Shown piece after piece: positions 1 to 52,133 of a DNA stretch of 52,133 nt (positions are counted from its first letter, which is position 1; each line of letters starts with the position of its first letter). Where the stretch lies: the NCBI GenBank assembly GCA_030695565.1, contig JAUYRZ010000004.1, forward strand, positions 1 through 52,133. Direction: 5' to 3'. Below the pieces are notes generated by a model, which searched no databases, was not told the DNA's origin, and saw only the letters and a list, made by a program, of their open reading frames with translations. Both the position numbers and the translations under genes were made by a program. This DNA is from Archangium sp. (GTDB lineage Bacteria; Myxococcota; Myxococcia; Myxococcales; Myxococcaceae).

Positions 1-359
1 TCAGAGCTATCGGCGCCCCTTTTCTGTCCGGGTATCTCGCCTCCCGCACGCGCAACCCGCGCCATTACTCGCCTCGCGCCCCCTGAAGCGACCCGCCAAC
101 AGATTCTCGTTTTCTAAAAGAGTCGAAGCTTCGGGCCCTCGAGCACTGGAAGCCCGACGCCGAGAGGCTTGTTCGCGCTGGGCAACGCAACCGACCCCAC
201 AACACCACGCACCCCAGGGCTGTGGCAGTTGAGCCCTCGCCTCGGCCCCTGCTCGCCGAGAAGCACGCGTCGCTTTCACCTCACAAATCGACAGAAGAAC
301 GGCCAGAGCCTGTTGGGCTGTCGCATGGGGTGCCAGCGCTTCGACCCCGCGCGCGTGGG
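1..359. other. No supported gene
   Basis: Neither strand holds a reading frame with protein-like composition here; the open frames are Arg/Ala/Pro-rich, as expected of chance frames in GC-rich DNA. I see no RNA gene or clear repeat. An AT-richer patch near 110-130 contains a short palindrome (gaagcttc) of unknown meaning. The stretch leads into decayed coding sequence. Confidence 0.5.
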
Positions 360-700
360 GTCGTCAGGTCGTCGAACGCCAGACTCAGGTTCTGCACGCC
401 TGCGAGCGCCGGAACAAGGGTCGCCAGCGCGCCGTCGGTGAGCCCCGGCCACTCGATGAGGAGGTCGTGGATGCGACTGAGCGGCAGCCAACACGGACAT
501 CGCCGGCTCAACGCGGTCATTCGCACGTTCGACGAGCCGCTCGATCGCCTCACCGACGACCGGGAAGTCATCTTTGGGCTCAAGGCGTTCTTGCGGCGCA
601 GCAACCCCAGGTCGCGGCCGGCGCTGACCTCAGTGTCTTGTTCCACCTCCCGTCGCGCGCGCTCGGCCGCCTGATCAACAAAAGGGTTGTCTGACGTCCC
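360..700 (-). pseudogene. Decayed minus-strand coding remnant with frameshifts
   Basis: Three protein-like blocks lie in successive frames on the minus strand. Block one (about 690-590) reads NPFVDQAAERARREVEQ and onward. Block two (about 590-490) reads EPKDDFPVVGEAIERLVERA. Block three (about 475-370) reads LLIEWPGLTDGALATLVPAL followed by a leucine-rich-repeat-like stretch. No single frame joins them, so at least two frameshifts must be assumed. It could be the 3' part of the gene whose start lies at 1197, now interrupted; that link is inference. The family is not recognised. Confidence 0.35.
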
Positions 701-774
701 CCGGGCGCTGCGGCTGGCGGAGGTGAAGCGGCCCGCGCTGCTCAAGCGGCTCGAGCTGCGGCTGGTGTAGGCCG

Positions 775-1015
775 TCTGGCGCTGGCAACGCGCCGTCGCA
801 CGCGGCCTGGCTGCGTGAACTTCTTCCGCGCTGCGGTTTCTTCCTCCCGAACGATACGGAGGCTGCGCGCAAGTGGGAACCCATCTCGTGGGCGGAGGCG
901 CTCGACGCGGCCGCGAAGGGCCTGCATGAGGTGCAGCAGCGGCACGGCACCAATGCGGCCTGCGTCGTCTCTGAAAAGCGCCCCAGGGAGACGTCCAGCG
1001 GTCCGCTGGCGCATT
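775..1015 (+). pseudogene. Fragment of a molybdopterin oxidoreductase-like protein
   Basis: Read from 871, the plus strand gives KWEPISWAEALDAAAKGLHE followed by VQQRHGTNAACVVS. This closely resembles the conserved segment of molybdopterin oxidoreductases (formate dehydrogenase alpha, nitrate reductase, NuoG class) at the start of the catalytic domain, typically 'W.PISWdEALd.iA..l..i'. There is no start codon, no upstream iron-sulfur domain and no downstream catalytic domain; similarity ends near 975 and the frame stops near 1060. It is therefore a short relic of a protein normally of 700-900 residues. A chance match is unlikely but not excluded. Confidence 0.5.
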
Positions 1016-1197
1016 CACGCGGTCGGCAGCGCGACGCGTTGGTTGAGTGCCCTGCTTGAGCCACGGAAGTGCAGCCACAAGGGCGCGAATGCATTCCACG
1101 GCGGAGAGGGCGAAACCCGCTCGGCCAACTCGATGAGTGCTGTCAGCGACGCGCCTGGGTCGATCCCCAGTTTCTTTTCGAGCGCTCGATTCTTCAT
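1015..1197 (-). pseudogene. Truncated N-terminal gene fragment (60 codons), unknown family
   Basis: The ATG at 1197 follows a reasonable ribosome-binding sequence (taaggggctcag). The frame starts MKNRALEKKLGIDPGASLTA and continues with an amphipathic helix-like stretch and a Trp-rich segment (PPWNAFAPLWLHFRG). It stops near where the plus-strand oxidoreductase fragment ends. I read it as the surviving 5' end of a gene whose body is lost or scattered over 360-700. It could also be a genuine 60-residue protein. No family recognised. Confidence 0.35.
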
Positions 1198-1270
1198 CTG
1201 AGCCCCTTACGCGGGCCGCGCTGGAGACGCCGGTTTCCTATTCTCGTTTTTTCAATTCGTTCACGTCAGT

Positions 1271-1555
1271 CTAAAACAAACGAATCAACCACCAGCTCGC
1301 GATCCCAGCTCCCACCGGCGCGAGGGGCACGACAACGTAGAGAGACAGACTGCCCACGAGTGCATCGAAATTCGCCCGGAGGCCGCGGGACTCGAGCCGG
1401 CTCACCAAGGCCATCGGGCTCGTCGCCACCAGGACCGAAATGAAGCCGATCGCGATGCCGCCCAGGCCTCCGAGAATGAGGCCAACCGCGCCATGTCTCG
1501 CCCCCGCGGTGGCGCCAGCGATGGTCGCTGCGATAACGGAGAACGCCGATACCAA
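1271..1555 (-). CDS. Small glycine/alanine-rich membrane protein
   Basis: A frame of about 94 residues from a TTG at 1555 encodes three hydrophobic segments: Val/Ala/Ile-rich (about 1-18), Gly/Ile-rich (about 26-48) and a C-terminal one (about 68-94, ending WWLIRLF). The frame stays open further upstream with a Gly/Ser/Cys-rich sequence, so the start is uncertain. It overlaps the 3' end of the TPR frame in another phase. A single frameshift near 1560 would join the two into a TPR protein with a membrane-embedded C-terminus. Function unknown. Confidence 0.45.
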   Translation of the reverse strand: MVSAFSVIAATIAGATAGARHGAVGLILGGLGGIAIGFISVLVATSPMALVSRLESRGLRANFDALVGSLSLYVVVPLAPVGAGIASWWLIRLF

Positions 1556-2213
1556 CGCTCCGCCTCCACCCGATCCTGAGCCCGCCGAGCACGGTCCAAC
1601 ACCCGCGCAGCAAGATGAGGCAGCGCCGGACCCCGCGGCCCATCCCCAGGCACCTCACGCTCGATCACCGCATACAAATCCGCCGCCTGAGTGCCCGTGA
1701 GTGAGAACGCAGGTGCCTCATCGAGCCCCTTGCGAGCCTCCTCCACGCGCCCCGACAACCACAGGCAGCGAGCGAGCGCACCCAGCGCATCTGCATCGTT
1801 CGGGCGCAGCTCGACGGCCCGGCGTGCCTCCCGCTCCGCAGCCACCCAGTCGCGCCGCGCCACGTGCACCGCCGACGCGATCACCGGAGCCAACGTGTCA
1901 CCCTGCGCCTGGGCGAGCGCAGCCAGCGCCTGCTCATGCTGACCATCGAGCGCGAGGATCGTCGCGCGAAGCCGCTGCACGGTGGCGTTCGTCTCGCGGC
2001 CCGAAAGCACGCCGGCGATCAGCTTCCACGCCTCATCCATCCGCGCCTCGAGCTCAGGCCCCGTCGCGCTGGTGGACCCCACCTGCTCCCATCGCGCCAG
2101 CGACACATCACCCAACAGCCCGACGGCCGAGGGAGCGAGGGGCTCTCCACGCCGGTCATGGTGATCCCCAAGCCCGGCCTGAGCTGGGTGTGCCACCTTC
2201 GCGGCCCGCCCTT
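1402..2213 (-). pseudogene. TPR-repeat protein, 5'-truncated and probably frameshifted
   Basis: The middle of the frame shows tetratricopeptide helices: ALDGQHEQALAALAQAQGD, RRDWVAAEREARRAVELRPN and ALGALARCLWLSGRVEEARK are successive TPR-type units (about 1990-1740). No convincing start exists, because the frame runs back into the 3' end of the neighbouring gene with no ribosome-binding site. Protein-like composition is lost after about 1570, where another frame encodes hydrophobic sequence. I take it as the remnant of a larger TPR protein, perhaps the C-terminal part of a kinase or PEGA-TPR protein; that identity is a guess. Confidence 0.4.
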
Positions 2214-2216
2214 GAC

Positions 2217-5200
2217 TCACTCGGCCTTCTCGACGACCTCCGCGATCATCTGGCGGTTCGAGCGCACGACGCCCTTGACGATGTACCACTCCTCCGGCGA
2301 GCCCGAGGTGTAGCTCCTGGCGTTGCGCACGACGCGCTCCACGCGGGTGCCCTTCTTCACGTAGAGCCGCAGCGGCAGCCCGCCCGAGTCGATGCCGTCG
2401 GGCCCGGTCGCGGTGAAGGGTTGGTACTCGCTCACCTTCACGTCATCGAGCTGGTACTGGGTGTCCATCGAGCGGAGCACGAGCTTGAGCGACACGCGCT
2501 TGCCCTCGAGCTTGTCCCAGGTGGCGCGGTTCTTGGCCACGTCCCAGGTGCTCTCTTCGTAGTCGTACGTCGGGCCGGCCACGGGCGAGCTGCCGGTGAA
2601 CTTCACCGGGAAGCTCGTCGCGCGCGCGCCCGCGGTGACCTTCGCGTTCCTGGGGAAGAGCTGCGTGGCCTTCGCCCAGTCGTAGGCCGGCGCGAAGCCC
2701 TTGCCCGGCTCGCTGCCGGTGGCGATGACCGGCTGGCCGATCAGCTCGCGCAGCTGGTTCCAGTCGTCCATCTGCACCTTGCCCGGCACCGGCGCGACGC
2801 GGCTCACGTAGACGTCGAACCAGCCCTTCTCGAGGGGCACGGCCGAGACGGCGAGCTGGTTGTTCGCCACCTTCTTGAACTTGAAGTCGGCCAGCTTGCT
2901 CCACTCCTTGTCGTCGACCGCGGTCCAGTCGCTGGGCCGCTGAAGGTTCGACCAGAGGTTCTTCGAGAAGGTGTTGTTGGTGAGCTCGACGTCCTTCGCT
3001 TCGGCGGCCATGCGAATGGCGTCGTTGTCGGCGAACTCGAAGATGTTGTTGTCGACGACGGCCTGGAGCTGCCCCTCGAGCGAGAGCAGGTGCCCGTTGG
3101 AGCCCTTGCCCTGGCCGAAGCGGATGGGGTCCCACGAGAAGAGCACCGTGTTGTTCTTGAAGACGAAGGTCCCGCCGAAGCCGCGCTCGGCCTTCACGGT
3201 GCGGTACACGTGGTTGATGAAGATGTTGTTCTCGACGGTCTGGCCGCCCGCCACGCGGAGCGCGCCTTCGGCGCCGTTCAAGAACACGTTGTTGCGGATG
3301 ACGCAGCCGGGGCGCGCGAACCAGATGTGCTCGGACTTGTCCGACTCCGAGTACATGAGGTCGCCGTCGGGCTCGTATTTGTTGTTGGTCTTCTTGTCGA
3401 AGATGAAGCCGTCGACGATGGCGCCGGTGTGATCGTCGACGCCCTCGATGGTGTAGCCGCCCTTGTTGGCCTTGAGGTCGGCCGGTGAGTAGAGCCGCGT
3501 GGGGTACTTCCACGGGTTGCGGTCGGTGAAGTCCTTGTTGTAACCGCCGATGAGCGCGACGTTGGTGGTCTCGATCTTCCAGCGCCCGACCTTCAGCTTG
3601 CCGAGGTACTCGCCTTCGGTGACGTGCACGGAGTCGCCGGCCTCGACCTTCTCGAGGGCCTGCCACGGATCCTTGAAGGGCTTGTCCTTGCTGCCGTCAC
3701 CCCCGCTCGCGCCGGCGCGCACGAACCAGTCACGCCCCTGGGGCCGGTCGCCGTCGCCCGCGGTCGCCGGCGCGGCCGGCTCGATGCTCTCGATGAAGAA
3801 GCCCACCCTGGGCACGCCGCTGAGCACGTAGGCGATGCCGCGCGCGGTGAAGAGGCGGTCAGGCTTGCCGCGGCCGGTGTACCAGCCGTCGTTCTCGTCC
3901 ACGAAGCGCTGCTGCGCGCTCCCCTTCTTGTAGAAGCCGACGAAGCGCTCGCCGCTGCCGTTGGGGTCGTAGAGGAAGTTGCCGGCGTGCTCGGCCGACT
4001 TGTACTGGGAGGGGATGCTGCTGATGTTGGCGCTGTTGCCGATGGCGACGCTGATCTCGACGGCCTTCCCGTCGACGGGCGAGGCGTTCTTGAGCCACTG
4101 CGAGACGTCGCTCTTCGCGTAGTCGCGCGCCGGGCCCGAATCACCACCCCCCTGGAGCTTCACCTCGAGCGGCACCGCGCGTGCGCCGGCCGAGAGCTTC
4201 GCCCTGGGCTGCACGAGCTTGAGCGCCTGGTCGAGCTCGTAGGCAGGCGTCAGCCCGCTGGCCGAGGCGCCGCCGGAGCCCATGAGGGGCAACCCCATCG
4301 CCTGGCGCGCCTTGTTCCAGTCGTCCATCGTCACCTTGCCGCGCACGGCGGCGGTGCGCTTGCTGAACCTGTCGAGCCACTTCGGGTCGAGGGGCAGCTC
4401 CGGGTTCTTCACCTCGTTGCCGTCGGCGGCCTTGAGGCCCAGCTCCTCGAGCTCGTCCATGTTCTTGTCGTCGATGGAGGCCTCGGTGCCCGAGGTGCCG
4501 CTCGAGACGTTCGCGAAGAGGTTCATGAAGAACACGTTCTTCGTGAGCGAGATCTTCGACGACTCGATGGTGCTGAAGATGGCCGAGTTGTCGGAGTTGA
4601 CGAGGATGTTGTTGGTGATGGTCGCCGGCGCCTTCACCGAGAGGGCCGCGCCGCGGTAGCCACCGAAGCCGGGCTTCTTCTCGTCTTGCGCGAAGGCGAT
4701 GGTGTTGTTGCGGATGATCGCCGGGGTCTGCGGGGCGGCGCCGGTGAAGTTCACCACCACGCCCGCGAGCAGGACGTTCATGATGACGTTGTTCTCGATG
4801 ACCGAGCCCTGCACGCAGATGATGCCGATCTCGTCGGGGTTGACGATCACCGAGTTGCGCACGGTGACCGGGTGGATGAAGCGCATCGCCGCGTAGCGGA
4901 TGTTGGCCTCGGCGCGGCCGTCCTGGCCCGAGCCGGCCCATTGAATCTGGTCGCGCATGTCGATGGTGATGCCGTCGATCACCAGGTTCCTGGCGATCGA
5001 CCTGAGGCGATCCTCCTTGGGCCAGTTCTTGGAGTTCTTGTCCCAGAGGAGCTGCGTGGAGTTCTTCCACGGGTCGCGGGACTTGAAGTCCTTGTCGTAG
5101 CCGCCGATCAGCTGAACGCCGTCGAACTTGATCTCCCACATGCCGAGGTTGCTGCGGCCGAAGTACTTGCCGCCCGTGACGTGAATGGCGTCTTTCGCCT

Positions 5201-5354
5201 CGCAGACGTCGAGCGCCTCCCAGGGGTCCGAGAAGGGCTTGCCCATCGAGCCGTCACCGCCCGACGCGCCTTCGCGAACGAACCAATCACGCGCCTGCGC
5301 GGGTGCAGCGACCAGTGCGAGTGCGAGCACGCCCGAAAGAGACAAGAGTTTCAT
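2217..5354 (-). CDS. Secreted DUF1565-like parallel beta-helix protein, two tandem modules
   Basis: A protein of 1045 residues. The ATG at 5354 is preceded by a GGGGGAAACC ribosome-binding sequence and starts a signal peptide (MKLLSLSGVLALALVAAPAQA), so the product is exported. Residues 22-540 and 541-1045 are two diverged copies of one module. Each opens RDWFVR.GASGGDGS..KPF.DPW.AL, the entry motif of DUF1565/pectate-lyase-like right-handed beta-helix proteins, and continues with an IGGY.KDF..R.PWK block and many NN/TNN turn residues typical of beta-helix rungs. Each copy then has a GKV.MDDWN segment and a ....AGAR. strand block. No polysaccharide-lyase catalytic residues were identified, so the role (surface carbohydrate binding or modification) is unproven. 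Confidence 0.85.
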   Translation of the reverse strand: MKLLSLSGVLALALVAAPAQARDWFVREGASGGDGSMGKPFSDPWEALDVCEAKDAIHVTGGKYFGRSNLGMWEIKFDGVQLIGGYDKDFKSRDPWKNSTQLLWDKNSKNWPKEDRLRSIARNLVIDGITIDMRDQIQWAGSGQDGRAEANIRYAAMRFIHPVTVRNSVIVNPDEIGIICVQGSVIENNVIMNVLLAGVVVNFTGAAPQTPAIIRNNTIAFAQDEKKPGFGGYRGAALSVKAPATITNNILVNSDNSAIFSTIESSKISLTKNVFFMNLFANVSSGTSGTEASIDDKNMDELEELGLKAADGNEVKNPELPLDPKWLDRFSKRTAAVRGKVTMDDWNKARQAMGLPLMGSGGASASGLTPAYELDQALKLVQPRAKLSAGARAVPLEVKLQGGGDSGPARDYAKSDVSQWLKNASPVDGKAVEISVAIGNSANISSIPSQYKSAEHAGNFLYDPNGSGERFVGFYKKGSAQQRFVDENDGWYTGRGKPDRLFTARGIAYVLSGVPRVGFFIESIEPAAPATAGDGDRPQGRDWFVRAGASGGDGSKDKPFKDPWQALEKVEAGDSVHVTEGEYLGKLKVGRWKIETTNVALIGGYNKDFTDRNPWKYPTRLYSPADLKANKGGYTIEGVDDHTGAIVDGFIFDKKTNNKYEPDGDLMYSESDKSEHIWFARPGCVIRNNVFLNGAEGALRVAGGQTVENNIFINHVYRTVKAERGFGGTFVFKNNTVLFSWDPIRFGQGKGSNGHLLSLEGQLQAVVDNNIFEFADNDAIRMAAEAKDVELTNNTFSKNLWSNLQRPSDWTAVDDKEWSKLADFKFKKVANNQLAVSAVPLEKGWFDVYVSRVAPVPGKVQMDDWNQLRELIGQPVIATGSEPGKGFAPAYDWAKATQLFPRNAKVTAGARATSFPVKFTGSSPVAGPTYDYEESTWDVAKNRATWDKLEGKRVSLKLVLRSMDTQYQLDDVKVSEYQPFTATGPDGIDSGGLPLRLYVKKGTRVERVVRNARSYTSGSPEEWYIVKGVVRSNRQMIAEVVEKAE

Positions 5355-5576
5355 GTGGTTTCCCCCAGTGAAGGGTCGTGAGTGAGCCGATTCCCGGCGA
5401 CGAGGCATCCTCGTACGACGCTGGGTTTTCCGGACATGTCTTTTCGAGAAATTCACCGTGCCGAGGCGGTCGGCCCGCGCGTGGCCTTCGGCGCCCAACA
5501 GAGTCCAACCTTGCTGGCGTGACGTCGGCCAGACTGGCGGCATGCCGACCCGCGCCGTCCGGACCCGCTCGAAAGC

Positions 5577-6860
5577 ATGATCCCTCCGAAGAACGACCTC
5601 TACCCCTTCACCCGCTCTGACGAAGAGCTCCGGGGGTTGGTGTTTCAGATCGCCCGGCGCACTCGCGAGCCCTTTCGCCAGCTCGTTGCGAGGTTGATCG
5701 GTGACGAGCTGAGCGAGCCGGAGGCGCGCGAGCGCTGGGCGAGCTTCGTGACGCACCGCCGGGAGCTGGCGGCGAGCCTGGGTCGGCCGGTGCACCTGCG
5801 CGTGGCCGCGCTCGACCTGCTCGCGCTCGAAGGCGAGCCGCGAAAGCGCCCGCTGGTGCTCTCGGCCAGCGCCTTCGAGCAGCTCTGGGCGGCTGCGACC
5901 ACCGACGGCTTGACGGGGCTCGCCAACGCCCAACACTTCAAAGCGCTGCTCGCGCATGAGCTGAGGCAGCGCGCACCACCGCCCTTTACCCTGGCGTCGC
6001 TCGACCTCGATGGCTTCAAGCACGTCAACGATCGCCATGGCCACGCCGCCGGAGATCGTGCGCTGCGGGGGGTGGCCGCCGCGCTCCAGCGGGCCGCCCG
6101 GCAGGGTGACGTGGTCGGCAGGCTGGGCGGTGACGAGTTTGCGGTGCTCTTGATCGGCAGCACGCTGCCTCACGCGAAAGCGCTGGCCACGAGGGTGGGT
6201 GAACACCTGGCGCCCCTGCTGGCAGAGACGGGCATGGGCCTCTCGTTCGGCTTCGCGCAGCTCAAGGCGGGCGACACCGCGGAGACGTTGCTCGAGCGCG
6301 CCGACGCCTCGATGTATCGCACCAAGCGCGCTCGAAAGACCGTGGCCGCAGCGGCGCCGGTGCGGCCGGTGGCGCTCTACGCCACGGGCCGACCCGAGGC
6401 GTATCTGGCGCTGCGCGAGCTCTTCGCCCAGCGCGGTGTGCTGCTGGCGCCGGCGCCGAACCCCGCCGCGCTCGAGGCGCTGCGATCGTTGCTCCGGCCC
6501 GCGCTGGTGCTGGTCAACGTGCTCTTTCCGCCCAGGGGCGGGCTGGCGACCCTCGAGGCGCTGGGCGGGGGCGTGGGCAAGGCGCTGGTGGTGCCGCGCA
6601 CCGGGTGGCGCGTTCGTGCGGCCCTCAGCTCGCCGGTGCTCTCGCCCGATCGCGCGGACGGGGTGCTGACGCGCGTCCTGGCCAGGCTCGCGCCAGAGCC
6701 GCTCCCTTCGCTCCCGCCGCTCGCCTCGAAGGGTCAGGCGGCCGAGGTGATGAAGGTGGTCTCTGATCTCGCGCGTGGGCTGCGCGTCGCGCCGGCTCGG
6801 CTGGCCGAGCTCGCCTCGATCGCCGAGCTCGATCTCATCAAGCGTTCACTGGGCTCGTGA
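5577..6860 (+). CDS. GGDEF diguanylate cyclase with I-site and receiver-like C-terminus
   Basis: A protein of 427 residues predicted to make cyclic di-GMP from GTP. Residues ~105-255 form the GGDEF domain. It enters at TTDGLTGLANAQHF, has the metal-binding DLDGFKHVND segment, and carries an intact GGDEF active site at 184-188. An RQGD sequence at 175-178 lies exactly five residues before it, which fits the RxxD allosteric inhibitory site, so feedback inhibition is likely. The N-terminal ~100 residues are helical with no recognised sensor. Residues ~265-375 have the alternating strand-helix look of a receiver domain without a clear phosphoacceptor Asp. No membrane segments, so it is cytoplasmic. 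It is divergent from the beta-helix gene. Confidence 0.9.
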   Translation: MIPPKNDLYPFTRSDEELRGLVFQIARRTREPFRQLVARLIGDELSEPEARERWASFVTHRRELAASLGRPVHLRVAALDLLALEGEPRKRPLVLSASAFEQLWAAATTDGLTGLANAQHFKALLAHELRQRAPPPFTLASLDLDGFKHVNDRHGHAAGDRALRGVAAALQRAARQGDVVGRLGGDEFAVLLIGSTLPHAKALATRVGEHLAPLLAETGMGLSFGFAQLKAGDTAETLLERADASMYRTKRARKTVAAAAPVRPVALYATGRPEAYLALRELFAQRGVLLAPAPNPAALEALRSLLRPALVLVNVLFPPRGGLATLEALGGGVGKALVVPRTGWRVRAALSSPVLSPDRADGVLTRVLARLAPEPLPSLPPLASKGQAAEVMKVVSDLARGLRVAPARLAELASIAELDLIKRSLGS

Positions 6861-6988
6861 CGCGGAGCTGGCCTCTGGCCTCTCTCGCGTGCTGGTGCAG
6901 GACAGAGGGCTGCGGGGCCGGCCGAGCCTCATCTACGCGGCAATGGCGTCGCGGAGTGGTGCGGGTGTGCCCCTGAGCCAGCGCCGAC

Positions 6989-7783
6989 TCACTTCAGCGC
7001 GTCGATGTCGGCCAGGCAGTCGGCCGCGAAGATGACGGTGGTGCCCGAGGTGACGTAGCGCCTGGCGAAGTCCACCGCGGCCGCGGCGCCTTCGTTCTGC
7101 CAGTACATCACGCAGGCGTCGTTGGTGCAGTGCGCGCCGTGCGCCGTGTCCTGATGGGCGGTGGTGGTGGGCGCGCCGTTGTTCACCAGCCCCACCGCGT
7201 GACCGAACTCGTGCACCAGCGTGGTCTGCTCGACGAAGCGCTCCAGGTTGGGGAAGAGCGTGGACCGGGTCGATTTGATCACCGGCTTGAACAGGGCGAT
7301 CACCCCGGTGTTGCCGATGCTCACGCCGAGCACGTCCATGCGCACGCCCGAGTCGTCTTGAAAGTACGAGTCGAGGAAGAGCACGTAGAAGCTCGCCGCC
7401 GCCGTGGTGCTGGGCGTGCCGCGGTGGAGCGCCGCGAAGGCGAGGATCTGCTGGGTGGTGACCTGCGCGCCGGGCGTCTGGGTCAGGGCCTCCATCTCGC
7501 TGAGCTGGGTGGGCAGGGTGAGCGTCTTGTTCGAGCTCATGAACAGGCGCTGCGCGTTGGTCACGAACAGGCCGAAGGTGTCGCCGAAGGTGCCCGCGCT
7601 GCCGGTGTACGGCGCGGCGTTGGGCGCGTAGTCGATCTCCACGGTGACGCTCTTCACCGCCGAGCTCGCCTTGAACAGCTCCTGGGGCGTGGGCTGGCGC
7701 GGCGTGGCCCCCGCGTCCATCGCCGAGTTGCTGCCGCACGACAGGCACCACACCGCCAGGACGGACAGAGACAGAGTTCGCAT
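6989..7783 (-). CDS. Metzincin-like zinc protease lipoprotein
   Basis: A protein of 264 residues. The N-terminus MRTLSLSVLAVWCLSC is a lipoprotein signal with the lipid-anchored Cys at 16. The catalytic signature is HEFGHAVGL at 191-199: zinc ligands H191 and H195, catalytic E192 and the metzincin Gly198. The usual third His directly after the Gly is replaced by Val-Asn-Asn-Gly. About 20 residues follow with His210, His215 and His218, then C219-x4-C224-V-M226, which matches the Cx4CxM part of archaemetzincins and supplies the Met-turn. The third ligand is therefore probably one of the displaced His residues. The neighbouring Lhr gene lies just upstream on the same strand. Substrate unknown; a secreted or periplasmic peptidase is most likely. 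Confidence 0.85.
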   Translation of the reverse strand: MRTLSLSVLAVWCLSCGSNSAMDAGATPRQPTPQELFKASSAVKSVTVEIDYAPNAAPYTGSAGTFGDTFGLFVTNAQRLFMSSNKTLTLPTQLSEMEALTQTPGAQVTTQQILAFAALHRGTPSTTAAASFYVLFLDSYFQDDSGVRMDVLGVSIGNTGVIALFKPVIKSTRSTLFPNLERFVEQTTLVHEFGHAVGLVNNGAPTTTAHQDTAHGAHCTNDACVMYWQNEGAAAAVDFARRYVTSGTTVIFAADCLADIDALK

Positions 7784-7807
7784 GGGCCGTACTGGTATCA
7801 GCCCAAT

Positions 7808-7848
7808 CGAACCTCTCCCCGTTTTTCCACAGACGAAAGGGGAGTTCG
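7808..7848. terminator. Imperfect inverted repeat between lhr and the metalloprotease gene
   Basis: CGAA...CTCCCC (7808-7820) pairs with GGGGAGTTCG (7839-7848), with a three-base bulge and an 18-base loop. It lies in the 67-bp gap just 3' of the lhr stop codon (transcribed leftwards). It may slow or end transcription, but there is no strong U-run after the hairpin in the minus orientation, so terminator function is tentative. Confidence 0.35.
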
Positions 7849-7850
7849 GC

Positions 7851-10800
7851 TCACCCCTCCGGTTCGTCGGCGTCTTCGTCAGGTTCCTCGGGCGCCTCGT
7901 CCTGAACCACGGGGTCGACCGGCACGGACGGGAGCGAGCCCTTGAAGGTGGGCCTGAAGCGGCGCACCTGTTGGCGCAAGTGCAGACCCGTGCCGGCAGC
8001 GCTGTAGCCCAGCGCCTTGAAATACGACGCCAGCTCACTCTCGGCCGCGGCCTCTCCGTTGATCTCCCCCAACAGCGCGCCCTCCCCGCCGGCGAGCGAT
8101 TTCTGGTGGAGCGCCAGCACGGCCCTGGCGACGTGGCCCGCGACCTTGCCCCGCTGTGCCTCGTCATCGGGCAGGAACACGAACGCAGCCTTGTGACCAC
8201 GGCTCAGCCACGCGCGGGCATGACCGTCGATGAGCACCACGTGCGCTCCCGCCTGCCGCATGGGGCCTTTGCCCGGCCACTTCAGCAGCGCTCCGTACGG
8301 GTTTGCGGGGTCAGTCGCCGACACCACGACGACCTCCGGTTGCTCCGGCGGGGCCTTCAGGCTGCGCAGCACCTCGAGCGCGGGAGGCTGCGCAAACTGC
8401 ATCGCGCCCACGCCGCTGACGAAGTAGCCGCGCCGAACCTTCCCTCCGTCTTCCATCGCCTTGAACACGTCGTAGAGGCCCGAGAAGCCACCGACCGTGT
8501 TCTCGGCCGCAGCGACATCCCGGGTCACCAGGCCGTAGCGTGTGAGCCATTGCTGCGCCAGGCGGGTCGCCCACTGCGTATCGGTCAGCGCCGCCGCGTC
8601 GGCCTCGAGGCGGCGCTGCACCAGGCTCCACCGGCCGTCCGCCTGCACCGGCGTCGAACGCCTCGAGCGAAACGTTCGTGGCTCGAAGCTCTGGCGCTTC
8701 TTCGATTGCGCTTGAGTTCGAATCAGCTCGCGCAGCGGGAAGAAGCTGTCGTTGGTGAGAACCCCCTTCCAGGTGAGGCTCCACAGGGCCGCCACGAGCT
8801 CGGGCGCGAAGCCGCCGCCGAGCGCCTGGTGGAGCGACGCGAAGAACAACGCCCCCCGCTTTCTGAGCTGCTCGACGATCGCGCGCTCCTGGGGTGACAG
8901 GGTCTCTTCGTCGAGCGTCGCAGGCCGATGCAGGTGGGCGACGTGCTCGGTGAGATACAGCGCAATGCGGCCGTCTTTATCGCCTGACGGCTCAACGCCG
9001 ACCCAGACCACTTCTCCGGCGGCAGCGAGCGCGTCGAGGTCGCTCGGACGGTACCCTTCGACTCGCGCTGGCAGCAGCTCGTGCTCAAGCTGACTGGCGA
9101 GCACCGGCAGTCCCTGAAGTTTCTCGATCGCGTCGAGCAACGAATCGAGGCCCTGGCGCTTTCGATACAGCCCGTGCCACGAAATCAGAAACCGTCCGAA
9201 CACCTCGGGGGGGACCGGCTCGACCGCCTTGCGAACTTTGGCGAGCGATCGCATCCGCAGCGTCTGCAGCACTTCAGGTGCACACCACTCGTGCTGCTTC
9301 CCGAAGGGCCGGAACGCACCTTCCACGAGGCGCTTGGCCTGGCTGAGCTCTTTGAGCTTCTGCTCGACATCGGTGATGCGCAGCCCGTAGCGCGCCGCCA
9401 GATCTTGAGGCGAAAACGGACCGTGCGTTCGTGCGTAGCGCATCACCAGGTCGTCCATCGCGCTCGTCGACGTCACCAGCAGCGACTCGGGCAAACCGGG
9501 TGGCAGCGGCACGCCGAGCGCGTCGCGGTAGCGGCTGGCGTGCTCGACCGCGACCCAGCGCGCGCCATCGTGAAACTTACACTCCAGCGCGCGCCGCTCG
9601 ACCGCGAGCGCCTTCAGCGCCGCCGCGACGTCACCCTCGAAGCGCCGGGCCGCCTCATCGCTCTTCAGCTCACCGAGCTTGAGCAGCAGGTCGTGGAGCG
9701 CGTCTTTGTGTCTCGCCTGATACCCGGGCGCGAGCGCTTGCAGCTGGGCTTCGACCTCACCCACCACGTCGCCATCGAGCACGTCTCGCAGCTCGAGCTC
9801 GCCGAGCAGTTCGCGTAGTTGCGAGGTGTCGATCGACAACGCCTGAGCGCGCCGTTCCTGAAGCGGGGCATCGCCGTCGTAGATGTAGTTGGCGACGTAC
9901 CCGAAGAGCACGCTCGCAGCGAAGGGCGAGGGCGTGTCTCCGGTGCGAGTCACCACCTTGATGTGCTGCCGTTCGATGTCGCGCAGCGTCTGCGTCAGCG
10001 CCGACATGTCGAAGATGTCAGCGAGGCATTTGCGGTACGCCTCGAGCGTGATGGGGAAGGCGTCGAAGCGGGCGGCCGCGGCCATCAAATCCGACGCGCG
10101 TTTTCGCTGCTGCCACAGCGGGGTGCGCTGCGCAGGCCTTCGGCGCGGCAAGAGCAACGCGCGGGCTGCGGCTTCTCGAAACCTCGCCGCGAACATCGGC
10201 GTCATCGAGAGCTGGCGCATCACCAACGCCTCGACCTCTTCTGCTTTGGGGACGAGCCACCCCTCGCTGGGCAGGGCCGTGCCCTCGGGCAACCGAACCA
10301 CGAAGCCATCGTTCGTCCACAACGTCTCGACGTCGATGCCGAGCTCTTCTTTGGCCTTCGCCGCCACCGCCATGCTCCACGGCGCGAGCACCTGGCCCCC
10401 GAGCGGCGACAACACGCAGATGCGCAAGTCACCCAGCTCGTCACGCGAGGTCTCGATGGCGATGGTGTGGTCATCAGGCACGTGGCCCGCAGCGGTCTTC
10501 TGATCTTCGAGGTACCGCAGCAGGCTCTCGGCGGCGGTCAGGTCGAGGCCCTGCCGGGTGTGCAGCAGCTCGACCGCGGAAGCGTGGGGCAGGGCGAGCA
10601 GCGTGCGAACGAGCGCGCCGATGCGCTGGCCAAACTCGAGCGGGCGGGTCGCCGTCTCACCGCGCCAGAAAGGCATCTTGCCCGGCTCACCAGGTGCTGG
10701 AGAGACGATGACCTTGTCGAAGGTGATCTCCTGGATTCGCCAGGTCGACGCGCCGAGCACGAAGGTGTCGCCGGGTTTGCTCTCGAAGACCATCTCTTCG

Positions 10801-12410
10801 TCGAGCTCGCCCACCCGGCCCTGGCCCTTCGGAGCGCCCGCCAGGAAGACGCCGTACAAACCGCGATCGGGGATGGTGCCCCCGTTCAAGATGGCGACGC
10901 GCTGTGCCCCTTCACGCGGCTTGAGCTCGCCGTTCAGCCGGTCCCACGTGAGCCGGGGCTTCAGGTCAGCGAAGTCGTCGCTGGCGTAGCGACCCGAGAG
11001 CATGTCGAGCACCCGCTCGAAAGCGCCGCGGGTGAGGTCTGCGAAGGGGGCCGCTTGTCGCACCCGTTCGAAGAGCGCGTCGACGTGCAGCGGCTCCATG
11101 GCGATCATCGCCACGAGGTGTTGCGCGAGCACGTCGAGGGGGTTGCGCTGGTAGCGGGTGCTCTCGACGGCGCCCTCGCGCATGGCCTCGACCAGCGCCG
11201 CGCACGCGAGCAGATCGCCGCGGTACTTGGGCACCACGATGCCTTCGCTCGAGCCGCCGACGTGGTGGTTGGCCCGGCCGATGCGCTGCAACCCGCTGGC
11301 GACCGACGGAGGTGCCTCGACCAGCACCACCAGGTCGATGGCGCCCATGTCGATGCCCAGCTCGAGCGTGCTGGTGGCGACGAGCGCCCGAACGCGGCCG
11401 GCCTTCAGGTCTTCTTCGATGCGCGCGCGTTGGTCTTTGGCGACCGAGCCGTGGTGCGCGTGCACCAGCGTCTCGCCCTTCAGGTCGTTCAAGGCCTGGG
11501 CGAGCCGCTCCGCGAGGCGGCGGCTGTTGACGAAGATGAGCGTCGAGCGGTGCGTCTCGATGAGCTCGAGCACCTGGGGGTGAATGGCAGACCAGATCGA
11601 CGTCTCACCGCCGGTCGCGACCTCACCTCGGGCCTTGGCGGTCTTGCGAATCGAGAGGTCTTCGACAGGCACCTCGACCCGAAGCTTCAGCTGCTTTTTG
11701 GCCTGCGCGTCGACGACCGTCACCGGGCGATGGCGCGGCACCGCATCCGTCCCTCGGGGTTGGGCGCCCCCTAAGAAGCGGGCCACCTCGTCGAGCGGGC
11801 GACAGGTCGCCGACAGCCCGATGCGTTGCATCGGTGCACGGGTCAGCGCCTCGAGCCGCTCGAGCGAGAGCATCAAGTGGCTGCCGCGCTCCGTGGGTAC
11901 CAGCGCGTGAATCTCGTCGATGATGACGGTCTGCACGTCTCGCAGCGACTCGCGCGCACGTGAGGTGAGCATCAAGTACAGCGACTCCGGGGTCGTGATG
12001 AGAATGTCGGGCGCGTACTTGACCAGCCGCACGCGCTCTTTGGCCGGCGTGTCACCGCTGCGCACCCCCACGACAGGTGGAGCGACGCTGAGCCCGAGCC
12101 GCGCGGCCGCGTGGGTGACGCCGATGAGCGGGGCCCGCAGGTTGCGTTCGATGTCGACTCCGAGCGACTTGAGCGGCGAGATGTAGAGCACGCGCGTTCT
12201 CGTCTCGCCGGGCGGGCTGCGAAACATCAGCGCATCGATGGCATGGAGGAACGCCGCCAGCGTCTTGCCGCTCCCCGTCGGCGCGAGCAGCAAGGTCGAG
12301 TCGCCCCGGTGCAGCAAGGGCCAGGCCTTCTCTTGTGCCTCAGTCGGTTTGGCGAAGACCGCGGAGAACCACTCGCGGGTCGCTTGATGGAAGAGGTCGA
12401 GGGCGGCCAT
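7851..12410 (-). CDS. lhr: Lhr-type ATP-dependent superfamily 2 helicase
   Basis: A protein of 1519 residues, close to the usual ~1500 of full-length bacterial Lhr. The helicase core has Walker A APTGSGKT (43-50, K49), a DEIH Walker B at 165-168, an SAT motif III, a STLELGIDMGAIDLV motif and QRIGRANHHVGG as motif VI. A winged-helix region follows. The long C-terminal half corresponds to the Lhr-CTD and ends in an acidic tail. Lhr acts on DNA/RNA in repair or RNA processing. The gene is divergent from the Nei-type glycosylase 84 bp away, which fits a shared DNA-repair context. The ATG at 12410 precedes the first conserved block by the normal distance; upstream codons are not protein-like. Confidence 0.96.
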   Translation of the reverse strand: MAALDLFHQATREWFSAVFAKPTEAQEKAWPLLHRGDSTLLLAPTGSGKTLAAFLHAIDALMFRSPPGETRTRVLYISPLKSLGVDIERNLRAPLIGVTHAAARLGLSVAPPVVGVRSGDTPAKERVRLVKYAPDILITTPESLYLMLTSRARESLRDVQTVIIDEIHALVPTERGSHLMLSLERLEALTRAPMQRIGLSATCRPLDEVARFLGGAQPRGTDAVPRHRPVTVVDAQAKKQLKLRVEVPVEDLSIRKTAKARGEVATGGETSIWSAIHPQVLELIETHRSTLIFVNSRRLAERLAQALNDLKGETLVHAHHGSVAKDQRARIEEDLKAGRVRALVATSTLELGIDMGAIDLVVLVEAPPSVASGLQRIGRANHHVGGSSEGIVVPKYRGDLLACAALVEAMREGAVESTRYQRNPLDVLAQHLVAMIAMEPLHVDALFERVRQAAPFADLTRGAFERVLDMLSGRYASDDFADLKPRLTWDRLNGELKPREGAQRVAILNGGTIPDRGLYGVFLAGAPKGQGRVGELDEEMVFESKPGDTFVLGASTWRIQEITFDKVIVSPAPGEPGKMPFWRGETATRPLEFGQRIGALVRTLLALPHASAVELLHTRQGLDLTAAESLLRYLEDQKTAAGHVPDDHTIAIETSRDELGDLRICVLSPLGGQVLAPWSMAVAAKAKEELGIDVETLWTNDGFVVRLPEGTALPSEGWLVPKAEEVEALVMRQLSMTPMFAARFREAAARALLLPRRRPAQRTPLWQQRKRASDLMAAAARFDAFPITLEAYRKCLADIFDMSALTQTLRDIERQHIKVVTRTGDTPSPFAASVLFGYVANYIYDGDAPLQERRAQALSIDTSQLRELLGELELRDVLDGDVVGEVEAQLQALAPGYQARHKDALHDLLLKLGELKSDEAARRFEGDVAAALKALAVERRALECKFHDGARWVAVEHASRYRDALGVPLPPGLPESLLVTSTSAMDDLVMRYARTHGPFSPQDLAARYGLRITDVEQKLKELSQAKRLVEGAFRPFGKQHEWCAPEVLQTLRMRSLAKVRKAVEPVPPEVFGRFLISWHGLYRKRQGLDSLLDAIEKLQGLPVLASQLEHELLPARVEGYRPSDLDALAAAGEVVWVGVEPSGDKDGRIALYLTEHVAHLHRPATLDEETLSPQERAIVEQLRKRGALFFASLHQALGGGFAPELVAALWSLTWKGVLTNDSFFPLRELIRTQAQSKKRQSFEPRTFRSRRSTPVQADGRWSLVQRRLEADAAALTDTQWATRLAQQWLTRYGLVTRDVAAAENTVGGFSGLYDVFKAMEDGGKVRRGYFVSGVGAMQFAQPPALEVLRSLKAPPEQPEVVVVSATDPANPYGALLKWPGKGPMRQAGAHVVLIDGHARAWLSRGHKAAFVFLPDDEAQRGKVAGHVARAVLALHQKSLAGGEGALLGEINGEAAAESELASYFKALGYSAAGTGLHLRQQVRRFRPTFKGSLPSVPVDPVVQDEAPEEPDEDADEPEG

Positions 12411-12494
12411 GCCCGCCTTCTTTAACGGCCTCCCCCCTCGCACTGAAGAATTTGAAGCCTTTCCGGTTCGGTGTTCGCCCGTTAGGACTTCCCG

Positions 12495-13346
12495 GTGCCC
12501 GAAGGCGACACGCTGCACAACATCGCCAAGACCCTGCGCCCCGCGCTCGAGGGGAAGGTCGTCACGCGGCTCGAGTTCTCGCGCCTGGCCGGCGACGCGC
12601 GCGTGCTGGTCGGCACCACCATCACGACCGTGGAAGCTCAGGGCAAGAACCTGCTCATTCACTTCGACAACGGGCTCGTGCTGCACACGCACCTCAAGAT
12701 GCCGGGCGCCTGGCACCTGTATCGACCGGGCCAGCAGTGGAGGCGGTCGCCCTCCCAGGCCCGGGTGGTGCTCGAGGTCGAAGACGCGCAGGCCGTTTGT
12801 TACAACGCCCCGGTCGTGCGGGTGCTGCGCGAAAGTGAGCTGCGCCGTGACCGCCAGCTCGCGGGACTGGGGCCTGACCTCCTCTCAGAGAACTTCGACG
12901 CAGCCCGCGCCATCGCCAACTTGAGGGTCGTCGAGGGTTGGCCGCTGGGCGTCGCGGTGATGCACCAGGCCGCGGTCGCCGGCATCGGCAACGTGTACAA
13001 GAGCGAGCTGCTTTTTCTCGAGGGCCTCGACCCCTTCGAGCCCGTCGCGTCGTTCGACGATGAGGTGCTGCATGCGGTGCTCGCCCGCGCGCGCGAGCTG
13101 ATGCAGGTCAACACCAACCATGGCTCCGATTCACCGTTCACCGGCCGGCGTACCACGCGCTTCGAGGGCCGCTCAGACGGGACGAAGGTGTGGGTCTACG
13201 GACGCCGGGGTCTGCCGTGCTTTCGCTGCGGGGCTGCCATTCGCATGAAGCGGCAGGGCACCGCGCTGCGCTCGACGTACTTTTGCGCGGGCTGTCAGGG
13301 CATCAGCGAAGAGAAGCTCGCGGTGCTCTTCGCCGCAAAATCGTGA
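12495..13346 (+). CDS. nei: Endonuclease VIII/Fpg-family DNA glycosylase (Nei2-like)
   Basis: A protein of 283 residues from a GTG start (12495). The start is fixed because the family needs Pro2 and Glu3 right after the initiator, and the frame begins MPEGDT, the signature of the Nei/endonuclease VIII branch. Pro2 forms the Schiff base with the damaged sugar and Glu3 assists. The H2TH DNA-binding region (AVAGIGNVYKSELL) lies near residues 160-175. The C-terminus carries a zinc finger, CFRC...YFCAGC, with the loop Arg in ALRSTY just before the second Cys pair. It excises oxidised pyrimidines in base-excision repair. It is divergent from lhr, so both probably share the 84-bp promoter region. 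Confidence 0.95.
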   Translation: MPEGDTLHNIAKTLRPALEGKVVTRLEFSRLAGDARVLVGTTITTVEAQGKNLLIHFDNGLVLHTHLKMPGAWHLYRPGQQWRRSPSQARVVLEVEDAQAVCYNAPVVRVLRESELRRDRQLAGLGPDLLSENFDAARAIANLRVVEGWPLGVAVMHQAAVAGIGNVYKSELLFLEGLDPFEPVASFDDEVLHAVLARARELMQVNTNHGSDSPFTGRRTTRFEGRSDGTKVWVYGRRGLPCFRCGAAIRMKRQGTALRSTYFCAGCQGISEEKLAVLFAAKS

Positions 13347-13515
13347 GCCTGAACGCCGGTCCGCTCCGGCTTCTGGCCCAGCCGCTCCAGGTGCCAGGCC
13401 ACTTCTTCTGGGTCAGCGTCGGGTCGGTCGCCTCCACCACGCGGCCCATGTCCCACCGGCCCTGCAGCCGTGCTGATCCGCAGCGCGTGGCCGACGGACT
13501 GGCCGCCTCAGGTGG

Positions 13516-15027
13516 CTACTCTTCGCGTGGAGGGCCGAACACCAGAAAGTCGCCGAGCTGCGTGAGAGGCCGCGTGGCTCGCCATTTGATGATTGCCTCC
13601 GCCATCACCGGTGCGGGCAGGCTCGGGTCGAGCTCCTCGCTCACCACCACCCAGGTGCCCGGCACGTCAGCGCACGCGACCTCGAACAACGGCTCGAGGC
13701 GCGGGGGATAGCCCAGATGCGGGTACACCACGACCTGCCCGCAGACGCGTGGGGCCGAAGCGATGGCGGCGCGCACCTCGGCCACCGCCTGCAGCCGTGC
13801 CCAGCTGAAAGACATCACGCGCGCGTAGCCGAAGCCGATCAGCGGGAAGAGCGTCAACGCCAGCAGCGAGGCCATCATCCAGCCACGGCTCTTCCGCTCC
13901 CGCATGATCTCGAGCACGCCGAACACCGAGAAGGCCAGCAGCGGTGTCGGGTAGTAGGTGCGGAAGTCGTGCATCGTGGCGTAGCTCGCCGTGCCAAGCA
14001 GGAACGCGGTCGGCAGCAGGCCCGCAGCGGCGCGCCACGACAGCCAGGGCAAGAAGAGCAGCGGCGCGAAGTACGCCAACAGTCCCGAGGTGGAGAGCCG
14101 GCTGAGCACGGCACCGGGCCGGGAGATCATCCCGGTGATCACCCCTCCGGGCGTGGTGCCGAACTCGTGCCAGAAGGTGAGGTAGCCGGGTCGTTGCGCG
14201 AACGCGGGCTGAATCAGCTGCGTGTAGACGCCCAGCCAGAGGAAGCAGCCCAGCAGCAGCGTGAGGGCTTCTGCGCGGCGCGGCCGCTCGAACAGCAGGC
14301 AGGCGGTGGCGAAGCTGCCCAGATAGAGCGGTGCGTCTTCCTTGGTGAGGAACAGCAAGGCGACGGCGGTCAGCCAGATGCCCCGGCGCTGCTCCATCCA
14401 CCCCGCGAGGAACCAGAGCGTGCCCAGCGGGATGAGGTTCTCGATGCGGAACGCCCCGGTCGCCAATCGCCCTACGTGCGTGCTGGCGACGTACGCGAGG
14501 CTGACGACGAGCAGCACGCCGCCGTGCTCTCCCACGCAGAGGCGCACCAGCCGGCGCAGCGGGAAGAGGCCCAGCCAGAGCACCAGCGGGCCCGCCGTGA
14601 CCAACCAGAGCGGAGAGGGCAGGAGCGCATGCAGTGGCACCAGCAGCGCGAGCACGAAGGTCGAGTGCACGCCGAGGTGGTTCACGTCGTAGATGGGCGA
14701 GTAGCCGAACTGCCCGCGGGCGCCGCTGGCGAGCATCCAATCGAAGATGCTGAAGTCGACCCCGCTCACGTTGAAGGCGGCGAAGTGGGTGAGCGACGCC
14801 GCTTCGACCCAAACGAGCGTCGCGAGCAGGAAGGCTCTCCACGCAAGCCCGGAGAGGGGCGCGCTCATGCGCTGCGGATCGCGAAGACAGGCCGCCAGCA
14901 GCGCCGCGCCGAGCCCGAGGTGCAGATAGTGAAACGAGCCGTACTCTCCCACGAGAGGCCCCAGGACCAGCGCCGCCCCGAAGCAGCAGACCGCGGCCCA
15001 GGTGAAAGACGTCGGGCTCAAGGTCAC
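13516..15027 (-). CDS. DUF2079 polytopic membrane protein
   Basis: A protein of 503 residues with about ten to twelve hydrophobic helices spread over residues 8-410, then a soluble C-terminal part (~420-503) holding the QVVVYPHLGYPPR segment. Family features of DUF2079 are visible: FDWML near residue 95, the VNHLGVHSTFV luminal-loop motif (about 116-126) and FLTKEDAPLY near residue 230. The latter two resemble the acidic/His loops of GT-C fold glycosyltransferases. A role in envelope glycan transfer is a family-level inference only. The 169-bp interval to the convergent nei gene holds nothing I recognise. Confidence 0.88.
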   Translation of the reverse strand: MTLSPTSFTWAAVCCFGAALVLGPLVGEYGSFHYLHLGLGAALLAACLRDPQRMSAPLSGLAWRAFLLATLVWVEAASLTHFAAFNVSGVDFSIFDWMLASGARGQFGYSPIYDVNHLGVHSTFVLALLVPLHALLPSPLWLVTAGPLVLWLGLFPLRRLVRLCVGEHGGVLLVVSLAYVASTHVGRLATGAFRIENLIPLGTLWFLAGWMEQRRGIWLTAVALLFLTKEDAPLYLGSFATACLLFERPRRAEALTLLLGCFLWLGVYTQLIQPAFAQRPGYLTFWHEFGTTPGGVITGMISRPGAVLSRLSTSGLLAYFAPLLFLPWLSWRAAAGLLPTAFLLGTASYATMHDFRTYYPTPLLAFSVFGVLEIMRERKSRGWMMASLLALTLFPLIGFGYARVMSFSWARLQAVAEVRAAIASAPRVCGQVVVYPHLGYPPRLEPLFEVACADVPGTWVVVSEELDPSLPAPVMAEAIIKWRATRPLTQLGDFLVFGPPREE

Positions 15028-15388
15028 GGCGGCTGGATCGCACGGGCGACGACTGCCGGCCAGCGACTTTCGCGCTGAGCTGATGGCTGGGTTGGCGGAC
15101 GAAGTTCTCTTCGACGGCGCTGGTCTCGGGGCGAGGGTGTCAGTGCGCGCGGGTGAACGGAGGGGTGGAGGGGTTGGCGTCCTTTGGGCGAGGCTGGCCC
15201 ACTGCCCAATCGATCGATGCTTCGGTCACGCGATCAAAGAGTGCGCGGCCCACGAGATGATCCGCAAGCGCCTCAACGACGCACCTGCCCGTGACCAGAA
15301 TTTCCCCAGCCCCAGGGTGGCCCTCCATTTCTCAAAATCAGGATGGCTGTCGAGACGGCGAGCGACCGAACCATCCGGGGCTTCCTGG
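15028..15388 (-). other. Gap between hisNIE and DUF2079 gene, with a possible 62-codon ORF at 15140-15328
   Basis: The minus strand carries a short frame from an ATG at 15328 (MEGHPGAGEILVTGRCVVEA, then LADHLVGRALFDRVTEA) ending at 15140. The first ~45 residues look protein-like, the rest do not. It lies 3' of the his operon on the same strand but has no clear ribosome-binding site. It may be a gene remnant. I find no terminator hairpin or RNA gene in the rest of the interval. Confidence 0.3.
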
Positions 15389-16735
15389 TCACCGGGCGCG
15401 CGCTGAGAGCACTGCGCGCACGTCGTCGAGGCCTACCCCCAGCGGCTCGAGCGCGACGAGCAGGTGGTAGATGAGGTCGGCCGCTTCTTCCGCCGCGCGC
15501 GGGGCATCACCGTCGACGCAGGCCATCACCAGCTCCGCTGACTCTTCTCCGAGCTTCTTGAGCCGGTGGTTGCGATCGCCCAGCAGCTTCGTGGTGTAGC
15601 TGCTGGCCTGGGGGCTGGCAGCGCGCTGCGCGATGGTCGCCGCGAGAGCAGAGAGCGCTTCTGCTTTGGGCGCCGTGGCAAAACACGTCTCGTCGCCGGT
15701 GTGACACGCAGGCCCCGCGGGCAGCACGCGCGCCAGCACCGCGTCGCCATCACAATCGGTGGAGAGCGATACGACGCGCTGCACGTTCCCGCTTGTCGCG
15801 CCCTTGTGCCACAGCCCGCGCGTGCGGCTGCGGTAGTGCATCTCGCCCGTCTCGAGCGTGCGCGTCACCGCCTCGGCGTCGGCGTGCGCCACCATCAGCA
15901 CCTCACCGCTGTGCGCGTGCTGCGTCACCACCGTCACCAACCCGTTCGACGACTTGGTGAAGTCGAGCTTCGGCACGGTCAACTGCGGGCGAGGGGGCGT
16001 GCTCAACAACGTCTTCACTTCAGGAGCCAGCGCGGCGTTGCACGCGATGAGGCTGCCTGACTCGAGGGGCCCGCGGCCGTCGAGGGTGCTGATGACGCCG
16101 CCCGCCTCTTCGATGATGGGAACGAGCGCCGCGGCATCCCACGCGTTGAGCACGGGGTCGATCATCACCTCGGCGCGGCCCGTGGCGACCAGCAGGTAGC
16201 CGTAGCAGTCACCCCAGGTGCGGCTCACACCCGCGCGCGCCATCACCCGCTGCAGTCCTTCGGGCTGCCGCTTCACCTCGGTGGTGAGCGCGGTGGCGTC
16301 GGCCCACTTCGCCACGTTCGAGACCTGCGCGCGCACCCCGTTCCAGAAGCAGCCCTGGCCCCTCGCCGCGACGACACACTCGCCGAGCGCCGGGTAGAAC
16401 ACCGCGCCCGCGAGCACCACGTCGCCTTCGACCACCGCCACCATCGTTCCCCACAGCGGCACGCCGCGCACGAAGGCCTTGGTGCCGTCGATGGGGTCGA
16501 GGAACCAGCGGCGCTTCGCTTCGGGCCGGGTGACGCCGAGCTCCTCACCCACGATGCCGTCTTCTGGAAACTGAGCGGCAATCCACTCCCGCGCGAGCCG
16601 TTCGGCGGCGCGGTCGGCTTCCGTCACGGGGCTGCCATCCCGTTTGGTCTCGACGGCCAGCTGTGAGCGGAACTGGCTGAGCGCGCGTGCGCCCGCGAGG
16701 CGCGCCACCGTCTCGACGGCTTCGAGCAGGTTCAT
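15389..16735 (-). CDS. hisN/hisI/hisE: HisN-HisI-HisE trifunctional fusion
   Basis: A protein of 448 residues holding three enzymes. Residues 1-~248 are an inositol-monophosphatase-family domain with GEE (63-65), DPIDGT (80-85) and WDAAAL (199-204), the two metal-binding signatures, so histidinol-phosphate phosphatase (HisN). Residues ~257-353 are HisI, phosphoribosyl-AMP cyclohydrolase: WHKG at 309-312, the D327-C-D329-G-D331 magnesium motif and the zinc cysteines C328, C344 and C351. Residues ~375-448 are HisE, phosphoribosyl-ATP pyrophosphohydrolase, with the EESAE and [11 protein letters not shown] helices. HisI-HisE fusions are common; the added HisN domain is not. It is the last gene of the his operon and its ATG overlaps the hisF stop (ATGA). 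Confidence 0.95.
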
Positions 16736-17487
16736 GACCGCACCTCGAGGCCTGCATCACGCAGCGCCGCCTTGAGCGCGCCCACCGTCGTGGTTCCGTC
16801 GTGGAGCATGCCCGCGACGAGCGCCGCCTCCGCCCCGCCGCGGGTGAACGCCTCGACCACGTGCTGCGCTGTGCCCGCGCCCCCAGAAGCGACGACGGGC
16901 ACCGTGACCGCGTCGGAGATCGCCCGCGTCAACTCGAGGTCGTAGCCCGTGCGCGCCCCATCGCGATCGATGGAGGTGATCAACAGCTCTCCGGCCCCTC
17001 GGGCTGCACACTCCTTCGCCCAGGCCACGGCGTCGAGCCCGGTCGGCGTGCGCCCCCCGTGCGTGAAGACGCGCCAGCCCGTACCTTCCCGCTTCGCGTC
17101 GATGCTGGCGACCACGCACTGGGCGCCCACCACCCGCGCCGCTTCGTCGATCAACGCCGGCCGCTTCACGATGGCCGAGTTGAGCGCGACCTTGTCTGCG
17201 CCCGCCCGCAGCGCCGCCGTCACGCCGTCGACCGACGCGATGCCCCCGCCCAGGGTCAAAGGAATGAACAACACCTCAGCCGTGCGCTGGGCCAGCTCGA
17301 GCAGCGGCGCGCGTTCTTCGATCGACGCCGACACGTCGAGGAAGACGAGCTCGTCTGCGCCTGACGCCTCTGCCCGCGCTGCGAGCTCGACCGGATCGCC
17401 CACGTCGCGCAGCCCCTCGAACTGCACGCCCTTCACCACCCGCCCACCCTTGACGTCGAGACACACCACCACGCGTCGTGAGGTCAT
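16732..17487 (-). CDS. hisF: Imidazole glycerol phosphate synthase cyclase subunit HisF
   Basis: A (beta-alpha)8 barrel of 251 residues. With HisH it turns PRFAR and glutamine-derived ammonia into imidazole glycerol phosphate and AICAR. Catalytic Asp11 is in VVVCLDV, and the second catalytic Asp is in [11 protein letters not shown] near residue 130. Phosphate-binding loops LGGGI and VVASGGAG are present. I chose the ATG at 17487 over one at 17502 because it puts Asp11 at the canonical position and gives an ATGA overlap with hisB, like every other junction in this operon. Confidence 0.97.
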
Positions 17488-18017
17488 GGCGTCACCTTCC
17501 ATTCAATGGAGCCCTTGGTGCTGAACACCACGCCGTCGTCTCGCAGGGCCTGCCGCAACGCGAGGCCCAGCGCCTTGAACGAAGCCTCGATGATGTGGTG
17601 GCGATCGCTGCCTCGCAGCACGCGCAGGTGAACGGTGCTCTCCGAGGCCGTCGCGAAGCTGCGCAGCCAGTGCGTGTAGAGCTTGCTGGCGAGTTTGCCC
17701 TCGAAGTACGCGCGGCCCCCGACGTCGATGACCACCTGCACCAGCGCGTCATCCATGGGAATGGTGCGCTCGCCGTAGCGCGCGGCGGTGGCGGGCGTGA
17801 GGCGGCGAACGAAGGCGCCGACGGTGAGCGCGACGTCTTCCATCAGGTGGTGCCGCAGATCGCCCCGGGCGTTGAGCACCAGCGGCAGGCCCGCGTACTT
17901 CGCGAAGGTGGCGAGCATGTGGTCGAAGAAGGGCAGGCCGGTGTCGATGGCCACTGCTTCGCCCAGCGACACCGTGATCGTCGTCTCTTTGGTCTTGCGC
18001 TCGAGTGAAGCCGTCAT
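17484..18017 (-). CDS. hisB: Imidazoleglycerol-phosphate dehydratase (monofunctional HisB)
   Basis: A protein of 177 residues, slightly short of the ~195 typical for the monofunctional enzyme. It dehydrates imidazole glycerol phosphate to imidazole acetol phosphate. The metal-binding repeats are visible: FFDHML near residue 30, HHLMEDVALTVG near 55 and the C-terminal HHIIEASFKALGLALR. It lacks the HAD phosphatase domain of the enterobacterial HisB; that step is supplied by the HisN domain of the last gene. Both ends overlap neighbours by ATGA, pointing to translational coupling. Confidence 0.96.
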   Translation of the reverse strand: MTASLERKTKETTITVSLGEAVAIDTGLPFFDHMLATFAKYAGLPLVLNARGDLRHHLMEDVALTVGAFVRRLTPATAARYGERTIPMDDALVQVVIDVGGRAYFEGKLASKLYTHWLRSFATASESTVHLRVLRGSDRHHIIEASFKALGLALRQALRDDGVVFSTKGSIEWKVTP

Positions 18018-18727
18018 GAGGGGAACTCCTGGGAGAGGGCGCGCGCTTCGAGCCGCCCGGTGTAGAGCGCCATGCCGACGACCGCGGCAAAGGCGCCGAG
18101 GCCGCTCAACGTGCGCAGGTCTTCCATCGTGGTGATGCCACCGCTCGCGATGACCTTCGTGGTGGTGCTGCTGCAGACCGACTTCATCAACGCCGCGTCG
18201 ATGCCTTGAAGCTGCCCTTCGACGTGCACCGCCGTCACCAACACGCCGGCCAGGGGAAGAGGGGACAGCCGCGCGAGGAGCGCCTCGATGCTCAACGCAG
18301 ACGTCTGGGTCCATCCGCGCGTGACCACCTGGGTACCGCGCACGTCGGCGGCCACCACGAGCCGGAGAGGGAAGCGGGTCGCCACCGTTTCGAGCCACGC
18401 TGCGTCTTCGACCGCGCGGGTGCCCACCACGACGCGCGTGATGCCCAGCTCGAGCAGCCGCTCGATGGCTGCTTCATCACGCACGCCGCCTCCGACTTGC
18501 AGCTCCAGGCCAGGCACCTTCGAGAGGCCCGCGATGAGCTCGAAGTTCGAGCCCCGCCCCATCGCCGCGTCGAGGTCGACCACGTGCTGCGCCGTGAGCC
18601 CGGAAGCGGCCCACTGCTCGGCGATGGCGAGCGGTTCAGGCAGGCGAATGCGCTCGTCTTCATAGCGGCCACCCACCAACTGCACGCACGCGCCCTCCCG
18701 CAGGTCGAGCGCCGGGAAGACCTTCAT
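18014..18727 (-). CDS. hisA: ProFAR isomerase HisA
   Basis: A (beta-alpha)8 barrel of 237 residues catalysing the Amadori rearrangement of ProFAR to PRFAR. MKVFPALDLREGACVQLVGG gives catalytic Asp8 and the first phosphate region. LVVAADVRG near residue 125 carries the second catalytic Asp. VGGGVRD (about 80-86) and IASGGITT (about 195-202) are the phosphate-binding loops. The start at 18727 overlaps the hisH stop by ATGA, and the stop overlaps the hisB start the same way. Confidence 0.97.
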   Translation of the reverse strand: MKVFPALDLREGACVQLVGGRYEDERIRLPEPLAIAEQWAASGLTAQHVVDLDAAMGRGSNFELIAGLSKVPGLELQVGGGVRDEAAIERLLELGITRVVVGTRAVEDAAWLETVATRFPLRLVVAADVRGTQVVTRGWTQTSALSIEALLARLSPLPLAGVLVTAVHVEGQLQGIDAALMKSVCSSTTTKVIASGGITTMEDLRTLSGLGAFAAVVGMALYTGRLEARALSQEFPS

Positions 18728-19290
18728 GAGGTCACCTGGTCGATGAGCTGTCGCAACAGGCGCAAGCCGCCCGCTGAGCTTTTCTCGGGGTGAAACTGCA
18801 CGCCGATGGTGCGCGCCCTCGTGACGATCGCCGCCACCTCGGCCCCTTCGTGACGCGCCCAGGCTTGCACCACTCCGGGGTCGCGCGGCCGGCACGCGAA
18901 GCTGTGCGCGAAGTACATGTCGCCCACGCCGTCCACCTTCGTCCAGCCCATGTGGGGCACCCGCCGCGCCACCAGCCGGGTGACGTCTCCTTCGATGAGA
19001 CCCAGCCCTTCGCCTTCTCCTTCTTCACTGCGCTCGAACAACAGCTGCATGCCCAGGCAGATGCCCAGGCACGGCTGCCCGTCGAGCAGCGCGCTCTTCA
19101 AGGCCTCTCGGCCCGGGGCCAGCCGGGTGGCGGCTGCTCCAAACGCGCCCACGCCGGGCAGCACCACCAGCGAACTCCCGGCGAGCTTTCGTGCGTCGGG
19201 CTCGACGACGCTGTCGATGCCAGAGACGGCCAGCGCACGGCGAAGCGAGTGCAGGTTGCCTGCGCCCGTATCGAAGAGCGTGGCCCTCAT
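18724..19290 (-). CDS. hisH: Imidazole glycerol phosphate synthase glutaminase subunit HisH
   Basis: A class I glutamine amidotransferase of 188 residues that feeds ammonia to HisF. The catalytic triad is complete: Cys78 in CLGICLGMQLLF, and His167 and Glu169 in VQFHPEKS. The oxyanion strand LPGVGAFGAA lies at 44-53. The start at 19290 follows the hisDC stop by an ATGA overlap. hisH is separated from hisF by hisA and hisB, so complex partners are not adjacent but are co-transcribed. Confidence 0.97.
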   Translation of the reverse strand: MRATLFDTGAGNLHSLRRALAVSGIDSVVEPDARKLAGSSLVVLPGVGAFGAAATRLAPGREALKSALLDGQPCLGICLGMQLLFERSEEGEGEGLGLIEGDVTRLVARRVPHMGWTKVDGVGDMYFAHSFACRPRDPGVVQAWARHEGAEVAAIVTRARTIGVQFHPEKSSAGGLRLLRQLIDQVTS

Positions 19291-21635
19291 GAGAGCGCCT
19301 CGAGGCACGCCGCCATCGAAGCCCACGGACCCAGCGTGATGCGCAGCGCCTCACCGATGCCCTCGAGCTTCGAGAAGGCCCTCACCGAGACACCGCGGGT
19401 GCGCAGCTCGTCCGCCAGCTTCGTTGCGTCTTGCTTCACGGGCACCAACACGAAGTTGGCTTCGCTCGGGAGCGCGAGCAGGCCCTTTGCGCGCAGCGCC
19501 TGCGTGAAGCGTGTTCGCACCTCGAGCGTCTCATCGACGCACTGCCTGACCCACGCGCGATCCGTGGTCAGCGCCGCGATGGCGACCCGCTCGGCGACCG
19601 TGCCGACTTTGTAGGGACCGCGCGCCTTCTCCAGCTCGGCGGCCAACCGGGGCTGGCTCACCGCCCACCCCACGCGCAGCCCCGCGAGGCCGAACGCCTT
19701 GGACATCGTTCTGATGACGAGCAGCCGCTCAGCGCTCGCGGCCAGGCCAACCCGGCTCGGTGCGCGCGCGTAGTCGATGTACGCCTCGTCGAGCACCACC
19801 AGGGCCTCTGTCTGTTCGAGCAGCGAGTCGAGAAATCCGTCAGGCAGCAGCGCTCCGGTCGGATTGTTCGGAGCACAGAGGTAGATGAGCCGGGGCCTGG
19901 CTGCGAGCAGCGCCTCCACGTTCAACGCGGTGGCGACGGGCACGACGCCGTTGGTGCTCGCGAAGGTGGGCACGATGCCGAACGTGGGCGGGCAATAGGC
20001 GAGCACGTCGCCGGGCGCTGCAAAGGCGCGCATCGTCGCGTCGAGCAGGTCATCTGAGCCGCACCCGGTGACGATGGCCTCGAGGGGAACACCGGCTTCT
20101 TTCGCCAGGGTCGCGCGCAGCTCGTCGGCGTACGGCGTGGGGTACCGCGTCACCGTCGCCTCGCGCAGCACCCGTGCCGCCGAGGGCGGAGCGCCGAACA
20201 GGTTGGTGTTGTCGGTGAGGTCGATGACGCAGGGTGGCCGCGTGGGCACATAGCGGGCGACGGCGGCGAGCGTCGGCCTGAGGGGGAAGGGTGAAGGCGT
20301 GACCGCGCCGCTTCGCTCTTCCGTTGCAGAGGCCCCGCGCTCGCCGCGCTTCCACTGCGCTGCGGCCGCAGCGTGGGCAGACAGCCCCTCGCTGAGCGCG
20401 AGCGCCTCGACGTCTTCCGAGAGCCGCGCGGCTGCGTCGGGCGTCACCTGCTGCCAGGTCTGCCATCGCACGAAGTCGAGCACCGAGAGGCCGCTGAAGC
20501 GCCGCGCCGCACCCGCGGTCGGGAGCACGTGGTTGGCCCCCGTGAGGTAGTCACCGAAAGCCACCGACGACGAGGCGCCCAGAAAGACGGTGCCTGCGTT
20601 GCGGACCTTCGGCAGGGCACGGCGCGGTTCCCGGAGCGAGAGCAGCAGGTGCTCGGCTGCGAAGTCCTCGACGAAAGACCACGCCTCGTCAGGGTGGTTC
20701 ATCGACAGCACCGCACCCCGAGCGCGCAGCGCCTGCGAGATGATCTCGCGCCGCGGCAGCGTCTCGACCTCGCGGTCCAGCACGGCCAGCACCTCGTTGG
20801 CCAACGTGTCGCCCTGCACGAGCGCGACGACACACGCGTCGGCGTCGTGCTCCGCCTGTGCGAGCAGCTCGCGCGCGATGAGGGTCGCGTTTGCGCCGTC
20901 ATCGGCCACCACCAGAATCTCGGAGGGCCCCGCGGGCGCATCGATGCCCACGTCGCCCGCAACCTGGCGCTTGGCTTCGGCGACCCAGGCGTTCCCCGGC
21001 CCCACGATGCGATCGACGCGCGGGACGGACGTCGTTCCATAGGCCATGGCGGCGATCGCGCCTGCGCCTCCGAGGGCAAAGACCCGGTGGGCACCGGCCA
21101 ACGCGGCCGCGGCGAGCACGACATCGGAGGGCAGGCCGGTGGGTCCCGGGGGAGAGCACACGATGACCTCGGCGACGCCCGCAGCGCGCGCCGGCACCAC
21201 GCCCATCAACACGCTCGAGGGGTAAGCGGCCTGGCCACCGGGCGCGTACACGCCGACCCGCGCGAAGGGATCAGCGCGACGGCCCACCACCACACCGGGT
21301 TCCACTTCGACCTCGCTGGGGCCCGGCAGCGTCGCCCGCGCCACGCGCTCGAGGTTCTTCACTGCGCGCTCGAGCCCGCGCCGCACCGTGGGGTCGAGCG
21401 TCGCGAGTGCCCGTGCCAGCTCCGCGCGCGGGACCTCGAGGGCCTCGAGCTTCACGGCATCGAAGGTGCGGGCGAAGCGGAGGAGCGCTGCGTCTCCCTC
21501 GGCGCGCACCTCGGCCACCAACGCCCGCACCTTCATCGAGAGGCCTTCATCGACGCTGAAGCTGCGCTCGAGCAAGGCGCGCTTCGTTTCGGTTGGCAGC
21601 GCCGCGAGCGTGCCCGTGAATCGCACGAGGCTCAT
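19287..21635 (-). CDS. hisD/hisC: HisD-HisC fusion: histidinol dehydrogenase + histidinol-phosphate aminotransferase
   Basis: A protein of 782 residues. Residues 1-~430 are histidinol dehydrogenase with all active-site positions: Q260 and H263 (zinc), general base pair E328-H329 in FAAEHLLLS, D362 in FGDYLTGANHVLPT and H421 in EGLSAHA. A ~22-residue Ser/Pro/Ala linker (431-452) leads to residues 453-782, a complete fold-type I aminotransferase: DNTNLFG, CAPNNPTG (588-595), DEAYIDY and PLP lysine K646 in TMSKAFGLAGLRVG. One chain thus covers step 7 and the last two oxidations. There is no frameshift or internal stop; the frame is continuous through the linker. Its ATG overlaps the hisG stop by 4 nt. 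Confidence 0.95.
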   Translation of the reverse strand: MSLVRFTGTLAALPTETKRALLERSFSVDEGLSMKVRALVAEVRAEGDAALLRFARTFDAVKLEALEVPRAELARALATLDPTVRRGLERAVKNLERVARATLPGPSEVEVEPGVVVGRRADPFARVGVYAPGGQAAYPSSVLMGVVPARAAGVAEVIVCSPPGPTGLPSDVVLAAAALAGAHRVFALGGAGAIAAMAYGTTSVPRVDRIVGPGNAWVAEAKRQVAGDVGIDAPAGPSEILVVADDGANATLIARELLAQAEHDADACVVALVQGDTLANEVLAVLDREVETLPRREIISQALRARGAVLSMNHPDEAWSFVEDFAAEHLLLSLREPRRALPKVRNAGTVFLGASSSVAFGDYLTGANHVLPTAGAARRFSGLSVLDFVRWQTWQQVTPDAAARLSEDVEALALSEGLSAHAAAAAQWKRGERGASATEERSGAVTPSPFPLRPTLAAVARYVPTRPPCVIDLTDNTNLFGAPPSAARVLREATVTRYPTPYADELRATLAKEAGVPLEAIVTGCGSDDLLDATMRAFAAPGDVLAYCPPTFGIVPTFASTNGVVPVATALNVEALLAARPRLIYLCAPNNPTGALLPDGFLDSLLEQTEALVVLDEAYIDYARAPSRVGLAASAERLLVIRTMSKAFGLAGLRVGWAVSQPRLAAELEKARGPYKVGTVAERVAIAALTTDRAWVRQCVDETLEVRTRFTQALRAKGLLALPSEANFVLVPVKQDATKLADELRTRGVSVRAFSKLEGIGEALRITLGPWASMAACLEALS

Positions 21636-22480
21636 GGTACGAGCCTCTCGATGCGCGTCACCAGGATGCCCTCGCAGCCCAGACCCTGGAGCCGGGCCAC
21701 CGTGCGGAACACCGCGTCGGCCGGCACCACCGCGTGCATGGCGACGAAGCGGCCACCGCCCATCAACTCCGAGAGCGTGGGGCCATTGAGCCCGGGCAGG
21801 CACTCGCGCACGGCGGCCAACCCTTCCCGCGGCACGTTCGCCATCAGGTAGCGCTGACCGCGCGCCCGCAGCACCGATGAGAGGGCGAGGGTGAGGTCTT
21901 TGGTTTCGGTGCGGTTGGCCGCGTCTTCGCGCGCGACCAGGCGGGCCGAAGACTCGAGCACCGTTTCGACCTCCCGAAGACCGTTCACCTGGAGCGTGGA
22001 GCCCGTGCTGGTGAGGTCGACCACCACGTCAGCGATGCCGAGGTGCGGGGCGATCTCAGCGGCGCCCGAGACCGGCACCACTTGAACCGCGAAGCCCCGC
22101 AGCTCGAAGAACCGCCGGGTGATGCCGGGAAAGCAGGTGGCGACGCGGGTGCCCGGAGCGACCTGGGCGAGCTGCGTGAGGCCCGACTCCTCCGTCGCGG
22201 CGACCACCAACCGGCAGCGGCCGAACTCGAGATCCAGCAACTGCGTCAGCGAGCGGTTGGTCTCGGTGACGAGATCCCACCCGGTGATGCCCACGTCGGC
22301 GGCGCCGTCGGCCACGAACTCAGGAATGTCCTGGGCGCGAACGAAGAGCGCCTCGTAGTCGCCGATGCGGGCGCGCAGCGATCGTTCGCTCCGGCCCCGA
22401 ATGGGAAGCCCTGCGTCGTCGAACAACTGCTTCACGTCTTCTGACAATCGGCCCTTGTTGGGCAACGCGACACGCAACAT
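21632..22480 (-). CDS. hisG: ATP phosphoribosyltransferase HisG, long form
   Basis: A protein of 282 residues starting the pathway (ATP + PRPP). It starts MLRVALPNKGRLSED, then the periplasmic-binding-like core with DVGITGWD and the PRPP loop VVVDLTSTGSTL near residue 150. Length and the C-terminal ~75-residue ACT-like domain identify the hexameric long form, which is feedback-inhibited by histidine and does not need HisZ. The ATG at 22480 has an AAAGGAG ribosome-binding site 8 nt upstream. It is the first structural gene after the attenuator, so it is regulated at both transcript and enzyme level. Confidence 0.97.
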   Translation of the reverse strand: MLRVALPNKGRLSEDVKQLFDDAGLPIRGRSERSLRARIGDYEALFVRAQDIPEFVADGAADVGITGWDLVTETNRSLTQLLDLEFGRCRLVVAATEESGLTQLAQVAPGTRVATCFPGITRRFFELRGFAVQVVPVSGAAEIAPHLGIADVVVDLTSTGSTLQVNGLREVETVLESSARLVAREDAANRTETKDLTLALSSVLRARGQRYLMANVPREGLAAVRECLPGLNGPTLSELMGGGRFVAMHAVVPADAVFRTVARLQGLGCEGILVTRIERLVP

Positions 22481-22519
22481 GCAAACGCTCCTTTGAGGCG
22501 GGGAGCGGACGGGCGTGAA

Positions 22520-22554
22520 AACGAAAAAGCCCGTCCGGTGAGGGGGACGGGCTT
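22520..22554 (-). terminator. his attenuator: intrinsic terminator before hisG
   Basis: On the minus strand AAGCCCGTCC (22554-22545) and GGACGGGCTT (22536-22527) form a perfect 10-bp stem with an 8-nt loop, followed by TTTTTCGTTTT. It lies 30 nt downstream of the leader-peptide stop codon and ~40 nt before the hisG start. Related segments flank it: leader GACGGGCGTG (22610-22601) matches 7 bases of the terminator 5' arm, and CACGCCCGTCC (22517-22507) can pair with the leader copy or the 3' arm. Mutually exclusive hairpins are therefore possible, as attenuation needs. Confidence 0.88.
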
Positions 22555-22583
22555 CGTGGCGATACGGGTGTGTGAGAGCTACG

Positions 22584-22649
22584 TCACGCACACCTGCATG
22601 CACGCCCGTCAGAGCGATGATGCAGATGGTGGTGATGGAGCGCGTTCAC
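22584..22649 (-). CDS. hisL: his operon leader peptide with six histidine codons
   Basis: A 21-residue frame from a GTG at 22649: MNAL-HHHHLHH-RSDGRACRCA, stop at 22584. Six of seven consecutive codons are His, a run expected almost only in his leader peptides. It lies between a sigma70-like promoter and a terminator hairpin, directly ahead of hisG. A ribosome short of charged tRNA-His would stall here and change the downstream folding, letting RNA polymerase read into the operon. A TAG lies four codons upstream in frame and the only start is this GTG. The predicted transcript start is ~3 nt before it, so the peptide may be translated without a Shine-Dalgarno site. Confidence 0.85.
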   Translation of the reverse strand: MNALHHHHLHHRSDGRACRCA

Positions 22650-22658
22650 GAGACTCGC

Positions 22659-22687
22659 TTTCTAAGGACGAGGTCTCGAGAAGTCAA
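22659..22687 (-). promoter_or_regulatory. Predicted sigma70 promoter of the his operon
   Basis: On the minus strand TTGACT (22687-22682) and TAGAAA (22664-22659) are separated by exactly 17 bp. Each has four or five matches to the -35/-10 consensus. Transcription would start near 22652, immediately before the leader-peptide GTG. No other promoter of this quality is seen between here and hisG. Confidence 0.6.
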
Positions 22688-22689
22688 AT

Positions 22690-22706
22690 CTCGCTGAGTG
22701 AGCGAG
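22690..22706. promoter_or_regulatory. Inverted repeat just upstream of the his -35 box (possible operator)
   Basis: CTCGCT (22690-22695) and AGCGAG (22701-22706) form a perfect 6-bp inverted repeat with a 5-bp centre, in the 79-bp gap between the his leader peptide and the divergent Hint lipoprotein gene. It could bind a regulator acting on one or both genes. No regulator is encoded nearby and chance is not excluded. Confidence 0.3.
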
Positions 22707-22728
22707 CACCTGTGCGAGGTTGAAGGGC

Positions 22729-23364
22729 ATGAAGAAACAACTGGTGGGGTTGTTGGGGGCGCTGTCGCTGGTCTCCTGCGGGACGACGAGCTGTGTCGCT
22801 CGCGGAACGCTGGTGTGGACTCCGCGCGGCAAGCGCCCGATCGAAGACCTGATCGAGCAGGACACCGTGTGGTGCGTGGAGCCCTCGACGGGTGAGCGCG
22901 TGGCCTCGCCGATCACCGCCGTCGCCCGCGCGACCCGAGAGGTGATGCGGCTGGGCGGCGATGACTTCTCGCTCACCTGTACGACTGACCACCCGCTCTA
23001 CGATCCGCTCGAGAAGGTGTGGGCGGCCGCAGGTGACTGGGTGCTGGGGCAGCGCTCTTCGCTGCTGCTCGTGCCTGAAGACGGCACCCCGCCGAGGGTC
23101 GTGACCGTTTCGACGCGGGAGATCTCGGCCGGTGTGTCGGAGGTGATCGACCTCACCGTGCTGCACCCGCTGCACAACTTCGTCGCGGCGGGCGTGTTGG
23201 TTCACAACAAGAGCATCCGCATCAGCTGCGAGTTGCAGGATGGCGGGCGGTCTTTCGGCGGCGAGGGGTGCACGTGTCAGGACGGCGGCGCCGGCTTCGC
23301 GAGGTGCGAACCGAAAGACGAAGGAAGCGTCGCGCCCGGCGTTCTCGTCTGCACCTGCTCCTGA
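22729..23364 (+). CDS. Lipoprotein with intein-like Hint domain and Cys-rich C-terminal peptide
   Basis: A protein of 211 residues; ATG at 22729 after a GTTGAAGGG ribosome-binding site. Residues 1-17 are a lipoprotein signal ending SLVSC (lipid Cys17). Only GTTS separates it from Cys22, the first residue of a Hint/intein-like domain: block A CVARGTLVWTPRGKRPIEDL, block B TTDHPLY with the conserved T85-x-x-H88, and the C-terminal blocks VIDLTVLHPLHNFVAAGVLVHN ending in His159-Asn160. No homing endonuclease is present. The residue after HN is Lys rather than Cys/Ser/Thr, so full splicing is unlikely, but cleavage at Cys22 and/or Asn160 is possible, as in bacterial intein-like domains. Residues 161-211 hold six Cys. 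It is divergent from the his operon. Confidence 0.88.
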   Translation: MKKQLVGLLGALSLVSCGTTSCVARGTLVWTPRGKRPIEDLIEQDTVWCVEPSTGERVASPITAVARATREVMRLGGDDFSLTCTTDHPLYDPLEKVWAAAGDWVLGQRSSLLLVPEDGTPPRVVTVSTREISAGVSEVIDLTVLHPLHNFVAAGVLVHNKSIRISCELQDGGRSFGGEGCTCQDGGAGFARCEPKDEGSVAPGVLVCTCS

Positions 23365-23435
23365 GTTGGTGACCCCCGCCGCGCCGGGGACTGTTCAGCC
23401 GCCCGTTCGAGCGCGGCTTCTCGAGCGAGGTCTGG

Positions 23436-23474
23436 GCTCGCACCGAGCTGGCGGCGCGCGACCTGACGACCCCA
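23436..23474. repeat. 39-bp direct repeat, copy 1 (relic of a patatin-gene segment)
   Basis: These 39 bases recur exactly at 25761-25799 inside the patatin-like gene, and similarity extends ~9 bases left after two mismatches. Read on the minus strand both copies encode WGRQVARRQLGAS. Here the frame is open only for a few dozen codons with no start, so this is a partial copy of the coding segment. It lies in the 179-bp interval between the Hint gene and the thioredoxin gene, which otherwise holds nothing recognised. Confidence 0.7.
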
Positions 23475-23543
23475 CCTCGCGAGGTTCCGAGCGCGAGGGC
23501 AGTGAAACCACCCCCGCTTTGCTCGGCGACGACTCGAGGTCGG

Positions 23544-24026
23544 TTACTTCTTCTTCGCGACCGGCTTCTTGGCGACTGCCTTCTTCTTCGCGACCGGCTT
23601 CTTGACGACTGCCTTCTTCTTCGCGACCGGCTTCTTCTTCGCCGCCGACTTTGCGGCCGCTTTCGTCGCCTCGACCGCCAACTCGCTGCGAACGACGTCC
23701 ATGTCGAGCGCACCGATGCCCGCGACGACCTCCTCGAGTTCCTTCGCTGACATCGCGCCTTCTTCACGCGCGACCACCACACCGTCGCGAATGATGATCA
23801 CGGTCGGGGTGCCCTCGATGTCGAAGTCGTCCGCGAGCCCTTCCTGCGCATCGATGTCGACCTTCCCGAACATGACGTTCTTCTGCTTCTTCGCGACGGC
23901 CTCGAAGACCGGCGCGAACTCCGCGCAGAATTCACAATCCTTCGCCCAGAAGAAGATGAAGAGCGTGCCGCCCTTCTGCACCGTCGTGTCGAGGTTCTCG
24001 TCATTCAGAGTTTGCGTTGCAGCCAT
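23544..24026 (-). CDS. Thioredoxin-fold protein with Lys/Ala/Pro-rich tail
   Basis: A protein of 160 residues. Residues 1-~108 are a thioredoxin domain: FFWAKDCEFCAEFAPVF carries the redox pair Cys31-x-x-Cys34 (CEFC, not the usual CGPC), and GTPTVIII supplies the cis-Pro loop. No signal peptide, so it is cytoplasmic. Residues ~120-160 are a basic tail of repeated KKPVAKKKAV units, like the C-termini of histone H1-like proteins, and are probably disordered and nucleic-acid-binding. The ATG at 24026 follows ACGAGGAACACC. The combination suggests a thiol-disulfide function targeted to DNA, RNA or other polyanions; that is inference. Confidence 0.88.
   Translation of the reverse strand: MAATQTLNDENLDTTVQKGGTLFIFFWAKDCEFCAEFAPVFEAVAKKQKNVMFGKVDIDAQEGLADDFDIEGTPTVIIIRDGVVVAREEGAMSAKELEEVVAGIGALDMDVVRSELAVEATKAAAKSAAKKKPVAKKKAVVKKPVAKKKAVAKKPVAKKK
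23547..23645. repeat. 33-bp tandem repeat encoding the basic tail
   Basis: About two and a half to three copies of a 33-bp unit (cttcttcttcgcgaccggct and 13 more bases) encode the 11-residue KKPVAKKKAV-type units of the thioredoxin tail. Copies differ by one or two bases, so the tail probably grows and shrinks by slippage. It is coding sequence, not a CRISPR array. Confidence 0.8.
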
Positions 24027-24126
24027 GGTGTTCCTCGTGCCTTTCCGTACTGCGGGATGAATGCCGGTACAGCACCGAGGCCCGGCGACAAAGAGCGAAC
24101 GTCATCATCGTCACTTTTGACCCTCG

Positions 24127-24879
24127 TCAGCCGCTGATCAGCCTCCGGTAGAACGCGAGGTCGTGGTTCGGCCACAGCTCGGCCCCGGTATCGCGGGCCA
24201 CGCGCTTGAGGCCGCGCAGGCTCTCCAACGCCAGGGAGGGATCGTCACGCCAGCAAAGACCCGGCGCCACCTCGTCGACCAGATTCTCCTCGAGGTCCGC
24301 CGCGTCGCCGCACAGCACCACCGGCGCGCCGACCTCGCGCTCCAGCAGCAGCGAGACGTGGCCCGCGGTGTGCCCGGGCGAAGGGATGACCGTGACGCCC
24401 TCCATGGGGGAGTAGCCGCCCTCCCGCTCCACCCAGCGATACGGCCCGCCCACCTCGTCCTCGAAACAGGCGGAGTCGCTTCCCTCCAACGCGGCCTGAC
24501 GCTCCGCGCGCTGCACGTGCACCTCGGCGTGCGCGACCTCGCCCAGCCCCCCGGCGTGGTCGAAGTGCAGGTGGCTGAGCACCACCAGGTCCACGTCCAG
24601 CGGGGTCAGGCCCAGCGAGCCGAGCAGCGCGGGCAGCCGCTGCTCCGGGGTCATGCGCGGAGGGCCGAAGACGAAGCCCGCGTAGTGGCGCTCACGCAGG
24701 GTGGCGTCCTCCAGCTTCTTCCAATCGCAGCCCACGTCGTAAAGCAGCCGGCCTTGCCGGGTCTCCACCAGCCAGGCCAGCACCGGTGCCTCGATCACCG
24801 TGCCCTTCCCGCGGCCCCAGGTGGAGAGCGACTTGTCGTACCGATGCAGGGCGGTGAGCAGCGGCGTCAAGCGGGCCAT
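24127..24879 (-). CDS. Metallo-beta-lactamase-fold hydrolase, AHL-lactonase-like
   Basis: A protein of 250 residues. The zinc motif is HLHFDH at 103-108 (HxHxDH), followed by PGHTAGHVSLL with the next ligand His, an Asp in LCGDAADLEEN and a C-terminal His in WPNHDLAFY. The layout and length match the AiiA-type N-acyl-homoserine-lactone lactonase group within the MBL superfamily, but that group also contains other lactonases and hydrolases. The ATG at 24879 has an AAGAGGAG ribosome-binding site. No signal peptide. Quorum quenching is a possible role; substrate is unproven. Confidence 0.85.
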   Translation of the reverse strand: MARLTPLLTALHRYDKSLSTWGRGKGTVIEAPVLAWLVETRQGRLLYDVGCDWKKLEDATLRERHYAGFVFGPPRMTPEQRLPALLGSLGLTPLDVDLVVLSHLHFDHAGGLGEVAHAEVHVQRAERQAALEGSDSACFEDEVGGPYRWVEREGGYSPMEGVTVIPSPGHTAGHVSLLLEREVGAPVVLCGDAADLEENLVDEVAPGLCWRDDPSLALESLRGLKRVARDTGAELWPNHDLAFYRRLISG

Positions 24880-24975
24880 CGGGGTTCTCCTCTTGCGGAT
24901 GATTGGTGGGTCTGTTCCTTCGGATGAGATCGCCGGTGACGCCGGTGCCCGTTGCTCGGGAGCACCGGTGAACAC

Positions 24976-25500
24976 TCATCGGGAAGACGCTTCGCTTTGG
25001 AGGTGCAGGAAGGTGATGAACTCCACGAAGTCGATGCCGAGGCGCACTTCGCCGTCGCCCTGGCCGCTCGGGAGTTCAGCCCCTCCCGCAACCGTGAGCG
25101 AGAGACCCAACGCGCGCAGGCCGGTGTGTCCGAGCACCACGGTGCTCCACGCAGAAGCGCGCAGAGGCACCCATCTCGCCATCACGTCGACACCCGTGAA
25201 GACCGCGATGGCGAGGCGTGAGTCGAGCTCGAGCCGCACCAGATCGACGGTGAAGAACCCACCGAGATCGAGACCCGAGTGGTTGCTGAACAACCCGCGC
25301 GCCTGCAGTCCGAAACGCACCGGGTCGAAGCGCGCGCCGATGAGTGCGTTGAGCCCGAAGAAGAAGGGCGCCTCTGGAGCCTGGGTGGCGCGCGCACCGC
25401 CTGCGAGCTCGAGCTGCGCGACGACGTTGAGCGTGGGTTCCTGCAGGATCGGAGTGTCCGCCGAAGCGCACAACACCAGCGAGAGCACGAGCGCGTTCAC
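24976..25500 (-). CDS. Probable outer-membrane/secreted protein coupled to the patatin lipoprotein
   Basis: A protein of 174 residues from a GTG at 25500 whose first four bases (GTGA) overlap the stop of the upstream patatin-like gene. The N-terminus MNALVLSLVLCASA is a signal peptide. The remainder alternates polar and hydrophobic residues with many Gly and aromatic ends (FFFGLNALIGARFD, FGLQARGLFS, VDLVRLELDSRLAIAV), the pattern of antiparallel beta strands, so a small beta-barrel is likely. No named family is recognised. The tight overlap implies translational coupling and probably joint function with the patatin protein. Confidence 0.7.
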   Translation of the reverse strand: MNALVLSLVLCASADTPILQEPTLNVVAQLELAGGARATQAPEAPFFFGLNALIGARFDPVRFGLQARGLFSNHSGLDLGGFFTVDLVRLELDSRLAIAVFTGVDVMARWVPLRASAWSTVVLGHTGLRALGLSLTVAGGAELPSGQGDGEVRLGIDFVEFITFLHLQSEASSR

Positions 25501-27536
25501 GGTGCGCCTCCCGCCGCCCACGAGCCGCTGGGGCAGGCGAAGTACGCCGGGCCCTGCGAGGCCTCGACGCACAACGGCATCGAGGTGTTGATTCGCGTCC
25601 GCCCCTCGGCGCTCCGCCACGTGGAGAAGGCGGGACAGACCGGCTTGGAGTACTCGACGAGCCAGGTCTGGAAGGCGGCGTCGGTCTCGCGCTGCGCGAT
25701 GATGGCGGCGACCTCGGTGGGCAGCGGCGCAGGCCAGCCGAGCCGGGTCGCGAGGTCTCCGCTCGCACCGAGCTGGCGGCGCGCGACCTGACGACCCCAG
25801 ATGAAGAGGCCGCGCATCACGTAGCGGTCGAAGGAGTAGCCCGCGCCGGCCACCACCCAGTCGGGCACGTCGCCCGGCACGTAGAGCCCCCGCACGCGCT
25901 GATCAGCAGCACTCGGGCGCGAGAGGCGTTTGAGCGGGGTGACGGGCGCGGCCTGCGCGAGCAAGGCGGTCAGCTCCTCGTCCCTCAGCTCTGCCAGGCG
26001 CTGCGCGAAGGCGAGCTCGGTGAGGTCTTGCTGGGCCGCGTATTGCTCGAGGGTGGTGAACACCATGTCGGCGATCATGCGCGGGGGCGGCGTGGCGACC
26101 GGTGTGAGCCGGCCGGTGTCGATGGCGAGCACGCGCAGGGCCGTGCCACCCGTCAACGGCGTGGGGCGCGAATACGAGAGCGCGCGAATCGCGGGCAGCT
26201 GGGAGCGGAGGCCTCCGTCGACCCAGACGCCACACTCACCCGCGGGCTCGAAGCCAGACCACACGTGCGACACGGGGCGCGCGAAGACGGGCAAGACCAA
26301 CGAGGCCATCAGCCCCGCGCTCAGACACTTCGGCGAATCAGCGCCACCGCAGGCGCGCTCATCGAGGCCCACGAGCTGGCTTTGTTGCGTCTCCACCGAG
26401 ACCACCACGCGTGTCAGCCGGTTGTCGTGCATCTGCTGGTGAAAGAGACCGATCAGCGGGTCGAGTGGTGCGCGCTGCATCGGGTCGAAACGAATGAGAT
26501 TGACGCGCGGGCGGCCGAACACGCCGAGCGCGCGCGCCACCGAGCCCTGCTCGGCACACATGAGGTCGGCTTCGTCGACGTCGGAGAAGTAGCGCTCCAG
26601 CAGCTTGAGGGCGCAGCTCTGAACCGGGCGGCCGGGAATGGCGGGCACGGTGGGGAAGGGCGTGTTCGGCCAGCCCGAGAAGCAGTCGGTCTTTGCCCCT
26701 GAAAGATCGGAGTGCTTCACCTCGGGGCGCGGCGTGAAGGCGTTGCACGCGGTGACGAAGGCCTGCTGCTCGGGCGTCAACGCGCTGTCGTCGAGCATCG
26801 CGAACTCGAGCAACTGGGCGAGCAGCGCGCCGACGCTGGTGCCGACCACGGCTGAGAAGCGGCTCGCGCGGTCGGCCTCTGCACGGTCGCCCGCGGGGAG
26901 CTTCGAGAGGGCCTCTTCTCGCGCCGAAAGGAGCTCGTAGAGCAGGCCGGCGGTGAAGGCGCCGTTGGCCGCGCCTCCGCTCATCGCGAGCACCGGGAGG
27001 TCGTTCTGCGCGGCCTGGTTGGCCGGCGTGGCGTCGAGCACGCGCGCGAGGCGCTTCAGCGCGCTGGCGGCCGCGTCGTAGGTGGCGGGCTTGTGGGTGT
27101 TCGACAGCCAGGTCAGCTCGGCGAAGTCGTACGCGCTGCCCGAGGCCTTGCCCACGGCCCAGGCGAGCTGCGCCGGGTCGGAGGTGAAGCCCGCGGTGCA
27201 TGCGGGGCTGGTACGCAGTGACGCGAGCTCGGCCCACAGCGCGGTGGCCCAGGTGGTGGCGTCGCGCGCGCCACTCGTCGCCGAGCCAATGCGCTGAAGG
27301 TCGGCGCCGGCCAGAGAACCCAGACACTGCGCCGCGGCCCGAGGGTCATTCCAGGGGCCGACGACGGTGAGCTGCAGCTCGGCGTAGAGCTGAAACTCGA
27401 CCTTCGGGCTCGGCGGTGTCCGGTCGTCGGCGGCGTAGGTGAGGTCGGCGAAGACAGGCCGATTCGTGAGGTCCGCTACGACACAGCCGCTCGAGAACGC
27501 GAGCAGCGCCACCCAACCACCCAGACGCGACGTCAT
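25497..27536 (-). CDS. Patatin-like phospholipase lipoprotein
   Basis: A protein of 679 residues; signal MTSRLGGWVALLAFSSGC with lipid Cys18, so it is membrane-anchored. The patatin domain (~175-460) has the oxyanion region SGGAANGAFTAGLL, the nucleophile elbow GTSVGA with Ser234 and the catalytic Asp440 in WVDGGLRSQ, making a complete Ser-Asp dyad. Residues 19-170 hold helices of unknown role and ~460-679 a C-terminal domain ending in a Cys-containing segment. It is expected to hydrolyse acyl lipids at the envelope. It overlaps the next gene by GTGA. The alternative GTG start two codons upstream is less likely. Confidence 0.9.
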   Translation of the reverse strand: MTSRLGGWVALLAFSSGCVVADLTNRPVFADLTYAADDRTPPSPKVEFQLYAELQLTVVGPWNDPRAAAQCLGSLAGADLQRIGSATSGARDATTWATALWAELASLRTSPACTAGFTSDPAQLAWAVGKASGSAYDFAELTWLSNTHKPATYDAAASALKRLARVLDATPANQAAQNDLPVLAMSGGAANGAFTAGLLYELLSAREEALSKLPAGDRAEADRASRFSAVVGTSVGALLAQLLEFAMLDDSALTPEQQAFVTACNAFTPRPEVKHSDLSGAKTDCFSGWPNTPFPTVPAIPGRPVQSCALKLLERYFSDVDEADLMCAEQGSVARALGVFGRPRVNLIRFDPMQRAPLDPLIGLFHQQMHDNRLTRVVVSVETQQSQLVGLDERACGGADSPKCLSAGLMASLVLPVFARPVSHVWSGFEPAGECGVWVDGGLRSQLPAIRALSYSRPTPLTGGTALRVLAIDTGRLTPVATPPPRMIADMVFTTLEQYAAQQDLTELAFAQRLAELRDEELTALLAQAAPVTPLKRLSRPSAADQRVRGLYVPGDVPDWVVAGAGYSFDRYVMRGLFIWGRQVARRQLGASGDLATRLGWPAPLPTEVAAIIAQRETDAAFQTWLVEYSKPVCPAFSTWRSAEGRTRINTSMPLCVEASQGPAYFACPSGSWAAGGAP
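25761..25799. repeat. 39-bp direct repeat, copy 2 (inside the patatin-like gene)
   Basis: Exact match to 23436-23474. Here it is functional coding sequence for WGRQVARRQLGAS in the C-terminal part of the patatin-like protein, so this is the likely source copy. Confidence 0.75.
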
Positions 27537-27607
27537 GGGCACGTTGTAGCCGCCGCTCCTCGGGCCCGTCGACTTTCAAGGAGCCTGATGTCAAACCGCT
27601 CCGCTCC

Positions 27608-27994
27608 ATGCCCGAGCTCCTCTCGCCCATCGGCTCGCGCGTCAGAACCGGGCTGAGCCTGCTGGCGGTGGGCTGGGGTCTCGGGCTGAGTTACGCGGCG
27701 TTCCAGGTGAGCCTTCTCGTCGCACAGGCCATTCACCTCCCGGCGGCGCGCGAATATTTCGGGAGCGACGTCAGCATCAGCGACGAGGAGATCTTCGAGG
27801 CCACCCTCAGCGCGGTGCTCGGCGTGTTCGGCTACCTGAGCGCGTGGGCCATCGCCCTCTGGGTCACCGGCCGGCAGCCGGATCCTCTTCGCGGCTGGCT
27901 CCGGTTGTGTGTTGCACTTCCTGCTGCTCCGGGCGCACTGCTGGCCCTGGGGGTGATTCTGATCGGGACCCTCTTCATCAAGGGGGTCGCGTGA
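27608..27994 (+). CDS. Small membrane protein, three predicted helices
   Basis: A protein of 128 residues with hydrophobic segments at about 15-40, 64-86 and 98-126, and an acidic extramembrane loop (~45-62, including SDVSISDEEIFEA). It is divergent from the patatin lipoprotein gene, 71 bp apart, and its last 17 bases overlap the end of the convergent small gene. No family recognised; function unknown. Confidence 0.7.
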   Translation: MPELLSPIGSRVRTGLSLLAVGWGLGLSYAAFQVSLLVAQAIHLPAAREYFGSDVSISDEEIFEATLSAVLGVFGYLSAWAIALWVTGRQPDPLRGWLRLCVALPAAPGALLALGVILIGTLFIKGVA

Positions 27995-28247
27995 TCTCCC
28001 GCTGCGCCTCGACTTTGGTGAGCTCTGACAGGCGCTTCCAGCCGCGCGACCACGCCTCGCGGTTGAAGAGCTCTTTGGCAGGAAGGCGAAGCTCGACTGT
28101 GGCCTCGCACGAGGCGCGCAACTCGGCGTCGTAGCCTCCTTCGACTTTTCGCAGGCCGACCACGTGGAACTGGCACCAGCCGCTGATGGGCGCCGTCGCG
28201 GTGAACTTGGAGCCGACGAGGTGCGCGTACCGCGGTGGCAGCGACAT
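27978..28247 (-). CDS. TIGR02450-like small Trp-containing protein
   Basis: A protein of 89 residues. The pattern LVGSKFTATAP.SGWCQFHV followed by VELRLPAKELFNREAWSRGW matches the small TIGR02450/DUF2389 family, which is defined by a K-x-T start, a W/H-rich strand and a terminal W..GW motif. No biochemical function is known for that family. The ATG at 28247 is chosen because the family consensus begins within ten residues of it. It converges on and overlaps the preceding membrane-protein gene. Confidence 0.7.
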   Translation of the reverse strand: MSLPPRYAHLVGSKFTATAPISGWCQFHVVGLRKVEGGYDAELRASCEATVELRLPAKELFNREAWSRGWKRLSELTKVEAQREITRPP

Positions 28248-28311
28248 GGCTCTTTTCTTCAGGCCTTGGTCCCCGATTGCAACGATGAATCGAGCGCCTG
28301 GGCCCGGCACC

Positions 28312-28821
28312 TCAGCGGAACACCGAGTTGACCATGAGAAAGAAGAGCAGGGCGCGCGCCTCGTTGGGCACCTCGCGGGGCAGCTCGACCACGAAGCGCC
28401 TGCGCACCAACGAGAAGAGATCGGGCTCGAAGATCGACCCGATGACGTGAGGGCCTTCGAGCACATCGAAGCGCAGTCGCAGCCATGAGGACCGCTTCGT
28501 GAGGTGAAACTCGCGCGTGGCGTGCGTGACCTCGAGGCGATTTCGGCCCGATGCGAGCGCGGTGGCGACCGCTTTCCCTTCGCGCAGCAACGTGAAGCGC
28601 ACCTCATGCGACGGGCCCGTGAACTCGAGCTCGCAGAGGCCTTCAGGGAGCCTGAAGCGAACCTGGTCTTGCACGGCCGCGGGCGCCACGCTGGCCATCA
28701 CGGAACCCTTGGCCGTCGCGAGCCCGGTGGGGAAATCGAGGGTCCCTACCGGCTGTTGACGCTCATCGAAGAACTCGTAGTGGAACTTCGTGAGGCCTGA
28801 ACGTGCCGCAGCGATGTGCAT
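28312..28821 (-). CDS. Conserved-looking hypothetical protein, beta-rich
   Basis: A protein of 169 residues from an ATG at 28821. Strand-like segments dominate (FHYEFFDERQQPVGTLDFPT, EVRFTLLREGKAVATALASG, LRLRFDVLEGPHVIGSIFEP) and the C-terminus is a hydrophobic helix (RALLFFLMVNSVF) of single-pass length. The strand pattern and C-terminal helix recall the scramblase/LURP-one-like fold, but I cannot support that by motif. It is divergent from the topoisomerase-helicase gene, 117 bp apart. Confidence 0.6.
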   Translation of the reverse strand: MHIAAARSGLTKFHYEFFDERQQPVGTLDFPTGLATAKGSVMASVAPAAVQDQVRFRLPEGLCELEFTGPSHEVRFTLLREGKAVATALASGRNRLEVTHATREFHLTKRSSWLRLRFDVLEGPHVIGSIFEPDLFSLVRRRFVVELPREVPNEARALLFFLMVNSVFR

Positions 28822-28938
28822 GGAGCTTCAGACGTAGCATCCGCTGCGCTGGAGCGCGCGTTCACGCTTCGCCAGGCCGCGGTCACACCCAAACGCCCAT
28901 CGCCGAGATGTCGGCGGGGTGAGATACACCCTCTTTCA

Positions 28939-31900
28939 ATGACCGTCGTCGTCGTCGCCGAGAAGCCCTCCGTGGCGCGGGATCTCGCCCGGGTGCTGGG
29001 CGCGACCGCGCGTGGCGACGGCACCCTCTCGGGCAACGGCTACGTCGTCACCTGGGCCATCGGTCACCTGGTGGGCCTGGCCCAGCCTGAAGGCATTCGC
29101 CCGGAGTGGAAGCGCTGGAGCCGCGCGACCCTGCCGATGTTGCCGCAAGAGTGGCCGCTCCAGGTGCTCGAGGGCACGCGCGCTCAGTTCGCGGTGGTCT
29201 CCAAAGCGCTCACCGCTCGCGACGTCACCGGCGTCATCTGCGCGACGGATGCCGGGCGCGAGGGTGAGCTCATCTTCCGCTTCATCTACGAGGCCGCGGG
29301 CTGCCGGAAGCCGGTCAAGCGGTTGTGGATCTCGTCGCTCACCGACGGGGCCATCAAAGAGGGCTTCGCGAAGCTGCGGCCCGCCACCGACTTCGATGGG
29401 CTGGCGGATGCGGCCGTGGGGCGCAGCCGGGCGGATTGGCTGGTGGGCATGAACCTGTCGCGGGCCTACGGCATCGCGATGGATGCGCCGTTGTCGGTCG
29501 GGCGCGTGCAGACGCCCACGCTCGCGCTGCTGGTCGAACGTGAACTGGCGATTCGCGACTTCGTGCCTGAAGATTATTTCGAGGTCCTGGCCACGTTCTC
29601 TCCGCGGGAGGGCGCGAGTTATCGCGGCACGTGGCATCGGCCGGGCACGCACGAACATCCGCGGCGCCTCGATAAAGACGGAGCAGAAGCCAACGCCATC
29701 GTCGCGCGGGCGAAGACCGGTGAAGCGCGCATCGCGTCGGTCACTTCGAAGTCGAAGAAGCTGCCGCCGCCGTTGCTCTACGACCTGACCGAGCTGCAGC
29801 GGCACTTGAACCGGCTCTACGGGTTCTCGGCCTCCCGCAGCCTCGAGCTGGCGCAGGCGCTCTACGAGAAGCACAAGGTCATCAGCTACCCGCGCACCGA
29901 CAGCCGGCATCTCTCCAACGAGGTGGCCGGTACGTTGGGGCCCATCACCCGGGCGATCCGCGGGCCGTACGAGCCGAACATCGCGCCGGGTACGGGCGAG
30001 CGGCCGCTGTCGAAACGGTTCGTCGATGACACCCAGGTGAGCGATCACCACGCGATCATTCCCACCGCGACGCCTGCGCACGGGCTGAGCGGTGACGAGC
30101 AGAAGGTGTACTCGCTCATCTGCCGGCGGCTGTTGCAGGCCTGGCATGACGACTTCACCTGGGCGGCGACCGAGGTGGTCACGGAGCTCAAGACGCCCGG
30201 CGTGGTCGACACGTACCGCAGCCATGGCACGGCGATCGAGCAGCAGGGGTGGAAGGTGCTCGATGTCGGCGGGGTGAAACCGCCGAAAGAGAAGGGCGCG
30301 GGGCCCGAGGAGGAAGAAGAAGGGCTGCTCCCGTCGGGGCTGGAGAAAAATCAACTGCAGAAGGTGCTCGACGCGAAGGCTGTGCAGCGGCGTACGCGGC
30401 CGCCTCCGCGGCTCAATGACGCGACCTTGCTGACCGCGATGGAGACGGCGGGCAAGACGCTCGATGAACGTGAGCTGTCCGAGGCGATGAAGGAGAACGG
30501 CCTGGGCACGCCGGCGACCCGCGCCAACATCATCGAGACGTTGCTCACCCGCGAGTACGTGAGCCGCGATGGGAAGTCGTTGGTCGCGACGGACAAGGGC
30601 ATCGGGCTCATCGCGGTGGTGGATCCCGAGGTGAAGAGCGCGGCGATGACCGGTGCGTGGGAAGCGCGGCTTCAGCGGATCGCCAAACGGCAGGGGAATC
30701 TCGGCGAGTTCATTCGGGGCATCGAGGCGTACGTGACCGCGGTGGTGGGCCGCGTGCCGCCGCAACTGGGAGGAGGCGGTAGTCCCCCGGTTCCTCCCGG
30801 GAGCAGATTTGCCGCCACCGTGCCCCCTGAGCGGAGTCGAGGGGCCACTTCCGCCGCGCCCAGGCAGTACGCCCTCGACTCAGCCCCCAGGGAACAGCGC
30901 ACGCCGGTCCTCCCGGGCGGAGTCGAAGGCGCAACGCTGGCTCGCGCAGCCAGCGGCAGCTCGACTGCGCTCGACGGGAGGGGCGTCGGAGTCGCCGGGT
31001 TGCAGAAGCTCCTGCGCACGCCCTTCGGCTTCGCCAGCTACCGCCCGCACCAACAAGCCGCCTGCGAAGCCTCTGCCGCCGGTGAAGACGTGCTGCTCGT
31101 CATGCCCACGGGCGCGGGCAAATCGCTGTGCTACCAGCTGCCTGGCCTCGCCCGCGGCGGCACCACGCTGGTGATCAGCCCGCTCATCGCGCTGATGGAA
31201 GACCAGGTCGCCGGGCTCCAGGCCAAAGGCCTGCGCGCCGAACGGATCCACTCCGGCCGAGGCCGGCTCGACTCACGCCGCGTGTGCAACGAGTACCTCG
31301 AAGGCACACTCGACTACCTCTTCATCGCCCCCGAACGTCTCGGCGTCCCGAACTTCCCCGAGCTGCTCGCGCGCCGCCTGCCCACGCTCATCGCGATCGA
31401 CGAAGCGCACTGCATCTCGCAATGGGGTCACGACTTTCGCCCCGACTACCGGCTGCTGGGCGAGCGGCTGCCCATGCTGCGCCCTGCACCCGTGATGGCG
31501 CTCACCGCCACCGCGACGCCCCTCGTTCAGGCCGACATCGTCAAGCAGCTCGGCCTGCGCACCGGCGCCCGCCAGCTCATTCACGGTTTCCGCCGGCACA
31601 ACCTGGCGATCGAAGCGCTCGAGGTCACGCCGCACGAACGCATCGACCGCGCGCAACAGTGGCTCAGCGACCCCGCCCGCGTTCCGGCCATCGTCTACGC
31701 CCCCACCCGCAAGACCGCCGAAGCCGCCGCCGAAACGCTCGGTGAAAACCTGCGCGTCGCCCCGTACCACGCGGGCCTTTCACCCGAGGTCCGCGCCAAC
31801 ACGCAGACGGCGTTCCTCACCGGCAAACTCGACGTGGTGGTCGCCACGGTCGCCTTCGGCATGGGCGTCGACAAAGCGAACGTGCGCACCGTGCTCCACC

Positions 31901-33012
31901 TGGCGCTGCCCGGAAGCGTCGAGGCCTACTACCAGGAGATCGGCCGCGCCGGCCGCGACGGGCTCCCCTCGCGTGCGGTGTTGATGCACCACTTCGTCGA
32001 TCGCAAGACGCACGAGTTCTTCCTCGCCCGCGACTACCCCGATGCCGCGGTGCTCAAGAAGCTCGCGCGCGCGGTCAACGACGTTCCCCAGGATGCCGAG
32101 AGCGTGCGCAGGCGCTCCCGCGTCAACATGGACGACTTCGAGAAGGCGCTGGAGAAGTTGTGGATTCACGGCGGCGTTCGAGGCGTCACCGAGGACCAAC
32201 TCACGCGCGGCCATGACGATTGGGCGGCTCCGTATGCCGAGCAGCGCCGCCTTCGTGAGGAGCAGCTGGCGCTCGTCGCCCGCTTCGCCGAGAGCCACCG
32301 CTGCCGCATGGTGTCCCTCGTGCAGCACTTCGGTGACCAGGAAGACTCTGGCAAGCCCTGCGGGTTGTGTGACGTCTGCGCGCCCACCCAGTGCATCGGC
32401 GCGTTGTTCGAACGACCGGGCGCCGAGGAGGTCACCATTCTGTCCGAGCTGCTCGCGCGGCTGCGAGCGTCACCCGGGCAGGCGAGCGGCCGGTTGTGCC
32501 GGGAGTTGCTCGGCGATGCTCCGGATGCGCGGCCCCGGTTCGAGCGGCTGCTCTCGGGGCTGGTGCGCGCGGGCCAGGTGCGCGTGGAAGACGACGTCTT
32601 CGAGAAAGACGGGAAGAAGATTCCTTTTCACCGGCTCCATTTGATCGGCCGCGGCTCGTTGGAGGGCGTGCAGTTGCCGCTCAAGAGCGCTGCGGTGAAG
32701 AAGGGGAAGCGGCCGCTGAAGACGAGCACGCGAAAGCGGCGCGGGTCGAAGCGGGAAGGGCGCAAGCCAGCGGTGGAGTTGCCCTCGTCGGGCGCGTCCG
32801 CCGGCCTGGTGGCGACGCTGCGCGCGTGGCGGCTGGAGGAGGCGCGCAAGCGGCGGGTGCCCGCGTTCAGGGTGCTCACCAATCGCGCGCTGGTCGCGGT
32901 GGCAGAGGCCCGGCCCACCAGCGCGGCGGCACTGCGGGGCGTCGCGGGCATTGGGCCGAAGGTGGTGAAGGACTCAGGGGCTCAGCTGGTCGCGTTGTGT
33001 TCTCGGAGTTGA
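28939..33012 (+). CDS. topB/recQ: DNA topoisomerase III - RecQ helicase fusion
   Basis: A single frame of 1357 residues. Residues 1-~610 are a type IA topoisomerase: Toprim domain from VVVAEKPSVARDLA with ATDAGREGEL, and active-site Tyr317 in VISYPRTDSRHL, the topoisomerase III form. Residues ~625-690 are a Gly/Pro/Ser linker. From ~692 a full RecQ follows: GFASYRPHQ, Walker A MPTGAGKS (K728), DEAH at 821-824 with CISQWGHDF, TATATP, the YYQEIGRAGRDG motif VI, the zinc cysteines in PCGLCDVC, a winged-helix part, a Lys-rich stretch and a terminal HRDC domain. Separate RecQ and TopoIII proteins cooperate in decatenation and Holliday-junction dissolution; here they are one chain. ATG at 28939, no strong ribosome-binding site. 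Confidence 0.95.
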   Translation: MTVVVVAEKPSVARDLARVLGATARGDGTLSGNGYVVTWAIGHLVGLAQPEGIRPEWKRWSRATLPMLPQEWPLQVLEGTRAQFAVVSKALTARDVTGVICATDAGREGELIFRFIYEAAGCRKPVKRLWISSLTDGAIKEGFAKLRPATDFDGLADAAVGRSRADWLVGMNLSRAYGIAMDAPLSVGRVQTPTLALLVERELAIRDFVPEDYFEVLATFSPREGASYRGTWHRPGTHEHPRRLDKDGAEANAIVARAKTGEARIASVTSKSKKLPPPLLYDLTELQRHLNRLYGFSASRSLELAQALYEKHKVISYPRTDSRHLSNEVAGTLGPITRAIRGPYEPNIAPGTGERPLSKRFVDDTQVSDHHAIIPTATPAHGLSGDEQKVYSLICRRLLQAWHDDFTWAATEVVTELKTPGVVDTYRSHGTAIEQQGWKVLDVGGVKPPKEKGAGPEEEEEGLLPSGLEKNQLQKVLDAKAVQRRTRPPPRLNDATLLTAMETAGKTLDERELSEAMKENGLGTPATRANIIETLLTREYVSRDGKSLVATDKGIGLIAVVDPEVKSAAMTGAWEARLQRIAKRQGNLGEFIRGIEAYVTAVVGRVPPQLGGGGSPPVPPGSRFAATVPPERSRGATSAAPRQYALDSAPREQRTPVLPGGVEGATLARAASGSSTALDGRGVGVAGLQKLLRTPFGFASYRPHQQAACEASAAGEDVLLVMPTGAGKSLCYQLPGLARGGTTLVISPLIALMEDQVAGLQAKGLRAERIHSGRGRLDSRRVCNEYLEGTLDYLFIAPERLGVPNFPELLARRLPTLIAIDEAHCISQWGHDFRPDYRLLGERLPMLRPAPVMALTATATPLVQADIVKQLGLRTGARQLIHGFRRHNLAIEALEVTPHERIDRAQQWLSDPARVPAIVYAPTRKTAEAAAETLGENLRVAPYHAGLSPEVRANTQTAFLTGKLDVVVATVAFGMGVDKANVRTVLHLALPGSVEAYYQEIGRAGRDGLPSRAVLMHHFVDRKTHEFFLARDYPDAAVLKKLARAVNDVPQDAESVRRRSRVNMDDFEKALEKLWIHGGVRGVTEDQLTRGHDDWAAPYAEQRRLREEQLALVARFAESHRCRMVSLVQHFGDQEDSGKPCGLCDVCAPTQCIGALFERPGAEEVTILSELLARLRASPGQASGRLCRELLGDAPDARPRFERLLSGLVRAGQVRVEDDVFEKDGKKIPFHRLHLIGRGSLEGVQLPLKSAAVKKGKRPLKTSTRKRRGSKREGRKPAVELPSSGASAGLVATLRAWRLEEARKRRVPAFRVLTNRALVAVAEARPTSAAALRGVAGIGPKVVKDSGAQLVALCSRS
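30824..30979. repeat. Palindromic repeat remnants forming the TopoIII-RecQ linker
   Basis: Within the linker the DNA carries four related short motifs: ccctgagcggagtcgagggg (30825), gccctcgactcagccccc (30871), gggcggagtcgaagg (30915) and ctcgactgcgctcgacggg (~30958). They resemble half-sites of the dispersed 'ccctTCGACTccgctcaggg' type intergenic palindrome, in alternating orientation. Composition differs from both flanking domains. A repeat element appears to have been absorbed in frame as linker sequence. Confidence 0.5.
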
Positions 33013-33148
33013 ACCGCTCCCGATTCATTTCTTGAAGACCTTCGAGCTGAGGGGAGGCCGTGCAGCGCGAGCACGAGCGGCCCGGTGCCCATGCGAGGAA
33101 GGCGAAGCTGACGCTGCGCGCGGGCCTGCGGGAGGCTAAGGATGCTGC

Positions 33149-33577
33149 ATGAAGGTGCTGCTCGCCCGCCCCAACGACTTCCTGGTGTACGACATGAGCG
33201 CCTGGCTGCGATCCCTGGGCCTCGAGCCTGTGCGCCTGAGCAAGCTCAGCGAACTCACGGCGCACCCGGTGACGGAGATCGCGGGGCTGGTGCTCAGCTC
33301 GGCCGTCACCTCTGCCATCCCCGAGTCGCTGGGTGCCGCCATGGGTGCCGTGCGAAAGGTGTTCCCCCGCAAGCCGGTGTTGATCTCGGGCTTGGCCCGT
33401 CTCGAGTCTGCCCGCGTCGGGCTGGCCCGCGAGCTCGAGGGGGCCACGCTCAAGGGCCCCGCCGAGCCCGCAGCCTGGGGCCAGCCGGGCGTGCTGCTGT
33501 ACGTGCACGGCGACCAACTGCACGCTCGCGATCCCGACCTGCAGAAGGCCGCCCGCCAACACCTGGGTCTGGACTAA
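33149..33577 (+). CDS. Hypothetical protein, receiver-like fold possible
   Basis: A protein of 142 residues; ATG at 33149 with GGCTAAGGA upstream. The first ~95 residues alternate short strands and helices (MKVLLARPNDFLVYDMSAWL, IAGLVLSSAV, KPVLISGLARL) like a response-regulator receiver. There is no phosphorylatable Asp at the expected place after the third strand (GLVLSS). It may be a non-phosphorylated pseudo-receiver. It stands between the topoisomerase-helicase gene and the PARP-finger gene on the same strand. Function unknown. Confidence 0.65.
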   Translation: MKVLLARPNDFLVYDMSAWLRSLGLEPVRLSKLSELTAHPVTEIAGLVLSSAVTSAIPESLGAAMGAVRKVFPRKPVLISGLARLESARVGLARELEGATLKGPAEPAAWGQPGVLLYVHGDQLHARDPDLQKAARQHLGLD

Positions 33578-33619
33578 AACGACAACGTGCGCGTCGCCGT
33601 TGCATCTGAAGGGTGAGCC

Positions 33620-34657
33620 ATGCCGTGGGTGGTCGAACAGTCGAGAAACAAGAGCCTCTGCAAGGAGTGCCGTCGCGACATACCGAAGGGTGAGTGGCGC
33701 TTCGGAAAGAACCACGGAGAGCCGCGCTGGTTCCACCTGCGCTGCGGCTCCCGAGGAGCGCCGCAGATGTTCCCGCCCTTCGCCGCGCAGGTGCAGGCGA
33801 TTCTCGGCGCGAAGCCGGACGAGAGTCGGCCGCTGTCGGAGGTCGAGCGCGCGATGGTTGCGAAGCTCGACGGCAAGGGTCTGCCGGTGCTCGCCGATTG
33901 GCTCATCTCGAAGGGCGACCCGTGGGGAGAGCTGATCACCCTGCGCCTCTCAGGAGAAGACGACCTGGCCGTCGAACACTTCGATACCCATCTCGAGTCG
34001 CTGGTCGGCGACATGCCCGGAGAGGATCTCTCCTGGCTCCAGGGCGTCGTGAGCCGCGCCGACCTCGACGGCAGCGGCCCGGGGTTGCGCAAGAAGCTCG
34101 AGGCGGTGCTGACCCATCGCACCGCTTCGCGGCTCGACACACTCGACATCTACAGCACGGCGCTCGAGCCGGCGCTGGTGACGCTGCTCTCAGAGAAAGC
34201 ACCCGCGTCGTTGACCTCGCTGACCTTGCGTGGGCGCGCGGCGGGGTTGGAGCACCTCTCGCTCCCCCGGCTCGAAGCGCTGCGGCTCGAGCTGAACCCT
34301 GAGGCGATGGCGGGGCTGTTGAAGGCGACGCTCCCGAAGCTGCGCGCGCTCACCTTGCAGACCACGAAGAAGCCGCTGCCGGTGGCCTTCGTCGAAGGGC
34401 TGATCACCTCTCGACTGTTTGCGCGACTGGAGCACCTCGAGTTCGAAGAAGCCGGCCCGGTGGGCAGCTCGCTCGACGACGCAGGGTTGCGCGTGCTCCT
34501 CGGAGCTGACACCTCGCGCCTGAAGAGTACGTACGTCGAGCTCGCGGGGCGCAATGTGACGCCGGAGCAGAAGAAGGCGGCGCAGAAGAAGTTCGCGAAG
34601 ACCAACGCCGTGTTCCTGAAGAACCCGCCCGAGGAGCCGGAGTTCGACGAACTCTGA
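33620..34657 (+). CDS. PARP-type zinc-finger protein with TIGR02996-like and LRR-like regions
   Basis: A protein of 345 residues; ATG at 33620 with GAAGGGTGAG upstream. Residues 10-45 fit the PARP-type zinc finger: C14-x2-C17, the DIPKGEWRFGK strand, then WFHLRC with H39 and C42 (CCHC). In PARP1 and DNA ligase III this finger recognises DNA nicks and ends. Residues ~92-115 (VLADWLISKGDPWGELITLR) match the TIGR02996 repeat-companion motif seen in myxobacteria. Residues ~160-310 are leucine-rich repeat-like. The C-terminus is basic then acidic. No ADP-ribosyltransferase domain, so it could be a DNA-break-binding adaptor; that role is inferred. Confidence 0.8.
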   Translation: MPWVVEQSRNKSLCKECRRDIPKGEWRFGKNHGEPRWFHLRCGSRGAPQMFPPFAAQVQAILGAKPDESRPLSEVERAMVAKLDGKGLPVLADWLISKGDPWGELITLRLSGEDDLAVEHFDTHLESLVGDMPGEDLSWLQGVVSRADLDGSGPGLRKKLEAVLTHRTASRLDTLDIYSTALEPALVTLLSEKAPASLTSLTLRGRAAGLEHLSLPRLEALRLELNPEAMAGLLKATLPKLRALTLQTTKKPLPVAFVEGLITSRLFARLEHLEFEEAGPVGSSLDDAGLRVLLGADTSRLKSTYVELAGRNVTPEQKKAAQKKFAKTNAVFLKNPPEEPEFDEL

Positions 34658-34817
34658 GGAGGTGAACGTGTTGCCGGGCACGCGGGTGGGAAGCGCTGCT
34701 CCTGATGCGCGTCGACACGCTCGCTTCGCAGCAGCTGATGCCCCTCCCCAGTGGTGTCGTTGCGTGCCCTCAACTCCGTGACGGTGTGACGGCCGCGGCG
34801 ATGGCACAGTTCGTCTG

Positions 34818-37577
34818 GTGCGCTTCACGTTGCAGGAGTTCGTCGAACCAGGCTTGAGAGAATCGCCGCTGCAGCTTCGGCTCGCGGGCGAAGCCGTGTC
34901 GCGCGCCGTGCGCACGGGCGACTGGTCAACGCTCGACCTCGACGCGCAGGCGGCCGCGGTGGTGATGGGAAAGCCCGAGCAGACCTCGAGCTGGTTGGCT
35001 TCTCTTCCGGCCACCGACCCGGTTCGTGCGCTCCGGCTCGCGTTGCTCAGCGCGCGGCTGACGTTGCGCTTCTCGATGTCGGAGGGCTCGCTCGCGCGCG
35101 TGCTCGACTACGCGGTGCGAAAGCCGGCCGCGCAGTTGCCGCCGCCTTCGGTGTGGCTCTCGTTGCGGCGCGCCTTCGACGCCGCGCCCCTGCTGCGCAC
35201 GCAAGGGCGAGCCGCGCTCACGCCTGAGCTCGACCTGCGGCTGCGCGCCGCGACCGCCTTCGTGTTTCCCGAAGATCCCCGCCTGTGGACCGAAGAGGAG
35301 CACCGCCGCGGGCTGGCCATCGAAGAGCCGTCCGACGCGGTGTTCATTCTCTTCGCTACGTTGCGTGACGTGCCGGCGGTGGCGGCCTCGCTCACCTGGC
35401 CCCCGCCTTCGAAGCTGCTCAAGAACCTGCCCGACGCGCAGCTCGAAGAAGCGTTGCTCCTCATTCGCGACGACACGCTCGCTTCACAGCAGCGGCGGCG
35501 TGAATCGGCCAAGCAGGCCTCCCACGACGTGGCGCCGCACCTGGCGAACATCACCGCGGCCGACGCGCTCGCCACGTTGGCGATGGTGACGCCGACCGAA
35601 GACCTGCTCGCGCAGGCCGAGGCCTTCGTCGAAGCGGGAGCACCGGAAGAACTCATTCTCCGCCGCTCGTTCATCGAAGGTTGGAAGCGTGAGTTGCGAG
35701 GGCTGGGCGTGGACCGTGACGCGCCGTGGACTTCGCCCTGGGGGCAGCCGCGGCGAACGGGCTCCACCGAGCCTCCGCCCGGCCCGCCGCTCCTGCCGGG
35801 CGCGTGGGAACGAAACTGGAGACCGCGGCCGGTCCCGCCCGAGGTGCTGCTCGCGTGGACCGCCTTGTCAGAGCGCGCCGACGTGCGCCCGTGGGAGATC
35901 GCCTTCATCCTGGCGATGGGTCCTTCAGTGTTGCCGCGTCTGCGAGCGTGGGCCCGCCGGGACCCCGTGCTGCTCGCCGCCACCCAGGAGGTCGACGACG
36001 TGGGACTCGATGAAGCCCTGCTGCTCGCGTGGAATTCGCGCCGGGTGCAGCTGAGCCTCGCCGCCCGCGAGTTCGCCCGCCGTTTCCCCGAGCGTGCCCA
36101 TCATGCGGCCATCCGCCTCTGCTTCTCCTCCGTGCAACGAGAGCGCGCCGTCGGAGTCGTCGTGCTGCGAGCGTTGGAGCGGGAAGCCAGCAACGCAATC
36201 GCCGCGCTCGAACCTGAACAACGCGGGTGGATCGGCTCGCAGCTCAGCGCGAGCCCACCGTTGCCGGCGCGGCGGCCTTCGTTGCCCGAGTTCCTCCGCT
36301 TTTCCGTGTTGCCCGCGGTGTTCACCCACGACCAGGCGCACGCGCTGAACGAAGAGGCGCTGCGTGAGTTGCTCGCGGTCTTCAAGGTCGCGCCGCCCGA
36401 CGACAGCAGCACCTTGCTGCACGTGACCGCGGGCTTGTCGTCGGCCTCTTTGCAGGCGCTGGCCGGGGCGGTGTTTCATCAGTGGCTCGCCGCAGGTGCT
36501 CCTCCGAAAGACAAGTGGGCGCTCAACGCGCTCGCTCACTTTCCTTCGGATGATTGGGCCACCGTGGTGGGCGCCTCGTGCCAGCAGTGGGCGCAGGGTG
36601 GTTTTCCCGCGCGCGCGCAGGATGCGGTGGCGGTGCTGGGCCGCATGGGCACGCGGGTGGCGTTGGCCGAGGTGCATCGGTTGTCGACGCGCATCCGCAC
36701 CGTCGCGTTGCGCGCGCGGGCCCGGCTGGCGTTCCACGAAGCGGCTTCGCGGTTGGGGCTGAGCCCCGAGGAGTTGGAGGATCGCCTGGTGCCCGAGGTG
36801 GGCCCACTCGACGGTGCCACGCTGTCGCTCGATGGCGCACTGCGGCCGGTGCTCATGAAAGAAGGCAAAGAGGTGCCCGTACCCGACGCGGTGAAACGCG
36901 CGGCGAAGTCACTCAAGCCGGCCCTGGCGCGCCTCGAACGCGCGATGAGTGAAGGCGCGGCGTTCAGCGCGTTTCACTTCACGGAGACCTGGGGCATGCA
37001 CCCGCTGCTGCGTGAACTCGCCGCGCGGGTGGTGTGGGGCGTGTTCAAGAATGGCCAGCGGGTCGGCCTCTTCGTGCCGAGCACGCCTCCGCAGGGTGAA
37101 ACGATGCCGCTCGACGAATCGACGCAGGTGCGGCCCGTGCATCCGCTCGAGCTGAGCGAAGAAGAGAAGCAGCGCGCGCGTGCGTGGTTCGCGTTGCGGC
37201 AGCCGTTCGAGCAGCTCGAGCGCGCCGTCTACCCCGCCACCGAACTCCGCCAGCGTTTGCGTGCGCTGGTGGATCGCGAGGTGCCGGTGATGGCGTTGCT
37301 CGCGCTGGAGCGCCTGGGCTGGGAGCGGGGCGCGGTGGCCGACGGCGGTTCGTGGATGGACCTCACGAGGCGGGGTGATGGCTGGTCGGTCGCGCTGCAC
37401 TTCGAGCCCGGCATCTGGGCAGGAGATCCGAGCGCGAACGAGCTCCAGTTGATCACCGGCGTCGATCCCGAAGGCGCGCTCTCGCCGCGCGTTTCGAGCG
37501 AGATTCAACGCGACCTGGTCTCCCTCTCCCCCACGCGCAGAGGCATCTCGACTGCGCTCGATGCGAACGGTGTCTAG
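34818..37577 (+). CDS. DUF4132 domain protein
   Basis: A protein of 919 residues from a GTG at 34818. The first ~600 residues are helical, HEAT-like and Leu/Ala-rich. Residues ~620-780 show the DUF4132 pattern: LDGALRPVLMKEGKEVPVPD near 672, FERAM-like LERAMSEG, and HPLLRELAARVVWGVF. A WGR domain precedes DUF4132 in MolR/YehI-type proteins, but I see none here. The adjacent upstream gene instead provides a PARP-type finger. No signal peptide or membrane helix. The 160-bp gap before it has no clear ribosome-binding site, and the start could be a few codons off. Biochemical function of the family is not established. Confidence 0.75.
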   Translation: MRFTLQEFVEPGLRESPLQLRLAGEAVSRAVRTGDWSTLDLDAQAAAVVMGKPEQTSSWLASLPATDPVRALRLALLSARLTLRFSMSEGSLARVLDYAVRKPAAQLPPPSVWLSLRRAFDAAPLLRTQGRAALTPELDLRLRAATAFVFPEDPRLWTEEEHRRGLAIEEPSDAVFILFATLRDVPAVAASLTWPPPSKLLKNLPDAQLEEALLLIRDDTLASQQRRRESAKQASHDVAPHLANITAADALATLAMVTPTEDLLAQAEAFVEAGAPEELILRRSFIEGWKRELRGLGVDRDAPWTSPWGQPRRTGSTEPPPGPPLLPGAWERNWRPRPVPPEVLLAWTALSERADVRPWEIAFILAMGPSVLPRLRAWARRDPVLLAATQEVDDVGLDEALLLAWNSRRVQLSLAAREFARRFPERAHHAAIRLCFSSVQRERAVGVVVLRALEREASNAIAALEPEQRGWIGSQLSASPPLPARRPSLPEFLRFSVLPAVFTHDQAHALNEEALRELLAVFKVAPPDDSSTLLHVTAGLSSASLQALAGAVFHQWLAAGAPPKDKWALNALAHFPSDDWATVVGASCQQWAQGGFPARAQDAVAVLGRMGTRVALAEVHRLSTRIRTVALRARARLAFHEAASRLGLSPEELEDRLVPEVGPLDGATLSLDGALRPVLMKEGKEVPVPDAVKRAAKSLKPALARLERAMSEGAAFSAFHFTETWGMHPLLRELAARVVWGVFKNGQRVGLFVPSTPPQGETMPLDESTQVRPVHPLELSEEEKQRARAWFALRQPFEQLERAVYPATELRQRLRALVDREVPVMALLALERLGWERGAVADGGSWMDLTRRGDGWSVALHFEPGIWAGDPSANELQLITGVDPEGALSPRVSSEIQRDLVSLSPTRRGISTALDANGV

Positions 37578-37587
37578 GCTGAAAGCC

Positions 37588-38193
37588 ATGGTCGCCATCG
37601 ATCCCCACCCGCTGCTCGACGCGCAGACGTTCACCTTCACCTTCCCCCGCCCGCTGGGTGAAGTCGGGAAGGTCGACGCGATCATGAGCCTGCTCCAGCT
37701 CGAGGCGCCTGCGCCCTTCACGAAAGCCGACGACGCGCTGCGCGGCCACGTGCGAGAGCTGCTGCGTCACGGTGGCTACAAACCGACGGGCCGCGGCAAG
37801 CCGGCCTCCGAGTACCTCATCCGCGCCGTGACGGAAGGCAAGCTGGGCAGCATCAACGCCGCGGTCGACGCCTGCAACGTCTGCTCACTGCACAGCGGCC
37901 TGCCGATCAGCGTGGTCGATCTCGAGCTCGCGAAGGAGCCCTTCCGCATCGGCCTCGCGCCCGAAGGCAGCAGCTACGTCTTCAATCAAGGTGGTCAGAC
38001 CATCGATCTCGCTGGCCTGCTCTGTCTCTTCGACGCCGAAGGCCCCTGCGCGAACGCGGTGAAAGACGCGCAGCGCACCAAGACCACGCCCGCCACCCGA
38101 CGCATCATGGCGGTGGTGTGGGGCAGCAGCGCGATCCCCGGTCGGGCGTCAGCCGCCGCGGCCTGGTTCCGCGAGCTGCTGCTCACTGCGTGA
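37588..38193 (+). CDS. B3/B4 tRNA-binding-domain protein (PheT-like)
   Basis: A protein of 201 residues. The central part (KPASEYLIRAV, then SINAAVDACNVCSLHSGLPI, then VVDLELAKEP) matches the B3/B4 domain of the phenylalanyl-tRNA synthetase beta chain, as found in stand-alone proteins of the COG3382 group. In synthetases the domain edits mischarged tRNA; the free-standing versions have no proven role. I chose the ATG at 37588 over one at 37561 because the earlier one overlaps the DUF4132 frame and adds no conserved sequence. Its end overlaps the convergent pilin-like gene by 11 bp. Confidence 0.82.
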   Translation: MVAIDPHPLLDAQTFTFTFPRPLGEVGKVDAIMSLLQLEAPAPFTKADDALRGHVRELLRHGGYKPTGRGKPASEYLIRAVTEGKLGSINAAVDACNVCSLHSGLPISVVDLELAKEPFRIGLAPEGSSYVFNQGGQTIDLAGLLCLFDAEGPCANAVKDAQRTKTTPATRRIMAVVWGSSAIPGRASAAAAWFRELLLTA

Positions 38194-38872
38194 CGTCGTC
38201 GACCTCGCACCACGCGATGCCACCGGCGATCTTCTCGCCCTGATTTCCCACCCGCTCGATGGTGGAGATGGTCCACACATCGGCCTCGGCATCTCCGTCG
38301 AGTTGGCTGGCGCACAACATCGTCACCGAACACGCGGGGCACTCGCCGTGAATGCCCACCTCGCCGCGCACCAGCTTCGACACGGCCTCGTCGATGTCCT
38401 TCGCGGGCACGGAAGACCGCGCCGCATCCACGCCCTGGCCGAACTCCTCGAGCGCGCCTTCAGCGGCGAGCCGGATGATCGAGCGGCCGCGCGGCGGCCT
38501 CCAGTCGAGCTCGCTGAGCTTCGTGGTGTAGCGCTTCTCCTGCGCGTAGAGGCGGGCCTGGGCGGCGTGCAATGAGACGAGGGTCTCCCTGCATTCGACC
38601 TGCTTCACGCGCTGCTGGTAGCGCTTGAAGTTCGGCAGGAACAGCCCCACGAAGATGAGTAGCCCCGCACCGCTGACGGCCATCGTCATCTGGGTGACCT
38701 GCTTGCGCAGCGCCCAGAATGGATCGGTGCGGCCCTTTAGGTAGCCGAACAAGCCGAGCCCGCCGGTGATCAGCAGGACTGGCGGGACACACAGGCCGAC
38801 CACCGAGAGAATCAACGCCACCACCGGGAGCAGGGGACCGTGTGATTGCGGAGGGGGAGGGGACGGCGTCAT
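38183..38872 (-). CDS. Membrane protein with pilin-like C-terminal region
   Basis: A protein of 229 residues. A Pro-rich N-terminus is followed by two hydrophobic helices (~14-43 and ~60-80). From ~85 the sequence CRETLVSLHAAQARLYAQEK, then Y-T-KLSEL-W-P, has the spacing of the first post-helix segment of type IV pilin-like proteins. A CPACS pair and further Cys lie near the C-terminus. The N-terminal half resembles DUF4190-type two-helix proteins. It is not a typical pilin because it lacks the prepilin peptidase site. Role unknown. Confidence 0.65.
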   Translation of the reverse strand: MTPSPPPPQSHGPLLPVVALILSVVGLCVPPVLLITGGLGLFGYLKGRTDPFWALRKQVTQMTMAVSGAGLLIFVGLFLPNFKRYQQRVKQVECRETLVSLHAAQARLYAQEKRYTTKLSELDWRPPRGRSIIRLAAEGALEEFGQGVDAARSSVPAKDIDEAVSKLVRGEVGIHGECPACSVTMLCASQLDGDAEADVWTISTIERVGNQGEKIAGGIAWCEVDDVTQ

Positions 38873-38932
38873 GCGAAGCCCTCTACTCCGGGTAAACGAA
38901 ATGTGAACACCAGGTCAACGCGCTCACCCTGA

Positions 38933-38953
38933 CCCTCTCCCGAAGGGAGAGGG
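38933..38953. repeat. Short palindromic intergenic repeat
   Basis: CCCTCTCCC-GAA-GGGAGAGGG is a perfect 9-bp inverted repeat with a 3-nt loop in the gap between the pilin-like gene and the TPR/DUF3857 gene. It resembles widely dispersed REP-like elements. It overlaps the likely ribosome-binding region of the downstream gene (ATG at 38965), so folding could lower translation. Confidence 0.65.
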
Positions 38954-38964
38954 GATCTGGTGCT

Positions 38965-41900
38965 ATGTCACTCGCGCTCATGCGCTGCCTTCGCGTCGTC
39001 CCGCTCGTCGTCACGCTTCTCCTCGCTGGTTGTGTCCGGCGCAACGTCTCACCCACCGAGGCGCTCGAGAACGCGGCCTCCAGCGCGGGGCCCAACGCGA
39101 GTGCTTCCGTGCTCGCGCTCGCCGCTTTCCACGCCTTGTTGATGGAGGGTGACGCGAAGAAGGCAGGCACGCTCTTCGACGACGCGCTGGCGAAAGACTC
39201 GAGTCAGCCGCTCGCCCTCACCGGCCAGATCCTGATGGCGCAGCGCCTCGCGCTCCCGCAGAAGGCGCTCGCCGCCGCGCTCGATCTGATCGAACGCAGC
39301 CCCCACCACCCGCTCGCTCCCGCCGCCGCCCGTGTGGTGCTCGACACCACGGGTCTTGCGAAGAGCACCTCGACCCTGGTGCGTGAACGCGCGCCTCTGT
39401 TGCTGGCGAAGAAGCAGCAGCCCGACACCGCGCACCTGCTGCGCAGCGCGCTGGCCAACGCCTACCTCGACAGCGACGAACTTTCGCTCCACACCACCGT
39501 GCTGGCGGAGATGGGCGTGCCCACCTCAGGCACCATCGTGGGCCCGTTCTCCCCCTGGCACCTGCTGTCGACCGCCGAGCAGACCGGGCCCGAGAAGACC
39601 GGCTCGTTGGACGAGCTCGGCAACGGACCTTTCGGAGCGCTGACCGCGCGGGTGGTGCGGTTCGCCGACGGCCGCATCTCGCTGGCAGGTGAGCCGCCGA
39701 CCGGTGACATCTATCTCTACGCGGTCGACATCACCGTGCCGCAGCGGGGCACCTTCGTGCTGCGCACGGTCACCTCGATGGATCACGTCGCGTTGATCGA
39801 CGGCACCACGGTGCTCACCCGGCTGACCTCGAAGCGCACCGCCAGCACCTTGACCACCCAGAAGGTGAAGCTCGAGGCAGGCACGCACCGGCTGATGGTG
39901 CGCATGGCCCGCGAGAACCAGGCCGGCAACCTCACCGTCGCGTTGCACACGCTCGATGGTTCACCTGCGCCCTTCACCTTCGCGCCCGCACGAGGCGCCG
40001 CGCCGGCGTGGGGCGGGGTGACGGTGGATGGCGATCGTGACGGCCTCTTCTCCTCTGCCGAGTCGGTGCGGCTCGCGCTGGAGAGCGACACCGGCGACGC
40101 GCTGGCCCGCTACCTCGCCGCGCGTGATGCGCTGGGCCGCGATCGCGACGGTGCACGGGGTCTGCTCGCCGCGCTTCCTTCGACCGTCGATGGGCCGGCG
40201 GTGGCTGTGTTGCGCTCCGACGTGTTCCTGCAGGATCGCACCGTGCCCACCCGGGTGGCCCGCGGCCGCGCCACGCGTGAACTCGAAGCGGCGCTGGTGA
40301 AAGATCCCGGCTTCGTGGCCGCGAAGATGGTCACCGCTCAGCTCGCGCTCGACGATGGCCGGCAGCTCGACGCGCTCGAGCAGGCCCGCGCCGCGCGTGA
40401 TGCCCACTCGCCGCCCGGCGCTCCGGTGCTGCAGTTGATCGCCCGCGTGGAGCTGGCGCTCGGTCTCGAAGCCGCCGCCGCCTCCACCTCACGTGATGCC
40501 GAAGCGGCCCTCCCGGGGAGCTGTGAAGCCCTGCTGCTCCAGTACGACGTGGCGCGCCGGCGTGACGCGGTGGCCGAAGGTGATGCGCTGCTCGCGAAGA
40601 CCACACACTGCAGCGGCGCCTTGTACCGCTCGGGTGAGCACCTGCGTTCGCGCGGCGAGCTCGATGGCGCCATCGCACAGTGGGAGGCCCTGCTCGCGCG
40701 TGACGAAGGGCAGGTCTCCATCTCGACGTCGCTCGCGTCTCTCTACGTCGGCCAGAAACGGTTCGACGACGCCGTCAAGTTGCTCAGCCGCTTGCGCACG
40801 CAGTGGCCCCGCAACGCGGCCGTTCCCAAGAGCCTGGGCGATGTCCTGGAGATGGCGGGCCGTCACCCCGAAGCGCTCGCGGCGCGGGAAGCGGCCCTCG
40901 CCCTCGATGGAGCGGATCTCCCCCTGCGCCGTGCGCTCGCGCGCGCGAAGACCGGCAAGGAGCTGCTCGAGGAGTACGCCATCACCACCGAAGAGGCGCT
41001 CAAGTCGTACGAGGCCGCGCCCGGCAGTGAAGACGCCACCAGCAGCTTCGTGCTCGACGCGGCGGCGATTCAGGCGTTCCCCGACGGCACCATGGTCGAT
41101 CGGGTGCACATCATTCAGAAGGCGCTCGATCAGCAGGGCGTTCAAGACGTGGCCGAGGTGGCGATTCCCCAGGGGGCCACCGTGCTCACCCTGCGAACCC
41201 TCAAGCCCGACGGCCGCTCGCTCGAGCCGGAGAACATCGAAGGCAAAGACGTGATGTCGTTGCCCGGCGTGCAGGTCGGCGATCTCGTCGAATACGAGTA
41301 CCTGCTGGCGCACCCCTCGCGCGGTCCCGGTCAGCCCGGCTTCACCGCCTCGGCGTTCTATTTCCAGGTCGCGCGGCAGCCGAACGCCCGCTCCAGCTAC
41401 GTGGTGATCGCCCCGAAGGGCAGCGGCATGGAGGTCGACGCGCACAACGTGCAGGCGCCCAAACCCCGCGTGGAAGGTGACGTCGAGGTGCTGCGCCACG
41501 AAGAGCGCCGCGTGCCCCCGTACATCCCCGAACCGCTCGGGCCGCCCAGCGCCAACGAGTGGTTGCCCTTCGTGTCGGTGGGCTCAGGTCAACGGGGAAA
41601 CGAAGGCGTGGTGCACGCCTACGCCGACGCGTTCCTGGAGAAAGGCCTCATCACCTGGGAGGTCGAGGCGTTCGCGCGCGAGGCGGTGAAGGGGCTGGAG
41701 AGCAAACCGCTCGGCGTCGACGCGGTGAAGGCGGTCTACGCGGCGGTTCAGCAGAAGCTGTCGGGCCGCGACGCGGGGCTCTCGGTGTCCGCGGCGGCGT
41801 CGGTGGCGCAGGATCGCGGCAGCCGGGTGTGGTTGCTCAAGGCGTCTCTCGACGCGCTGGGCTTCGATGCCCGCCTGGTCGCGGTGCGCGCCTTCACGGC

Positions 41901-42759
41901 GGATCCCGCGCCGTACCTGTTTCCGAACGAAGGGCTGCTCCCGTACATCTGCTTGCGCGTCAACGTGCTGGGCAGCGACGCGGTGTGGCTCGACCCGTTG
42001 GTGCGCTTCGCTCCGTTTGGTGAGCTGCCTGAGTTCGCGCTCGGTGGGCTCGAGGCCTACGTGCTGCCGGAGTCGGGCAAGCCGATGGAGAAGATCAAGA
42101 CGCCCGAGCGCAGCACCCGCCCCGGCAAGACGGTGGTGCTCGACTTCAAGCTCGACGCCGAAGGCCAGCTCTCCGGCAAAGGCGTGGAGACGTACACCGG
42201 CTTCGAGGCCGCGCAGCTGGCCGAGGCGCTCGAGTCGCTCTCGCCCGATCAACGTGATCAAGCGCTGCAGTCGGCGCTCTCGCGGTACTTCGGCGGGGCG
42301 GATCTCTCGAAGCTGCAGGTCGACGCGAAGCGTGACGTCGGTGCGCCGGTGATCGTCTCGTACGAGTTCGTCGCGCGGCGGTTCGGCCGGGTAGAAGCGC
42401 CGGGCCGGTTGATCGCCGCCTCGCTCACCTATCCGTTGATGGTGGGCCGAAGGTTTCTGGCCGTGCCCAGCCGCGTCACGCCGCTGTTCATCGACGCGAG
42501 TGAAGCGAGCTCCACCAGGGCGACGCTGACGTTGCCTCCGGGTTGGGTGCTGCGCAGCCCGGTGGGTGAAGTGAAGCTCTCGGGGCCCTCAGGGGAGTAC
42601 GTGCGCAAAGAGGTGCAGCAGGGCGACACGGTGAAGGTGGAAGAAGAGTTCCGGCTCACCCAGAGCCGCGTCGCGCCCAAGAAGTACGACGCGTTCGCGC
42701 AGTTTGCGGGTGAGGTCGACCTGGTGCAGCAGCGAGACCTGCTGTTCGAGAAGAAGTGA
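38965..42759 (+). CDS. TPR / DUF3857 / transglutaminase-like lipoprotein
   Basis: A protein of 1264 residues. The signal MSLALMRCLRVVPLVVTLLLAGC ends in a lipobox (Cys23). Residues ~45-650 are TPR-like helices (FHALLMEGDAKKAGTLFDDA, YVGQKRFDDAVKLLSRLRTQ, MAGRHPEALAAREAALALDG) interrupted by a beta-rich insert (~225-340). Residues ~690-860 form a DUF3857 domain with LPGVQVGDLVEYEY. Residues ~900-1050 are transglutaminase-like (AVYAAVQQKLSG, then SLDALGFDARLVAVR, WLDP), but the stretch that should hold the catalytic Cys reads DRGSRVWLLKASL. The fold is therefore probably non-enzymatic. The C-terminus is beta-rich. Likely envelope scaffold or binding protein. Confidence 0.85.
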   Translation: MSLALMRCLRVVPLVVTLLLAGCVRRNVSPTEALENAASSAGPNASASVLALAAFHALLMEGDAKKAGTLFDDALAKDSSQPLALTGQILMAQRLALPQKALAAALDLIERSPHHPLAPAAARVVLDTTGLAKSTSTLVRERAPLLLAKKQQPDTAHLLRSALANAYLDSDELSLHTTVLAEMGVPTSGTIVGPFSPWHLLSTAEQTGPEKTGSLDELGNGPFGALTARVVRFADGRISLAGEPPTGDIYLYAVDITVPQRGTFVLRTVTSMDHVALIDGTTVLTRLTSKRTASTLTTQKVKLEAGTHRLMVRMARENQAGNLTVALHTLDGSPAPFTFAPARGAAPAWGGVTVDGDRDGLFSSAESVRLALESDTGDALARYLAARDALGRDRDGARGLLAALPSTVDGPAVAVLRSDVFLQDRTVPTRVARGRATRELEAALVKDPGFVAAKMVTAQLALDDGRQLDALEQARAARDAHSPPGAPVLQLIARVELALGLEAAAASTSRDAEAALPGSCEALLLQYDVARRRDAVAEGDALLAKTTHCSGALYRSGEHLRSRGELDGAIAQWEALLARDEGQVSISTSLASLYVGQKRFDDAVKLLSRLRTQWPRNAAVPKSLGDVLEMAGRHPEALAAREAALALDGADLPLRRALARAKTGKELLEEYAITTEEALKSYEAAPGSEDATSSFVLDAAAIQAFPDGTMVDRVHIIQKALDQQGVQDVAEVAIPQGATVLTLRTLKPDGRSLEPENIEGKDVMSLPGVQVGDLVEYEYLLAHPSRGPGQPGFTASAFYFQVARQPNARSSYVVIAPKGSGMEVDAHNVQAPKPRVEGDVEVLRHEERRVPPYIPEPLGPPSANEWLPFVSVGSGQRGNEGVVHAYADAFLEKGLITWEVEAFAREAVKGLESKPLGVDAVKAVYAAVQQKLSGRDAGLSVSAAASVAQDRGSRVWLLKASLDALGFDARLVAVRAFTADPAPYLFPNEGLLPYICLRVNVLGSDAVWLDPLVRFAPFGELPEFALGGLEAYVLPESGKPMEKIKTPERSTRPGKTVVLDFKLDAEGQLSGKGVETYTGFEAAQLAEALESLSPDQRDQALQSALSRYFGGADLSKLQVDAKRDVGAPVIVSYEFVARRFGRVEAPGRLIAASLTYPLMVGRRFLAVPSRVTPLFIDASEASSTRATLTLPPGWVLRSPVGEVKLSGPSGEYVRKEVQQGDTVKVEEEFRLTQSRVAPKKYDAFAQFAGEVDLVQQRDLLFEKK

Positions 42760-42848
42760 AGCGCGGGCCAGGTACCCTTCTTACAACTGGGTTACTGAAT
42801 CACCCGACTTGCGAAAGGGCCGTCAGCGGATTATCGGCTGATCAGCAG

Positions 42849-43235
42849 ATGGCCACGCATTCCCACCCGCACGCAGCTCCGCCAGACACCGTGGGGCAGA
42901 TCCTCTCCGCCGTGTGCGCAGTTCACTGCGTGACGATGCCGCTCTTCATGACCGTCGCTCCCGCCGCCGCGTCGGTGCTCGGGGGCGCGCACCCGGTGTT
43001 GTTGCTGCTGGTGATTGGCGTGGCGGTCTGGTCGTTCATTCCCGGCTACCGCTGCCATCAGAGCCGGCTCGTCGCGGGCCTCGCGTTCACCGGCATCAGC
43101 CTGTTGGCGGTCGCGGCGTTCCTGCTGCACGGCCACCTGCTGGCGGAGACCGCGGTCAGCCTGGTGGGCGCGACCGTGATGATGACGGCGCACTGGCAGA
43201 ACCGGAAGCTGATGCGCGAGGCCCACGCGCACTGA
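42849..43235 (+). CDS. MerC-domain membrane protein
   Basis: A protein of 128 residues with a His-rich start (MATHSHPHAAPP) and four hydrophobic helices (~18-38, 45-65, 73-93, 97-115). The first helix contains CAVHC, the metal-binding Cys pair characteristic of MerC-type proteins, and the C-terminus is again His-rich (REAHAH). MerC family members move Hg(II) or other soft/transition metals; no mer genes are nearby, so another metal such as zinc is possible. The ATG at 42849 is preferred to an upstream GTG (42756), which adds a poorly conserved non-hydrophobic stretch. Its stop overlaps the next start (TGATG). Confidence 0.8.
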   Translation: MATHSHPHAAPPDTVGQILSAVCAVHCVTMPLFMTVAPAAASVLGGAHPVLLLLVIGVAVWSFIPGYRCHQSRLVAGLAFTGISLLAVAAFLLHGHLLAETAVSLVGATVMMTAHWQNRKLMREAHAH

Positions 43236-43447
43236 TGCGACGACGCGCCCGGCCCGCGGAGTTGCCGGATGTTCGTGATGGGTTGACGCACACCGAGCGC
43301 ATCGTGTTGACCACGCTCCACGAACTGCAGAAGGGGCGCGACGGTCGAAGCGTGCCCACCATGGAGCTCTACGGCCGGGTGGTCGAGAAGGTCGATCTCA
43401 GCCAGGCAGAGCTGCAGGCCCTCCTCTCGCGGCTGGCGGGTCGCTGA
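43235..43447 (+). CDS. Small basic protein coupled to the MerC-like gene
   Basis: A protein of 70 residues. Its ATG shares one base with the MerC stop (TGATG), implying translational coupling. After an Arg-rich start, residues 18-68 are helical with a helix-turn-helix-like look (TERIVLTTLHELQKGRDGRS, then VPTMELYGRVVEKVD and LSQAELQALLSRLAG). It may be a small winged-helix protein acting as regulator of the metal-transport pair. No family is recognised and no Cys or His metal site is visible. Confidence 0.6.
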   Translation: MRRRARPAELPDVRDGLTHTERIVLTTLHELQKGRDGRSVPTMELYGRVVEKVDLSQAELQALLSRLAGR

Positions 43448-43517
43448 AGCAGAATTTCTACTTCAGTGCATGGAGAGCTGCGCGCGCTGTGCGACGGCTT
43501 GCGAGAAGGCCTGAGGC

Positions 43518-44243
43518 TCAACGGCGGGCGGTGACCACGGAGGTCGCCGCCCAGGGCCCGCCGTACCAGAAGCGCACGCCCAGCCCGCGGGTCGTCACCT
43601 CGTGCAGGCCGGCTTCTTTCAACGTCTTCGAGTAGTCGGCGACGTACTTGAAGTCGGCCAGCAGCACCCGGCCACCCGGCCGGAGCACCCGAACGATCTC
43701 CTGCACGGCCTGCGCTCGCCCCGCGGCGTCGGGCACGTTGTGGATCGCCAGGCTGCTGACGATCAGCTCGAAGCTCGCGTCGGCGAACGGCAGCTTCCGC
43801 ATGTCGCCGGTGTGCAGCTCGACGCGCTCGCTCACACCTTCCGCGGCGGCGTTCTGCTGTGTGGCTTGCAGTGCATTGCCCGACTGATCCGTCGCCGACC
43901 ACAGGTCGATGCCCGTCGCCTTGCCGGTGGTGAGGCGCTCGGCCGCCAGCAACAACACCGCGCCGCGGCCGCACCCGACGTCGAGCACGCGCTCGTCACC
44001 GCGCAGGGAGAGCCCGGCGAGCAGCTCGTCCCAGACGCGGAACTTTCCGGTGCGGGTGGTGAAGATGAACGTGCCCGCGCAGAACACCAGGAACGCGGCG
44101 GACACGCCCATCGTCACGAAGCCCACCAGCTCCGACCGCATCAAGCTGCGCACCGCTCCGAACCAGAGCGGCAACGAGCCGAGCAGCATCAACGCCGGAA
44201 CGTAGGGGGCATCGAAGCCGTACTCACCGCGCCGCGCCTTCAT
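43518..44243 (-). CDS. Class I SAM-dependent methyltransferase with N-terminal membrane helices
   Basis: A protein of 241 residues. Two hydrophobic helices (~15-32 and ~40-64) precede the methyltransferase fold. Motif I is VLDVGCGRGAVLLLAA (~85-100), motif II is GIDLWS, an Asp follows in HTGDMRKLPF, and the post-motif ELIVSSLAIHNV and LRPGGRVLLADF mark the UbiE/methyltransf_11 class. The membrane anchor suggests a lipid or envelope substrate. The ATG overlaps the stop of the upstream beta-barrel gene (ATGA), so the two are co-translated. Confidence 0.88.
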   Translation of the reverse strand: MKARRGEYGFDAPYVPALMLLGSLPLWFGAVRSLMRSELVGFVTMGVSAAFLVFCAGTFIFTTRTGKFRVWDELLAGLSLRGDERVLDVGCGRGAVLLLAAERLTTGKATGIDLWSATDQSGNALQATQQNAAAEGVSERVELHTGDMRKLPFADASFELIVSSLAIHNVPDAAGRAQAVQEIVRVLRPGGRVLLADFKYVADYSKTLKEAGLHEVTTRGLGVRFWYGGPWAATSVVTARR

Positions 44244-45127
44244 GGGGCCTTCGCAGAGAAGTCAGGCGTCCATGTGAAACCGAACAACACCCGGAACGCC
44301 GGAGTGCCCGGTGCCTTGCCGATGCCAGGACCACCGAGCAGTGACAGCTCGAACTGTTGGGCGATGGTGTACCGGACCGCCGCCAACACCTCGACGGACA
44401 CGCCGGTGTTGGTGAACGGCGCCGTCACGCGCGCGGCCAGCTCGGCCTGCACCGGCAAGCCATGGGTGGACACCACCAGCGCGCCGGAGAAGTGAGAGCC
44501 GACCTCGTCACTCACCATCGAACTGGCCGGGCTGAGCACCTGGCTGCCGCGAATGAGGGCGCCGAGCTCTGCGCCCAGCCGCACGGGGCCGAACGCACGC
44601 CCCAGCCCGAGCTTCGGAGCGAACGACACGCCCAGGCCGGGATCCCGCGTGAACGCGCTGGAGACGCCCAACGGCAAACCGAGGTGCACGGAGATCGCGA
44701 GATCGATGGGCAACTGCTCGCCTTGCCGCATCAGCGTGCTGCGCACCGAGAGCCACGGCACGCCCAGCGCCGTGGGCGTCACCGGGTTCACCCCGTACGA
44801 GCTCAAGTCATCGCCGCTCTGCGAGAGCACCACCGGCACCTGCACGCCGGCCTCGAGGTACTCATGAATGCCCAACGCGCCCACGAGATGCGCGGTCCAC
44901 CGGCTCGAGACGGCCGCGCCGACCTCCACGCCGTCGACCGTGTAGACGAGCGGGCGGTGCTGGTAGTGCCCGAGCAACGACACGCGCAGCCGCATCGGCT
45001 CGAGGCCGTCACCGGTCTGCGCGAGCCAGGTCTCCCGGGCACCGGCGTTGAGGGTGAGCCGTTCGAGCTCGAAGCCCTGAGCCGACGCGAAAGACGACAC
45101 CACACAGAGCATCAGCAGCGAGCGCAC
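44240..45127 (-). CDS. Outer-membrane beta-barrel-like protein
   Basis: From a GTG at 45127 the protein has 295 residues and begins VRSLLMLCVVSSFASAQ, a signal peptide; an ATG at 45163 is an alternative but puts 12 charged residues before it. The rest has paired strands with Gly and aromatic turns (SRWTAHLVGALGIHEYLEAG, VPVVLSQSGDDL, DLAISVHLGLPLG, PKLGLGRAFGPVRLGAELGA), typical of the barrel found N-terminal to OmpA domains in myxobacteria. No OmpA peptidoglycan-binding domain is present. It ends FGFTWTPDFSAKAP. Overlaps the methyltransferase gene by 4 nt. Confidence 0.75.
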   Translation of the reverse strand: MRSLLMLCVVSSFASAQGFELERLTLNAGARETWLAQTGDGLEPMRLRVSLLGHYQHRPLVYTVDGVEVGAAVSSRWTAHLVGALGIHEYLEAGVQVPVVLSQSGDDLSSYGVNPVTPTALGVPWLSVRSTLMRQGEQLPIDLAISVHLGLPLGVSSAFTRDPGLGVSFAPKLGLGRAFGPVRLGAELGALIRGSQVLSPASSMVSDEVGSHFSGALVVSTHGLPVQAELAARVTAPFTNTGVSVEVLAAVRYTIAQQFELSLLGGPGIGKAPGTPAFRVLFGFTWTPDFSAKAP

Positions 45128-45233
45128 GAGCGGGCCTCTACCCCAATCTCCTTCACCGGGCATGGGCTGACTTGACACGTGAAATGCGGTGCTTTAGCTC
45201 CGGGCCGTCAACTCGTTGCTCGTGAGAACGAAG

Positions 45234-46205
45234 ATGCCGAACTCGATGATTCGAATCGAGAGGTTGACGAAGCGTTACGGTCCGACCGAAGCGCTGCGAA
45301 GCCTCTCCTTTGAGGTCCCGCGAGGGCAGGTGATCGGCTTTCTGGGCCCCAATGGCGCCGGCAAGTCGACCACCATGAAGATCCTCGCCGGCTACCTTCA
45401 GCCCACCAGCGGGAAGGCGCTGGTCGGTGACGTCGACGTGGCCGCCGAGCCCGTGCGTGCGCGCAAGCTCATCGGCTACCTACCCGAGAACAACCCGCTC
45501 TACGAAGAGATGATGGTGGTCGACTTCCTGCGGTTCATCGCGGAGGTGCGGCAGGTCGAGAAGTCCGTGCGGGCGGCGCGCATCCGCAACGCGGTCGAAC
45601 GGTGTGGCCTGGGCGGGGTGATCGGCAAAGACATCTCCCAGCTCTCGAAGGGCTATCGCCAACGCGTGGGCCTGGCGCAGGCGATTCTGCACGAGCCTGA
45701 TCTGTTGATCCTCGACGAGCCGACCTCGGGTCTCGACCCCAACCAGATCGTGGAGATTCGCGCGTTGATCAAGGACCTGGGCAAGGAGAAGACGGTCATC
45801 CTCTCCACGCACGTGCTGTCGGAGGTGCAGAGCACCTGCTCGCGGGTGTTGATCATCAACGACGGTCAGCTCGTCGCAGACGATTCGCCCGAACAGCTCA
45901 CCTCGGCCGGTGAAGGCGCACTGCTGGTGGTGCTCGCCAGCCGCTCGGGTGCACCGCTCGAGCTCAACCACCTGCACAGCGTGCTGAGCGCCGTGCCGGG
46001 CGTGACCGCGGTCGAACCCGCCGAAGGCGAAGGTCACGGCACCGCCGGCTTCCGGCTGCGTTTCGGCGTGGAAGACCCGCGGCGAGCGCTGTTCGAGGCC
46101 GTGGTGAAGCACGACCTGCTGCTCCTCGAGGTGCGCCGCACACAGGCGAGCCTGGAGGACACCTTCCGCAAGCTCACCGCCGGCGAAGTCAGGAAGGCGG
46201 CCTGA
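45234..46205 (+). CDS. ABC transporter ATP-binding protein (GldA/NatA-type)
   Basis: A protein of 323 residues. Walker A is GPNGAGKST, the signature is LSKGYRQRVGLAQA, Walker B is LLILDEPTSGLDP, and the switch His is in STHVLSE. The C-terminal ~90 residues form the extension found in GldA/CcmA/NatA subunits. It powers the permease encoded 1 bp downstream. The first conserved residues (MIRIERLTKRYG) begin at 45246; ATG 45234 is chosen, but 45246 or GTG 45222 are possible. First gene of a four-gene operon. Confidence 0.93.
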   Translation: MPNSMIRIERLTKRYGPTEALRSLSFEVPRGQVIGFLGPNGAGKSTTMKILAGYLQPTSGKALVGDVDVAAEPVRARKLIGYLPENNPLYEEMMVVDFLRFIAEVRQVEKSVRAARIRNAVERCGLGGVIGKDISQLSKGYRQRVGLAQAILHEPDLLILDEPTSGLDPNQIVEIRALIKDLGKEKTVILSTHVLSEVQSTCSRVLIINDGQLVADDSPEQLTSAGEGALLVVLASRSGAPLELNHLHSVLSAVPGVTAVEPAEGEGHGTAGFRLRFGVEDPRRALFEAVVKHDLLLLEVRRTQASLEDTFRKLTAGEVRKAA

Positions 46206-46206
46206 C

Positions 46207-46926
46207 ATGGAGAGCACCTTCGCCATCGCCCGCCGCGAGTTCCGCACCTTCTTCGGCTCGCCCATCGCGTACATCGTGCTCGGCGGCTTCTTGCTGCTCG
46301 CCGGCTGGTTGTATTTCAGCACCCTGTTCCTCGCGGGCCAGGCCTCGTTGCGCGGCTTCTTCGCCGCCGTCCCCGTGCTCTTCGTGGTGCTGGTGCCCGC
46401 CATCACCATGCGCGCGCTCGCCGAAGAGCGAAAGAGCGGCACCCTGGAGCTGCTCCTCACGCTCCCGATGGAGGACTGGCAAATCGTCGCCGGAAAGTTC
46501 CTCGCGGCGCTGGGCATGGTGGCCGCGGGCCTGGTGTGGACGTTCCCCTACGCGCTCACCGTGGCCGCGTTGACCGGCCCGGGCACCGCGTTCGATTGGG
46601 GCCCGGTGCTGGCGGGCTACCTGGGCCTGCTGCTCCTCGCAGCGAGCTTCATCGGCCTGGGCCTGTGGGGCAGCGCGCTGTCGCGAAATCAGATCGTCGG
46701 CTTCATCGTGGGGCTGGTGCTCTGCTTCGCGTTCGCGTTCGTCGATGCCTTCGCGGCGCTGCTCCCCGAGTCGCTGGGCCAGGTGCTGCAGTACCTCTCC
46801 GTCAACTACCACTTCGACAACATCGCCCGCGGCGTGCTCGATACCCGAGACCTGCTCTTCTACGTCTCGCTGACCGCGGTGGGCCTGCTGCTGACGACGA
46901 AGACACTCTCGTCAGCGCGCCAGTGA
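46207..46926 (+). CDS. ABC-2 type permease (GldF-like)
   Basis: A protein of 239 residues with six hydrophobic helices. The motif ITMRALAEERKSGTLELLLTLPM after the second helix is characteristic of ABC-2 permeases of the GldF/NatB type. It starts one base after the stop of the ATPase gene. It forms the membrane channel of the exporter with the GldG-like and DUF4340 proteins encoded next. The stop is followed by GAGGAG, the ribosome-binding site of the next gene. Confidence 0.92.
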   Translation: MESTFAIARREFRTFFGSPIAYIVLGGFLLLAGWLYFSTLFLAGQASLRGFFAAVPVLFVVLVPAITMRALAEERKSGTLELLLTLPMEDWQIVAGKFLAALGMVAAGLVWTFPYALTVAALTGPGTAFDWGPVLAGYLGLLLLAASFIGLGLWGSALSRNQIVGFIVGLVLCFAFAFVDAFAALLPESLGQVLQYLSVNYHFDNIARGVLDTRDLLFYVSLTAVGLLLTTKTLSSARQ

Positions 46927-46939
46927 GGAGCGCTCCCAG

Positions 46940-48547
46940 ATGAAGATCCAACACGGACTGTTCCTGCTCGCAGTCATCGGCAGCCTGGTCATCATCAACC
47001 TGATGGGCCTGCGTTTCTTCGGCCGGCTCGACGTCACGCGCGACGGCACGTTCACACTCGCGGGTGCTTCCCGGCAGACCCTCGCGGCGCTCGACGAGCC
47101 GGTCACCGTCACCGCGTACTTCACCGAGAACCTGCCCGCGCCGTACGCGAGCAACGCCCGCTACGTGCGCGACCTGCTCGAAGAGCTCCGCGCGGCCTCG
47201 AAGGGCCAGGTCGCCTTCGAGTTCATCGACCCCGCGGGCCAGGAGACCGAGAAGGACAAGGAGACCAGACGCGAGGTGAAGCAGGACATCTTCGGCCGCC
47301 GCTTCCGTGAGCCGACCTCGGTGGAGAAGGAGCTCACCTCTGCCGGCGTGCAGCCCGTCGAGCTGCGGGTCATCGAAGACGATCAGCAGCAGACCCGCCG
47401 CGCCTACATGGGCCTCGTCATCAAGCACAAGGAGCAGAAAGAGGTCATCCCCGTGGTGAAGAGCGTCGAGGGGCTCGAGTACGACCTCACCACGCTCATC
47501 CGCAAGCTGGCTCGTACGCGCACGCCGGTGATCGGGGTGCTGCAAGGGCACGAAGGGCCGTCGCTGCAGGAGAAGCTGCAGATTCTCCAGGCGGCGTTCG
47601 CGCAGACGTACGAGCTGCGGCCGGTGGAGCTGGGTCAGAAGGATCGTTTCGACGGCTCGCTCGACGCGCTCTTCGTCATCGGGCCGAAGACGGCGCTCTC
47701 ACCGCAAGAGGTGAAGGCGGTCGATCAGTTCCTGATGGAGGGGAAATCGGTCGCGCTCTTTCTCGACACGCTCCAGGTCGATCTGCGCGCGTTCAACCCG
47801 TCGGAGGCGAACCACGGCCTCACGCAGTGGCTGGGCACCCAGGGCGTGACCATCGGCGATCAGCTGGTGGCCGACGCGAGCTCTGCCAGCATCAACGTGA
47901 GCGAGCGCCGCGGCTACATGCTGGTGCAGATGCCGGTGCCGTTCCCGTTTCTCCCGGTGGTCAAGCAGCTCGAGGGTGAGAGCCCCATCAGCAAGGGCCT
48001 GAGCGACGTCATCTTTCCGTTCGTGAGCCCGGTCTCGGTGACGCCGCTGGCCGGCGTGCAGGCGCAGGTGCTGGCGCGCTCCTCGAACAAGAGCTGGCTC
48101 GAGGCCAAGCCGCCCAACGTCGACCCGCGGCGTGATTGGCGCTCGGAGTCGCCGCAGGTCAGCGGCCCGCACCCGCTGATGGTGCAGCTCAGCGGCCAGA
48201 TGAAGAGCGCGTTTCCGGCCGAGCCCGGGGTGCTCAGCGAGAGCAAGGGTGAAGCGCGGTTGATCGTGGTCGGCACCTCGGCGCTCATTCAAGACGACTT
48301 CGCCGGCATGAGCCGCGGCAATCAAGCGCTGCTGCTCAACGTCGCCGACTGGCTGCTGCTCGACCCCGCGCTGTTGGCGATGCGCTCGCGCGGGCTGTCG
48401 GTCGCCACCTTGCAGCCCGAGCTCTCCGAGGGCACGCGCAACGCCGTGAAGTTCGGCAACACCCTGGGCCTCCCGCTGGCGCTCGCGCTGCTGGGCCTCA
48501 TCCGCTGGCGAATGCGCGAAGCCCGGCGCGCTGCCATTTCGATTTGA
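46940..48547 (+). CDS. GldG-family ABC accessory protein
   Basis: A protein of 535 residues with one N-terminal helix (5-24) and one C-terminal helix (~505-525) around an extracytoplasmic domain. The segment RLDVTRDGTFTLAGASRQTL and the Rossmann-like LDALFVIGPKTALSPQEVKAVDQFL block are the GldG/ABC_transp_aux pattern. In Bacteroidetes the GldAFG complex is needed for gliding; outside that phylum the substrate is unknown. The ATG at 46940 sits 10 nt after a GAGGAG site. Confidence 0.92.
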   Translation: MKIQHGLFLLAVIGSLVIINLMGLRFFGRLDVTRDGTFTLAGASRQTLAALDEPVTVTAYFTENLPAPYASNARYVRDLLEELRAASKGQVAFEFIDPAGQETEKDKETRREVKQDIFGRRFREPTSVEKELTSAGVQPVELRVIEDDQQQTRRAYMGLVIKHKEQKEVIPVVKSVEGLEYDLTTLIRKLARTRTPVIGVLQGHEGPSLQEKLQILQAAFAQTYELRPVELGQKDRFDGSLDALFVIGPKTALSPQEVKAVDQFLMEGKSVALFLDTLQVDLRAFNPSEANHGLTQWLGTQGVTIGDQLVADASSASINVSERRGYMLVQMPVPFPFLPVVKQLEGESPISKGLSDVIFPFVSPVSVTPLAGVQAQVLARSSNKSWLEAKPPNVDPRRDWRSESPQVSGPHPLMVQLSGQMKSAFPAEPGVLSESKGEARLIVVGTSALIQDDFAGMSRGNQALLLNVADWLLLDPALLAMRSRGLSVATLQPELSEGTRNAVKFGNTLGLPLALALLGLIRWRMREARRAAISI

Positions 48548-48559
48548 GGCCTGGACGTC

Positions 48560-49909
48560 ATGAACAAATCGACGCTCATCGCAGTAGCGGTCTTCGGCGC
48601 CCTGGCCATCGCGTTCTTCGCCACGCGCGAGACCGAGGTGAAGGTCGGCGTGCGCAAGCTCGAGCTCACGCCCGTCAGTAGCGATGCGCTGGTCGAGATG
48701 GTCTTCGGAAACATCAACCTGCGTTCGACCGCCGGCACGTGGACGGTGGGCATCGGGGACAAGCGGTACTCCGCCGATGAGGGGCAGGTGAAGGCGGCGC
48801 TCGAGGCGTTGGCGGGGTTGAAGTCAGACGACTTCGTGACGGATCGCCCGGAGAAACACGCCGAGCTCGAGGTGGACTCTGCGAAGGGCCTCGCCGTGAC
48901 GGCCAGCACCGGCGCGGGCGTGGTGCGCGAGCTGCTGCTCGGTAAGGCCAGTCGCACGGGCGGCGCCTACGTGCGCGCGGCGAAGTCAGACGCGGTGTTC
49001 GCCTTGAACGGCGCGTTGCCGTACCTGGCGCGCAAAGACGTCACCGCGTGGCGCAAGAAGAGCATCGCCACCACGAAGGTGGATGACCTGCTGCGCGTCA
49101 CCTTCACGCCGCCCTCCAGCGCGCCGTGGTCGCTGGTCTCCGATTCAGGGAGCTGGAAGCTCGAGGCCCAGACCCCGAAGGACTACCGCTTCGATCCCGC
49201 GGCCGCGCACCGATTGGTGTCGCAGCTCTGCACGCTCACCGCGCAGGACTTCACCGAGGCGCGCGTCGAGGCGCCGCTCACCCAGGTGAAGGCCGAGCTG
49301 AAGGACGGGAAGTCGCTGGTGCTCCAGCTGGGTGCGAAACGAGCCGATGGCACGGCCCCGCTGAGCATCGAGGGTGATGCGCAGACGTACTTGCTCGCGT
49401 CGTGGGTGGTGGAGCAGCTGACGAAGGATCCCGAGGCGCTCCGCGACACGCGCTTGCTGCGCTTCGACCCAGCCGAAGTCGAGCGGGTCTCGCTCGTGAC
49501 CAGCGCCAGGAAGACGGTGGTGGTGAAGGAGGGGGAGCGCTGGAGGTTGGTGGAGCCGAAGGCACCCGGCTTCGACTTCGACGCCCAGCAGGTGACCGCG
49601 CAGCTCAACCGGCTCGCTTCGTTCCGCGCGCAGAAGGTGGTGCGTGACGCGGTGTTATCCAGACCTGCGGTCGAGCTCGAGCTCGTCACGAAGGGCGGGG
49701 TGAAGCAGCGGCTGCTGATGGGCGAGCTGACGGCGAAGGGTGACGATGGGCTGCTCTATGCCGTGACCGCGCAAGACAAGTCGTGGCTCGAGTCGGGGCC
49801 TGAGTTGTTCAAGCGCCCGCCGCCGTCACCGAGCGGAGTGCAGGGGCTCGATCAGCTTCCACCGGAGCTCAGGAAGCAGCTCGAGGAGCAGCTTCGCCGG
49901 CCGCCTTGA
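48560..49909 (+). CDS. DUF4340 domain protein of the GldAFG-type module
   Basis: A protein of 449 residues with a single N-terminal hydrophobic helix (5-22, MNKSTLIAVAVFGALAIAFF) that anchors an extracytoplasmic region. The remainder contains two repeats of the DUF4340 pattern (a WTV/W.LE strand, DEGQVKAALEALAGLKSDDF, then Q..L..L..L.A..F/V). DUF4340 genes regularly follow GldG genes in ABC exporter operons of myxobacteria and other phyla. It begins 12 bp after the GldG-like stop. The tail is Pro-rich, ends in RRPP and may be flexible. Confidence 0.88.
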   Translation: MNKSTLIAVAVFGALAIAFFATRETEVKVGVRKLELTPVSSDALVEMVFGNINLRSTAGTWTVGIGDKRYSADEGQVKAALEALAGLKSDDFVTDRPEKHAELEVDSAKGLAVTASTGAGVVRELLLGKASRTGGAYVRAAKSDAVFALNGALPYLARKDVTAWRKKSIATTKVDDLLRVTFTPPSSAPWSLVSDSGSWKLEAQTPKDYRFDPAAAHRLVSQLCTLTAQDFTEARVEAPLTQVKAELKDGKSLVLQLGAKRADGTAPLSIEGDAQTYLLASWVVEQLTKDPEALRDTRLLRFDPAEVERVSLVTSARKTVVVKEGERWRLVEPKAPGFDFDAQQVTAQLNRLASFRAQKVVRDAVLSRPAVELELVTKGGVKQRLLMGELTAKGDDGLLYAVTAQDKSWLESGPELFKRPPPSPSGVQGLDQLPPELRKQLEEQLRRPP

Positions 49910-49910
49910 G

Positions 49911-50450
49911 TCAGACGACGATGCCTTCCCAACGCGACACCCACTTCGTCGGGTGAAACGGAGGAATGGGCTTGGGCGCCAGCAACGGCGACCCGTCTTC
50001 CCAGAACGTCTTGAACGGGGGCTTCTCGCCCGACGTGTAGAAGTGCGTCAGGTACTTGAAGTCGCACGTCGAATAGTCCGACAGCCATTGATCGAGATCG
50101 CCGACGCCCGCCTCGTGAAACAGCTGCATCGAGTAGCGACACGCTTCGGACTCGTATTCTTGCAGCCGCTTGAGCAGGGCGGCATCGGGGTTCGGGTACA
50201 GCCTGTAGCCGAGCTCACGCGCCGCTTCGTCGGTGTTCCACTGCACGGTGTGACCGAAGAGGTGGGCGATGATGAACAACGCGCTCTCGATGTCTTCCGC
50301 GTAGTCGACGTGAATCTCGGCGCCGTCGAGGTCGCCGGTGAACGGGTTCGGCACGTCCTTGATGCGAATGGGAATGCCGTACTTCGTCTCGACGTACTTC
50401 TCGAGAATGTTGAACGCGGCGCGAAGCCGCTCTTCGGGGGGAACGATCAT
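49911..50450 (-). CDS. ImmA/IrrE-like protein with altered HExxH (HLFGH)
   Basis: A protein of 179 residues. The central motif is IIAHLFGHTVQWN, aligned with the zinc-peptidase helix of ImmA/IrrE-like proteins (HExxH), but the catalytic Glu is Leu. Both His remain, and a downstream EYESEACRYSMQLF helix supplies Glu residues of the kind that provides the third ligand. The protein may bind zinc without peptidase activity, or use another base. The start at 50450 lies 88 bp after the aromatic hydroxylase gene on the same strand, and the two may form one transcription unit. Confidence 0.65.
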   Translation of the reverse strand: MIVPPEERLRAAFNILEKYVETKYGIPIRIKDVPNPFTGDLDGAEIHVDYAEDIESALFIIAHLFGHTVQWNTDEAARELGYRLYPNPDAALLKRLQEYESEACRYSMQLFHEAGVGDLDQWLSDYSTCDFKYLTHFYTSGEKPPFKTFWEDGSPLLAPKPIPPFHPTKWVSRWEGIVV

Positions 50451-50538
50451 GAGACGGAGCCGCCAGCAGCCCAGGGCTGCGCGAGACAGACGGAAACGAA
50501 GCGGACGGCGGGCCGAGGCGAAGTGACCGGGAACATGT

Positions 50539-52110
50539 TCAGTTGGCCGTGAGCAGCTCGTCGACTTCGGCCCGGAGCAGCGGCTCGTCACCGAACCGTT
50601 TGCCTGCTTCCAGGATTTCGCCGAGGCGCTTGCGATCGCTCTTCTTGGAGCGGCGCATGGTGCGCACCTCGGCGTAGAGGGCAGCGAGCTCAGCGGGCAG
50701 CTCGTCGGCCTTGCGCTGACGGGCGAGCGCTTCGCTGTTGCCCGCGGTGAAGCTGTCGAGCGAGCCGAAGTACTCGTCCCACTTCTGCGGATCTGCCGGG
50801 CCACCAGCGACCGAGGGGATCGCTTCTGCGACAGCCACGTACGCCCAGGTGGAGACAGGAATCTGCCGCCCGTGCAGCCACACGCGGAAGTCGACCACCT
50901 CGTGGCCATCGACCACGTAGCCCGACGCCTCGACCCCCGACGCAAAGCGGATGGAGAAGCGGCCACGTGACGGCAGCTTCTCGTCGCCGATGAGCACCAC
51001 CGCGTCGATGCGCTTGGGGATCTCGGTGCACTTGCCGTTGGTGCTGATCATCGTGGGGCCGACCAGCTCGATGACCGAGGCGGTGAGGCCGGGGCCGGTG
51101 TCCTTACCCGCGCGGTGGATCTCACGGATTTCGCCGGTGACCTCGATGCTCTCGCCGCCACGCTTGCGCAGCACCAGGTGATTGACCGCGCGGCTGCGCA
51201 GCGCTTCGTCGAGGCCGTAGTCGCCACCGCGGATGTACGCGAGCGAGTGTTTGAAGTCGGCCAGCACGTCGTTCAGATGACGGAAGTCGCGCGCCACGAA
51301 CAGCTGCGGCTGCATGCGGGTGATGTCGTACGCGATGTTCGCGCACTCCACCGAGAGCGGCAGCTTGCGCACCTCGGGCGTGAGGCAGTGTTCTGCTTCA
51401 CCGATGGAAGAGAGCAGGCCCGCGCCGTAGAGCTTGGGGTGATCGACCGTGCCGACCATGCCGTACTCGGCGGTCCACCAGTACAGGCGGGACGCGCGCG
51501 TCGACTCAGAGACGTAGCGCACCGACTTGGCCGCTGCGTCGAGCCGCGCCTGGGCGTGCTCGACGTCGTCGGCGGTGGCCATCGGGTCTTCCTTGACCAC
51601 CGAGAGGTTGCGAATGCCTTCGAACAGCGCGCGATCTTCTGCCGACGCGATGGCCTTGAAGCCCACCTCACCGGCGCTCCGCACGTACGCCGCGTAGGCC
51701 GCGTCCGCGATGATGGGGGCGTGGCCCGCGCTCTCGTGGATGATGTCGGGCGCCGGCGTGTACATGATGGTCTTGTGACTGCGGATGTCGGCGGCGATGG
51801 CCAGAATGCCGCGCGCCTGCATCTCGGTGAACACCGCAGGGGGAATGAACCCGCGCACGCCCACGCAGCGCCAGCCGAGCCGCTCGAGCTTCTCGTTCAT
51901 CGTCTCCAGCCGGGGAATCTCTTCGAGCTCGATGCCCGTCTCGGCCAGCCCACGCAGGTATGAAGGATGCGCGCGCGACTCGAGGTGACTCGAGAGCCTT
52001 CGCATCACGTGCCGCCACACCGACTGATCTCGCGGCGTGTACGACGCGTAATCCTGCTCAACCACGTAGCGCTGAAGATGCGGTGGGAGTTCGACGCGGG
52101 CAGTGCTCAT
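50539..52110 (-). CDS. Aromatic amino acid hydroxylase with C-terminal extension
   Basis: A protein of 523 residues in the biopterin-dependent family (phenylalanine, tyrosine or tryptophan hydroxylases). The iron ligands are His125 and His130 in PDIIHESAGHAP and Glu215 in WWTAEYG, all intact. The catalytic domain spans ~70-320. Bacterial phenylalanine 4-monooxygenases are usually ~260-300 residues; this one has ~200 further residues with beta strands (~330-440) and a helical tail (SKKSDRKRLGEILEAGKRFG). The class with this extension occurs in several phyla; substrate is not decided by the motif. No pterin recycling genes are in the window. The 5' promoter region lies at the window edge. Confidence 0.93.
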   Translation of the reverse strand: MSTARVELPPHLQRYVVEQDYASYTPRDQSVWRHVMRRLSSHLESRAHPSYLRGLAETGIELEEIPRLETMNEKLERLGWRCVGVRGFIPPAVFTEMQARGILAIAADIRSHKTIMYTPAPDIIHESAGHAPIIADAAYAAYVRSAGEVGFKAIASAEDRALFEGIRNLSVVKEDPMATADDVEHAQARLDAAAKSVRYVSESTRASRLYWWTAEYGMVGTVDHPKLYGAGLLSSIGEAEHCLTPEVRKLPLSVECANIAYDITRMQPQLFVARDFRHLNDVLADFKHSLAYIRGGDYGLDEALRSRAVNHLVLRKRGGESIEVTGEIREIHRAGKDTGPGLTASVIELVGPTMISTNGKCTEIPKRIDAVVLIGDEKLPSRGRFSIRFASGVEASGYVVDGHEVVDFRVWLHGRQIPVSTWAYVAVAEAIPSVAGGPADPQKWDEYFGSLDSFTAGNSEALARQRKADELPAELAALYAEVRTMRRSKKSDRKRLGEILEAGKRFGDEPLLRAEVDELLTAN

Positions 52111-52133
52111 GCTGCTGGAACGTTTGTCACCGC

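Follow-up and report, generated by a model that had tools for sequence, protein, structure and literature searches.

Locus and gene neighbourhood

The window analysed here, the whole 52,133-nucleotide stretch of Archangium sp. contig JAUYRZ010000004.1, carries a gene for a small predicted lipoprotein whose main module is an intein-like Hint domain. This gene, its parts and two neighbouring genes are the following.

19287-21800, minus strand: HisD-HisC fusion in one frame (Histidinol_dh at residues 84-480, Aminotran_1_2 at residues 525-829)
22729-23364, plus strand: open reading frame of the Hint lipoprotein, 211 aa in translation
22729..22776, plus strand: signal peptide, residues 1-16 (MKKQLVGLLGALSLVS), seen in the translation as an n-region with KK and a hydrophobic core, alike in 18 homologues
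22777..22779, plus strand: predicted lipidated Cys17 of the lipobox LVSC, preceded by A/S/G in 18/18 copies
22780..22791, plus strand: spacer GTTS, separating Hint Cys1 from the lipid Cys; relatives have 0-6 residues here
22792..23208, plus strand: Hint (intein-like) domain, residues 22-160, from sub-threshold Pfam/NCBIfam matches, the family profile against the PDB, the structural model and its fold
22792..22794, plus strand: Cys22, block A Cys1, the putative thioester-forming residue, invariant; in the structural superposition it falls on the first residue of the Mtu RecA intein
22981..22992, plus strand: block B T85-T-D-H88, with T85, D87 and H88 invariant
23149..23151, plus strand: block F Asp141, aligned with the Asp that the Mtu RecA intein (2in0) has in this block, invariant in alignment A1
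23173..23175, plus strand: block F His149 (HNF), invariant
23203..23208, plus strand: block G His159-Asn160, invariant in 16/16 lipoprotein members
23209..23211, plus strand: Lys161, the +1 residue, in 16/16 intact members and 17/18 counting fragments
23209..23361, plus strand: C-terminal 51-residue six-Cys module (putative cargo peptide) with conserved spacing C..CxC..C..C
23544-24026, minus strand: protein with a thioredoxin domain and a Lys-Ala-Pro tail (KKPVAKKKAVVKK) that resembles histone H1/HC2

In translation, the product consists of MKKQLVGLLGALSLVSC, GTTS, the domain running from C22 to VHN160, and K followed by 50 residues; the cysteines of this tail are C167, C181, C183, C193, C208 and C210. 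The initial annotation had read the frame in exactly this way (Cys17, GTTS, Cys22, TxxH, HN, Lys161 and six cysteines in the last 51 residues). As in bacterial lipoproteins, the signal peptide ends in a lipobox with its cysteine, and A/S/G-Cys occurs at this point throughout the 18 copies of the family, the -3 lipobox residue being atypical in L011 and L017. Lgt and Lsp genes, whose products could lipidate such proteins, are present in the same genome, and lipidation of Cys17 is predicted from the sequence. The genome has four Lgt-family and three Lsp-family genes, above the usual single copy.

The thioredoxin-domain gene and the Hint gene are convergent, the former lying just downstream of the latter. 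No partner or immunity gene is conserved next to the Hint gene across genera, the only shared neighbourhood being orthologous synteny within one genus (g5), which is expected of a protein that acts on itself. The long-form HisG of the window had no match at E<=1e-20 in five genomes of the same genus (G001-G005) in a search run without a positive control, so that the his cluster may be of outside origin. When the same five genomes were compared for an empty site, the HisG anchor gave no match, and the MBL-fold anchor was found in G005 only, in other surroundings, so that the comparison revealed no empty site.

Family and distribution

The protein is not alone. A paralogue with 68% identity lies on another contig (C126) of its own genome, and about 15 further genes from five genera of Myxococcaceae, all of the named relatives being metagenome-assembled, share one layout: lipid Cys, 0-6 residues, Hint Cys1, a domain ending in VHN, Lys and a six-Cys tail. 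Several carrier genomes have more than one copy. Searches of the family, class and phylum gave no gene with the lipobox-Hint layout outside Myxococcaceae, and a search for viral relatives gave intein-type sequences in other proteins only. All 18 copies, which include partial and frameshifted ones, have a signal peptide with A/S/G-Cys at its end, then 0-6 variable residues and then Hint Cys1; in L004, L009 and L011 there is no spacer at all and the lipid Cys directly precedes Cys1. Recurrence in 18 gene copies means that the layout did not come together by chance. The earlier view of a lipoprotein anchor bearing the Hint domain as its main module is supported. The GTTS motif, which had been proposed as part of the signature to be sought in homologues, is not conserved; only the layout around it is. 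In one gene (L019/L022, G051:C456:6862-7493), the signal peptide with the N-terminal part of the Hint domain and the C-terminal part with the tail lie in different frames, reflecting either an assembly error or a broken gene.

Three relatives (L013, L020 and L021) lack the signal peptide, an intact HN-Lys end and the tail, and retain Cys1 and TxxH. According to the tree, the signal peptide was lost in at least two lineages. The anchor, the C-terminal machinery and the cargo thus go together. L013 and L020 are under purifying selection (dN/dS about 0.2), and the three proteins may have a cytoplasmic role that uses the N-terminal chemistry only.

Fold and catalytic residues of the Hint domain

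Taken singly, the sequence matches Hint_2 (6e-4) and Intein_splicing (2e-3) below the curated cut-offs of Pfam and NCBIfam. Further sub-threshold matches, to intein_Nterm (2.6e-4, residues 22-91) and intein_Cterm (0.017, residues 141-160), have ends that coincide with residues 22 and 160, and in phmmer the same residues 22-160 align to the complete Mtu RecA mini-intein. The family profile matches inteins and a BIL domain in the PDB with E of about 1e-11 to 1e-13. The AlphaFold model built with the family alignment has a mean pLDDT of 88.7, with about 95-98 in the Hint core. Its best Foldseek match is Tetrahymena BIL2 (6y75/6tmm, E 2e-10), followed by inteins, and VIA-align gives Z of 20-21 against inteins and 18.8 against the Hedgehog Hint domain (1at0). 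Against the Mtu RecA mini-intein (2in0), Z is 20.0, with 2.0 Å over 132 residues; model residues 6-144 (residues 22-160 of the window protein, offset +16) span intein residues 1-440. From this superposition, Cys22 and Asn160 sit at the positions of intein Cys1 and the terminal Asn. Family profile and predicted structure together make the Hint assignment firm: the model has the Hint fold with its N- and C-terminal catalytic ends together, as in the rest of the superfamily, and bears out the earlier reading of a complete domain.

Conservation tells a similar story. Across 15 aligned proteins (A1) with 42-68% identity to the window protein, C22, T85, D87, H88, D141, H149, H159, N160, K161 and C167 are invariant, and at both junctions the positions that are catalytic in inteins (C22, T85, H88, D141, H149, H159 and N160) do not vary in 15-16 proteins. 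The column of the lipid Cys in a second alignment (A2) was set by row start, and the conservation of this residue rests on A1 and the 18-copy survey. Between close relatives, the dN/dS of the Hint domain is about 0.17-0.22 by a simple counting method. A domain meant for C-terminal cleavage alone needs no N-terminal machinery; since this machinery is conserved, the step at Cys22 apparently matters. It might be supposed that the domain is a processing-dead stalk between the lipid and the Cys-rich tail, and the single-sequence scores under the curated cut-offs, together with the persistence of three relatives without an intact HN end, two of them under purifying selection, would agree with that. 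However, all catalytic residues, HN included, are invariant in the lipoprotein members, which is unexpected for a mere stalk and makes this explanation improbable.

All 19 Hint domains form one clade in the tree, with the RHS-type Hints outside (support 96/95), although branches are long and the placement of the outgroup is unsure.

Relation to known Hint systems

Type-A bacterial intein-like (BIL) domains, such as the C. thermocellum BIL (2lwy), are among the closest known systems. They have the same Hint fold, Cys1 and His-Asn end, lack Cys/Ser/Thr at +1 and reside in exported variable host proteins. The lipoprotein members likewise have Cys1, block B TxxH and the C-terminal His-Asn, and instead of Cys/Ser/Thr at +1 they have Lys (16/16 intact members). 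The scores of the family profile against 2lwy (1.2e-11) and the Mtu RecA intein (1.8e-11) are equal. Unlike type-A BILs, the domain here stands 0-6 residues behind a predicted lipid-anchored Cys, always has Lys at +1 and forms the main module in a small lipoprotein that stands alone. Judging by sequence, the family appears to work like a type-A BIL, the lipid-anchored N-extein and the invariant +1 Lys being outside the BIL description.

BIL2 of Tetrahymena BUBL1 (6y75/6tmm), the best Foldseek match, has a thioester that reportedly ends up on the side chain of a Lys (PMC8616854), but it is eukaryotic, is flanked by ubiquitin-like domains, is not membrane-anchored as described and has a +1 residue other than Lys in the PDB sequence as aligned. 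The class 1 Mtu RecA mini-intein aligns over its full length, with Cys1, TxxH, the block-F Asp and His, and HN. In contrast to class 1 inteins, which use Cys/Ser/Thr at +1 for the branched intermediate, our family has Lys161, and there is neither a conserved housekeeping host protein nor an intein-free allele, the tail being never Hint-free in 60 genomes. The MXAN_6253 group (Myxococcus, Stigmatella and Photorhabdus) also consists of exported bacterial Hint proteins, myxobacterial ones included, yet its Hint domain stands at the C-terminus behind a long upstream stretch, good conservation is confined to motifs A and B, and neither the lipobox-Cys1 layout nor a cargo tail is part of its description (PMC2362128).

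The Hedgehog Hog domain (1at0) has the same fold and likewise joins Hint chemistry to a lipid. There, the lipid is gained at the C-terminus of the product, whereas here the N-terminal piece would carry it from the start, and the terminal Asn is retained; behind the Hint domain, in place of a sterol-recognition region, lies Lys with the six-Cys module. A Hedgehog-like lipidation of reversed polarity, in which an amine of another molecule attacks the Cys22 thioester, may be considered, given that in Hedgehog the corresponding thioester is attacked by an external nucleophile and that BIL2 is described as using Lys to attach its N-terminal partner to further substrates (PMC8616854). We regard such transfer in trans as very unlikely, as no sterol-recognition-like or acceptor domain and no conserved partner gene were seen, and the invariant HN and +1 Lys would be superfluous.

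HINT domains of RHS and other polymorphic toxins, too, have a variable C-terminal module behind the Hint domain, and the combination of a Hint domain with a fast-evolving C-terminal module is a polymorphic-toxin layout (with annotated relatives on plasmids). It could therefore be argued that the Hint domain releases a pretoxin and that the tail is a small toxin. However, toxin HINT proteins are large and multidomain, with a CFxAGT start, a mostly WVHN end and a variable +1 residue, and form a separate clade. Our protein has 211 aa, without a long N-terminal delivery protein, shares no neighbour across genera that could be an immunity gene, and has a tail without a Pfam match. A toxin precursor is hardly credible.

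The six-cysteine tail

The spacing of the tail cysteines (C..CxC..C..C) is conserved across the family. For the window protein, L002 and L004, the dN/dS of the tail is near or above 1, a rough value as the tails are short and gapped. Sequence comparison thus indicates that the tails evolve fast while retaining their cysteines. In L007 (G030:C237) and L009 (G051:C611), a single Hint domain is followed by four to five six-Cys modules, and L008 (G002:C560) carries an extra domain at its C-terminus that gives a weak PPC-like match. A profile of the tail searched against 60 genomes found copies only behind Hint domains, plus three weak chance-like matches; there being no Hint-free copy in these genomes, the notion of the tail as a separately occurring cargo was dropped. 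Two weak matches in the own genome (L056 and L057) were discarded, as neither place encodes a Cys-rich protein. The tail is modelled as low-confidence beta structure (pLDDT 73), and neither a PDB match to the model at E<=0.001 nor a Pfam match to the sequence was found.

The invariant lysine and the proposed reaction

The invariance of the +1 Lys is a feature that the initial annotation missed. Lys161 is constant in all intact members, whereas positions +2 to +6 vary, and the mean frequency of the top residue is 0.64 for the Hint domain against 0.34 for the tail without its cysteines. RHS-type Hints from this phylum have N/I/T/G/E/Q/Y at +1 and never Lys (0/14). A constant Lys161 in an otherwise varying tail points to a role of this residue in the reaction or its product, although with all 19 Hints in one clade the invariance is in part shared ancestry. 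An ankyrin-repeat protein of another Myxococcota family (L052, G139:C394:2831-3253) is large and has a Hint domain in mid-protein that ends in VHNKSP, also with Lys at +1. In M. xanthus, the +2 residue has been observed to influence inner-membrane retention (PMC3222651); Lys161 as such a signal, at +2 after splicing, would be applicable to the zero-spacer members only and was set aside.

From the +1 Lys, it had been concluded that cleavage rather than splicing is to be expected. This does not follow, as type-A BILs have no +1 nucleophile and can ligate: Cys1 forms a thioester, Asn cyclises and the freed amine attacks the thioester, with cleavage products dominating in the cases tested (PMC4031507). 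For Tetrahymena BIL2, splicing through an isopeptide to the epsilon-NH2 of Lys has been reported (PMC8616854). Taken together, these precedents make re-anchoring at least as likely as release, and the self-release from the membrane envisaged before becomes one of at least two possible outcomes.

We therefore favour, with a probability of roughly 0.42, a self-processing lipoprotein that would re-anchor its six-Cys peptide by transferring the lipopeptide to Lys161. After export, Cys17 would be lipidated by Lgt and Lsp, and the Hint domain would then fold at the membrane face. Cys22 would attack the preceding carbonyl (N-S acyl shift), holding the lipid-Cys-spacer as a thioester; Asn160 would cyclise with the assistance of His159 and free the N-terminus of Lys161. 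The lipopeptide could then move from Cys22 to an amine of Lys161. This may be the alpha amine, by aminolysis like that of type-A BILs, or the amine of the side chain, which would give an isopeptide such as that reported for BIL2. The products would be a small lipidated six-Cys peptide and a free Hint domain; in competition with this, the thioester could be hydrolysed, leading to release. The sequence, the layout, its conservation, the predicted fold and the placement of the catalytic residues are what the analysis shows; we infer lipidation, both cuts and ligation.

Several observations are in line with re-anchoring: the residues of both junctions are invariant at 42-68% identity under a low Hint dN/dS, Lys stands at +1 here and not in RHS-type Hints, the best Foldseek match is to BIL2, the Hint domain and tail always occur together, no neighbour gene is conserved across genera, and in relatives without a signal peptide the tail and the intact HN-Lys end are gone as well. 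The conserved N-terminal machinery and the invariant Lys161 argue that the Cys22 step and the +1 residue matter, short of proving ligation. Lysine is, however, protonated at neutral pH, which counts against re-anchoring. The same is true of the partly ancestral Lys, of the +1 residue of BIL2, which is not Lys as aligned, and of the anchor 0-6 residues from Cys1, which could hinder the active site. Lys161 could instead speed Asn cyclisation, mark a released peptide or form salt bridges. The variant in which the Hint domain passes the lipid-bearing N-terminal peptide to the side-chain amine of Lys161, giving a re-anchored, isopeptide-linked lipopeptide, we consider unlikely; we know of no natural Hint domain that uses the side chain of a +1 Lys.

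Cleavage without ligation is a serious, if tentative, alternative. Hydrolysis of the Cys22 thioester would detach the protein from its lipid and cyclisation of Asn160 would liberate the six-Cys peptide, making the Hint domain a release timer for a secreted peptide, which the fast-evolving Cys-rich tail resembles. The same invariant catalytic residues would serve, and characterised BILs yield mainly cleavage products (PMC4031507; PMC7664689), which also weighs against re-anchoring. On the other hand, cleavage without ligation leaves the invariant +1 Lys unexplained and makes the lipobox seem roundabout, since an ordinary signal peptide could export the peptide; in the zero-spacer members, a lipidated Cys alone would be left behind.

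Implications

BIL domains were described in 2003 by Amitai et al. (as referred to in PMC4031507). The initial annotation knew of no characterised case in which the main module directly on a lipoprotein anchor is a Hint domain, and our full-text literature search for BIL or Hint domains in lipoproteins or myxobacteria, which covered mainly papers available without subscription, likewise gave none. The nearest earlier description is of the different exported myxobacterial Hint group mentioned above (PMC2362128).

The family is compact, with a defined N-extein (the predicted lipid-anchored Cys and 0-6 residues), a defined C-extein (the six-Cys peptide) and an invariant +1 residue. To our knowledge, it is unclear why bacteria keep BIL domains; with such exteins, the native role of BIL chemistry becomes directly testable in one small gene. 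If Lys161 proved to act through an isopeptide, this would be natural protein splicing with lysine replacing the cysteine or serine nucleophile. If the outcome is ligation, the family would represent a self-catalysed shortening or remaking of a lipoprotein; if it is release, a self-timed exit from the membrane. Either outcome could serve as a tool for making lipopeptides.

Follow-up and report, generated by a model that had tools for sequence, protein, structure and literature searches.

The open reading frame at positions 28939-33012 of the 52,133-nucleotide stretch analyzed here (the window; Archangium sp., contig JAUYRZ010000004.1) raises the question of whether topoisomerase III and a RecQ helicase are made as one chain and, if so, whether the two halves form a working enzyme. 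The frame starts at an ATG and encodes 1357 amino acids with zero internal stops. All Pfam domains lie in order within this single frame, in agreement with the original prediction of a topoisomerase III fused to RecQ in one 1357-residue protein. The features of the locus are as follows.

28939-33012, plus strand: topoisomerase III-RecQ fusion gene, 1357 aa (ORF, Pfam, NCBIfam)
28948-29337, plus strand: Toprim domain, residues 4-133 (Pfam, alignment)
29395-30711, plus strand: Topoisom_bac core, residues 153-591 (Pfam; AF2 model with E. coli topoisomerase III as top Foldseek match)
29887-29889, plus strand: catalytic Tyr317 in SYPRTDS (sequence; invariant among 39 fusions)
30751-31002, plus strand: linker, residues 605-688, with predicted disorder at 611-676 and repeat-bearing DNA (AF2, genome repeats, dN/dS 0.69)
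31042-31518, plus strand: RecQ helicase lobe 1, DEAD, residues 702-860 (Pfam, alignment)
Within lobe 1, plus strand: Walker A K728, DEAH 821-824 and the aromatic-rich loop CISQWGHDFRPDY (sequence, alignment)
31684-31962, plus strand: RecQ helicase lobe 2, Helicase_C, residues 916-1008, with motif VI QEIGRAGRDG (Pfam, sequence)
32044-32208, plus strand: small helical/winged-helix-like insert preceding the Zn domain, residues 1036-1090 (secondary structure of the AF2 model)
32236-32379, plus strand: RecQ Zn-binding domain, residues 1100-1147, with C1122, C1141, C1144 and C1147 (Pfam, alignment)
32422-32643, plus strand: predicted RQC-type winged helix with beta wing, residues 1162-1235, missed by Pfam (AF2 model)
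32659-32790, plus strand: second linker, basic and of low complexity, residues 1241-1284 (sequence; low pLDDT at 1254-1275; dN/dS 0.48)
32803-32997, plus strand: HRDC domain, residues 1289-1353 (Pfam; dN/dS 0.10)

The N-terminal half retains an intact type IA core, as had been proposed. It passes the curated NCBIfam cut-offs for topoisomerase III (NF005829, 645 versus 597 bits; TIGR01056, 549 versus 516 bits) and matches Pfam Topoisom_bac with an E value of 7e-103. The catalytic tyrosine and the Toprim acids are kept, with Y317, R319, E8, D104 and E108 present in 38-39 of the 39 aligned fusions. The second aspartate of the Toprim DxD motif is Gly106 (TDAGREGE), which is glycine throughout the aligned fusions and also in six clostridial TopB rows of the alignment. 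The best Foldseek match to the AF2 model of this half was E. coli topoisomerase III, the nearest solved structure (PDB 1d6m and 2o19), with which it has the Toprim domain, the type IA core and the catalytic tyrosine in common. However, the fusion differs from E. coli TopB in its Toprim motif, DAGRE rather than DxDxE, and matches only to about residue 594, after which the linker and RecQ stand in place of the end of the TopB model. The C-terminal region of topoisomerase III is accordingly absent, as the TIGR01056 match stops at position 597 of 706, and RecQ comes next.

Judged by its sequence models, the C-terminal half is a RecQ-family member and not a canonical RecQ, since it passes the family model (TIGR00614, 368 versus 220 bits) and falls below the cut-off of the canonical equivalog (TIGR01389, 447 versus 640 bits) in NCBIfam. 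The Walker A, the DEAH box, W829/F833 and the motif VI arginine are invariant across the 39 aligned fusions, and the Zn-binding domain (PF16124) is matched with its four cysteines conserved in essentially all of them. HRDC is matched by PF00570 with an E value of 5e-17; in the fusions of Nannocystis and Pseudobacteriovorax, Pfam did not detect this domain. An AF2 model of the RecQ half, based on an alignment of 48 relatives, reached a pLDDT of 90.6 and a pTM of 0.83. In this model the helicase is followed by a small helical/winged insert and the Zn hairpin, then by a winged helix whose beta wing is long, and finally by a disordered stretch that leads to HRDC. VIA-align superposed residues 2-568 of the model onto residues 8-513 of D. 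radiodurans RecQ over 462 residues (Z 41.1, rmsd 6.0). Pfam lists no RQC domain for the fusion protein; on the model, the winged helix that follows the Zn domain is of RQC type. The motifs, the Zn cysteines, the modeled RQC and the PF00570 match uphold the earlier description of an intact RecQ core with HRDC. Bacterial RecQ proteins (E. coli, 1oyw; D. radiodurans, 4q48) share with the fusion the helicase core, the aromatic-rich loop, the Zn cysteines, the RQC winged helix and HRDC, whereas the fused RecQ has in addition the helical/winged insert before the Zn domain and the N-terminal topoisomerase.

With this architecture the protein is probably a bifunctional tethered RecQ-topoisomerase III strand-passage enzyme, for which we infer the activity, the coupling of the halves and a role in dissolution or decatenation; the natural single-chain decatenase or dissolvase of the original prediction can thus be reasonably proposed from the sequence. 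In place of the usual C-terminal tail of topoisomerase III, the protein has a flexible linker followed by an entire RecQ helicase. Known RecQs are 3'-5' motors. In the suggested mechanism, the RecQ motor would unwind duplex DNA or drive together branched intermediates such as double Holliday junctions, converging forks or precatenanes, and this would hand single-stranded or hemicatenated DNA straight to the type IA active site on the same tether. There the DNA would be cut via Tyr317, the other strand passed and the break resealed. With the tether, each activity would meet the other at high local concentration, and pairing would then require neither an RMI1-like bridge nor an SSB contact. The Sgs1-Top3-Rmi1 and BLM-TOP3A-RMI dissolvasome likewise pairs a RecQ helicase with a type IA topoisomerase, although as separate proteins complexed with RMI1, whereas the fusion is one polypeptide. 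A more far-reaching proposal, which we put forward tentatively, is a self-contained bacterial dissolvasome, a single chain that would migrate double Holliday junctions and decatenate them with no need for RMI1, fixed by one ancient fusion and retained in several phyla as the sole topoisomerase III; the fusion would then show RecQ-topoisomerase III cooperation to be a real, selected function in bacteria.

The AF2 model of residues 1-1150 gave two halves that were each confident, a disordered linker at 611-676 and no confident relative orientation of the halves. At its pTM of 0.57 no fixed arrangement is predicted and direct allosteric coupling is unsupported. Linkers among the relatives range from 22 to 374 residues with a median of 69, and any coupling must therefore tolerate a loose tether. 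The best reading of the models is that the halves are flexibly tethered rather than rigidly docked. The linker DNA (window 30760-31010) consists of dispersed repeats that have 28 other matches in the genome and are translated in frame, explaining the odd composition and length drift of the linker. In a comparison with the nearest full relative, which is 85% identical, TopB had a dN/dS of 0.13, the helicase and Zn part 0.12 and HRDC 0.10, against 0.69 in the linker. Strong purifying selection acts on both halves (dN/dS about 0.12) but not on the linker.

A disordered, unconserved linker of such variable length and the lack of a predicted interface would also suit an uncoupled bifunctional protein. 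Here one fusion event, for example from adjacent genes, would have been kept because both activities are useful, with the halves acting on separate substrates and the tether having no mechanistic role. We consider this unlikely, as the fusion has been retained across several phyla and the sampled members of the fused clade included no re-split gene; wherever a row inside the TopB or RecQ clade is not fused, it is a contig-end fragment or carries a frameshift. The fused TopB domains formed one clade (SH-aLRT 95), as did the fused RecQ domains (support 99), which lie separate and far from the stand-alone RecQ proteins of the same genomes. Distances in the two half-trees were correlated with a Mantel r of 0.90, compared to a permutation maximum of 0.24, and 24 of the 27 strongly supported RecQ splits were shared with the TopB tree. 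Strong splits in conflict were limited to two pairs, both inside Acidobacteriota. One clade for each half together with the agreement of the trees indicates one fusion event in the sample, inherited or moved as a unit. Independent or repeated fusions were also considered and are not needed to account for these trees. The tethered strand-passage enzyme is favored by the architecture, the intact catalytic residues, the single origin, the co-inheritance of the halves, the purifying selection and the absence of a second topoisomerase III from the genome.

An ATP-driven helicase joined to a type IA topoisomerase could alternatively alter supercoiling, for example toward positive, in the manner of reverse gyrase instead of dissolving junctions. 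Reverse gyrase combines an SF2 helicase module and a type IA topoisomerase in a single chain, the same general combination as in the fusion. However, the domain order is opposite, with the topoisomerase first in the fusion, and the helicase is of a different family, a genuine RecQ that carries Zn, RQC and HRDC domains. The TIGR01054 score of 87 bits is far under the cut-off of 471.7, and none of the named hosts is a known hyperthermophile. Reverse gyrase was rejected on domain order and model score, and a reverse-gyrase-like activity appears highly improbable. The chance that assembly or gene calling merged adjacent topB and recQ genes is negligible and this artefact was rejected, since, although dispersed repeats such as those of the linker DNA are a classic place for misjoins, homologues in the complete Sorangium and Nannocystis chromosomes, a single-contig relative and dozens of species carry the same fusion and the trees of the two halves are congruent.

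An assembly error in the linker had been named at the outset as a possible refutation, and is ruled out by these finished-genome homologues and by the frame across the linker, which is open in every full-length relative and broken only by contig ends and in three frameshifted MAG copies. The suggested architecture search returned a whole conserved fusion family rather than a one-off. TopB-type matches were found in 85 of the 147 genomes of the source's class, and in 77 of these 85 the match sits in one frame 1200 aa or more in length. Most of the others are contig-end fragments, and G024 and G120 hold divergent stand-alone TopB proteins (L129, G024:C8; L131, G120:C11). G120 has no fusion match though its genus mates carry the fusion, reflecting either replacement or an assembly gap. 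Both halves lay in one frame at 55 loci of the named genome collection. The fusion was found in Sorangium, Nannocystis, Labilithrix and Corallococcus, the last (Myxococcaceae) being the named members of the source genome's family in the tree. It was also found in MAGs assigned to Acidobacteriota (Bryobacterales among them), Planctomycetota, Competibacteraceae, Bdellovibrionota and a Geobacter, where the taxonomy is as labelled and single contigs may be misbinned, making the rarer phyla less secure. Many myxobacteria and acidobacteria thus carry a joined topoisomerase III-RecQ, usually as the sole topoisomerase III, and the copy of the source genome is ordinary for the family. In genome G161 (L133:245-3619, minus strand, contig C54), a TopB of deep divergence is linked to a RecQ-like half. 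This RecQ-like half has lost the Walker A and the DEAH box and kept the Zn cysteines, and by sequence the product is probably a topoisomerase whose partner domain is a dead helicase. G161 also carries another TopB (L132).

The original prediction had further named stand-alone topB and recQ genes as a possible refutation. In the source genome (8.5 Mb in 134 contigs) a stand-alone recQ is indeed present, but no stand-alone topB was found, the only such match being TopA-like (C80), and the refutation fails; the fusion is the only topoisomerase III of this genome. A second topB is absent in most relatives too. The genome also holds TopA, the stand-alone RecQ (C22, 687 aa), RecG, RuvC and a gyrase/topo IV type A subunit, and the fusion is missing from several good-quality genomes of the family. 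The presence of stand-alone RecQ, RecG and RuvC and the family genomes without the gene weigh against the tethered enzyme. In G011 and G015, which are without the fusion, the TopB family model gave only TopA-like matches, indicating that the family mostly has its topoisomerase III in fused form or lacks the enzyme. A 649-aa open frame (L152, G000:C72:95148-96110) matches the gyrase A/ParC model only over residues 305-642, and its first 300 residues gave no match to gyrase A/ParC models.

RecQ and topoisomerase III act in trans in vitro, as do Sgs1-Top3-Rmi1 and BLM-TOP3A-RMI in eukaryotes (PMC7140829, PMC13244152), and E. coli RecQ stimulates topoisomerase III in vitro (cited in PMC7140829 and PMC13244152). 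The bacterial partnership is disputed, however. A 2020 review found no good evidence for a RecQ-topoisomerase III 'toposome' in E. coli (PMC7140829, section 6), and a 2026 study of E. coli genetics reported that topoisomerase III acts with RecG, not RecQ (PMC13244152). The fusion bears directly on this dispute. That a conserved covalent fusion retains both catalytic centres and is the one topoisomerase III of its genome is strong evolutionary evidence for a selected pairing in other bacteria, and makes the family a natural test of RecQ-topoisomerase III teamwork in bacteria. The fusion is also a single-chain enzyme ready for biochemical and structural work, and in myxobacterial hosts the topoisomerase III-RecQ link can be cut genetically. 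No published description of the fusion was found in the open full-text literature, with subscription papers, where an earlier mention is possible, lying outside the search. The component families are known; their joining in one chain, how widely it occurs and its single origin appear not to have been described in the open papers covered.

In Listeria monocytogenes (NZ_LR134400.1, L153), recQ and topB follow each other on one strand 23 bp apart, in what is by its layout an apparent operon. Unlike the fusion, these are two unfused genes with recQ first, and they fall outside the fused clade. The pair is a second, independent hint of RecQ-topoisomerase III coupling. The record NZ_LR134400.1 is filed as a 594-kb plasmid, yet carries guaB and other housekeeping genes. 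Within the window, a 1621-aa Lhr-type helicase with a complete series of Lhr winged-helix domains is encoded at 7854-12716 on the minus strand. Finally, a 345-aa protein encoded at 33620-34654 on the plus strand shows a weak N-terminal zf-PARP zinc finger, under the Pfam cut-off.
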